The notes below the pieces were generated by a model, which made no database searches, was not told the origin of the DNA, and saw only the letters and a list, made by a program, of their open reading frames with translations. Source: Pseudomonadota bacterium (GTDB taxonomy: Bacteria; Pseudomonadota; Alphaproteobacteria; GCA-2731375). Taken from it: a DNA stretch of 35,964 bases. The stretch spans positions 1-35,964 of the forward strand of contig JAQBYC010000041.1 of assembly GCA_027623205.1 (NCBI GenBank). The letters run 5' to 3'. Of this stretch, positions 1-35,964 are shown in pieces. Within the stretch, counting starts at the first letter, position 1. The number at the start of each line of letters is the position of its first letter. Made by a program: the position numbers and the translations under genes.

Positions 1-695
1 AAGTCCTTCGCGCCACCAATGGGGAAAGCTATGGTCACCTCGCGCCCCGCCGCCCTCCACCGCTCCATGCATTTAGTCGCCGCTCGCTGCCCCGCATCAT
101 CCGCATCAGCACAAATGGTCAATGCTTCGATGCCGCCTAGAACCGGGAAGTTGGCAATCGACCCGGCTGAAAGGCAGGCCCAGACGGGCTCCATTCCATG
201 GTCAATGATGGACTTGGCGTCTTCGAGGCCTTCGGTGATCGCCAGCCCGGTTTCGACCTGATCGTCCGTTGACAGGCGCACCACGCCGCCGGCTACGGGC
301 AGGCCGGGCCAGAAGAGGCGCGACGGATAAACCGGCGCCTTGTTCATGCCGTCCAGGGCCAGGAAGGACATCTGCAAGGTCAACGGCGCGCGCGTAATTG
401 CATCGGTCACCAATGAGAGAATGCATGGGAAGTTGCGCCCAGATTTATGGTGTCGGAGAGACGGTACGAACCGGCAGCAATGGTGGCCGGGAATGCCACA
501 CTTTCGGACGGATCGCAGATATATGCTGCCCAGCGTACCGTCAATTGACTTAGCTGATTCCCAAAGAACTGAAGCCTCCCGACCGATCCCTCTGGGCCTT
601 GATTTCGCCGTATCGGCAAATTCGGGCTGCGGCTTAGGCCTCGCCAAAGCCGCCTCATCCGTTGACAGTGGATCGAACATTCGAAATTTAGCCAT
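1..695 (-). CDS. Toprim-domain DNA primase of a mobile element (3' end outside window)
   Basis: Reading the complement from an ATG at 695 gives 231 uninterrupted codons to the left edge, so the gene is open at its C-terminus. Visible residues match element-encoded primase/helicase-type proteins: LWESAKSIDGTLG near residues 44-56, a small-residue linker ending RFVPSLRHHKSGR (about 75-87), then LVTDAIT and FLALDGMNKAP, and a Toprim domain from about 150 with ITEGLEDA (catalytic-type Glu at about 155), VWACLSAGS and CADADDAG (DxD acidic pair at about 197/199), ending PIGGAKD. Toprim domains coordinate Mg2+ in primases. The start overlaps the stop of the upstream ORF by 8 bases (AATGGCTAA), implying translational coupling. 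The context (integrase, AlpA-like protein) says it serves replication of the integrated element. Family identification is firm; the exact subfamily is not resolved. Confidence 0.85.
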   Translation of the reverse strand, partial: MAKFRMFDPLSTDEAALARPKPQPEFADTAKSRPRGIGREASVLWESAKSIDGTLGSIYLRSVRKCGIPGHHCCRFVPSLRHHKSGRNFPCILSLVTDAITRAPLTLQMSFLALDGMNKAPVYPSRLFWPGLPVAGGVVRLSTDDQVETGLAITEGLEDAKSIIDHGMEPVWACLSAGSIANFPVLGGIEALTICADADDAGQRAATKCMERWRAAGREVTIAFPIGGAKD

Positions 696-1005
696 TTTGT
701 GAGACCCCTAGCATACGGGCCAATGCGCGAGCGGCCTCCGCCTGTGATTTGCCGGACAGAAATGCCGCAAGGCTCACCGGATCGCCACCCCGGTCGCCAG
801 TGGCGAAGTCAGCCCATTTGCCGGTGTTCATGTTTATGCGGAAGGACCCGAGTTTCCGGTCGGAGCGGTTCGGATTGCGGGCCGTGTACTCTGCGCCAGT
901 CTGTAGCCCGTCAGGTAGCCACCGGCGAAGCAAAGCGGACAGGTAGGGCAAGGCGGCCCGGTTGATGGCATCAAAATTGACATGGCCCCTGGCGTCCCCC
1001 GTCAT
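688..1005 (-). CDS. Primase-accessory N-terminal module, mobile-element type
   Basis: A 105-residue protein directly upstream of, and overlapping by 8 bases, the Toprim primase gene. It carries the stretch ARNPNRSDRKLGSFRIN followed by GKWADFATGDRGGDPVSLAA and a C-terminal QAEAARALARMLG helix. From memory of the family, this arrangement (lysine/arginine-rich beta region, then TGKWADFATG.GGD) is the zinc-finger-like front module found before or fused to Toprim primases in alphaproteobacterial prophages and islands. No cysteines that would form a zinc finger are seen. The ATG at 1005 overlaps the TGA of the preceding small ORF (ATGA). Its role in priming is inferred from position and family resemblance only. 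Confidence 0.75.
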   Translation of the reverse strand: MTGDARGHVNFDAINRAALPYLSALLRRWLPDGLQTGAEYTARNPNRSDRKLGSFRINMNTGKWADFATGDRGGDPVSLAAFLSGKSQAEAARALARMLGVSQNG

Positions 1006-1139
1006 GGCCGGCCACCATCGACCAGTGTCAGGCCATGGGTCGGATGCACTGGCGATCTCACCCTATCAACGGCGGCGGCCTCGATCCCGTCTGGAAACTT
1101 GCCGCCGTACTTTTTCCGTAAATCGTCGATCCGGGCCAT
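1002..1139 (-). CDS. Small hypothetical protein, 45 residues
   Basis: On the complement, an ATG at 1139 lies one base after the TGA of the AlpA-like gene and opens 45 codons (MARIDDLRKKYGGKFPDG... ending VDGGRP) that end at a TGA overlapping the ATG of the next gene (ATGA). The one-base gap upstream and four-base overlap downstream are what is expected of a translated member of this minus-strand operon. The N-terminus is rich in charged residues with helical potential. I do not recognise a family. It would be missed by length cut-offs. Confidence 0.55.
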   Translation of the reverse strand: MARIDDLRKKYGGKFPDGIEAAAVDRVRSPVHPTHGLTLVDGGRP

Positions 1140-1140
1140 T

Positions 1141-1545
1141 TCAGCGCATCACTTCCTGAGCCGTGTTTGAATAGCGGCGCTGTTCGCGCAGCCATCCAAT
1201 CAAGTCCCGAATTACGTACCGGATTGGACCACGCGGACGGCGACGAATGTCGAGTGGTGTGGTTGTGGGCATTCGAACATAGGGAGGGCCAGAACCGCGC
1301 GTCCGCATCTGGGCCAATGCCGGCGTGGTGCTATCAATGAACGCGGCAGCTTCCTTGGGCGTTAGAGCCTGCTCGAAGTAGCCTGGATGCTGTTGGAGTA
1401 TTTCTTGATAACTCGGGACCCGCTGATCTAGGTATCCCGGCGCATCCGGGCCGCCACCAGCGAATTGCCCGATGTTGAGATTGGGGTATGATTTTGCGCG
1501 CGACTGCTCTCGCTTTTTGCGGATCGATCTATTTTGGAATTTCAT
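1141..1545 (-). CDS. AlpA/excisionase-like helix-turn-helix DNA-binding protein
   Basis: The C-terminal half reads LTPKEAAAFIDSTTPALAQMRTRGSGPPYVRM followed by PIRYVIRDLIGWLREQRR. This is the layout of AlpA/excisionase-type winged HTH proteins: LT.KEAA.FL, a recognition helix with W/M.RG.GPPY, then RY...DL..WL. Such proteins act as element transcription regulators or recombination directionality factors. The N-terminal part is basic (KKREQSRAKS). The frame stays open upstream to a TTG at 1626, giving 161 residues; I prefer the ATG at 1545 (134 residues), although its ribosome-binding site is weak. It sits between the hypothetical gene upstream and the small ORF plus primase genes downstream, in one minus-strand operon. 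Confidence 0.7.
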   Translation of the reverse strand: MKFQNRSIRKKREQSRAKSYPNLNIGQFAGGGPDAPGYLDQRVPSYQEILQQHPGYFEQALTPKEAAAFIDSTTPALAQMRTRGSGPPYVRMPTTTPLDIRRRPRGPIRYVIRDLIGWLREQRRYSNTAQEVMR

Positions 1546-1652
1546 TTCGTCCACCACCGGATATCCGTAAGTATCGTTTGGTGGAATATGGGGCGTTGAA
1601 AAAATTCTCCTAAATGGACAAATCAAATTTTCTTGAATCTAATTTGTCCCTG

Positions 1653-2420
1653 TCAGAAAAGGCGTGAAATTCTTTTTCCTAACGCCAGATTTGTTTTTTT
1701 GATTCGAATTGCCTGACCGGAAGTTTCGACAAATCGATAAAATGGACCTGAATACGTGCGTACCTTCTGGCTATACGATACCCCCGGCTTCCCTTTCCAT
1801 AAATCCCGATAAATATCACCAAGCGACAGAATCCATCGGTCGAGGGCTTGGTCACCAATGTTGGGGCTACGAGTATTTCCAGATTGCTCCTGTGCCAATG
1901 ACGCCGCTTGTGCTTGCTGCCTCGCCAATCGCTGTAACATAACCACACCATCCAATGCATTCCGCACCAATGCACTGCTGCTCTTTCCAAGTCGGGTCGC
2001 CTTCTTGTTTGCAGCGACTATCAGTCCAGCCAGCACAGTGTCCGAATTGGCTCTGACGCCGTTGTCTGATGCCGACGCTGATATCGCTGCTTTCATCAAG
2101 CCATCCAGTATTGGAGTGGGCATCGCACGGATACCTCCTGCCGGTCCGGCACCCAAAGTTTTTAGAAACGCTCCCGCCGCCCTATCTATTTCCTCAAATC
2201 GCTCCATTGTCATTTTGTCAGTTGGTAGGCGTTGTAGATACCGATCAGTAGCGTATGTTTCCGCCGCGCCATTTAGTCGGTCCGAAAGTTCTGACCTGTG
2301 TTTGTTGAGGAATTTCTTGCCAACGGCCTCTACTATCTTGGAAACATCGTCGTCCGAATAAATCGGAACATCGCTTGCAATTGCAAGAGGTGGCAATTCT
2401 TCAATACGACGTCTCGCCAT
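1653..2420 (-). CDS. Hypothetical protein of the integrative element
   Basis: 255 residues with an ATG at 2420 preceded by GAGAGG six bases upstream, a good ribosome-binding site. No family is recognised. The N-terminal half is charged and helical (DDDVSKIVEAVGKKF, KHRSELSDRLNG), the middle is alanine- and glutamine-rich, and the C-terminus is basic and aromatic. There is no signal peptide or membrane span. Base composition is visibly richer in A/T than the metabolic genes to the right, in keeping with horizontally acquired DNA. It lies between the integrase and the AlpA-like gene on the same strand, so it probably belongs to the element. Its function cannot be stated. Confidence 0.65.
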   Translation of the reverse strand: MARRRIEELPPLAIASDVPIYSDDDVSKIVEAVGKKFLNKHRSELSDRLNGAAETYATDRYLQRLPTDKMTMERFEEIDRAAGAFLKTLGAGPAGGIRAMPTPILDGLMKAAISASASDNGVRANSDTVLAGLIVAANKKATRLGKSSSALVRNALDGVVMLQRLARQQAQAASLAQEQSGNTRSPNIGDQALDRWILSLGDIYRDLWKGKPGVSYSQKVRTYSGPFYRFVETSGQAIRIKKTNLALGKRISRLF

Positions 2421-2517
2421 AACGACCTCTCAGTACAAGCGATTTCGAACGCATCGACCAGTGCCAATGTGGTTCAGATTACTTGGGACTAGGCTAGCCT
2501 CGGAGTTCCCGCACTCA

Positions 2518-3717
2518 CTATCTTTCGATCTTAATAATATCAGCCATCCCGCTCCCCGTGACCACGGCGCCAACCCTCGTCGTAGCTTCACGTAGCGGAT
2601 CATCGGCAAGATGAGCATACCTCTGGGTCGTCTGAACCTGAGTGTGACCCAGCAACGCGCCAATCAACGGGAGCGTGGCTCCGCCGCTGACCAGGATGCT
2701 GGCGTAGGTATGTCGAAGATCATGGATGCGGACGCCTTCCAAGTCGGCCAGCTTGCAAACTTTGGCCCAGGATGACTTGAGTTCGGTCATGTGCGGATGT
2801 TTTGATCTGGCGCGAGACGGAAATACATACTCGGAACCATCGCCTTGGTCCTTGATCCCAGTGAGCAACTGAATTGCGGGCGGTGACAATGGCACTCGAT
2901 GTTCCTTCTTCTGCTTGGTGTGCGAGGATGGCTTAGTCCAGACGCCGGTCTCCAGATCGAACATCGACCAAGTCGCCGACAGAACCTCCGATCGCCTTGC
3001 CCCGGTCAACATAAGCAGTCGCAAGGCGTCGGCAACCTTTTGCGCCTCGCTGGGTCTGGCTGCCGACGCAACAAGATTTTGTAGCGCCGACGATAGCCGT
3101 CCGATTTCCTCAGGACCTAGGAACCGCTCCCGCCGTTCCTCAGGGTACCGCTCAATGCCCGATGCTGGATTTCGGTCCGTCCACTCCCATTTGATGGCCA
3201 GCGAGAACATCTTCGAGAGCAGGGCCATCGTCCTGTTGGCAGCATAGGGTGCCTCCCTCATGGAACGATGAAGCCGCTCAACGTCCGAGAAGGTTACATC
3301 TCTGATCAACCGGCGTCCCAGGCGGGGAAGTATATGCTGCTTGATCTTGGCTTGGTCGTCGCCGCTTGACCTCTTCCTCGGTGCATGAACTTCCAGATAC
3401 TCGGCGCAAAGATCGGCGACGGTGCGGCCCATTTCGACCTTATGGCGGCCCGGGTCGATCCCGTCTGCTGCCAGCACCTTCCAAGCCCGTGCTTTGACCC
3501 GCGCCTGATCAAGGGTCAAGTCGCCCACTTTGCCGAGCGTCGGCTTCTTAATGGGCGCAGAGCGTCCCCCGCCGATCCTGGTCTTGAGAATGAACGATTT
3601 GGCGCCTCTAGGTGTGACACGGAGGCCAAGACCAGGAACCTCGCCGTCCCAGACGATGCTCTCTCGGTCCTGGGCCTTGGCAGAGGCAATGATCTGTTTG
3701 GTTAACTTACGGCTCAT
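2518..3717 (-). CDS. Tyrosine-type site-specific integrase
   Basis: 399 residues of a P4/CP4-type integrase. The N-terminal arm-binding domain reads KLTKQIIASAKA...VWDGEVPGLGLRVTPRGAKSF..., then come the core-binding domain (about 95-195) and the catalytic domain. Catalytic residues are visible: Arg in TGARRSEV (about 241), His and Arg in IHDLRHTYAS (about 332/335), His in LLGHTQ (about 358) and the nucleophile Tyr in TTQRYAHL (about 367). All are present, so the enzyme looks active. These enzymes integrate islands into the 3' ends of tRNA genes, and a tRNA-Lys 3' fragment lies 135 bases upstream of its start, defining the element end. Transcription runs into the element. Confidence 0.95.
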   Translation of the reverse strand: MSRKLTKQIIASAKAQDRESIVWDGEVPGLGLRVTPRGAKSFILKTRIGGGRSAPIKKPTLGKVGDLTLDQARVKARAWKVLAADGIDPGRHKVEMGRTVADLCAEYLEVHAPRKRSSGDDQAKIKQHILPRLGRRLIRDVTFSDVERLHRSMREAPYAANRTMALLSKMFSLAIKWEWTDRNPASGIERYPEERRERFLGPEEIGRLSSALQNLVASAARPSEAQKVADALRLLMLTGARRSEVLSATWSMFDLETGVWTKPSSHTKQKKEHRVPLSPPAIQLLTGIKDQGDGSEYVFPSRARSKHPHMTELKSSWAKVCKLADLEGVRIHDLRHTYASILVSGGATLPLIGALLGHTQVQTTQRYAHLADDPLREATTRVGAVVTGSGMADIIKIER

Positions 3718-3852
3718 CGTTGGAAGCCTGATTCGGTAAAGGTACCACTATGGTACCACACAATGTTGACCCAGGGCAACACAGGGGTCTACAGATTGGC
3801 TAAATACCATAATTTATTGACTGCAGTCATCACTGCGGATATCGTTACCGGA

Positions 3853-3899
3853 GACTTTTAATCAGTAGGTCCTCGGTTCGATCCCGGGCGGGCGTACCA
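3853..3899 (+). repeat. Attachment-site remnant: 3' half of a tRNA-Lys(TTT) gene
   Basis: The bases GACTTTTAATCAGT give the anticodon loop (CTTTTAA, anticodon TTT, Lys) with its 3' stem. They are followed by a T-arm (CTCGG-TTCGATC-CCGGG), a 7-base acceptor 3' strand CGGGCGT, discriminator A and CCA. The 5' half is absent: the bases before the loop do not pair with TCAGT beyond two positions, and no ACGCCCG acceptor start lies upstream. This is what integration into a tRNA 3' end leaves at the element end distal to the intact tRNA. Chromosome therefore starts at 3900 and the intact tRNA should lie to the left, outside the window. Confidence 0.85.
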
Positions 3900-4100
3900 A
3901 ATAACTCGTTGAAATTTCAATGATTCAAATGGGCTGGGGTCCGCGTTTTCAATACCCATTGGGGGGCTCTCCGAAGATCTGGATCTAGAGCGTGTCGCGG
4001 CATTCCTTTTCCCAGCCAGCTGGCATTCAACCGCGTCACGCAGGGGTCGTTGAGTTGACATCGCAGGCAGCTTGCGGTGGGCTCCGTCAAACTGAATATA

Positions 4101-4244
4101 ATGGAGTGGTGCGAGAAGAACGGGCGGCGCATTACCTCGATCTTTCTGGCATTGGCGTTGCTGACCTTGGTGGGATGTCAGGCGACGGGCACGCCAAGGC
4201 AAGACTCTTCCTGGGTGCCGGGCAATAGCGGCAACTCTCCTTGA
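4101..4244 (+). CDS. Possible very small lipoprotein, 47 residues
   Basis: ATG at 4101 opens 47 codons: a basic N-terminus (KNGRR), a hydrophobic stretch ITSIFLALALLTLVG and a lipobox LVGC, followed by a short polar tail rich in Gly/Ser/Asn ending at TGA. This is the plan of a small lipoprotein processed by signal peptidase II and lipidated at Cys, comparable in size (not clearly in sequence) to entericidins. An in-frame TGA eight bases before the ATG fixes the start. No good ribosome-binding site is visible, which lowers confidence. It lies between the island attachment site and the IS256 remnant. Confidence 0.4.
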   Translation: MEWCEKNGRRITSIFLALALLTLVGCQATGTPRQDSSWVPGNSGNSP

Positions 4245-4310
4245 CCGTGGTGACGGTCGCCAGACGGGTGCCGATAAAAATATACTGGGTCTACCATTGG
4301 ATTTTGCGCG

Positions 4311-4775
4311 GCGGCGGCCATCGGGGCCGACGCCCATGGCCGAGAGCACGGCGGCGTCACGCACCATGCCGCCCAGGCGCATTTTCTCGTAACGCGCATC
4401 GACGATCAGATAGCGGATCTTGCCCAGAGGGCGGTTGCGCCAGGCCGCCAATTCCTCGTCCAGCAGCACCGCGCGGGTGGAGCGCCGGCCGCGCTCAAGT
4501 GATTGCGGATAGAACGGTTCGTCATGGCCGGCGGTCTTGGGCAGGTTCACGGTGAGAGACCCGGCCGGTGTGTCGATCCGCTTGGGCTTGGTACCATTGG
4601 CATAGCCCCGTCGGGTTAAAGTACGTTCATGGTGTTCGGCGCCAAGGAAGCGCTCGCGTTCGATCCGCATGGCCAGATCGAACCGGCTGGCGAAAACCAC
4701 GCCCAGGTCCCCTGATCCATTTGCGATCAATTGTTCCATCAACGCCTCAATCGCCGTATCCTGCCCGTTCCGCAT
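4311..4775 (-). pseudogene. Remnant of an IS256-family (mutator-type) transposase
   Basis: The complement from ATG at 4775 reads MRNGQDTAIEALMEQL...GAEHHERTLTRRGYANG...LTVNLPKTA...FYPQSLERG, the standard start of an IS256-family transposase. It then reads DEELAAWRNRPLG..RYLIVDARYEK, which contains the first catalytic Asp (VDARYEK, about residue 126). Two defects are seen. First, the text jumps from RAVLL directly to DEELAAW, where family members carry roughly 40 further residues, so there is an in-frame deletion. Second, homology stops at about residue 155 and the remaining two thirds with the other acidic residues are missing, although the frame stays open to 3858. The protein cannot be an active transposase. 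Confidence 0.85.
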
Positions 4776-4831
4776 ATTTGGTTCTCCATGCTTGATTGGT
4801 CTCTTTCATGGAATACCAAGAAAACGGATCG

Positions 4832-4862
4832 CCCCCCCGAGGGGCCTGCCCCTCGGTGGGGG
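4832..4862. terminator. Strong GC-rich hairpin, possible terminator or IS-end structure
   Basis: CCGAGGGGC (4837-4845) pairs with GCCCCTCGG (4848-4856), extended outward by runs of C and G around a single bulged T. No T-tract follows on either strand, so factor-independent termination is not assured. It lies about 55 bases upstream of the transposase remnant start and may be part of the old insertion-sequence end. Confidence 0.35.
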
Positions 4863-5029
4863 ACAAAGCGCGAACTCCAAAAGAATTTTCAGACGCCCGG
4901 TTACACAAGCTTATCCTTGCCTTGAGTTATCAGCTTGCACCGGCCTGGATCGGGACCGGACAGACATCCCCGGAATCGTAGTCGGCGGCAAAATGCGGCC
5001 TGTTCGCTCGATGTAGGCGGTGATCAGGC

Positions 5030-5770
5030 CTATTTTGCGGTATAGCCGCCATCGGCGCAAATGATCTGACCGGTGATGAACGAGGCCGCGTCGGATAGCA
5101 GAAACAGGTTGAGGTTGGCGATTTCTTCCGGTTCGCCAAAGCGGCCCAGGGGGATACCCTGCAGCAGGAAATCCCGGCGTTCGGGGATGGATCTGCTTTC
5201 CGCCGTCATATCGGTGGCCACGGGGCCGGGGCCGACCGCGTTGACGCGCACATTATCCGGGCCCAATTCCAGCGCCATGGTGCGGGCCAAGCCGTTGATA
5301 CCGGATTTGCTTACCGCATAGGCCGCCGCGTTGGGGTGGCCGACCAGACCGATCTGGCTGGAAATCATAACAATGGAGCCTTTGCCCCGGGTTTTCATAT
5401 GGCGGGCGGCGGCGCGGGCAAGATTGAAGCAACCGGTCAGGTTGGTGTCCAGGACATTCCGCCAGACCGCATCCGAAGTTTCGGTGGAGGTGAAAAGCGC
5501 GATGATACCGGCACAGGCCAGGGCGCCGTCCAAGCCGCCAAAATGCGTAATTGTCGCAGCAATCGCCTGGTCCACGGCCGCGCTGTCGGTTACATCAAGA
5601 TCGAATATGCAGTCGTCGTCCAAATACTGTCTCAGGATGCCCTGCTGTTCGCCGCCGCGCACGGTGCCAGCGACCCGCGCGCCCAGGGCACAAGCCCCCT
5701 TTACCGTTGCCAGGCCCATGCCCGATCCGGCGCCGGTTACGAACAGTCGGTAATCCGTCAGATCAATCAT
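5030..5770 (-). CDS. SDR-family NAD(P)-dependent oxidoreductase
   Basis: 246 residues of a classical short-chain dehydrogenase/reductase. The Rossmann glycine motif TGAGSGMG is at 12-19, ACAG at about 86-89 in place of NNAG, and the catalytic tetrad is complete: Asn110 (DTNLTG), Ser138 (MISSQ), Tyr151 and Lys155 (YAVSK). A C-terminal FITGQIICADGGYT closes the fold, and the length is normal. The enzyme oxidises or reduces a secondary alcohol/ketone, substrate unknown. It starts 24 bases after the stop of the flavin monooxygenase gene on the same strand, so the two probably form an operon and act on the same compound. Confidence 0.9.
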   Translation of the reverse strand: MIDLTDYRLFVTGAGSGMGLATVKGACALGARVAGTVRGGEQQGILRQYLDDDCIFDLDVTDSAAVDQAIAATITHFGGLDGALACAGIIALFTSTETSDAVWRNVLDTNLTGCFNLARAAARHMKTRGKGSIVMISSQIGLVGHPNAAAYAVSKSGINGLARTMALELGPDNVRVNAVGPGPVATDMTAESRSIPERRDFLLQGIPLGRFGEPEEIANLNLFLLSDAASFITGQIICADGGYTAK

Positions 5771-5794
5771 CGCCGCACCAGGCTTTTAGGGTCA

Positions 5795-7111
5795 TCAATT
5801 CTGACCCAGATGATCGCGCTGGGTGGTGCCGGTATAATCCGTGCGGAACAGCCGGCGGCGTTGCAGTTCGGGCACCACCTGATCGACGAATTCCTCGATC
5901 GCGCCAGGGCAGTATATGGGCGACAACATAAAGCCATCGCCGCCCGCCGTCTCCAGGAATGCCTCCATCTGGTCAACAATGGCGGCCGGCGTGCCGACGA
6001 ATTGTGGCAGGCCGACACTTTGGCCGTGGCGCATGGCCACCTCCGCCAGCGTCATGGGCTCGCCGGAGGTCTTGCGGTAGCGGGTTTTCAGGCGCTGCAA
6101 TTCCGGCTCCTCCCGCTGTGTCATGTCAACGTCGGGTGAGAGGCGGGATAGATCGAAATCCAGATGGGCCGACAGGATCGCCAGGCCGCCGTCCAGGGGC
6201 ACCAGGGAATTATGCAATGCCTGCTTTTCCAAGGCCTCCGCCTCGCTGGCGCCAATGATCGGTTGCATGCCGAATAGTATTTTACAGTCATCCGGCTTCC
6301 GATTGAACCGGGCCATGCGGTCCTTGACGGTGGTGTAGTAGGCGGCCGCGTCTTCCGCCCTGGGCTGAATGGCGAAGATGGCGTCGGAATATTGCGCGGC
6401 GAAGTCAATGCCTTTGGGCGAGGTGCCAGCCTGCAGAATGGCGGGGCCGTTCTGCGGCGAGCGGATCACGTTCAAGGGCCCACGGGACTTAAAATGCTTT
6501 CCCTGGTGCTCGATGCGCCGCACTTTGCCGGCGTCGGCGAACCGGGCATTTTCCCGGTCCATTATCACGGCGTCCTCGTCCCAGCTTTGCCATAGCTTTC
6601 GACAGACCTCGACAAACTCATGGGCCCGCTCGTAGCGCTGGTCGCTATCCTGACGCTCTTCGCCATAATTGGCCGCCTGGTTGTGGTTCAGGGATGTCAC
6701 CACGTTCCAGGCGGCGCGGCCCCTGGTCAGATGATCGATCGTGGCCCAAAGACGGGCGGCATAAAAGGGCTGGTGATGGCTGACCGATAATGTCGCGCCC
6801 AGGCCGATATGGGTGGTGGCCGCCGCCATCCAGGACAACAATGGGATGGGGTCGTGCTCCGGGGCCTGGGTGGCGTAGCGCAGCGCCGGTTCCAGGCTGC
6901 CGCGAAAGGTGTCGGAGATGTAGTTCAGGTCGGCGAAAAAGACCATGTCGAACTTGCCCCGCTCGCAGACCTTGGCGATATGCTGGTACAGTTCCGGCTG
7001 GCTCCAGTCATAGTTCCGGGCTGCCGTTTCAGGATGCCGCCACATGGCCAGACTATGATAGGTCGGCCCGTGCACCAGAAACTGTGCCAGATGCATTTTC
7101 TTCTTCGCCAT
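5795..7111 (-). CDS. LLM-class flavin-dependent monooxygenase (NtaA/SnaA/DszA family)
   Basis: 438 residues, the usual length of the NtaA/SnaA/DszA group: FMNH2-using monooxygenases that attack nitrilotriacetate, dibenzothiophene sulfone and similar compounds with a partner flavin reductase. Recognisable segments are HLAQFLVHGPTYH, MWRHPE near the N-terminus, CERGKFDMVFFAD, LSWMAAATTHIGLGATLS, the highly typical TRGRAAWNVVTSLN, and HQGKHFKSRGPLNV..SPQ..PAILQAGTSPKGIDFAAQYSDAIF. No flavin reductase gene lies nearby, so reduced FMN must come from elsewhere. The gene is followed by the SDR gene 24 bases later. The substrate cannot be read from sequence. Confidence 0.92.
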   Translation of the reverse strand: MAKKKMHLAQFLVHGPTYHSLAMWRHPETAARNYDWSQPELYQHIAKVCERGKFDMVFFADLNYISDTFRGSLEPALRYATQAPEHDPIPLLSWMAAATTHIGLGATLSVSHHQPFYAARLWATIDHLTRGRAAWNVVTSLNHNQAANYGEERQDSDQRYERAHEFVEVCRKLWQSWDEDAVIMDRENARFADAGKVRRIEHQGKHFKSRGPLNVIRSPQNGPAILQAGTSPKGIDFAAQYSDAIFAIQPRAEDAAAYYTTVKDRMARFNRKPDDCKILFGMQPIIGASEAEALEKQALHNSLVPLDGGLAILSAHLDFDLSRLSPDVDMTQREEPELQRLKTRYRKTSGEPMTLAEVAMRHGQSVGLPQFVGTPAAIVDQMEAFLETAGGDGFMLSPIYCPGAIEEFVDQVVPELQRRRLFRTDYTGTTQRDHLGQN

Positions 7112-7280
7112 CGTTTTACCTGTTGATACGGTTAGGTTGCTGTTTCTGGTTGTTTTCGTCTACTTGACGGCATATTCGCCTTGCCCGATGCTGGGCTATT
7201 GTCGGCGTCCTGTCCATGGGGTATAGCCCTGAGCTTGCGGCAAAGGGTCCGGGAACTGTTTTACTTCGAGGGTAAGTCAC

Positions 7281-7601
7281 GTGAGTGTAAAGGCGACGAT
7301 CTATCAACCGGCAAAGGGCGTGACGCAGTCGGGGCGCGGCAAGCTGGCGGCGTGGCGGCTCGACTTTGATTTGACGGCGTCCCGCGGCATCGAACCGTTG
7401 ATGGGCTGGACTTCGGCCACCGATATGCGCCAGGAAGTCAGCCTGAATTTCGCCAGCCGGGAAGAGGCCATTGCCTATTGCGAACGCGCCGGCATCGATT
7501 ACCGGGTGTGCGAGCCGAAACAACGCCGCATCCGTATTCGCACCTATGCCGATAATTTTGGCTCCGGCACCCTGCGTGGTCCCGGTACCGAACCGATCTG
7601 A
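7281..7601 (+). CDS. NADH dehydrogenase accessory subunit (NDUFS4-like, ETC complex I subunit)
   Basis: 106 residues homologous to the conserved domain of the mitochondrial 18-kDa complex I subunit NDUFS4, which alphaproteobacteria share. Typical features are the N-terminal ATIYQPAK, the WRLDF strand, LMGWTSATDM, FASREEAIAYCERAG and a C-terminal basic RRIRIRTYADNF. It is a peripheral, non-catalytic subunit of respiratory complex I at the cytoplasmic face near the NADH-oxidising module. The start is GTG, with GAGGG nine bases upstream. The neighbouring tRNA-Arg follows 10 bases after the stop, an arrangement that allows co-transcription. No other nuo genes are in the window, which is usual for this gene. 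Confidence 0.9.
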   Translation: MSVKATIYQPAKGVTQSGRGKLAAWRLDFDLTASRGIEPLMGWTSATDMRQEVSLNFASREEAIAYCERAGIDYRVCEPKQRRIRIRTYADNFGSGTLRGPGTEPI

Positions 7602-7611
7602 AGGCCCATGG

Positions 7612-7688
7612 GCGCCCGTAGCTCAGCTGGATAGAGCACCGGACTTCTAATCCGGTTGTCGCAGGTTCGAATCCTGCCGGGCGCACCA
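7612..7688 (+). tRNA. tRNA-Arg (anticodon TCT)
   Basis: A complete 77-base cloverleaf with encoded CCA. The acceptor GCGCCCG pairs with CGGGCGC; the D-arm is GCTC-AGCTGGAT-AGAGC; the anticodon stem CCGGA/TCCGG encloses loop CTTCTAA with anticodon TCT at 7646-7648; the variable loop is short; the T-arm GCAGG-TTCGAAT-CCTGC is followed by discriminator A and CCA. It reads AGA codons, which are rare in this GC-rich genome. It is intact and shows no inserted element. Confidence 0.97.
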
Positions 7689-8037
7689 ATGGCTCCGAAT
7701 TTCAGAGATCGGATCGGCGCTGTTGCGGCACGACCCGCTCATATTCCTCGAGGCTCTCGATGAAAGAGGGAATTTTGCGAGAACTTCAATGCCTGCTTTA
7801 AGCATCGGCTGCGAGACGTTGAGGCATCATAAAATCTGAACGAAGCCCGGGTCAGCGCCAATAAGCGGGGAAAACAGCCCATCACGGAAAAGCCTGTCAA
7901 AGGCTTTAGGCCACAGCAAACCGGCCCGGACTCCATCATTTTGATGGCTCCCGGGCCGGTCAGGCAACAATAATCAGACCGGACCATTCAAGCGGCCCCA
8001 AGCAGACGGGGCGGCTTCAGTCCGATCTAACTTCAGC
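7689..8037. other. Intergenic region between tRNA-Arg and a convergent lipoprotein gene; inverted repeats
   Basis: No convincing gene is seen in these 349 bases. They contain a small stem AAGCCT-GTCAA-AGGCTT near 7890-7906, a long perfect outer stem ACCGGCCCGG/CCGGGCCGGT (7920-7929 with 7951-7960) enclosing a second stem CCATCA/TGATGG, and a third hairpin AAGCGGCCCC/GGGGCGGCTT (7990-7999 with 8008-8017, one mismatch). The last two lie between convergent genes and could terminate transcription from either side. A structured small RNA cannot be excluded. Confidence 0.5.
7990..8017 (-). terminator. Hairpin downstream of the lipoprotein gene, possible terminator
   Basis: AAGCGGCCCC at 7990-7999 pairs with GGGGCGGCTT at 8008-8017 with one mismatch around an 8-base loop, starting 21 bases after the stop of the minus-strand lipoprotein gene. 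The bases that follow on the minus strand (TGAATGG) are not a T-run, so termination efficiency is uncertain. Confidence 0.35.
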
Positions 8038-8370
8038 TCAAAGTTTGCAGGCCGTTTTGATCTCGGCGATCTTTTTGTCGATGGCCTTGTTGTATTCACC
8101 CGAGGCCACTTCCTTGCGATCCTCGACCATTACGCCGTGGCCACTACCTTCCTGCCAGAGATTCACGACGGCGGCTACTGGGATGACAAAACGCGCGCCG
8201 GCGCCGATCTGCTTCATGACCGAGGCCTTCTCCCCCTGCAATGCCGCGATGTCTTGCTGCGCGTCTTTGCAATCTATGGGTTTTGCCATCTGTTGCTTGC
8301 TCATCTCCGAAACCGGAGCAGCACACGCCGTAAGCAAAAACAAATCCGCCAGGACGTCGAGATATTTTAT
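8038..8370 (-). CDS. Small lipoprotein, hypothetical, with apparent ATA start
   Basis: The frame contains a lipobox LLTAC close to its N-terminus, followed by a mature part of about 90 residues with DCKDAQQDIAALQGEK, a helical and possibly coiled-coil stretch, a hydrophobic FVIPVAAVVNLW segment and a charged helix KAIDKKIAEIKTAC. The first recognised start codon, TTG at 8343, leaves only FLLTAC as signal sequence, which is too short. Ten codons are restored if translation begins at ATA at 8368-8370 (ATA AAA TAT CTC...), six bases after GGAG; this yields a normal lipoprotein signal (KYLDVLADLFLLTAC). So either ATA is used or the ATG has mutated. No family is recognised. Predicted location is the outer or inner membrane. 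Confidence 0.55.
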   Translation of the reverse strand: MKYLDVLADLFLLTACAAPVSEMSKQQMAKPIDCKDAQQDIAALQGEKASVMKQIGAGARFVIPVAAVVNLWQEGSGHGVMVEDRKEVASGEYNKAIDKKIAEIKTACKL

Positions 8371-8538
8371 TCTAGTCTCCTAATCGGCATTTCAATGCGA
8401 CAAAAAAGTTACACGAACATAACTTGAAAGCACTGCTTTTGGAAGCGCAATTTGCCGCACACATTGGATTTGGTTCGGTCTCGAGACGGGAACGCCGACC
8501 GTTACGGAAAGCCACCTATACCCGCTGCAGGCACGCCG

Positions 8539-8643
8539 CTAGAGCAATTTTCAATCAATAGCATTCGCTTTGGCAATCCAGGTGATTGGTTCAATTGCTC
8601 TTTTCTTAAGAGTCCGAGCATGTCTAGAAGCAACATGCTCTAG
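8539..8643 (-). repeat. Dispersed palindromic repeat, copy 1 (inverted orientation)
   Basis: A 105-bp unit with CTAG at both ends. On the complement it starts CTAGAGCATGTTG, forms a first imperfect hairpin (GCATGTT...ACATGC), passes through the core AGAGCAATTGAACCAAT and closes with ATTGAAAATTGCTCTAG. The same layout recurs at 10168-10274 and 12484-12589. This copy has the most degenerate second hairpin. Its CTAG at 8640-8643 supplies the stop codon of the small membrane protein gene. Confidence 0.85.
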
Positions 8644-8840
8644 GGGGCGGCGTTGTCATCGCCGCGCTGTACCAGCCACAGACCGGCCAACGCAACCACC
8701 AGAGCAACCGCTGCCAGCGCCCATGACGTTGGTCCCATCTGGATCTTCGAACTGCCCTGCAGCAGGTCATGCAAATAGGCGTAATGACCTCCCAGCAGAC
8801 CTACCACGGCCAACAATAAACCTGTCTTGGCATTCAACAT
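8640..8840 (-). CDS. Small two-span membrane protein, hypothetical
   Basis: 66 residues with two clear hydrophobic segments, TGLLLAVVGLLGG (about 6-18) and SWALAAVALVVALAGLWLV (about 39-57), joined by a polar loop LHDLLQGSSKIQMG, and a charged C-terminal tail RGDDNAAP. No catalytic motif is present and no family is recognised. The TAG stop lies inside the terminal CTAG of palindromic repeat copy 1, so the final codons may have been altered by the repeat's arrival. It is a monocistronic gene, with its ATG at 8840. Confidence 0.6.
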   Translation of the reverse strand: MLNAKTGLLLAVVGLLGGHYAYLHDLLQGSSKIQMGPTSWALAAVALVVALAGLWLVQRGDDNAAP

Positions 8841-8943
8841 GTCCGTCCTCCCACGATGCGCAACCGCCTACATCTTAATATATCGGCGCGGGTAAAGCGA
8901 ATTAACAACAGTGAATAGGCGCGGCGTCAATTCATAAGCGCCC

Positions 8944-9354
8944 TCAACGGGAATTCTTGGCAAAGGCCTGACAATCCGCGATCTCGGGCAGCCAGCCCTG
9001 GGCGCTATCGGTCCAGATATTGAGTTTCGGTTTGAACCAGGACGTATCATCAAAGCTGCCTACCTTGATCGAGACAACGTCGGGCATGCGGCGGATGTTC
9101 AACAGCACTGGCGAGCCGCAGTTCGGGCAAAAATTTATCTCCAGCCTGTTGCCACTGTCACCGCTGTATTCGTAACCCTTCAACTCACCTGCGACCGACA
9201 AGGCGTCGCGGCGGACAAGGGCGATGGTCGAGAGGGCGCTGCCGCTGCTCTTTTGGCAATTGGTGCAGTTGCAGAGCATCGTCGTTATGGGCGCCGCCGT
9301 CAGTTCGTAGCGTACCGCACCGCATAGACAGCCGCCCGTCTTGCTTTCCGTCAT
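8944..9354 (-). CDS. GFA-family (CENP-V/GFA) zinc-binding protein
   Basis: 136 residues from ATG at 9354, chosen because GGAG lies eight bases upstream; a GTG three codons earlier is too close to that site. The cysteine pattern is diagnostic: GCLCGAVRYE (CxCG), CNCTNCQK (CxCxxC) and FCPNCGSP (CxxCGS), which build the structural and exchangeable zinc sites of the GFA fold. Named for glutathione-dependent formaldehyde-activating enzyme, most family members have no proven reaction and bind small thiol adducts. It is divergent from the EthD gene, with an inverted repeat between them. Confidence 0.88.
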   Translation of the reverse strand: MTESKTGGCLCGAVRYELTAAPITTMLCNCTNCQKSSGSALSTIALVRRDALSVAGELKGYEYSGDSGNRLEINFCPNCGSPVLLNIRRMPDVVSIKVGSFDDTSWFKPKLNIWTDSAQGWLPEIADCQAFAKNSR

Positions 9355-9373
9355 GACGATCACTCCGCTAATC

Positions 9374-9397
9374 GGCGTTACCCACGATAGTAACGCC
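9374..9397. promoter_or_regulatory. Inverted repeat between divergent GFA and EthD genes
   Basis: GGCGTTAC at 9374-9381 and GTAACGCC at 9390-9397 form perfect 8-base arms separated by 8 bases. It starts 20 bases upstream of the GFA gene start and lies about 100 bases before the EthD gene. It could be an operator or a hairpin in the leader. No T-run is present. Its order (GTTAC...GTAAC) is the reverse of the TetR-type palindromes further right, so it is not the same site. Confidence 0.35.
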
Positions 9398-9499
9398 TTG
9401 ACGGGCCATTAATCAAATTATTGAATTGGCGTATGATCCCTTCCAGCCCGGCGAAAAGGCCAAATTGTCGGGAGATGTGCGACGGGAAGCGAGGCGAGG

Positions 9500-10171
9500 A
9501 TGATAAAAATTTGTGAAGTGGCCTATCGTAGGCCCGGCATGGGGGTGGCGGATTTTCAGGCCTACTGGCTGGGCGTCCACGGGCCAATCATCGCGCGCAT
9601 TCCAGGCGTCCGGCGCTATGTGCAATGCCATCCCAACCTCTCGGGCTATGGCAAGGGGGAGTTGATTTGCGACGGCGTGGCCGAGATCTGGGTCGATGAC
9701 AAGGAGGCCCTACGCGCCGTGACGGCAACCGTGGAATTTGCCGCCGCCAAACGGGACGAGCCAAACTTCATTGACGTTGGTCGTCTGGTGGAGCTGTTGA
9801 CCTCGGAAACCGTGATCAAGGATGGTCGGGTGCCGGCCAACGGCGTCAAAAGTATCTCTCTGTTGAAATTCAAGTCAGGCATGGACCCGGCTGAAGCGCA
9901 AAACCATTGGCGCCGGACGCATGGCCCGATCGCGGCGGAAATCGAAACCCTGCGCCGCTATGTCCAATGCCCGGCGCGTCTGGGTGCGTACGGCAGGCCG
10001 GTACCGCCGGTCTTTGACGGTTTAGCCATGGCCTGGTTCGACTCCGTCGGCCATATGCGGCAATCCGCGCGGTCCGATGCCTATGCCCGGACAAAGGCTG
10101 ACGAGGAAAATTTTTTGGAACCGGGGCGCATTGGGTCGATCATCACTCGGGAACATGTGATCATTGGCTAG
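9500..10171 (+). CDS. Tandem EthD-domain protein
   Basis: 223 residues containing two EthD-like ferredoxin-fold repeats of about 100 residues each. Repeat 1 (about 3-105) has the DFQAYWLGVHGPIIARIPGVRRYVQCHP signature and repeat 2 (about 118-222) has AQNHWRRTHGPIAAEIETLRRYVQCPA. The W..HGP...RYVQ pattern is the family hallmark. EthD proteins accompany cytochrome P450 or polyketide/aromatic degradation systems and form dimeric barrels; fusion of two units gives a pseudo-dimer. GCGAGG lies just upstream of the ATG. The TAG stop is inside the first CTAG of palindromic repeat copy 2. Enzymatic role is unknown. Confidence 0.85.
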   Translation: MIKICEVAYRRPGMGVADFQAYWLGVHGPIIARIPGVRRYVQCHPNLSGYGKGELICDGVAEIWVDDKEALRAVTATVEFAAAKRDEPNFIDVGRLVELLTSETVIKDGRVPANGVKSISLLKFKSGMDPAEAQNHWRRTHGPIAAEIETLRRYVQCPARLGAYGRPVPPVFDGLAMAWFDSVGHMRQSARSDAYARTKADEENFLEPGRIGSIITREHVIIG

Positions 10172-10274
10172 CGCATGTTGCCTTAAAACATGCCTGGGCT
10201 CTTTAAGAATAGAGCAATTGAACCAATTGCTTAAGTCGCAAGAGCGACTCCGTTCAATTGAAAATTGCTCCTAG
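10168..10274 (+). repeat. Dispersed palindromic repeat, copy 2
   Basis: 107 bp bounded by CTAG. First hairpin GCATGTT-GCCTTAA-AACATGC, core AGAGCAATTGAACCAATTG, second hairpin AGTCGC-AAGA-GCGACT, then TCAATTGAAAATTGCTC before the closing CTAG. The terminal GAGCAATT elements are complementary to the core. It provides the stop codon of the EthD gene. Confidence 0.88.
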
Positions 10275-10307
10275 TGTTCCGGCCCACGGGTTTTGCGTGC
10301 TCTGATT

Positions 10308-11102
10308 TCAACGGCCCTCAAAATGCGGTTTCCGCTTTTCGGCGAAGGCCGCCAGACCTTCTTCCCGGTCATAAGAGGCCGCATGCTGGGCGTTGAGGGA
10401 CAATTCATAACGCAAGGCGGCGGCAAGGGATTGTTCCTGTCCATCATCGACCATGCGTTTCATGCGGCGCAGGCCGATCGGGCTCTTATCCGCCAGGGTG
10501 GCGACCAACTCAGCTACCGCTTCCTCCAGGCCATCATCGGGCGCCACATGATTGACCAGGCCCCAGTCCATCATCTGCCGGGCCGGAAGAAATTGACCTG
10601 TAAAGATCAATTGCTTGGCCCGTGTCGGACCGATTTTGCGGGGCAGTCGGACAGAATTGCCACCGCCCGGAACCAAGCCGAAGTTGGCATGGGCATCGCC
10701 GAATTTCGCGCTCTCCACCGCGACCACCAAATCGCAGGCCATGACCAATTCCAGCCCACCGGCCAGGGCCAGGCCATTGACCGCCGCGATCACCGGCGTG
10801 GGGAAGGTTTCTATGCGCAAAAGAAGCCGCCGCAATGCATCGAGGAACTGGCTGTTGACCGCCGCCGCGTCGGCGCCGCTCATACGTTCCTTTGCAGCTT
10901 TCAAATCCGCGCCGGCGCAAAAGGCCCGCCCGTTGCCGCGAATAGACAGGGCGCATAACTGGCGGCGATCCTCGATGCGGTCCAGAGCGGCATTCAGATC
11001 ATCAATCATGGCGGGCGAGATGCTGTTCAGGGCATCCGGCCGGTTCAAGGTAATGGCGACATGGTGGTCGTGATCGACAAGATTGATTGTGTCATAGTGC
11101 AT
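10308..11102 (-). CDS. Enoyl-CoA hydratase/isomerase (crotonase) family protein
   Basis: 264 residues with the crotonase fold: ITLNRPDALNSIS near the N-terminus, the first oxyanion-hole segment AFCAGADLK, the second NGLALAGGLELVMACDL, and a C-terminal trimerisation helix region. The Glu of the GGxEL motif, equivalent to Glu144 of mitochondrial enoyl-CoA hydratase, is present. The second catalytic Glu (normally in FGxPE) is replaced: the sequence reads FGDAHANFGLVPGGG. It therefore probably catalyses an isomerase, dehalogenase, thioesterase-like or other crotonase reaction on a CoA thioester rather than simple hydration. ATG at 11102 has GGGAG eight bases upstream. It is divergent from the M20 amidase gene. 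Confidence 0.9.
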   Translation of the reverse strand: MHYDTINLVDHDHHVAITLNRPDALNSISPAMIDDLNAALDRIEDRRQLCALSIRGNGRAFCAGADLKAAKERMSGADAAAVNSQFLDALRRLLLRIETFPTPVIAAVNGLALAGGLELVMACDLVVAVESAKFGDAHANFGLVPGGGNSVRLPRKIGPTRAKQLIFTGQFLPARQMMDWGLVNHVAPDDGLEEAVAELVATLADKSPIGLRRMKRMVDDGQEQSLAAALRYELSLNAQHAASYDREEGLAAFAEKRKPHFEGR

Positions 11103-11235
11103 CCACGTGCTCCCGATTCCGTTGCCTGAACTATTTCATGTCCGCCCCGTCAGGGCGACAGGAGAATGGCTCTTCCCCCCAGTCGCCCACTCGGTTACCG
11201 TTGGCTGATTACTGACGGCAAGGCAGGGGTACGGG

Positions 11236-12471
11236 ATGCAGAACCTGGCAATTAACAGCGACCGCCTGTGGGCTTCGTTGATGGAAATGGCGCGGATCGG
11301 CGCCACGGATAAGGGCGGCGTCAACCGGCAGGCTTTGACGGAACTGGACGGGCAGGGCCGTGATCTGTTCGTGCGCTGGTGCGAGGAGGCGGGATGCGGC
11401 ATCCGGGTTGACGCCGTGGGTAATATCTATGCCCGCCGCCCGGGCCGCGATGACAGCCAGGCGCCGGTGATGACCGGCAGCCATCTTGATACCCAGCCGA
11501 CGGGCGGCAAATACGACGGTGTTTTTGGCGTGCTGTCCGGCCTGGAGGTAATCCGCACCTTGAACGATATGAACTATGAAACCGAACGGCCCATCGAGGT
11601 GACCGTCTGGACCAACGAGGAGGGCTGCCGCTTTGCCCCGGCCATGATGGGCTCCGGCGTGGCCATAGGGAGGTTTGATCTGGACGCGGTCTATGCCATG
11701 ACCGATGCAGCAGGCAAGACGTTCCGGGATGAATTAGAGGCGATTGGTTATTTGGGCGATGCGGCGCAGGGGTTGGGAGAGGTCGCGGCATTTTTTGAAG
11801 TGCATATTGAACAAGGCCCCATACTTGAAGGCGAGAAAAAAACCATCGGCATCGTCCAAGGCGCTCAGGGACAACGCTGGTTCGATGTCACCTTGACCGG
11901 GCAGGAAGCCCATGCCGGACCCACACCCATGAAAATTCGGCGCGACGCCCTGGTTGGTGCGGCCGAGTTGGTTGGGGCGGTGAACCGCATCGGCCTGGAA
12001 TTTCAACCGGGTGCCTGCGCCACCGTGGGCCAGTTTGATGTCAGCCCCAACTCCCGCAACACAATTCCCGGTCGGGTCGTCTTCAGCGTTGATTTTCGCC
12101 ATCCCGATGATGACCGCCTTTCCGCCATGAAGTCGGCGTTGATGCAAGCCTGCGAGGCCGCCGCCGGCGCCCGTGACCTGGAACTGGACTGTCAGGAAAT
12201 CTGGTACCAACCCCCTATCGTGTTCGATGCCGATTGCGTAGCCGCCGTACGCGGTGGTGCCGAAGCCGTCGGCCTTGAAGGTATGGCGATTGTTTCGGGC
12301 GCCGGGCACGATGCCTGTCATATTTCGACCGTGGCGCCCACGGGGATGATCTTCGTGCCTTGCAAGGACGGGATCAGCCATAACGAAGTGGAAAGCGCCA
12401 CGCAGGACGATTGCGCCGCCGGATGCAATGTGCTGCTGCATGCCATGATCGACCGGGCCAATGCGAAATAA
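11236..12471 (+). CDS. M20-family Zn-dependent amidase (N-carbamoyl-L-amino-acid hydrolase type)
   Basis: 411 residues, the normal length of hydantoinase/carbamoylase-family amidases that hydrolyse N-carbamoyl amino acids, allantoate or beta-ureidopropionate to release NH3 and CO2. Metal-site motifs are TGSHLDTQPTGGKYDG (His83, Asp94), WTNEEGCRFAPAM (Glu128/129), FEVHIEQGPILE and the C-terminal SGAGHDACHIS. The dimerisation (lid) domain is present (HAGPTPM, about residues 210-330). All zinc ligands are visible, so it should be active; its substrate cannot be chosen. AGGGG precedes the ATG. It is transcribed alone, divergent from the crotonase gene, with repeat copy 3 right after its stop. Confidence 0.9.
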   Translation: MQNLAINSDRLWASLMEMARIGATDKGGVNRQALTELDGQGRDLFVRWCEEAGCGIRVDAVGNIYARRPGRDDSQAPVMTGSHLDTQPTGGKYDGVFGVLSGLEVIRTLNDMNYETERPIEVTVWTNEEGCRFAPAMMGSGVAIGRFDLDAVYAMTDAAGKTFRDELEAIGYLGDAAQGLGEVAAFFEVHIEQGPILEGEKKTIGIVQGAQGQRWFDVTLTGQEAHAGPTPMKIRRDALVGAAELVGAVNRIGLEFQPGACATVGQFDVSPNSRNTIPGRVVFSVDFRHPDDDRLSAMKSALMQACEAAAGARDLELDCQEIWYQPPIVFDADCVAAVRGGAEAVGLEGMAIVSGAGHDACHISTVAPTGMIFVPCKDGISHNEVESATQDDCAAGCNVLLHAMIDRANAK

Positions 12472-12483
12472 AGGTTGCGCCGG

Positions 12484-12589
12484 CTAGCGCATGTTTCTTC
12501 GAAACATGCACAGACACCTTAAGAGTAGAGCAATTGAACCAAGTACTCAAGTCGCGAGAGCGACTCCGATTAATTGAAAATTGCGCTAG
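12484..12589 (+). repeat. Dispersed palindromic repeat, copy 3
   Basis: 106 bp with the best-preserved ends: GCTAGCGC at the left and GCGCTAGC at the right are perfect inverted copies (12483-12590). The first hairpin GCATGTTTC-TTC-GAAACATGC is perfect, followed by AGAGCAATTGAACCAAG, a second hairpin GAGTCGC reaching GCGACTC with TTAATTGAAAATTGC, and the closing CTAG. It sits 12 bases after the M20 amidase stop and provides the stop codon of the convergent minus-strand gene. Confidence 0.88.
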
Positions 12590-13095
12590 CAAGTCAGCAG
12601 GTCGTCGATTTCAACTTGTTGCAGGTTGGGCGTATCGCCGTGGATGATGGCGGCAGCGATATCGATCAGGCGCTGTAACTGGCGCGAGGCGGCGGCGGTT
12701 GCAGCGATCAACTCTTCCGGCTGCGGGCTATCCATGGCCGCCTCGATCCTTTTAAGGCTACTGGCGACGACCTTATTCATCCGTTCGATGGTTTTATCGA
12801 AGGGTTCGCGGAATTCCTTCGGGGCGTTCTCGTAGGCCTCAATGGTAATATGGCTATCCGACAGGCCGCTATCATTAAAATGCTGGTCATAGGTCTTGGG
12901 CTGCCATTCCCTGGCGTCCTCCAGAATATCAGGCATGTCGGGGATCATTTCCAACAGCATCACGATCTCGTTGAAATGATTGAGATAGTCCGTGGCCAGA
13001 AAAGTATCATCATTGACGTTGGTATCCGCTACCAAGGCCTTCAGGCGCGCCGTAGGATCGGACTGCCGCGTACTTTCTGATGCCTGGCCCGTCAT
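12586..13095 (-). CDS. Hypothetical acidic helical protein
   Basis: 169 residues from ATG at 13095, preceded by GAGAGAAC; a TTG five codons upstream is less likely. The protein is acidic and almost entirely helical: FLATDYLNHFNEIVMLLEMIPDMPDIL, DKTIERMNKVVASSLKRIEAA and AAASRQLQRLIDIAAAIIHG. A conserved-looking segment near the N-terminus (NDDTFLATDYLNHFNE) resembles hypothetical proteins I have seen in other Rhodospirillales, but no function is known to me. There is no signal peptide or membrane span. The TAG stop lies in the terminal CTAG of repeat copy 3. Divergent from 13460. Confidence 0.65.
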   Translation of the reverse strand: MTGQASESTRQSDPTARLKALVADTNVNDDTFLATDYLNHFNEIVMLLEMIPDMPDILEDAREWQPKTYDQHFNDSGLSDSHITIEAYENAPKEFREPFDKTIERMNKVVASSLKRIEAAMDSPQPEELIAATAAASRQLQRLIDIAAAIIHGDTPNLQQVEIDDLLTC

Positions 13096-13459
13096 GTTCT
13101 CTCGTTGCAATTCTGCGTTAATTCGACGCCGTCCTTATTATCGCGCATCGAAACCCTCCATCCATGTTGGAGTCAAATCGTTAACATTAGCTTGCGAGGC
13201 TTTAACGCGCCTTATTCAAGCTTGGCCGAACCAAACGCATTCTGCTTCGCAAATGCATGCTGGGTCTCCCGAGGGCATCATCCATGGGGGAGGGCGATAT
13301 CTTTCGAGAGCGGCAGCCTGATATCGCAGGCCGGCCACAATAACTTGTTGCAAGAATTAATCTATCCGCCTAATGCGGCAAGCGTGGTGCGGCGCATCCG
13401 TACCAGCATGGCCAAGCGACGGCCAGAGCCATACGACGATCCACGCCGCGAGGGAGAAA
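13096..13459. other. Divergent intergenic region, no gene seen
   Basis: 364 bases between two divergently transcribed hypothetical genes. Open frames here lack ribosome-binding sites and codon bias. Both promoters should lie in it, but I could not identify convincing -35/-10 pairs or inverted repeats. Confidence 0.4.
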
Positions 13460-14545
13460 ATGCCGGTAAACCCATTCCACGCCATTCTGGCGCAAACTGG
13501 TGCGCCCGGTTTAAAAACCGCCCAATGGAAGGCGGCCGCCTGCCTGTACCATGCCTATTTCACCGGCTTGATCCTGACGGTTGCCTCCCATAAAGGCGGA
13601 GCGGCCACGGGGGAGTGGATTTTTCGAACTTTTCGCCGTCAACATCACGACAAGTTTCTCTCCAGCTTCAAAAAACTGGGTCTGGAGCATTTGCCCGACG
13701 CGGTGGCGGCGGCGCAGTATCACTACTTGTCCAATGCCGTCGGCGGCGTCGAGGTGGAATATATCTACGAGGCGGATGACAAGGCCTGGGTGCATTTCTG
13801 CCATCCCCGCTGGATGTATGAGGGAGCGGCACTATGCGGTGTACCTTTGCAAGTCAGCCATGGCTTTTTGCGCGGCTGGTATGGACATAACGGTGTATCA
13901 CTGGGTAACCCTCGTCTGGGATTTGTCTGCACCAGCCAGGATATGACGGCGCAATATGGCCTGGCTGGGTATTTTCGCCAGTTTGACCACGATTTGAGCT
14001 CCGATGAGCGGCTGCGATTTGCGCCGGCCCAAATGGCGCCGCCGTTTGATCCCGCTGCGGCGCCTCAATTGAATTTGGATGACTGGCCCGCGGAACGTCT
14101 ACACAAGGCCAACCGCAATTATGCCATGGACTATATCAAGACCTGTCTGCCCGAACTGGTGGCCACATTGGGCCCGGGTGAAGCCGGCGGCCTGGGTAAT
14201 CTGGCGGGCAATATCATCGGGCGGCAGTATTACCGGCAGGTCCAGGCGCTGTTGGGCACCAGCGGCGATGGCGCCCTGGACTTCGCCCATTTCATGACGG
14301 CGATGGCCACTGCGCAGGACGACATTGCGGAATGCGCCGGCAGCGAAGACGATGCCACGGTCCGCATCGCGGGTTGGCGCCTGATGCGGGACCGCGAAGA
14401 TCGTCACCCAAGTGTATTCGAGGCCTGGAACGGCCTATGGCAAGGCTGTCTGGCGGTCCACAACCGCTTTCTGACCCTGCAAATTGGCGACCGTATGGAT
14501 TATGGCGACGATGCCTTCGAATGGCGCATCCGCAGGGTTGGATAG
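13460..14545 (+). CDS. Conserved hypothetical cytosolic protein
   Basis: 361 residues from ATG at 13460, chosen because AGGGAG lies four bases upstream; the frame extends 29 codons further 5' without such a site. No family is recognised with confidence. The middle contains aromatic- and His-rich stretches (DKAWVHFCHPRWMYEGAALCGV, HGFLRGWYGHNGVSLGNPRLGFVCTSQDMTAQYGLAGYF) that look like a ligand-binding or enzyme core; the C-terminal half is helical (ANRNYAMDYIKTCLPELVATLG). There is no signal peptide or membrane span. It could be related to the amino-thiazoline-carboxylate hydrolase-like proteins, but I cannot support that. The esterase gene converges 10 bases after its stop. Confidence 0.6.
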   Translation: MPVNPFHAILAQTGAPGLKTAQWKAAACLYHAYFTGLILTVASHKGGAATGEWIFRTFRRQHHDKFLSSFKKLGLEHLPDAVAAAQYHYLSNAVGGVEVEYIYEADDKAWVHFCHPRWMYEGAALCGVPLQVSHGFLRGWYGHNGVSLGNPRLGFVCTSQDMTAQYGLAGYFRQFDHDLSSDERLRFAPAQMAPPFDPAAAPQLNLDDWPAERLHKANRNYAMDYIKTCLPELVATLGPGEAGGLGNLAGNIIGRQYYRQVQALLGTSGDGALDFAHFMTAMATAQDDIAECAGSEDDATVRIAGWRLMRDREDRHPSVFEAWNGLWQGCLAVHNRFLTLQIGDRMDYGDDAFEWRIRRVG

Positions 14546-14555
14546 GTCTCGCTCG

Positions 14556-15497
14556 TCAAGATAGGGCGGCCTTCAACCGGCTGGCGGCCAGGGACTGCGC
14601 CATTATGGAATCGTCCAGCAATGGCGCCATGGAAAAGAAGCCGTGTATCATGCCCTCGAAATCCACATGCTCGCAGGCGACGCCGTCGGCGTTTAGCCGC
14701 TCGCTGCAGGCCCGGCCTTCGTGGTTGAGAATGTCGCATTCCGCCGTGATCAACAGGGCTGGCGGCAGGCCGGCGAAGCTGGCCGCCCGCGCAGGCGAGG
14801 CGCGCCAGTCGGCCAATTCCTCGTCGCTGTTCAGGTAATGCTCGCGGAAATAAGGTATCGATGCCGCCATAAGGGGGCCATAGCCTGCACCATAGGTTTG
14901 GTAGGTTGGCGTGCCGCCGGTGTAATCCATCACCGGATAGACCAATAGTTGGTAGGCGATGGCCAGGCTATCGTTATTGTCCCGCGCCATCAGCGCGATC
15001 ACCAGGGCTAGGTTGCCGCCGGCGCTGTCGCCGCCGACGGCAATGCGGTCGGCCCGCACGCCCATGGCCCCGGCATTGTCCGACAGCCATTTGGTGGCGG
15101 CATAACAATCATCGACCGCCGCCGGAAACTTTGCTTCCGGCCCCATGCGGTAATCCACCGACATGACCACGATATTGGCGTCCCGGCACATGGCCCGGGC
15201 AACGGAATCGTGAGTATCCATGCTGCCGATGACATGGCCACCGCCATGATAATAGACCAAGGCGCCCAAGGCATCGCCGCCGCCATCAGGGCGATAGACC
15301 CGCACCGGAATTTCACCGTCGGGTCCGGGAATGCCGCGATCCTCAACCGAACCCAGTTCGATGGGCGGAATGTTACGCGCCCGCACGCCGGCCTCCATCT
15401 GTTCGCGCGCGTCGACCGGGCTCAACTCGTGCATCGGTTTCAGGCCCAGGGCCTTCATCGCTTCCAATAATTCCACCAATTGTGGTTTCATAGCCAT
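14556..15497 (-). CDS. Alpha/beta hydrolase, hormone-sensitive-lipase (HSL) family esterase
   Basis: 313 residues with all marks of the HSL/arylacetamide deacetylase family: the oxyanion motif HGGG at 84-87 (YYHGGGHVIGS), the nucleophile Ser158 in GDSAGGN, the acid Asp255 (ITAECDIL) and His285 (EGMIHGF). It hydrolyses short acyl or lactone-type esters in the cytoplasm; no signal peptide is present. It is the last gene of a minus-strand unit with the SDR (30 bases upstream) and the zinc alcohol dehydrogenase, which suggests hydrolysis and oxidation of an ester or lactone, although the substrate is unknown. Confidence 0.92.
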   Translation of the reverse strand: MAMKPQLVELLEAMKALGLKPMHELSPVDAREQMEAGVRARNIPPIELGSVEDRGIPGPDGEIPVRVYRPDGGGDALGALVYYHGGGHVIGSMDTHDSVARAMCRDANIVVMSVDYRMGPEAKFPAAVDDCYAATKWLSDNAGAMGVRADRIAVGGDSAGGNLALVIALMARDNNDSLAIAYQLLVYPVMDYTGGTPTYQTYGAGYGPLMAASIPYFREHYLNSDEELADWRASPARAASFAGLPPALLITAECDILNHEGRACSERLNADGVACEHVDFEGMIHGFFSMAPLLDDSIMAQSLAASRLKAALS

Positions 15498-15527
15498 GAC
15501 GAATTTTCCTTCACAAGATTGATATTT

Positions 15528-16289
15528 TCAGTACTGCACACTCTGGGTCAGGGCGCCATCCACCAGCAAATTGGTTCCGGTAATAAAACTGGCCAGGGGA
15601 CTGCATAGAAAGACCGCGGCATTGGCCACTTCCTCCGGCGTGCCCATGCGACCCATGGGGTTCAGGCCCAGGGCGCCCTTGAAGATTTCCGGCGTTTCCT
15701 GTTCCCGCTGATGCCAGATCCCACCCTTGAAATAGATTGTGCCGGGCGATACCACATTGACGCGCAGACCTTTGGGCGCGAGTTCGTGGGCCAGATTGGA
15801 CATGTGGTTGATCAGGGCTGCCTTCATGGTGTTGTAGGCCCGCACGCCGCCAAAATATTGCAGGGCTGCAACCGAGCCGATGGCAACAATGGCGCCGGCA
15901 TCGGATTTTTCCAGATAGGGTTGGGCCGACCGTACTGTGTGAATGGTGCCCATGACGTCGACTTCAAAGGCGGTGCGCCAGGCTTCATCGGTATCTGCGC
16001 CGGCCATGGCCGAGACATTGACGATCAGTATATCCAAGCCGCCCAATTCGCCAGCCGCCGCGTCAATCCAAGCCTGCAACGCCACCCCGTCAGCCACATC
16101 GACGCTGGCGCCGGTGGCCTGTACGCCCATGCCTCGCAATGCCGCAACGGTTTCCGCCACTTCTTCTGCGTTCCGAGCACAGACCGCCACATCGGCGCCT
16201 TCCTTGGCCAGACCCTCGGCGATGGCGCGGCCAATGCCCCTGCTGCCGCCCGTAACGAGGGCTTTCCGACCTTTCAGTCCTAAATCCAT
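15528..16289 (-). CDS. SDR-family oxidoreductase (3-oxoacyl reductase-like)
   Basis: 253 residues from ATG at 16289, preceded by GGAAGGCAGGG; an ATG 16 codons earlier lacks such a site. TGGSRGIG at 13-20 binds the cofactor, Arg40 (CARN) suggests NADP(H), and the active-site Ser139, Tyr152 and Lys156 (AYNTMK) are present. The usual NNAG reads VNVS, and the usual catalytic Asn before the central helix is Asp111 (EVDVMGT), variations seen in some SDRs. The C-terminal FITGTNLLVDGALTQS is typical. It lies between alcohol dehydrogenase and esterase genes in one minus-strand unit. Confidence 0.9.
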   Translation of the reverse strand: MDLGLKGRKALVTGGSRGIGRAIAEGLAKEGADVAVCARNAEEVAETVAALRGMGVQATGASVDVADGVALQAWIDAAAGELGGLDILIVNVSAMAGADTDEAWRTAFEVDVMGTIHTVRSAQPYLEKSDAGAIVAIGSVAALQYFGGVRAYNTMKAALINHMSNLAHELAPKGLRVNVVSPGTIYFKGGIWHQREQETPEIFKGALGLNPMGRMGTPEEVANAAVFLCSPLASFITGTNLLVDGALTQSVQY

Positions 16290-16376
16290 TTCCCTGCCTT
16301 CCCAATTTGTAAGTGCGGTGGATGCTAGCACGGTCATGCCCCAAGAACATCATTGCCGGGCAAAAGAGGCGAAGTA

Positions 16377-17423
16377 TTACGGATGCTCCGGTTCCAGCAG
16401 GATCTTGCACTGGTCCGACGGTGTTTTTAGCCCTTCAAAGGCGGCCGAGAAAGCCTCAAATCCGACCACATCGGTAATCATCGCGCTGCCATCAATTCGT
16501 CCCGTATCCAGCATCTCCAAAGTCAGCTCGAAATCCCGCCGCTCATACATGTAGACATAGCGGACGGACAGTTCCTTGGTGATCGCTTTAACCGGCATGA
16601 CGTTATCGGGCCGCATGCAAACGCCTGCCACGATCAACCGGCCGTTCAGGGGAGCATAGTCCATGGCCAGTTGCTGGCTGCCCGGCACACCGACACAGTC
16701 AAAGACGACATCCGGCCGACGGCCGGCGATCTGCTTATAGCGGCCGATGACGTTTTCCTTGCTGGCGTCAATGCCATTGGTGGCACCCATGGCAGCGGCC
16801 TTGCCCAGGCGGCCCGATAACAGATCGCTGACCACCACATGCCGGGCGCCGAAAAAACGGCACCAAAGCGCCACCGCCAGGCCAATGGGGCCGCCGCCGA
16901 CGATTAAAGCGGCATCGCCGGGCCGCAGGTTGGCGGCCCGGACCGCATGCAGGCCAACCGCCAAAGGTTCCACCAGGGCGCCCCGGCGATAGTCCACGCC
17001 ATTGGGCAGGGCCAGGGCTTCCGCGCCGCCAACCCGGACGTAGTCCGCATAGGCGCCGCCCAATTTCCCCATGCCGCCGAATTGGACGCTTTGGCAGCGG
17101 TGACCGCGGCCGGCGAGACAGTCCAGGCAGCGGCCGCAGGCAATGTAGGGCAGGGCGCAGATGCGATCCCCTTCATGCCAGTCACCAGGGGCATGGCAGC
17201 CGACTTCCACGACCTCGCCACAGAATTCATGCCCCATGATCGCGCCGCGGGACAGCGGCGCCATGCCACCCGAACGGTCGGTCACGGCAGAGAGATGCAG
17301 GTCCGTGCCGCAAATGCCGCAGGACTTGACCTTAACCAGCAGATCGGTGGGTTCCGGTTGCGGCGCGTCGACGTCCGCCACAACCAGGGGGCGGCCCGGC
17401 GCCTCAAAAACAGCTGCGCGCAT
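16377..17423 (-). CDS. Zinc-containing alcohol dehydrogenase (MDR; threonine/sorbitol dehydrogenase-like)
   Basis: 348 residues from ATG at 17423, supported by GGGGGAGGA six bases upstream; the frame extends seven codons further. Catalytic zinc ligands are Cys38 (SCGICGTDLH) and His65-Glu66 (GHEFCGE). The structural zinc site is CGRCLDCLAGRGHRC. The NAD-binding motif is VGGGPIGLA, followed by VVSDLLSGR. It oxidises a secondary alcohol or polyol with NAD(P)+. It heads the minus-strand unit with the SDR (87 bases downstream) and the esterase, and is divergent from the epimerase gene. Confidence 0.92.
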   Translation of the reverse strand: MRAAVFEAPGRPLVVADVDAPQPEPTDLLVKVKSCGICGTDLHLSAVTDRSGGMAPLSRGAIMGHEFCGEVVEVGCHAPGDWHEGDRICALPYIACGRCLDCLAGRGHRCQSVQFGGMGKLGGAYADYVRVGGAEALALPNGVDYRRGALVEPLAVGLHAVRAANLRPGDAALIVGGGPIGLAVALWCRFFGARHVVVSDLLSGRLGKAAAMGATNGIDASKENVIGRYKQIAGRRPDVVFDCVGVPGSQQLAMDYAPLNGRLIVAGVCMRPDNVMPVKAITKELSVRYVYMYERRDFELTLEMLDTGRIDGSAMITDVVGFEAFSAAFEGLKTPSDQCKILLEPEHP

Positions 17424-17517
17424 TCGCTCGTCCTCCCCCGCCATTTTGATTACTATTCCGATGGCGCTATTGTCGAAGCTGCTGTTGTTGAACGCAAGAC
17501 GGAATGATCAACGAACC

Positions 17518-18579
17518 ATGACCGACCCCCTCATGACCGAAAGACTGGATCCCGCGGATTTCCCCGACGGCTTTGCCGACGCCGTGGCGTTGGAAGAATT
17601 CATGACGCGGCCCACCCGGGCCCTGATTGACGATCTGGCCCAACTTGACGGCGACATCATGGTGTTGGGCGTGGGCGGCAAGATGGGACCTACCCTGGCG
17701 CGCCTGGCCAAGCGGGCCGCGCCGGGCAAACGCGTCATGGGGGTTGCCCGCTTTTCCGAAGCCGGCCTGATCGAGCAGTTGCAAAGCCACGATGTCGAGA
17801 CCATTACCTGCGACCTGTTGGATCGATGCGCGGTGGCTGAACTGCCCGAAGTGGCGAATATCATCTTCATGGCCGGGCGCAAGTTCGGCTCTGCCGGAGC
17901 CGAAGAACTGACCTGGGCCATGAACGTGCATGTCCCGGCTCTGGTGGCCGAACGGTTTCAGAAGTCCCGCATCGTTACGTTCTCCACCGGTTGCGTCTAT
18001 CCCTTCGTGCCGATCAATTCGCAAGGTGCGACAGAGGCCATGACGGCTACACCACCACCAGGTGAATACGCCAATTCCTGCGTGGGGCGGGAGCGGATGT
18101 TTCAGCATTTTTCCAACCGGTTTGGCACACCGGGGCGCATCATCCGCCTGAACTATGCCATCGATATGCGCTACGGCGTGCTGCATGACGTCGCCGCCAA
18201 GGTTTGGGCCGGCGAGGTCATTGATTTGCGCATGGGTCATGTCAACGTCATCTGGCAGGGTGATGCCAATGCCCAGGTCCTGCGCGCCCTGCGCCATTGC
18301 ACCACGCCGCCCAGTCCCCTGAATGTTTCCGGCCCGGAGACGACTGCGATCGCCTGGCTGGCCCAGGCCTTTGCTGAACGCTTCGGCAAGCCGGCCTTGC
18401 TGCAAGGAGAGCCGGAGAAAATGGCCTGGTTGGTCAATACCGCCGAAGCCACGAAGCTGTTTGGCTATCCCATGGTGCCATTGCATTGCATGGTGGATTG
18501 GGTCGCCGATTGGATAGCCGGGGACAGGGGCAGTTTGGGCAAGCCAACCCATTTTGAAGTGCGGGATGGCAATTATTGA
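17518..18579 (+). CDS. NAD-dependent epimerase/dehydratase family protein
   Basis: 353 residues from ATG at 17518 (a second ATG five codons later is possible). Extended-SDR fold: the Rossmann motif appears as VLGVGGKMGPTLA, followed by NIIFMAGRKFGS and FSTGCVYPF (Ser/Thr of the active site). The catalytic Tyr lies in GEYANSCVGRERMF; four residues after it stands Cys instead of the usual Lys. A substrate-binding domain follows (RIIRLNYAIDMRYGVLHD, NVSGPETT). It probably acts on a sugar or sugar-acid derivative. It overlaps the GNAT gene by 14 bases. Confidence 0.85.
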   Translation: MTDPLMTERLDPADFPDGFADAVALEEFMTRPTRALIDDLAQLDGDIMVLGVGGKMGPTLARLAKRAAPGKRVMGVARFSEAGLIEQLQSHDVETITCDLLDRCAVAELPEVANIIFMAGRKFGSAGAEELTWAMNVHVPALVAERFQKSRIVTFSTGCVYPFVPINSQGATEAMTATPPPGEYANSCVGRERMFQHFSNRFGTPGRIIRLNYAIDMRYGVLHDVAAKVWAGEVIDLRMGHVNVIWQGDANAQVLRALRHCTTPPSPLNVSGPETTAIAWLAQAFAERFGKPALLQGEPEKMAWLVNTAEATKLFGYPMVPLHCMVDWVADWIAGDRGSLGKPTHFEVRDGNY

Positions 18580-19420
18580 CAATTTGATCTGGCAGGAGCT
18601 GGCGTTGTCCGAAATTGGACAGGCCGCCGCCCTCAACGCGGAGGCGGGCTGGAACCAGACCACCACCGATTGGCGGTTCATGCTGGAACGAGGCGAGGGC
18701 ACCGGGGTCAGCGAGCAGGCTTTGGTGGCGACGTCCATGTTGCTGCCCTACGGCAACCGTTTTGCCTGGATCGCGATGATACTGGTCACCGCTCCTTGGC
18801 AACGGCAGGGTCTGGCCAGCGCCTTGATGCGCCGCTGCATCGCCCGCGCGGAGGCCTTGCAGCTTGTCCCTGGACTGGATGCGACCGAGGCCGGGCGCAA
18901 GGTTTATCTGCCCCTGGGCTTTCAGGATATCTACCCGCTAACCCGTTGGCAGGCGGACAGTCCCGGCGTAACAAAGGCAAATTCGGGCGCTGGCGTACGG
19001 CCCATGCTTGCGGGGGATCTAGGGGCGGTCGCGATCTGGGACGCCGGCATCTTCGGCGTCCTGCGTGGGGATCTGTTGGCGCATTTGCACGGCCGTTGTC
19101 CCGAACGCGCCTTCTTGTTGGAAAGGGGGGGCGATATACAAGGCTTTGTACTGGCCCGCGATGGTCGCCTGGCGACGCAGATCGGTCCCCTGTCAGCCAG
19201 CGGCGTCGAGGGTGCTCTCGCCTTGTTGCAGGCGGCTTTGGCGGATCAGACGGGCCCGGTATTTCTGGATGCCGCCGACCACCATAATGAACTTGCCAAA
19301 TGGCTGGGGGGCGCCGGTTTCAGTAAACAGCGGGGCTATATGCGCATGCTGTTGGGAACCCGGTCGCCCATCGATGATCCCGACCGGGTGTTCCTTATCG
19401 CCGGGCCGGAACTGGGTTAA
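18566..19420 (+). CDS. GNAT-family N-acetyltransferase
   Basis: 284 residues from ATG at 18566, overlapping the previous gene's end by 14 bases (the frame opens at a TTG at 18554). The acetyl-CoA-binding motif A is VTAPWQRQGLASALMRRCIARAEA, followed by EAGRKVYLPLGFQDIYPLTRW, a normal GNAT C-terminal strand. The second half (about 140-284) carries the additional domain seen in two-domain GNATs (VFLDAADHHNELAKWLGGAGF). It transfers an acetyl group to an amine or hydroxyl of unknown identity. Tight coupling with the epimerase-family gene suggests a shared substrate. Confidence 0.85.
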   Translation: MAIIDNLIWQELALSEIGQAAALNAEAGWNQTTTDWRFMLERGEGTGVSEQALVATSMLLPYGNRFAWIAMILVTAPWQRQGLASALMRRCIARAEALQLVPGLDATEAGRKVYLPLGFQDIYPLTRWQADSPGVTKANSGAGVRPMLAGDLGAVAIWDAGIFGVLRGDLLAHLHGRCPERAFLLERGGDIQGFVLARDGRLATQIGPLSASGVEGALALLQAALADQTGPVFLDAADHHNELAKWLGGAGFSKQRGYMRMLLGTRSPIDDPDRVFLIAGPELG

Positions 19421-19565
19421 TGTCGGATCGCGAAGGCTCTGCATCAGCTTATCTATCTCGCGCCGCACACGCGGATCACAACCGACGGTGTCCGCCGCGT
19501 GGCCGCTATTGATACTGGGCGGACAACGGGGCCTGGGCGCAGCCTGCTCAAGGGGGCATTGTGCG

Positions 19566-19609
19566 AAAGAATAAAGACCGCATCCGGCGGTGTTGCCTGA
19601 CGCGGTCTT
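19566..19609 (-). terminator. Rho-independent terminator of the substrate-binding protein gene
   Basis: On the minus strand, AAGACCGC (complement of 19602-19609) pairs with GCGGTCTT (complement of 19574-19581), and the stem is followed at once by TATTCTTT. It lies 14 bases after the stop of the ABC binding-protein gene, so it ends that transcript. Confidence 0.75.
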
Positions 19610-19622
19610 GTTCCAGTCGAAT

Positions 19623-20621
19623 TTAACCGCCGAATTTCACGGACATGTCCAGGAAGTCGTTGCGGTAGGCGCTTTTGATGTCGAAGGGTTTGTCCAGTTT
19701 AAAATAGGTTTCTATCAGCTTGTAATCCGCGTCCATGCGCTCTGGATCAAAATAGCCGATGGCGCCCTTGCGCGAACTATCCGCGTCCATCAACTCCTTC
19801 ACCAGGACCCAGTTGGCCAGGGATGAAGGGGGTTTCAGGCCGCTGTTGGCATCGACCAGGGCGGTGATACATGGATCTGCGTCGTTGACGCAGGCGGCAT
19901 AGGCTTTTTGGGTTACCTTGACAAAGTTCTTCACCACCTCCGGGTGGGACTTGAGGTAGGCGCCATTGGCGATCACGGAATTGCCGTAGGGATTGACGCC
20001 CAGGGCCTTGCCGCCGACGAAACCCATATCGTCCCCGAGCACTTCTTGAAAGATAAAGTGGATATTGTAGAACGACGTGGTGACTTGGATCGAATCGGAT
20101 TTCAGCGCCGCGATTTTGGCGTTGGGCTTGACGTTGACCCAGGTTACCGAGTCGGGCGCCATGCCAACAGACTTGGCGAAGGCGGGCCACATTTGCCGCG
20201 CCGCATCCCAGGGCGGATTGCCAATTTTCTTGCCAGCGAAGTCCTTTAGGCCGGTGATGCCGGAGCTTTTCTTCCAGTAGAAGCCATAGGGCGAATTGGC
20301 GTAGATATTAAAGACCGCGACAAGATCGGCGCCCTTGCCCTTGTTGACCAGGGCCGTGCCCAGATCGGCAATGCCAAGTTGGTTTTTGCCAATGCCAACG
20401 CGCTGGGATGACAGGGTCGATCCCTTGCCCTGTTCGATGGTCAAATCGATACCGGCGTCTTTGTACCAGCCTTGCGACTTGGCCCAATAGACCGGCGCGT
20501 GATCACCGCCCGCGACCCAATTCAGAATGAAACTGACCTTTTCCGCTTCCGCCGCTTGCGCCGAACCGTTCGCCAGTACCGCGCCGCATAGCGCCGCGAG
20601 GGCGAGTTTGAAAATTTTCAT
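19623..20621 (-). CDS. ABC transporter substrate-binding protein, NMT1/SsuA/ThiY type
   Basis: 332 residues from ATG at 20621 with an excellent site, AAGGGAGG seven bases upstream; the frame runs far 5' without support. A signal peptide is present (MKIFKLALAALCGAVLANGSAQA, cleavage after AQA). The mature protein starts VSFILNWVAGGDHAPVYWAKSQGWYKDAGIDL, the hallmark of periplasmic binding proteins for pyrimidine precursors, sulfonates, taurine and similar small molecules, followed by GTALVNKGKGADLVAV and IGNPPWDAARQMWP. It delivers its ligand to the permease and ATPase at 23288-24847. It is divergent from the TetR gene with a shared operator. Confidence 0.92.
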   Translation of the reverse strand: MKIFKLALAALCGAVLANGSAQAAEAEKVSFILNWVAGGDHAPVYWAKSQGWYKDAGIDLTIEQGKGSTLSSQRVGIGKNQLGIADLGTALVNKGKGADLVAVFNIYANSPYGFYWKKSSGITGLKDFAGKKIGNPPWDAARQMWPAFAKSVGMAPDSVTWVNVKPNAKIAALKSDSIQVTTSFYNIHFIFQEVLGDDMGFVGGKALGVNPYGNSVIANGAYLKSHPEVVKNFVKVTQKAYAACVNDADPCITALVDANSGLKPPSSLANWVLVKELMDADSSRKGAIGYFDPERMDADYKLIETYFKLDKPFDIKSAYRNDFLDMSVKFGG

Positions 20622-20688
20622 GATTGTACCTCCCTTGTATTCCGTTAGATGACGGCCTTGCCAAACCCGGGGAAATTCGATAGCTCTA

Positions 20689-20704
20689 GTAACCAATTGG
20701 TTAC
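20689..20704. promoter_or_regulatory. Predicted TetR operator, site A (perfect 16-bp palindrome)
   Basis: GTAACCAATTGGTTAC is a perfect palindrome in the 103-bp region between the divergent binding-protein and TetR genes, 20 bases before the TetR start. Its half-sites GTAAC/GTTAC with a 6-base centre recur at 21405-21420. TetR-family repressors normally bind such palindromes in their own divergent promoters. Confidence 0.7.
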
Positions 20705-20724
20705 CGGAAACATAGGTTGACCTC

Positions 20725-21381
20725 ATGGCCTCTGTCAACGCACAGGCAGCAAAAGCATCCAAGAGTAAACGAGATCCAGAGAGTGTCCGGCAACGTATCC
20801 TGCAAGCGGCCCTGGCCGAATTTTCAGACAAGGGCCTGGGCGGCGCGCGGGTAGATGTCATCGCGCAACGGGCCGACGCCAACAAGCGCATGTTGTACCA
20901 TTACTTTGGCAACAAGGACGATTTGTTTCTGGCTGTTCTCGAACATGCCTACCGCGATATCCGTAGTGCTGAACTTGAACTGAATTTGGACAATTTGTCG
21001 CCGGAAGACGGCATGCGCAAATTGGTCGCCTTCACTTTCGATTATTTCATCAAGGCGCCCTATTTTATCAATCTTCTAAATAGCGAAAATTTGCACCGTG
21101 CCCGGCACTTGCGGCGCAGCCAGGCCATTCTCGACATGCATGCGCCGGTGGTCGGTTTGATCACGGATTTACTGCGCCGGGGTATCGCTGAAGGCGTATT
21201 TCGGGCCGATGCGGACCCGATTCAAGTTTTCATTACCAATGCTTCGGTTGGGTATTTCTATTTTTCAAATGTGCATACCCTTTCCACCATATTCGGCCGC
21301 GATTTATCCGAAAAAGATGAATTGGAGGCTCGTCGCAGGCATGTCATCGACGTGGTGCTGGGATATCTAAGGCCCACTTGA
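20725..21381 (+). CDS. TetR/AcrR-family transcriptional regulator
   Basis: 218 residues. The N-terminal HTH reads RQRILQAALAEFSDKGLGGARVDVIAQRADANKRMLYHYFGNKDDLFLAVLEHAY, fully typical of TetR repressors. The C-terminal ligand-binding domain is helical (DGMRKLVAFTFDYFIKAPYFINLLNSEN, AILDMHAPVVGLITDLLRRGIAEGVF). The N-terminus is Ala/Lys-rich. It is the likely local regulator of this catabolic cluster: it sits at the head of the plus-strand genes, divergent from the transporter binding protein, and two matching palindromes lie at its own promoter and before the next gene. Its inducer is probably the transported compound or a breakdown product. Confidence 0.92.
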   Translation: MASVNAQAAKASKSKRDPESVRQRILQAALAEFSDKGLGGARVDVIAQRADANKRMLYHYFGNKDDLFLAVLEHAYRDIRSAELELNLDNLSPEDGMRKLVAFTFDYFIKAPYFINLLNSENLHRARHLRRSQAILDMHAPVVGLITDLLRRGIAEGVFRADADPIQVFITNASVGYFYFSNVHTLSTIFGRDLSEKDELEARRRHVIDVVLGYLRPT

Positions 21382-21404
21382 CCGGCTGGCATGGAGTGGG
21401 CTAA

Positions 21405-21420
21405 GTAACTAGTCAGTTAC
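21405..21420. promoter_or_regulatory. Predicted TetR operator, site B
   Basis: GTAACTAGTCAGTTAC, extended to AAGTAACT/AGTTACTT arms at 21403-21422, lies 15 bases before the dioxygenase ATG. It shares the GTAAC-N6-GTTAC pattern with site A. At this position a bound repressor would block transcription or the start region of the catabolic operon. Confidence 0.65.
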
Positions 21421-21435
21421 TTGTGGAGAGGTGGC

Positions 21436-22179
21436 ATGAATTCATTGAATCCAGCGCAAATGGCGGACTATCGCGCCCATGGCCATCTGACAGTAGAGAG
21501 TGTGTTCAGCGGTGTGGAGATGGAGGCGGCCATCGCCGATGCCGAGATCTGGGCGGAAACCGAAATCGCTGGTTTGGATGCGGCGGACCGTGCCTGGTAT
21601 GTTGAAGAAGCCGTTAAGGGGCGCACTGTTCTTCGGAAGTTGGACAATCCCGTCTATTTGCGCCCGACGTTCCGCGCTCTGGCCGCCAGCCCGAACTTGC
21701 TGGCGCTGGTGAAGCAAATCATCGGCCCCGATCCGCGGGTACTCTTCAGCCAGTTGTTCTTTAAAGCACCCGGCGGCGGCGGCCCAAAACCGATGCATCA
21801 GGACAATTATTATTTTGGCCCCAACGATTTGGAAGGCATGGTCACCGCCTGGATCGCGTTGGATGATGCGGACGAGAGCAATGGCTGCCTGTTTTTCGCG
21901 GACGGCAGCAACCTGGGCGGTGTGATCCCGCACACAGCCCCGGCGGGACAACCCTTCAATCTGTTGGTGCCCGATGAAATCGCCGCTAACTACACCATGA
22001 CATCGGCGCCAGTGCACCGTGGGGGCGTCTCATTTCATCATGGCACCGTCTTGCATCAATCTTCCGATAACCAATCCGACCGTTGGCGGCGGGCTTGTGC
22101 TATTCATTATGCCAACGGCAAAACCGAATTGACCCAACCGGCACTGACCTACGATCCGTCGATCGTCGTCGCATTTTAA
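21436..22179 (+). CDS. Phytanoyl-CoA dioxygenase (PhyH) family Fe(II)/2-oxoglutarate oxygenase
   Basis: 247 residues from ATG at 21436, with GGAGAGG just upstream. The double-stranded beta-helix has the iron facial triad: His121-x-Asp123 (KPMHQDNYYFGP) and His207 (GTVLHQSSDN), followed by an Arg-rich WRRACAIHYAN that can bind 2-oxoglutarate. WIALDDADESNGCLFFADGS is a typical PhyH stretch. It hydroxylates a substrate using O2 and 2-oxoglutarate, giving succinate and CO2. As the first gene after the regulator and site B, it likely carries out an early step of the pathway; the substrate is unknown. Confidence 0.9.
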   Translation: MNSLNPAQMADYRAHGHLTVESVFSGVEMEAAIADAEIWAETEIAGLDAADRAWYVEEAVKGRTVLRKLDNPVYLRPTFRALAASPNLLALVKQIIGPDPRVLFSQLFFKAPGGGGPKPMHQDNYYFGPNDLEGMVTAWIALDDADESNGCLFFADGSNLGGVIPHTAPAGQPFNLLVPDEIAANYTMTSAPVHRGGVSFHHGTVLHQSSDNQSDRWRRACAIHYANGKTELTQPALTYDPSIVVAF

Positions 22180-22216
22180 TTGTGGTGCTCGGGAATGGTG
22201 GGCGAAGGGAGGAATA

Positions 22217-23278
22217 ATGACCCTGTATCGTGAGGAGATCCCGGCGAAGGTTCTAGCCCGGTTGCGCCAGGGCGTGGTCATTCCAGCCCACCCTTTGGCG
22301 TTGACCGAAGCCCGGCAATTGGACGAGAGGCATCAGCGCGCTCTGACCCGTTATTACCTGGATGCCGGTGCCGGCGGTCTGGCGGTAGGCGTACATACTA
22401 CCCAGTTTGAAATTCGCGATGTGGGCCTGTACGAACCGGTGCTGCGGATGGCGGCGGAAACCGCCGCAGCCTGGACCGATGATCCGAAAATCATGATCGC
22501 CGGTCTGGTCGGCTCCACCAAGCAGGCGTTGGGGGAAGCGGACGTGGCCCTGGGCCTGGGCTATCACGCGGGATTGTTGAGCCTTGCGGCCCACAAGGGT
22601 GCGGACGAAGATGCCCTGATCGCCCATTGCCAGGCGGTGGCCGGGCGTATTCCCCTGGTCGGGTTTTATCTGCAACCCGCCGTGGGCGGCATCGTCCTAT
22701 CGGCCGAATTCTGGCGCCGGTTCGCGGCAATCGACAACGTGATCGCCATCAAGGTGGCGCCCTTTAACCGCTACCGCACATTGGATGTGGTGCGTGGTGT
22801 GGTGGCGGCGGAGGCCGAGCATCGTGTCAGCCTTTATACCGGCAACGATGATCATATCCTGTTGGATCTTGTCACGCCATTTGCCGTTCGCCGGGGCGAT
22901 GAAACCGTTGTGCTGCGGTTCCGCGGCGGCCTGCTGGGGCATTGGAGCGTTTGGGTCAAACCGGCGGTCGAATATCTGGCCCGCGCGCATGAGTCGGTGG
23001 CAGCCGGCACGGTGGAGGCCAATTTATTGCAACTGGACAGTCAGATAACCGATGCCAATGGCGCGCTGTTCGATGTGGTCAACGATTTTGCGGGCTGCAT
23101 TGCCGGCTGCCATGAAGTCCTGCGCCGCCAGGGCCTGTTGCTGGGCACCTGGTGCCTGAACCCCGGTGAAGCCATGAGCCCCGGCCAGGTTGAGGAACTT
23201 GACCGCGTCATGGCCGATTACCCGGACCTGCGCGACGACGACTTCGTGGCGGAAAATCTGCATCGTTGGCTGGACTAG
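22217..23278 (+). CDS. Dihydrodipicolinate-synthase-like (DHDPS/NAL superfamily) aldolase
   Basis: 353 residues, longer than classical DHDPS (about 290). Recognisable elements are the N-terminal GVVIPAHPLALTEARQLDERHQRALTRYYLDAGAGGLAVGVHTTQF, GLVGSTKQALGEADVALGLGYHAGLLSL, VGFYLQPAVGG and the Schiff-base Lys179 in VIAIKVAPFNRY. It probably catalyses aldol or lyase chemistry on a keto acid through a lysine imine. GGGAGG stands in front of the ATG. The protein resembles annotated dihydrodipicolinate synthase family proteins found next to Gfo/Idh genes, and is not expected to serve lysine synthesis. Confidence 0.85.
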   Translation: MTLYREEIPAKVLARLRQGVVIPAHPLALTEARQLDERHQRALTRYYLDAGAGGLAVGVHTTQFEIRDVGLYEPVLRMAAETAAAWTDDPKIMIAGLVGSTKQALGEADVALGLGYHAGLLSLAAHKGADEDALIAHCQAVAGRIPLVGFYLQPAVGGIVLSAEFWRRFAAIDNVIAIKVAPFNRYRTLDVVRGVVAAEAEHRVSLYTGNDDHILLDLVTPFAVRRGDETVVLRFRGGLLGHWSVWVKPAVEYLARAHESVAAGTVEANLLQLDSQITDANGALFDVVNDFAGCIAGCHEVLRRQGLLLGTWCLNPGEAMSPGQVEELDRVMADYPDLRDDDFVAENLHRWLD

Positions 23279-23287
23279 GTGCGGGCT

Positions 23288-24058
23288 ATGAACGACAGCC
23301 GGGATAGGTTACGAAAATGGGTGCTGATTGTTGTCATGCATCTGGCCGCTGTTTTGGTCTGGCAGGCCTGGATTACCTTCGGCAAGGTGGAGCCCTATAT
23401 CATGCCGGCGCCGCTGGATACCTTCGCGACCCTGCTTGAATTCAAGACCTACCGATGGGGGCACAACACGCTCATTACTGCCGCCTCGGTGTTTGGCGGC
23501 TTCTGGCTGGCGGTAGTGGTGGGCGTCATCCTGGCTGTATTGTTTTCCTGGTCGCGCTGGCTGAACGAGGCCTTAATGCCTCTGATCGTTTCCTTGAATA
23601 TGATTCCCAAGGTCGCCCTGGGCCCGATTTTTATCGTCTGGTTTTCCTATGGTCTGGGGCCGAATATCCTGATTGCCTTTTCCATCTGCTTTCTGCCTAT
23701 CCTGATCACCACCACCCGCGGCTTGAACGAAGTGGAGCCGGAATTGATCGATCTGGTGCGCACCTTGCGGGCCTCGCGCTGGCAGGTTTTCACCAAAATC
23801 CAACTGCCGGGCGCCTTGCCATATATCTTTTCCGGCATGAAGGTGGCCGTGGTGTTGGCGGTGGCGGGCGCCATCGTGGGTGAATTCATCGCCTCGGAAG
23901 AGGGGTTGGGCTATTTGATGATGCAGGTGCAGGTCTCCTTGGATACGGCAGGTATGTTCATGGCGGTGTTGATGATCACGGCTGTCGGTGTGACCTTATA
24001 CGCCATTGTGCTGTTGTTGGAGCGCCTGCTCGTGGTGCGCGATGCCCGGATGGAATAA
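23288..24058 (+). CDS. ABC transporter permease, SsuC type
   Basis: 256 residues from ATG at 23288 (a GTG three codons earlier is possible). Around six hydrophobic spans are visible, beginning WVLIVVMHLAAVLVWQAWI. The cytoplasmic coupling loop reads LIDLVRTLRASRWQVFTKIQLPGALPYIFSG, the EAA-like motif of binding-protein-dependent permeases. It is integral to the inner membrane and works with the ATPase whose ATG follows its stop immediately. Together with the divergent NMT1-type binding protein it makes a complete importer. Confidence 0.92.
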   Translation: MNDSRDRLRKWVLIVVMHLAAVLVWQAWITFGKVEPYIMPAPLDTFATLLEFKTYRWGHNTLITAASVFGGFWLAVVVGVILAVLFSWSRWLNEALMPLIVSLNMIPKVALGPIFIVWFSYGLGPNILIAFSICFLPILITTTRGLNEVEPELIDLVRTLRASRWQVFTKIQLPGALPYIFSGMKVAVVLAVAGAIVGEFIASEEGLGYLMMQVQVSLDTAGMFMAVLMITAVGVTLYAIVLLLERLLVVRDARME

Positions 24059-24847
24059 ATGAGTATCGCCAGAAGGGAAGCCGAGGTGGAACCGTTTATC
24101 CGCCTGCAGGGCGTGCGCAAGATCTATCGTGGCCGTCGGGAGGACTTCCTGGCCGTATCCGATGTCACCTTCGATGTTGAGATGGGAGAGCTGGTCAGCA
24201 TGGTTGGGCCGTCAGGCTGTGGCAAGACCACGGTGCTAAAGATCCTGGCCGGGTTGCATTCCCATGAAGAAGGTACGGTACGGATCGGCAATCAGTCGGA
24301 TCGCTTCGATGCAGCTCGTGATATCGGCATGGTCTTTCAGCAACCTTTGCTGTTGAAATGGCGCCGGGTCATCGACAACGTCTTATTGCCCGCCGAGATA
24401 CTGGGTTTACCCATGGCCGAGGCACGGGAACGCGCTGGTCATTTGCTGGAGATGGTGGGCCTGTCGGGTTTCGCGCAAAGCTACCCTTACGAGCTATCGG
24501 GGGGCATGCAGCAGCGGGCCGCAATCGCCCGGGCCCTGGTGCATGATCCAAAGCTGGTTTTAATGGACGAACCCTTCGGGGCCCTGGACGCCCTGACCCG
24601 GGAAAAGATGAACCTGGAATTGCTGCGCATATGGGGCGAAAGCGGCAAAACCATTGTCTTTGTCACCCATGGCATCCAGGAGGCGGTGTTCCTGGGCAGC
24701 CGGGTCGTCGTGCTGACGGCCGGTCCCGCCCGCATGGCTGACAATTTCCTCGTCAACCTACCTTATCCGCGCGGCCTGGATCTAAAAACACAGGAAGCTT
24801 TCGGCGACTATACGCGCCGGATCTACAAATTATTGGGAATGGAGTGA
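24059..24847 (+). CDS. ABC transporter ATP-binding protein, SsuB type
   Basis: 262 residues. Walker A GPSGCGKTT (about 50-58), Q-loop MVFQQPLLLKWR, signature LSGGMQQRAAIARAL, Walker B LVLMDEPFGALD and H-loop FVTHG are all intact. The LLKWR after the Q-loop and the bipartite LDALTREKMN helix are typical of nitrate/sulfonate/taurine-type importers. The ATG follows the permease stop directly (TAAATG), so translation is coupled. It powers uptake of the compound bound by the protein encoded at 19623-20621. Confidence 0.95.
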   Translation: MSIARREAEVEPFIRLQGVRKIYRGRREDFLAVSDVTFDVEMGELVSMVGPSGCGKTTVLKILAGLHSHEEGTVRIGNQSDRFDAARDIGMVFQQPLLLKWRRVIDNVLLPAEILGLPMAEARERAGHLLEMVGLSGFAQSYPYELSGGMQQRAAIARALVHDPKLVLMDEPFGALDALTREKMNLELLRIWGESGKTIVFVTHGIQEAVFLGSRVVVLTAGPARMADNFLVNLPYPRGLDLKTQEAFGDYTRRIYKLLGME

Positions 24848-24849
24848 CT

Positions 24850-26001
24850 ATGAACGAAAAACGCCTCGGTATCATCATGAATGGCATGACCGGCCGCATG
24901 GGTAAGAATCAGCATCTGATCCGGTCTATTCTGGAGATCATGAATGCCGGCGGCCTGGAACTGGCCGATGGCAGCCGGGTCATGCCGGATCCGATTTTGG
25001 TTGGACGCGACGCGGGCCGGGTGGGTGCCTTGGCGCGGGAATATGGCCTCGGCCGCTGGACCAACGACCTGGATGCGGCGATCGCCAATCCCGACGATAC
25101 CCTGTTCTTTGACGCCGCTACGACCCAGGCCCGCGCCGGCCTGTTACGCAAGGCCATCAGTGCGGGCAAAGACGTCTATTGCGAGAAACCAACCGCTGAC
25201 AGCCTGGCGGACGCCTATGACGCTTATAAACTGGCCAAAGCAGCCGGCATCAAGCATGGCGTGGTGCAAGACAAGCTGTGGCTGCCCGGTATCCGCAAAT
25301 TGAAGTATCTGATCGACGCCGGATTTTTTGGCCGCATTCTTTCGGTGCGGGGTGAATTTGGGTACTGGGTCTTTGAAGGAGATTTACAGCCCGCCCAACG
25401 GCCCTCCTGGAACTATCGCAAGGCGCAAGGCGGCGGCATCATTCTCGATATGCTGTGCCATTGGCGTTATGTGCTGGACAACACATTTGGCGCGGTACAG
25501 GCGGTCAGTTGCCTGGGTGCGACCCATATCCCGACGCGCTGGGATGAGAACGACCAATCTTACGAGGCCGATGCGGACGATGCCGCCTACGCCACCTTTC
25601 AGTTGGACGGAGGCATCGTCGCGCATTTCAATTCCTCCTGGTGCGTACGGGTGCGCCGGGATGATCTGCTGACCTTGCAGGTCGACGGCACCCATGGCTC
25701 CGCAGTGGCCGGTCTGCGGCGCTGCCGCACCCAAGCCAGGGTCAATACACCCAAGCCGGTCTGGAACCCCGACATCCCGCCCGCTATGGATTATGGCGAT
25801 GGTTGGGAGGAAGTGCCCGATACCGTCGATTACGACAATGCCTTCAAGGCGCAGTGGGAATTATTCATCCGCCATCTGTACGACGAAGCGCCGTTCCCGT
25901 GGGATCTGTTGGCGGGCGCCCGGGGCGTGCAATTGGCGGAACTGGGCCTGCAAAGCTGGGCCGAGCGGCGCTGGCTGGATGTCCCCGAACTGGAGGCTTA
26001 G
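24850..26001 (+). CDS. Gfo/Idh/MocA-family dehydrogenase (first copy)
   Basis: 383 residues from ATG at 24850, two bases after the ATPase stop, with GGAG six bases upstream. The N-terminal nucleotide-binding fold has LGIIMNGMTGRMGKNQHL. The family signature EKPTADSLADAYDAYKLAKAAGIKHG contains the conserved Lys. The C-terminal domain binds the substrate (GEFGYWVFEG, GGIILDMLCHW). It oxidises or reduces a sugar, cyclitol or related hydroxyl with NAD(P). It differs strongly from the second Gfo/Idh protein in the cluster, so the two probably catalyse separate steps. Confidence 0.9.
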   Translation: MNEKRLGIIMNGMTGRMGKNQHLIRSILEIMNAGGLELADGSRVMPDPILVGRDAGRVGALAREYGLGRWTNDLDAAIANPDDTLFFDAATTQARAGLLRKAISAGKDVYCEKPTADSLADAYDAYKLAKAAGIKHGVVQDKLWLPGIRKLKYLIDAGFFGRILSVRGEFGYWVFEGDLQPAQRPSWNYRKAQGGGIILDMLCHWRYVLDNTFGAVQAVSCLGATHIPTRWDENDQSYEADADDAAYATFQLDGGIVAHFNSSWCVRVRRDDLLTLQVDGTHGSAVAGLRRCRTQARVNTPKPVWNPDIPPAMDYGDGWEEVPDTVDYDNAFKAQWELFIRHLYDEAPFPWDLLAGARGVQLAELGLQSWAERRWLDVPELEA

Positions 26002-26003
26002 CA

Positions 26004-27170
26004 ATGCCAACCTTGAATTTGCCCATGGGGGATGGCGGCATGGCGCCGTTCACCACCAGCATACCCCGGGATTTTCCCAGCCGTGCCAACCGGCCTTTTA
26101 ACCGCATTGCCTATTCCGCCGCGCACGTGGTCGCCGACCCCAGATCCGATGCCGACCCCTGGCTGGAAGCCGCCATTGATTGGGATGCCACCATCGGTTA
26201 TCGCCTCGGTCTCTATGATCTGGGGCTAGGGGTGGCCGAGGCCATGGATACGGCCCAACGTGGCATGGGCCTTGACTGGCCGGCCAGTCAGCAATTGATC
26301 CGCCGCAGCCTGGATGCGGCCCGGCATATTCCGGGCGCCCGCGTCGCCTGCGGCGCCGGCACGGACCATTTGCAGCTGTCGGCGGATCTGACACTGGATG
26401 ATGTCATCGGCGCCTATGAGGAACAGGTAGCCTTTGTGGAAGGGCAGGGGGGCCGGATCATATTGATGGCCAGCCGGGCGCTGGCGGCTTGCGCCAGATC
26501 TCCCCATGACTATGCCAGGGTCTACGACCGTATCCTTGCAGGGGTGCGGGAACCGGTGCTGATCCATTGGTTGGGCGAGATGTTCGACCCCGCCTTGGCG
26601 GGTTATTGGGGCCATGCTGATCATCTGCAGGCGATGGACGTCTGCCTGGATGTGCTGGCGGCCAATGCGGCCAAGATTGACGGCATTAAAATTTCCCTGC
26701 TGGACAAGGATAAGGAGATCACCATGCGCCGGCGCCTGCCTGACGGCGTGCGTATGTACACCGGCGATGACTTTAATTATGCCGAACTGATCGCCGGCGA
26801 CGATGTGGGTTACAGCGATGCCCTGTTGGGCATATTCGATGCCATCGCACCGGCCGCGTCCGCCGCCCTGGACGCCTTTGCGGCAGGCGATGAAAAGACC
26901 TTTCACGACATCTTGGCCCCGACGGTTCCCCTGTCACGGCACATATTCGGAGCCCCGACACGGTTCTACAAAACCGGCGTGGTCTTCATGGCCTGGTTAA
27001 ACGGCCACCAGGATCATTTCGTCATGGTCGGCGGCCAGCAAAGCGCCCGCTCCCTGTTGCATCTGGCGCAGTTATTCCGGCTTGCCGACGCCGCCGGCCT
27101 GTTGCGCGACCCGGACAAGGCAGCGGCCCGGATGCAGACCATACTGGCCATGCACGGGGTGGAGGGCTAA
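26004..27170 (+). CDS. DUF993-family protein (DHDPS-like TIM barrel)
   Basis: 388 residues from ATG at 26004, two bases after the previous stop, with GGAGG eight bases upstream. The sequence matches DUF993-type proteins: FNRIAYSAAHVVADP, DWDATIGYRLGLYDLGLGVAEAMDTAQRGMGLDW, GAGTDHL, YEEQVAFVEGQGGRIILMASRALA, VLIHWLGEMFDPALAGYWGH and IDGIKISLLD, where the Lys would be the Schiff-base candidate. Such genes occur beside Gfo/Idh and sugar-isomerase genes in catabolic clusters; their reaction is not established to my knowledge. Function here is probably a lyase or aldolase step. Confidence 0.8.
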   Translation: MPTLNLPMGDGGMAPFTTSIPRDFPSRANRPFNRIAYSAAHVVADPRSDADPWLEAAIDWDATIGYRLGLYDLGLGVAEAMDTAQRGMGLDWPASQQLIRRSLDAARHIPGARVACGAGTDHLQLSADLTLDDVIGAYEEQVAFVEGQGGRIILMASRALAACARSPHDYARVYDRILAGVREPVLIHWLGEMFDPALAGYWGHADHLQAMDVCLDVLAANAAKIDGIKISLLDKDKEITMRRRLPDGVRMYTGDDFNYAELIAGDDVGYSDALLGIFDAIAPAASAALDAFAAGDEKTFHDILAPTVPLSRHIFGAPTRFYKTGVVFMAWLNGHQDHFVMVGGQQSARSLLHLAQLFRLADAAGLLRDPDKAAARMQTILAMHGVEG

Positions 27171-27181
27171 GCGCCAGCAAC

Positions 27182-28198
27182 ATGAATCGCACCATATTAC
27201 AAATCGGATTTGGCAATTTTGGGGCGACCCATCTGGCGGCCTGGCGTTCGCTAGGTCTGGCAGATGGCCTGTATGTGATTGATCCTAGCCCAGAGGCCCG
27301 GCAGCGCTGCCGCGATCTGGGCGTGCCATGGGACCATGTGGGCGAGGCGGCGGCGGCGTTCCTGGATTTGGCGGATCTGGTAGTTGTGCTCGCCCCGACC
27401 GATCGGCATTTCGAGGTTTGCCAGCCATTGCTAGCGTCGGGGAAGCATTTATTTATTGAGAAACCAATGACCGCAACCTTGGCCGAGGCCGTGCGCTTGC
27501 GGGATCTGTGTCGGGACCAGGTGGTTCAGGTGGGGTTCTATTTCCGCGCCCACCCGTTGGCGCAAATCGTCAAGCGAGAGGTGGTTGACGGGCGGCTCGG
27601 GGATCTGCGTTATATTTCGGCCCGCTTCCATGGCTACAAACGGGCCCGTGGCGATAGCGGCGTGGTGGGCAACGACGCCGTGCATTTCATTGACCAGGCG
27701 AACTGGATGATGGATGCCCTGCCAGTGGCGGTGGATGCGGTGACCCGTGATCATTTCGGCCGTGGCTATGATGACCTGGCCTTGATCCGCCTATTCTATC
27801 CCTCGGGCGCGCTGGCCCATATCGAGGTCGGCTGCATTCAACCGGGACGCTGGAACGATAATATCGTGCCCGGTTCAACACAGACCAAGGAATTTGTGGT
27901 CGCGGGCAGCGAAGGCGGCGCTGAAATCGATTATCAAACCCATCAGTTGCGTTTGCACCGGGTCCGCCACGAACTTGTCGATGGACTTTGGCGGCCGAAC
28001 AACCGTGGCGTCGAAATGCCCCATGCGCCCGTGGCCGAACCTTTTCAAGTGGTTGCGGGAGAATTCGCCGCCTTTCTGGATGCCGTGGACGGCAAAGCCC
28101 CGCTCTTGGCTGGTATCGAGGAATGCGGTGTCGGCATGGCACGCATACTGGATGCCATTCATCGATCCGCCAGTCAGGAAAACAGGATAACGTTGTGA
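27182..28198 (+). CDS. Gfo/Idh/MocA-family dehydrogenase (second copy)
   Basis: 338 residues. Nucleotide-binding motif IGFGNFGATHLAAW, then VVVLAPTDRHFEVCQPLLASGKHLFIEKPMTATLAEAV with the catalytic-type Lys, and QVGFYFRAHPL. The substrate domain includes GNDAVHFIDQANWMMD, with the usual His of the family. It is an NAD(P)-dependent sugar or cyclitol dehydrogenase, substrate unknown. It starts 11 bases after the DUF993 gene, and its TGA overlaps the GTG of the next ORF (GTGA), a sign of translational coupling. Confidence 0.9.
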   Translation: MNRTILQIGFGNFGATHLAAWRSLGLADGLYVIDPSPEARQRCRDLGVPWDHVGEAAAAFLDLADLVVVLAPTDRHFEVCQPLLASGKHLFIEKPMTATLAEAVRLRDLCRDQVVQVGFYFRAHPLAQIVKREVVDGRLGDLRYISARFHGYKRARGDSGVVGNDAVHFIDQANWMMDALPVAVDAVTRDHFGRGYDDLALIRLFYPSGALAHIEVGCIQPGRWNDNIVPGSTQTKEFVVAGSEGGAEIDYQTHQLRLHRVRHELVDGLWRPNNRGVEMPHAPVAEPFQVVAGEFAAFLDAVDGKAPLLAGIEECGVGMARILDAIHRSASQENRITL

Positions 28199-28584
28199 AA
28201 TGCGCCTTGTGCAGCGGCGTAATCCGCGAGATGTCCTTTGCCGCGCACTGCGCATACGCGGCCGCGCTGGATTATGATGGATTGGAGGTCGCGGCGATGG
28301 CGGATCGTATCGCCACCGCCAAGTTGGGCGAGGAAACGCCCGAGGCATTAATCGACAAGTGGTTGCCCAGCGGCCATGTTGCCCATATTCAGGTCAATGA
28401 CGGCAACGGCCGGGGACCAGGCCAGGGGGGCGATCATTTCGCGCCAGTCCTGTCCGCTTTGCGGCGGCACAATTATACCGGGACGATCGCGGTCGAACTC
28501 TTTGAATATTATTTTGACGGCCCGGCCTCCGCTGCCCGGGCCATTGGTTACCTGCGTGGTACTGAGGAGGCTTTGCATGTCTGA
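28195..28584 (+). pseudogene. Internally deleted sugar-phosphate isomerase/epimerase (xylose-isomerase-like TIM barrel)
   Basis: 129 residues from GTG at 28195, about half the usual 260-280. The N-terminus (LCSGVIREMSFAAHCAYAAALDYDGLEVA) and the C-terminus (ALIDKWLPSGHVAHIQVND, GRGPGQGGDHFAPVLSALRRHNYTG, ARAIGYLRGTEEAL) match the two ends of hydroxypyruvate-isomerase-like TIM barrels, but the central roughly 140-150 residues with most metal ligands are missing. The frame is intact across the joint, and the gene overlaps its neighbours by 4 and 8 bases, so it is probably still translated as part of the operon. It cannot form the usual active site on its own; treat it as a deletion derivative unless shown otherwise. 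Confidence 0.75.
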
Positions 28585-29956
28585 TCCCATTCAATTATCG
28601 GTCCTGGAAGTCCAGTTGTTCGAGCGTGATGTGACGTTGCGTATGCCCTTTCGCTTCGGCGTTACCACCCTGCGCGAAAGCCCGCAGGCGTTTGCCAGGG
28701 TCCGCATACAATTGGCCGATGGCCGGGAAGGCTGGGGGTTGGCGGCGGAAATGCTGGCGCCAAAATGGTTCGACAAGAACCTGGATTTGAGCAACGAAGA
28801 TAATTTCGAACAATTGCGCCATGCCCTGGCTACCGCCTCGGAGCTCTACCGCGCCGCGCCGCGCGCCACGGCGTTTGCCCTGTTCCGGGCTAATTATGAC
28901 GAACAAATCCGTATTTGCAGCGAGCGCGGAAACGGCTCGTTGGTGGCCTGTTATGGACCCGCGTTGCTGGACCGCGCCATCCTCGATGCCTTGTGCCGCC
29001 TGCACGACGTATCGTTCTACAAGGCGGTTCGGGCCAATTTGCCGGGTATCGAAAGCGATGAATTCGAAATTGACCCATTCCTGGCCACACTGCGCCCCGC
29101 GGACTATATCCATGCCCGGCATACGGTTGGCATGGTTGATCCGATCCGCGAAAATCCGGAGCCCGTGGGCGACGGCCTGCCTGAAACCCTGGTTGAGGTA
29201 ATCGCCGCTTATGGCCACCGCTATTTCAAGATCAAGGTTTGCGGCGACCTCGACGAGGATGCGGCCCGATTGTTGGAAATCGCCGCCGTGCTGGATGAGA
29301 GCCCGAATGATTATATCATCAGTTTGGACGGCAACGAACAATACAATGATGTGCCTGGCGTCGCGGCCCTGCTGGATGCGATCGAAGGCGACAGGCGACT
29401 GGCTCGCTTTAATCAATCCATCCTTTTTGTCGAACAGCCCATTTCCCGCGCCATCGCCCTGGATGTGGATGTTGCCTCATTGAGTGCGCGCAAGCCGGTG
29501 ATCCTGGATGAATCCGATGCCTTCCTTGGCGCTTTTCCGAAGGGCCGTGCGTTAGGCTATCGCGGGGTATCCTCAAAAACCTGCAAGGGATTCTATAAAT
29601 CGATTCTGAACGCGGCGCGCTGTGCCCATTGGGGGGAGGGGTATTTCATGTCGGGGGAGGATTTGACGACCCAGGCTGGTATTGCGGTGCAACAAGACCT
29701 GGCCTTGGTCAATCTTCTCGGCATCACTCATCTGGAGCGGAATGGCCATCATTATGTCAACGGCATGTCGGGCATGCCGGCGGGCGAACAGGCCGGGTTC
29801 CTGGCCGCCCATCCGGATCTCTATCATCAGGCCGATGGCGTGACCCGTCTGACGATCCGGGGCGGACGGATTGCCATTGGCTCGCTGGACCGTGTCGGCT
29901 TTGCCTATGGCGCGGAGCCTGATTTCTTCGCCATGAGGGAAATGCGTAATGGCTGA
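28577..29956 (+). CDS. Enolase-superfamily dehydratase (mandelate racemase/muconate lactonizing enzyme type)
   Basis: 459 residues from ATG at 28577, with GAGGAGG upstream and an 8-base overlap with the preceding ORF; longer than the usual 350-400. N-terminal capping domain MPFRFGVTTLRE. The barrel has the KxK motif (YFKIKVCG), metal ligands Asp in SLDGNEQY, Glu in FVEQPI and Glu/Asp in ILDESDAF, and a second lysine pair in SSKTCKG. Members with such residues abstract the proton alpha to a carboxylate; acid-sugar dehydratases give 2-keto-3-deoxy acids. The following aldolase gene fits this reading. Substrate unknown. Confidence 0.85.
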   Translation: MSDPIQLSVLEVQLFERDVTLRMPFRFGVTTLRESPQAFARVRIQLADGREGWGLAAEMLAPKWFDKNLDLSNEDNFEQLRHALATASELYRAAPRATAFALFRANYDEQIRICSERGNGSLVACYGPALLDRAILDALCRLHDVSFYKAVRANLPGIESDEFEIDPFLATLRPADYIHARHTVGMVDPIRENPEPVGDGLPETLVEVIAAYGHRYFKIKVCGDLDEDAARLLEIAAVLDESPNDYIISLDGNEQYNDVPGVAALLDAIEGDRRLARFNQSILFVEQPISRAIALDVDVASLSARKPVILDESDAFLGAFPKGRALGYRGVSSKTCKGFYKSILNAARCAHWGEGYFMSGEDLTTQAGIAVQQDLALVNLLGITHLERNGHHYVNGMSGMPAGEQAGFLAAHPDLYHQADGVTRLTIRGGRIAIGSLDRVGFAYGAEPDFFAMREMRNG

Positions 29957-30770
29957 TCTGGGGCGGATGTCGATCAATCAGGCCACCACGCGGGAACAGC
30001 ACAGCCTGGCCCAGGCCATTGCTGCTTATGCCCAGGCGGGTGTGCCGGGCATTTCGATCTGGCGGGATAAGTTGGCGGAATGCGGCCTGGAGGAAGCGGT
30101 CCGCATGGTGCGCGACCATGGTTTGCAGGTCTCGGGCCTGTGCCGGGCCGGTCAGTTCCCGGCAGTGGATGCAGCGGCGCGCCAGGCCTGCCTGGACGAC
30201 AATAAGAACGCCGTCGATCAGGCTGCGGTGCTGGGGGCGGACTGCCTGATTGTGGTTGCCGGCGGCCTGCCCGAAGGTTCAAAAGATCTACCAGGCGCCC
30301 GCCTGATGATCCGCGATAGCCTTGGGGCGCTTTTGCCCTACGCCCGCGCCGCTGGCGTCACTCTGGCAATCGAACCCTTGCACCCCATGTACGCCGGCGA
30401 CCGTTGTGCCATCAATACCTTAAGCCAGGCCCTGGATCTCTGTGACGAACTGGGCGCGGGTGTGGGCGTTGCGGTCGATGTCTATCATTTGTGGTGGGAT
30501 CCCATCCTACAGGCACAAATCAAACGGGCCGGCGACCGGATCCTGGCGTTTCATGTTTGCGATTGGCTGGTACCGACCACCGATCTGCTTTTGGATCGTG
30601 GCATGATGGGCGATGGCGTCATCGATATTCCGAAAATTCGGGAATGGGTCGATGACACCGGTTATGATGGCCTGATAGAAGTGGAAATATTTTCCGCTGA
30701 GAATTGGTGGAAGCGTCCGGGCGGCGAAGTTATCCGAACCTGCCAGGAACGATTTAACAAGAACGTGTGA
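29949..30770 (+). CDS. Sugar-phosphate isomerase/epimerase family protein (intact TIM barrel)
   Basis: 273 residues, normal length, overlapping the dehydratase gene by 8 bases. Xylose-isomerase-like TIM barrel with the expected metal ligands: Glu in LAIEPLHP, Asp-His in VAVDVYHLWWDP, His in LAFHVCDW and Glu in LIEVEIFS. SINQATTREQ begins the first strand. It isomerises or epimerises a keto sugar or hydroxy-keto acid. Unlike the deleted paralogue at 28195-28584 it is complete and may have made that copy dispensable, although the two are not closely similar in sequence. Confidence 0.88.
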   Translation: MADLGRMSINQATTREQHSLAQAIAAYAQAGVPGISIWRDKLAECGLEEAVRMVRDHGLQVSGLCRAGQFPAVDAAARQACLDDNKNAVDQAAVLGADCLIVVAGGLPEGSKDLPGARLMIRDSLGALLPYARAAGVTLAIEPLHPMYAGDRCAINTLSQALDLCDELGAGVGVAVDVYHLWWDPILQAQIKRAGDRILAFHVCDWLVPTTDLLLDRGMMGDGVIDIPKIREWVDDTGYDGLIEVEIFSAENWWKRPGGEVIRTCQERFNKNV

Positions 30771-30783
30771 CCAGGAGAAACCC

Positions 30784-31566
30784 ATGGCGGTGATCGCGAA
30801 TATCACGAAGCAGAAATTGGCAGCGGGCGAATTGTCCCTGGGCATGGGCGTGCGTCTGGCGCGCGGTGTCGAAATTGCCAAGGTGGCAAAGGTTTGTGGC
30901 TATGACTGGCTGTTCATCGATATGGAACACAGCCCGCTGTCCCTGGAAACCGTCGCGGATATCTCTCTTGCCGGTCTCGACGCCGGCTGTACGCCGATTG
31001 TCCGGGCCTCGTCCCACCTGCATCATCATGCCAGCCGGCCCCTGGACGCCGGCGCTCAGGGTATCGTCGTGCCTCATGTCAATTCGGCCGCGGAGGCCCG
31101 CAGAGTGGTGGACCAATGTCTCTATCCACCAATTGGCCACCGATCCTTAGCGGGTGGGGCCGCGATTCTGGAATATGACAGCCTGCCCATGGCCGAAGCC
31201 ACGCGGCTGATCAATGACAATTTGCTGGTGGTGGTTATGCTGGAAAGTCCCGAGGCCATTGCCAACGCCGATGAAATGGCCGCGATCGAGGGCGTTGATG
31301 TGCTGTTGATCGGCACCAACGACCTTTGCGCGGAGATGGGGATCCCGGGCCAGTATGATCATGAAGACGTCGTGGCGGCTTATGAGGCGACTATTTCCGC
31401 CTGCCACAACAACGGAAAACATGCCGGCATGGGCGGCATATATGATGGTCTGGCGGAAAAATATATTCGCATGGGCGTTCGCATGGTGCTGGGGGGCAGC
31501 GATTTATCTTATTTGATGTCTGCGGCGCGGCAAAGGGCAAGTGCCCTGCACAGCGTCGATTTATGA
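30784..31566 (+). CDS. HpcH/HpaI-family aldolase (2-keto-3-deoxy acid aldolase)
   Basis: 260 residues, starting 13 bases after the previous stop with AGGAG seven bases upstream. Metal-dependent class II pyruvate aldolase: catalytic His in FIDMEHSPLS, Arg in TPIVRASS, metal ligands Glu in VVMLESPEA and Asp in LLIGTNDLC, and the family signature AGAQGIVVPHVNSAAEA. Such enzymes split 2-keto-3-deoxy acids (for example 4-hydroxy-2-ketoheptanedioate or 2-keto-3-deoxyrhamnonate) to pyruvate and an aldehyde. As the last enzyme of the operon, after the dehydratase, it is the probable cleavage step. Confidence 0.92.
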   Translation: MAVIANITKQKLAAGELSLGMGVRLARGVEIAKVAKVCGYDWLFIDMEHSPLSLETVADISLAGLDAGCTPIVRASSHLHHHASRPLDAGAQGIVVPHVNSAAEARRVVDQCLYPPIGHRSLAGGAAILEYDSLPMAEATRLINDNLLVVVMLESPEAIANADEMAAIEGVDVLLIGTNDLCAEMGIPGQYDHEDVVAAYEATISACHNNGKHAGMGGIYDGLAEKYIRMGVRMVLGGSDLSYLMSAARQRASALHSVDL

Positions 31567-31591
31567 TGCCGCGTCTGATATAATCGCGCCC

Positions 31592-31840
31592 ATGGCCATG
31601 TTTTTTTTAGTTTGGCTGGTATCGGCCCTGGCGGTCGTAGCGGCTGTTTTTGTGGCAAAAAGCCTGCGGCGGCGGCGCCTTGCGGGTGTGGGTAATTTTC
31701 ATTGGCCGGGCTTGATCGTAATTTCCTTAATTCTCGGCGCTGTCCCGGCCTTTATTTACGACAATCAGTCATCCCGTTCGGTTTCGGTGCCTGACGGTGT
31801 TGCCGAGCGGCCAACTATTCCCAGCGCGGCGAAAAAATAA
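31592..31840 (+). CDS. Small two-span membrane protein, hypothetical
   Basis: 82 residues from ATG at 31592 (another ATG two codons later; the frame opens at 31541 inside the aldolase gene). TM1 is FFLVWLVSALAVVAAVFVA, followed by a strongly basic loop KSLRRRR that should stay in the cytoplasm. TM2 is GLIVISLILGAVPAFIYD, and a polar tail follows. No family is recognised. It begins 25 bases after the aldolase stop and may be read through from the catabolic operon, but no functional link is evident. Convergent with modC. Confidence 0.55.
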   Translation: MAMFFLVWLVSALAVVAAVFVAKSLRRRRLAGVGNFHWPGLIVISLILGAVPAFIYDNQSSRSVSVPDGVAERPTIPSAAKK

Positions 31841-31848
31841 ATCAGAAA

Positions 31849-32940
31849 CTAGTCTGGCTCGCTGCCTAGTCCCCTGCGGTCGACCGCCATGGCCTTGATC
31901 AAGGCGTGCACCATGCGGCCCGGCACGATATCAAGCTCCCGCTGCGAGCGCTTCGTGATGCGGGCCCAAAGAGGACAGCCAATATCCACCAGGACGTCGA
32001 CCTGTGGGCCGTCATCCTCGCCAACCTCGATCACCTGGCCGGCAAAGACGTTCAAGATGCTGATCCCCCGCGGCGGCGTCAGCGCCAGGCTGACATCGCG
32101 GGCTCGCACGCGAATCCGCAGCGGCGTGCCGATGGCCAGTGATAGTTGCGGCAACCACAGATCGCCGCCTTGAAATGACAGCCGGGTCAGCGCATCGCGT
32201 TGATCCTGCGCTGCGACTTCTGTTGTCAGAACGGCGCCGGCATCCCAGCGGCCGGTAAGCGCACGCAGATCCAGGCGGGCCGTAATCTCGTCAACAGGGC
32301 CCTGCGCGACGATGCTTCCGTCCGCCATGACAATCAACTGATCGGCAAGGCGCACGATTTCGTCCATGTTGTGGGAAACATAGACGATGGAAATGCCCAA
32401 TTGCCGCTGCAAGCCCTCGATAAAGGGCAAAATTTCAGACCGACGCGGACCATCCAGATTGGCCAATGGCTCGTCCATCAACAGCAATCTTGGTGCCGCC
32501 AACAAGGCCCGGCCAATTGCGACCCGTTGACGCTCCCCGCCCGACAGGGTCCTGGGCCGGCGTGTCAGCAGGGGCGCAAGCGCCAGCAAATCGACCACAG
32601 CGTCAAAATCAACCTGGGTCCGGCCTTTTGGCACCAGGCGCCGGCCATAGGACAGATTTCCCGCCACGGTCAAATGCGGGAACAATCGGCTTTCCTGAAA
32701 GACATAACCCAGGCGGCGAGCCTCGGGCGCCAGATCGATGCCTTGTTTGCTATCGAATAGGACATGGCCCTGGACCACGATCCGGCCCTGGCTTGGCCGC
32801 AGCAATCCCGCCAGCATGTTGATCAACGATGTTTTGCCGGCGCCGGAGGGGCCGAACAGGGCCGTGACCCCGGCCTCCGCCCGAAACGCGGCTTTGAGCC
32901 GGAAGTTGCCAATACGGGCGGTGAGATCCAGTTCCAGCAT
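31849..32940 (-). CDS. modC: Molybdate ABC transporter ATP-binding protein
   Basis: 363 residues. Walker A GPSGAGKTS (30-38), YVFQESRLFPHLTVAGNL, the signature LSGGERQRVAIGRAL, Walker B LLLMDEPLANLD and H-loop VSHN. The LFPHLTVAGNL segment and a C-terminal TOBE/Mop-like domain (about 290-350, with IRVRARDVSLAL and ISILNVFAGQV) are the marks of ModC. It drives molybdate uptake for molybdenum-cofactor enzymes; the Mop-like domain binds the oxyanion and can inhibit the transporter. It starts two bases after the modB stop. Confidence 0.95.
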   Translation of the reverse strand: MLELDLTARIGNFRLKAAFRAEAGVTALFGPSGAGKTSLINMLAGLLRPSQGRIVVQGHVLFDSKQGIDLAPEARRLGYVFQESRLFPHLTVAGNLSYGRRLVPKGRTQVDFDAVVDLLALAPLLTRRPRTLSGGERQRVAIGRALLAAPRLLLMDEPLANLDGPRRSEILPFIEGLQRQLGISIVYVSHNMDEIVRLADQLIVMADGSIVAQGPVDEITARLDLRALTGRWDAGAVLTTEVAAQDQRDALTRLSFQGGDLWLPQLSLAIGTPLRIRVRARDVSLALTPPRGISILNVFAGQVIEVGEDDGPQVDVLVDIGCPLWARITKRSQRELDIVPGRMVHALIKAMAVDRRGLGSEPD

Positions 32941-32942
32941 GG

Positions 32943-33629
32943 CTACAAACCGATCCGTTTTGACAGTTGCCGGGCCAGGTACTGCGATGCCACCAGTGCG
33001 GTGATGGCCAGCGCCACGGAAAGGAAGGCCAGGCGGGTGGCGTCAGCCTCGCCACCCGGCACCTGCAGGGCGGTGTAGAGCGCCAGGGGCAGGGTGCGCG
33101 TCTCTCCCGGCACGTTGGCGGCAAAGGTGATGGTGGCGCCGAATTCACCTAAACAGCGGACAAAAGCCAACAGCAGTCCGGTCAGTATTCCCGGCGTGGT
33201 CAATGGCAGGGTAATGGTCAGAAAAACGCGCAGGGGCCTGGCGCCCAGGGTTCGCGCCGCCGTCTCAAGACGCCGGTCCACCGCTTCCATGGATAGTCGG
33301 ATCGAACGGACCAGCAGTGGGAACGCCATCACCGCGGCCGCCAAGGCCGCGCCGCGCCAGGAGAATACCAGACTGATGTCAAACCAATCATGCAGCCAGG
33401 CGCCCACCGGACCGTTGCGCCCGAACAGCACCAGCAACAAATATCCCAGGGCGACGGGCGGTAGAACCAGGGGGAGATGGACCAGACCATCGAATAGGGC
33501 CTTGCCCGGAAAGTCCCGGCGCGCCAGAAGCCAGGCAATGGCAATCCCCGGCGCCAGGCTGCAACCGACCGCCCAGACCGCCACTTTCAGGGATAGCGAC
33601 AGGGCTGCAATTTCCAAGGGGCTCAGCAT
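32943..33629 (-). CDS. modB: Molybdate ABC transporter permease
   Basis: 228 residues with five to six hydrophobic spans (VAVWAVGCSLAPGIAIAWLLA, LPLVLPPVALGYLLLVLF). The coupling motif TAARTLGARPLRVFLTITLPLTTPGILTG and GEFGATITFAANVPGETRTLPLALYTALQVPGGEADATRL are characteristic of ModB. An inner-membrane channel pairing with ModC. It lies nine bases after modA, with AGGG ahead of the ATG. Confidence 0.95.
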   Translation of the reverse strand: MLSPLEIAALSLSLKVAVWAVGCSLAPGIAIAWLLARRDFPGKALFDGLVHLPLVLPPVALGYLLLVLFGRNGPVGAWLHDWFDISLVFSWRGAALAAAVMAFPLLVRSIRLSMEAVDRRLETAARTLGARPLRVFLTITLPLTTPGILTGLLLAFVRCLGEFGATITFAANVPGETRTLPLALYTALQVPGGEADATRLAFLSVALAITALVASQYLARQLSKRIGL

Positions 33630-33638
33630 CCCTAGCTC

Positions 33639-34424
33639 TTAACGAGTGTTGGGCAGAAAGGTAAAGCCATATTGTTCAAAAATCGTCTTTGCCCTGGCGC
33701 CCTGTAGATAGCGGAAGGCTTTGCGGGCCACGGCGCTTTCCCGTTCCCGGATCAAGGCCAGAGGATAGACAATGGCCGCGTGGCTATCTTTGGGAAAGGT
33801 GGCTGACAGGCGCAAACTATCATGCGCCCGCAGATCCGTGGCATAAGCGATGGCGAAACGTCCCTGGCCCCGCGCCAAAAGCGCCAGGGCGTTGCGGACG
33901 GAAGCACCAAATACCGCGCGTTGTTTCAGGGCGCCCCACAGGCCAAGATGCTGCAGGGCCTGGCGGCCGTAACGTCCGGCGGGAACATGCGCCGGATCGC
34001 CCATAATAAGGCGTTCCTTACCCAGCGCCATGTCGAGGTCCGCCAATTCGGCAAGCCCCCGTGCCCCGGCATCGCCCGTCCGCCGCAATAACACCAATTG
34101 ATTGCCCAGCAAATCGACACGGCCATCGGCGGCGATCAAATCGTGCGCCGCAAGATAATTCAGCCAGGCAATATCCGCGGATAGAAACAAATGCGCCGGT
34201 GCGCCGGCGGCAATGTGTTTGGCCAGGGTGGAAGAAGCCGCGAACGTCGTCCGCATGGCAAGGCCATGCTCCTGATGCAGGGCGGCCGATAACGCCGTCA
34301 CCGCCTCGGTGGTCGATGCAGCGGCCAGGATTTCAATGGTCTCGCTCTTGGCCAAGCCTGGCACAACGAGCATCGCAACTGCGCACAGGTAAATGCGGCC
34401 GCCGATCCACCTGCGCCAGGGCAT
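33639..34424 (-). CDS. modA: Molybdate ABC transporter substrate-binding protein
   Basis: 261 residues. Signal peptide IYLCAVAMLVVPGLAKS, then IEILAAASTTEAVTALSAAL, TFAASSTLAKHIAAGAPAHLFLSADIAWLNYL and NQLVLLRRTG: the ModA pattern, in which the Ser/Ala backbone around AASSTLA and LSAD binds molybdate or tungstate. Periplasmic. ATG at 34424 has GGAG eight bases upstream, and that site touches the stop of the PLP-enzyme gene 13 bases earlier, so the promoter of modABC is either inside or upstream of that gene. No ModE-like site or Moco riboswitch is evident in the short gap. Confidence 0.93.
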   Translation of the reverse strand: MPWRRWIGGRIYLCAVAMLVVPGLAKSETIEILAAASTTEAVTALSAALHQEHGLAMRTTFAASSTLAKHIAAGAPAHLFLSADIAWLNYLAAHDLIAADGRVDLLGNQLVLLRRTGDAGARGLAELADLDMALGKERLIMGDPAHVPAGRYGRQALQHLGLWGALKQRAVFGASVRNALALLARGQGRFAIAYATDLRAHDSLRLSATFPKDSHAAIVYPLALIRERESAVARKAFRYLQGARAKTIFEQYGFTFLPNTR

Positions 34425-34437
34425 GATTGTTTCTCCG

Positions 34438-35613
34438 CTACGTCGCCGCTTGCAGGCGCTTGAAGCCGGCCTTCAAATCGGCGATCAGGTCGTCTGGGTC
34501 CTCAAGGCCAATATGGAGGCGCATGCATTGCCCTTCGTATGGCCAGGGCGTAACAGTTCGCATGGCGTTCGGGTCGGTGGGCAGGATCAGGCTTTCAAAG
34601 CCGCCCCAGGAAGCGCCCATGCCATAAAGTTCCAGATCGTCCACCAGCGCCGCGATGGCGCTACGTGGACAGGGCTTAAGCGTGATGCCGAACAGGCCCG
34701 AGGCGCCAAGAAAATCCCGCTTCCACAGGGCATGGCCGGGATCGTCCGGCAAGGCTGGATGCATGACGCATTCCACCATGTCCTGCCCGCGCAGCCATTC
34801 CGCAACCTTCAAGCCGCTTTCCCAATGCCGTTTCAGACGCACCGACAATGTCCGCATGCCGCGTTGTGCCAGATAAATATCGTCCGGCCCCGCGGTCTGG
34901 CCCAACATGCGGGACGTCGCCTCCAACTCGGGCCAAGCTTTGTTGTTGGCGCAGGCGGTGCCGATCATGACGTCGGAGTGGCCAACAATATACTTCGTGC
35001 CGGCCTGGAGCGAAACGTCCACGCCAAGGGCGAACGGTTTGCAATAGAGCGGCGAGGCCCAGGTATTATCCATCATGACCACACAGCCCCTGGCATGGGC
35101 CGCCTCCGCAATGGCGGGAATATCCTGCATGACGAAAGTTTGCGAGCCCGGCGCTTCGACATAGACGATACGGGTGTTGTCCTGGATCAGTGCGGCGATG
35201 CCGGCGCCGATGGCCGGGTCATAAAAGGTAGTCGCGACATTGAAGCGGCTGGCCAGGCTGTTGCAGAACCGCCGAGACGGGCCGTACACGGAATCCACCA
35301 TCAGGATGTGGTCGCCGGCTTTCAGAAATGACAACATGGCGGCGGCGATCGCCGCCAGACCCGATGGATAGATCAAGCAATGATCGCCGCCCTCTATGGC
35401 GCAGACCATGTCCTCCAACGAGAAATTCGTAGGTGTCCCGATGCGTCCGTAATAAACGCCACGTTCGCCCTGCGCGCGGCGTTCCCGTGATTGATCGAGA
35501 TCGGCCAGCGTAGGGTGAAGGACGGTGGAGGCGTGATAGACTGGCGGATTGACAATGCCATGGTTGTTCTCCGGGTCGCGGCCAGCGACGACCAGTTTGG
35601 TTTCGTCTTTCAT
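34438..35613 (-). CDS. PLP-dependent cystathionine beta-lyase-type enzyme (Cys/Met metabolism family)
   Basis: 391 residues, normal for the gamma family of PLP enzymes. VNPPVYHASTVLHPT near the N-terminus, YYGRIGTPTNFSLEDMVCAIEGGDHCLIYPSGLAAI, VVMMDNTWASPLYCKPFALGVDVSLQAGTKYIVGHSDVMIG with the PLP-binding Lys in AGTKY, and VRLKRHWESGLKVAEWL. The DNTWASP..KP and SLQAGTKYIVGHSD pattern matches cystathionine beta-lyase (MetC: cystathionine to homocysteine, pyruvate and NH3) better than the gamma-synthases. The ATG has GAGAAG about seven bases upstream. modABC follow 13 bases later on the same strand. Confidence 0.88.
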   Translation of the reverse strand: MKDETKLVVAGRDPENNHGIVNPPVYHASTVLHPTLADLDQSRERRAQGERGVYYGRIGTPTNFSLEDMVCAIEGGDHCLIYPSGLAAIAAAMLSFLKAGDHILMVDSVYGPSRRFCNSLASRFNVATTFYDPAIGAGIAALIQDNTRIVYVEAPGSQTFVMQDIPAIAEAAHARGCVVMMDNTWASPLYCKPFALGVDVSLQAGTKYIVGHSDVMIGTACANNKAWPELEATSRMLGQTAGPDDIYLAQRGMRTLSVRLKRHWESGLKVAEWLRGQDMVECVMHPALPDDPGHALWKRDFLGASGLFGITLKPCPRSAIAALVDDLELYGMGASWGGFESLILPTDPNAMRTVTPWPYEGQCMRLHIGLEDPDDLIADLKAGFKRLQAAT

Positions 35614-35898
35614 GTTGAAACTTCTCTATCATGTTGGGGAGGGCGTTGGATCCGAATGGCAATAGGTAACATAATGCCATTCCGCTCACCAAGGTGCCAG
35701 AGTCTTGGCAAAAAGCAGGTGCCACACCGACGGCAGAACCAAGGCTTGGTGCGATGAACCTTTTAATTGTCTGATCGGAAAGCGGGATGACGGTTTTGGG
35801 AGGAGTCATCTGGGCAGGCAGCGGAGCGGGGCGGTACATCCACGAAAATTCTATTGGTGGTGTTTCACACGGGTTGTGGATTTTCTTTTCCCCAAGTC
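35614..35898. other. Upstream region of the PLP-enzyme/mod unit, no gene seen
   Basis: 285 bases with open frames on both strands that lack ribosome-binding sites and recognisable protein sequence. It should hold the promoter for the minus-strand unit; I could not identify convincing promoter hexamers. Confidence 0.35.
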
Positions 35899-35964
35899 TG
35901 TCAATGACACATACAGATGTCCGGTTTTTGTAGCACATTAAATGTCCGCTTTTATTTGCTAGGC
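35899..35964. mobile_element. Possible insertion-sequence end (IS21-like terminal repeats), partial
   Basis: The palindrome TGTCAATGACA (35899-35909) is followed by ATGTCCGGTTTT (35917-35928) and, 25 bases further on, ATGTCCGCTTTT (35942-35953). Repeated ATGTCCGSTTT blocks just inside a TGTCA-type tip are a common plan at the ends of IS21-related elements, where transposase binds several copies. No transposase is within the window, so identity rests on this pattern alone. Confidence 0.4.

Follow-up and report, generated by a model that had tools for sequence, protein, structure and literature searches.

The question raised by this locus is why an open frame that lacks the central part of a TIM-barrel protein should stand, uninterrupted, among the intact genes of an operon. 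The stretch of DNA analysed here (the window; 35,964 nucleotides) is one contig of G000, a draft MAG of 228 contigs, and the window's genome is represented by this single MAG. The short ORF (28195-28584, forward strand) is open from the GTG at 28195 to the TGA at 28582-28584, a length of 129 codons. Its translation and its alignment to homologues of 276 amino acids identify it as the reduced form of a gene for a ketose-3-epimerase-like TIM barrel, which is hereafter called TIM1. The initial annotation had described the ORF as the product of an in-frame loss of the central part of the barrel, and the 276-codon homologues that occupy the same locus in relatives bear this out.

The neighbouring genes leave almost no space around the ORF. 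Directly upstream on the forward strand lies the gene GFO2 (27182-28198), which encodes a Gfo/Idh/MocA oxidoreductase (Pfam PF01408, PF22725 and PF02894) and whose TGA shares four nucleotides (GTGA) with the GTG of the short ORF. Downstream on the same strand is the intact gene MLE (28577-29956), the dehydratase gene of the initial annotation. It encodes an enolase-superfamily, MR_MLE_C-like protein that is 80-91% identical across ten relatives from the genus, and the family name is somewhat uncertain because the match to PF13378 (E 2.5e-6) falls slightly under the curated cut-off. The end of the short ORF and the start of MLE overlap by eight nucleotides (28577-28584, forward strand, read from the sequence), and the two overlaps confirm the earlier statement that the ORF is still coupled in the operon. 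An intact gene for a second TIM-barrel protein (TIM2; 29949-30770, forward strand; PF01261) overlaps MLE by another eight nucleotides, which is constant in the ten genus genomes in which both ends can be read, and TIM2 is followed in the operon by the gene for an HpcH/HpaI-type aldolase (30784-31566). The upstream part of the operon contains genes for a DUF993 protein, another Gfo/Idh/MocA protein and an ABC transporter. The DUF993 protein is encoded at 26004-27170 (E 3e-185), within this sugar-type operon, and our literature search returned no paper mentioning DUF993. Elsewhere in the window, an ORF of 305 amino acids on the reverse strand (3858-4775) has two stretches that match a Mutator-family transposase, the best of which covers profile positions 144-195 of 379. 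This ORF is possibly a second internally rearranged ORF of the window, and it adjoins a phage-type integrase gene (2518-3717, reverse strand).

Full-length TIM1, of 276 codons, is found at the same locus in five other genomes of the window's genus (G001, G003, G006, G009 and G010) and in G011, which belongs to another genus of the same family. The best solved relatives of the full-length protein are D-psicose/D-tagatose 3-epimerases (2hk0, E 6e-13). The model of the G010 protein (mean pLDDT 90.6) is an eight-stranded barrel whose structural matches are the same epimerases, and PF01261 matches this protein over profile positions 2-247 of 249 with 127.4 bits. Judged by these similarities and by the model, TIM1 appears to be a metal-dependent sugar epimerase/isomerase-like TIM barrel of 276 residues; against all NCBIfam equivalogs tested, its score is far under the curated cut-off. 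Alignment to 2ou4, at what we take to be the metal-binding residues of that structure, places the putative metal ligands of TIM1 at E151, D184, Q213 and E248. Across a sample of 385 genomes of the class, 24 match TIM1 at E 1e-20, and among these 24 only the window's genome and G380 (two contig-end pieces) do not carry it at full length. Full-length TIM1 is directly upstream of MLE at 22 of 30 loci in the class, the other eight being the window, G005, one contig-end piece and five loci without TIM1.

Compared with these homologues, the short ORF lacks 147 of the 276 codons. According to the MAFFT codon alignment, the retained 5′ part (28195-28290, forward strand) corresponds to residues 1-32 and carries barrel strands 1 and 2, as placed from the G010 model. 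The retained 3′ part (28312-28584, forward strand) corresponds to residues 187-276 with strands 7 and 8, together with the stop codon. Between them lies a retained island of residues 168-174 (28291-28311, forward strand), preceded by an inferred deletion of residues 33-167 and followed by another of residues 175-186. A separate protein alignment drew the joint as a single gap; over the joint codons, however, two deletions are better than single-deletion alignments by approximately 7 to 11.5 log-likelihood units. Two in-frame deletions, of 135 and 12 codons, are therefore most likely. The comparison with full-length homologues that had been called for has thus placed the joint, and it upholds the loss of the central residues, although probably not the single deletion that was first assumed. 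The deleted residues include strands 3-6 in the model of the full-length homologue, and the complete (beta-alpha)8 barrel is consequently absent from the short form. Moreover, the putative ligand E151 and, on the two-deletion reading, D184 are deleted, which leaves only Q213 and E248 of the four. PF01261 matches the short ORF only over profile positions 177-247 of 249, and the score of 28.6 bits is below the gathering cut-off of 31.1. Short, imperfect direct repeats (GAGG-CGC-like and CGCCA) occur in relatives close to the presumed end points. These repeats would fit a deletion of the ordinary kind between short repeats, in an ancestor of the window that is itself unseen. A full-length paralogue of TIM1 was not found in the window's genome, where the sole other match is partial (32% identity, E 0.001).

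The reduction of TIM1 is not confined to the window. The operon is present in all 11 genus genomes examined, five of which have an intact TIM1 and six a reduced one. A search with the short protein matched paralogues in G002, G005 and G007, and a search with MLE revealed the reduced operon loci in these genomes and in G004. The distance from the GFO2 stop to the MLE start is 819 nucleotides in the five intact genomes, 378 in the window, 320 in G008, 116 in G002 and 69 in G004, G005 and G007. The remnants themselves comprise 129 codons in the window, 35 in G002 and 26 in each of G004, G005 and G007, and that of G008 is a repeat-scarred wreck in which only the two ends of TIM1 can be recognised. 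A stretch of about 123 nucleotides within this wreck (G008:C96, about 26149-26309; L117-L119) occurs at three more places in that genome (98, 89 and 91% identity) and is a small repeated element, for which the window's genome gave no match. Other degraded pieces with similarity to TIM1, interrupted by stops, are located off the operon (G008:C474 1772-2014 and G004:C33 45574-45690). In addition, the otherwise compact operon contains extra DNA between the DUF993 gene and GFO2 in L023 of G001 (2.3 kb) and in L032 of G008 (1.3 kb), and L032 has a further 1.2 kb between TIM2 and the HpcH gene.

In the tree of the operon, G000 is sister to G002, a single clade unites G004, G005 and G007, and G008 falls with G001 and G003. 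This topology implies that TIM1 has been lost at least three separate times in the genus. The number of separate losses is probably four, with those of G000 and G002 apart, because late inactivation is favoured on the G000 branch. A deletion shared with the sister G002 is disfavoured: if the ORF evolved without constraint once the deletion had occurred, at least 73% of the branch, the share after the split of G000 and G002 by the branch lengths of the operon tree, would have to be neutral, at a cost of about 4.6 log-likelihood units relative to the best fit. Two of the four inferred events are in-frame reductions (multiples of three). Backup by a paralogue was also considered as a cause of loss. 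G002, G005 and G007 each have a relative of TIM1 with 53-57% identity elsewhere in the genome, but G004 and the window's genome have no such close relative, so that backup does not account for the pattern. Nor do the remnants constitute a conserved family of short proteins, as the six reduced loci display four different forms; the best 80 GTDB loci by score are all full length. The initial annotation had named a widespread short form, conserved as its own family, as one observation that would speak against a deletion, and what we found instead is that every remnant differs.

A neutral pseudogene, the initial annotation further argued, should accumulate stops. The short ORF has neither a stop nor a frameshift, and an intact orthologue is present in five of the ten other genus genomes and in G011. 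The retained codons of TIM1 are under relaxed constraint. Among the sites that are invariant in six relatives, nine of 70 have changed in the retained codons, compared with 25 of 1452 in six flanking genes of the window's own genome (Fisher p=1.1e-5). When each of the six relatives was taken as the focus of the same test, no significant excess was detected (p 0.086 to 0.85). The changed conserved residues in the short ORF include N7, E8, G26, P249 and P254. The branch omega of the short ORF is 0.236 against a background of 0.133, an excess that is not significant alone (p=0.12), and the omega of the flanking genes on the window branch is 0.053-0.070. An omega of 1 over the whole window branch is rejected (p=1.7e-4), and, with omega well below 1, some constraint on the short form may remain. 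The best fit to the branch makes its final 10% neutral (range about 0 to 39%), which corresponds to approximately 16 neutral substitutions in the short ORF since inactivation (roughly 0-38). The simulated chance that the frame would stay free of stops is about 0.65 (range about 1 to 0.3). Because the neutral changes are few and the chance of no stop is this high, the open frame in the window needs no special explanation, and the expectation of stops does not apply to it.

An alternative reading is that the 129-residue product is functional, for example as a half-barrel that forms a dimer or joins TIM2; the initial annotation had proposed that the short protein complements or binds the intact isomerase encoded at 29949-30770. 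Strands 7, 8, 1 and 2 are indeed neighbours in the closed barrel and make up a contiguous (beta-alpha)4 half, the branch omega is below 1, and the best of five models reaches a mean pLDDT of 74 with four strands and helices. However, pLDDT averages 51-57 in the other four models and is under 50 at the joint, two of the four putative metal ligands are deleted, the five conserved residues named above have changed, and relatives manage with 26-35 codons. TIM2, the proposed partner, is no more than a distant relative (29% over 101 amino acids), and with half of the barrel gone and conserved residues changing, the proposed partnership is unlikely. We consider a functional half-barrel of any kind to be very improbable, and the 129-residue protein is very probably without a catalytic role. 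The short form could alternatively be an artefact of assembly or binning, in which a full-length gene was collapsed in the MAG. The draft assembly consists of 228 contigs and the inferred deletions are bordered by short repeats, but the repeats at the joint are only about 5-10 nucleotides long, and repeats of this length would not make an assembly graph collapse. Furthermore, a collapse would leave the missense excess in the retained parts unexplained, and TIM1 is reduced in other ways in the independently named MAGs of relatives. We therefore give very little credence to an artefact, and assembly collapse is unlikely to be the whole story.

The explanation that we prefer, with considerable confidence, is that the short ORF is the remnant of a lost TIM1, a dispensable gene that was removed repeatedly while the rest of the operon stayed intact. 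TIM1 would have become dispensable in the genus. The two in-frame deletions of the window's lineage (135 and 12 codons) would have occurred late on its branch, probably after the split from G002, so that little time has passed and few stops have been collected. The 129-residue protein would have been freed from its old constraint. The parts that were kept would be the cis-acting ones, namely, the start codon on the upstream stop and the 3′ end with the Shine-Dalgarno sequence and the start of MLE. The sequences establish the homology to TIM1, its deletion and recurrent loss, the relaxed constraint and the retention of these signals, and from them the loss of catalysis is deduced.

These signals are retained across the genus. 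The presumed Shine-Dalgarno sequence of MLE, GAGGAGG (28564-28570, forward strand, read from the sequence), lies within the final codons of the short ORF, and all 11 genus genomes have kept GAGGAG a short distance before the MLE start, with GAGGAGA in G010. Likewise, in 11 of 11, the GFO2 stop and a start codon share four nucleotides. MLE starts with ATG in the window, whereas nine of the ten other genus genomes use GTG and one uses TTG; at 28575-28579 of the window, a missense change in the remnant (R275H) turns the GTG start of MLE into ATG. The ORF that begins at the old start overlaps MLE by the same eight nucleotides in the five intact genomes and in G004, G005 and G007, ends 12 nucleotides before the MLE start in G002, and stops 234 nucleotides short of MLE in G008, where MLE is intact. 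At five of the six reduced loci, this ORF ends within -8 to +12 nucleotides of the MLE start. RNA folding around the MLE start revealed no unusually stable structure.

The three 26-codon ORFs bear on the question of whether the frame itself is kept. Over their middle 54 nucleotides, the pairwise divergence is 30, 37 and 44%, spread over all codon positions, and the fourfold sites of the same three genome pairs, in the same order, differ by 37, 45 and 39%. Despite this neutral-rate divergence, the ORFs have acquired no stop and no change in length. Under neutrality, the probability of no stop in all three is 0.14-0.27, and that of no indel is 0.12-0.002 at assumed indel:substitution ratios of 0.05-0.15. 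By comparison, two true spacers of these three genomes vary in length (21/23/13 and 14/14/16). For this one clade, and at the assumed ratio, the 26-codon ORFs suggest that selection has acted on frame or spacing and not on the peptide.

According to one study, the coupling of native gene pairs fades within about 20-40 nucleotides and needs an overlap or a very short distance, and the last 15 nucleotides of the upstream gene are enough for it (PMC10666635). With such a range, an early stop or frameshift in TIM1 would uncouple MLE, whereas in-frame losses would not. Short ORFs that serve coupling only are, moreover, an idea already proposed (PMC12548453). It is possible, at slightly less than an even chance, that the reduced ORF is an actively kept bridge of this kind, which would bring ribosomes to MLE through its translation and not through its peptide. 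The window has the corresponding geometry, with a start at the upstream stop (-4 nucleotides) and an end at the downstream start (-8 nucleotides), and R275H gives MLE an ATG start there; the open frame of the window is nevertheless explained without selection. The end points at five of the six reduced loci agree with a bridge, but in G008 it is broken and MLE is retained, and coupling is thus not required there. The 26-codon ORFs hold their frame and exact length at neutral divergence while true spacers vary, yet the three represent one clade and one event, and the indel ratio is assumed. In addition, folding shows no hidden MLE start, MLE has a strong Shine-Dalgarno sequence of its own, and only two of the four reductions are in frame. 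The earlier suggestion that selection acts on keeping translation through to MLE is therefore supported by five loci and by the 26-codon ORFs, and weakened by G008 and by the out-of-frame reductions.

We judge the chances to be about evenly balanced that the frame has been kept partly because passing ribosomes feed MLE by termination-reinitiation. The stronger proposal, that an enzyme gene was lost from the middle of an operon and selection keeps a bridge ORF whose peptide is irrelevant, whittled from 276 to 129, 35 or 26 codons, is one that we advance tentatively and would not call probable. At TIM1-free loci outside the genus (L138, L140, L148, L158 and L159, and L164-L168 from the search of the phylum), no bridge pattern was found; the genes upstream differ there, or no clear ORF is present. 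Recency explains the open frame of the window, and the frames of the relatives may also have been kept for the passage of ribosomes.

The remnant resembles the in-frame-deleted pseudogenes of bacteria in its central catalytic loss, its relaxed constraint and its intact neighbours. It differs from them in that it has no stop or frameshift, has kept both overlaps and belongs to a gene with at least three losses in one genus. Full-length TIM1 shares fold and family with the ketose 3-epimerase and IolO-like TIM barrels (PF01261; 2hk0, 2ou4; YcjR 6wn6), whereas the short ORF is without strands 3-6 and two putative metal ligands. With the termination-reinitiation coupling described in two papers, the locus shares a start on the upstream stop and a stop at or near the downstream start (PMC10666635; PMC12548453). 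In these papers, MIRU repeats keep coupling and some short ORFs just deliver ribosomes (PMC10666635; PMC12548453). In contrast to leaders and inserted repeats, the candidate bridge ORFs here would derive from the erosion of an enzyme gene. Our search of the literature on coupling, remnants, operon pseudogenes and operon gene loss did not turn up remnants of this type, which does not prove that none has been published.

This case shows that an open frame with intact overlaps does not testify to a working short protein. It also draws attention to a step of a sugar-type catabolic operon that is recurrently dispensable. Within one genus, the stages of TIM1 loss form a natural series in one conserved operon, with five intact comparators, and this series allows a clear test of whether translation itself, without a useful product, is kept to feed the downstream gene.
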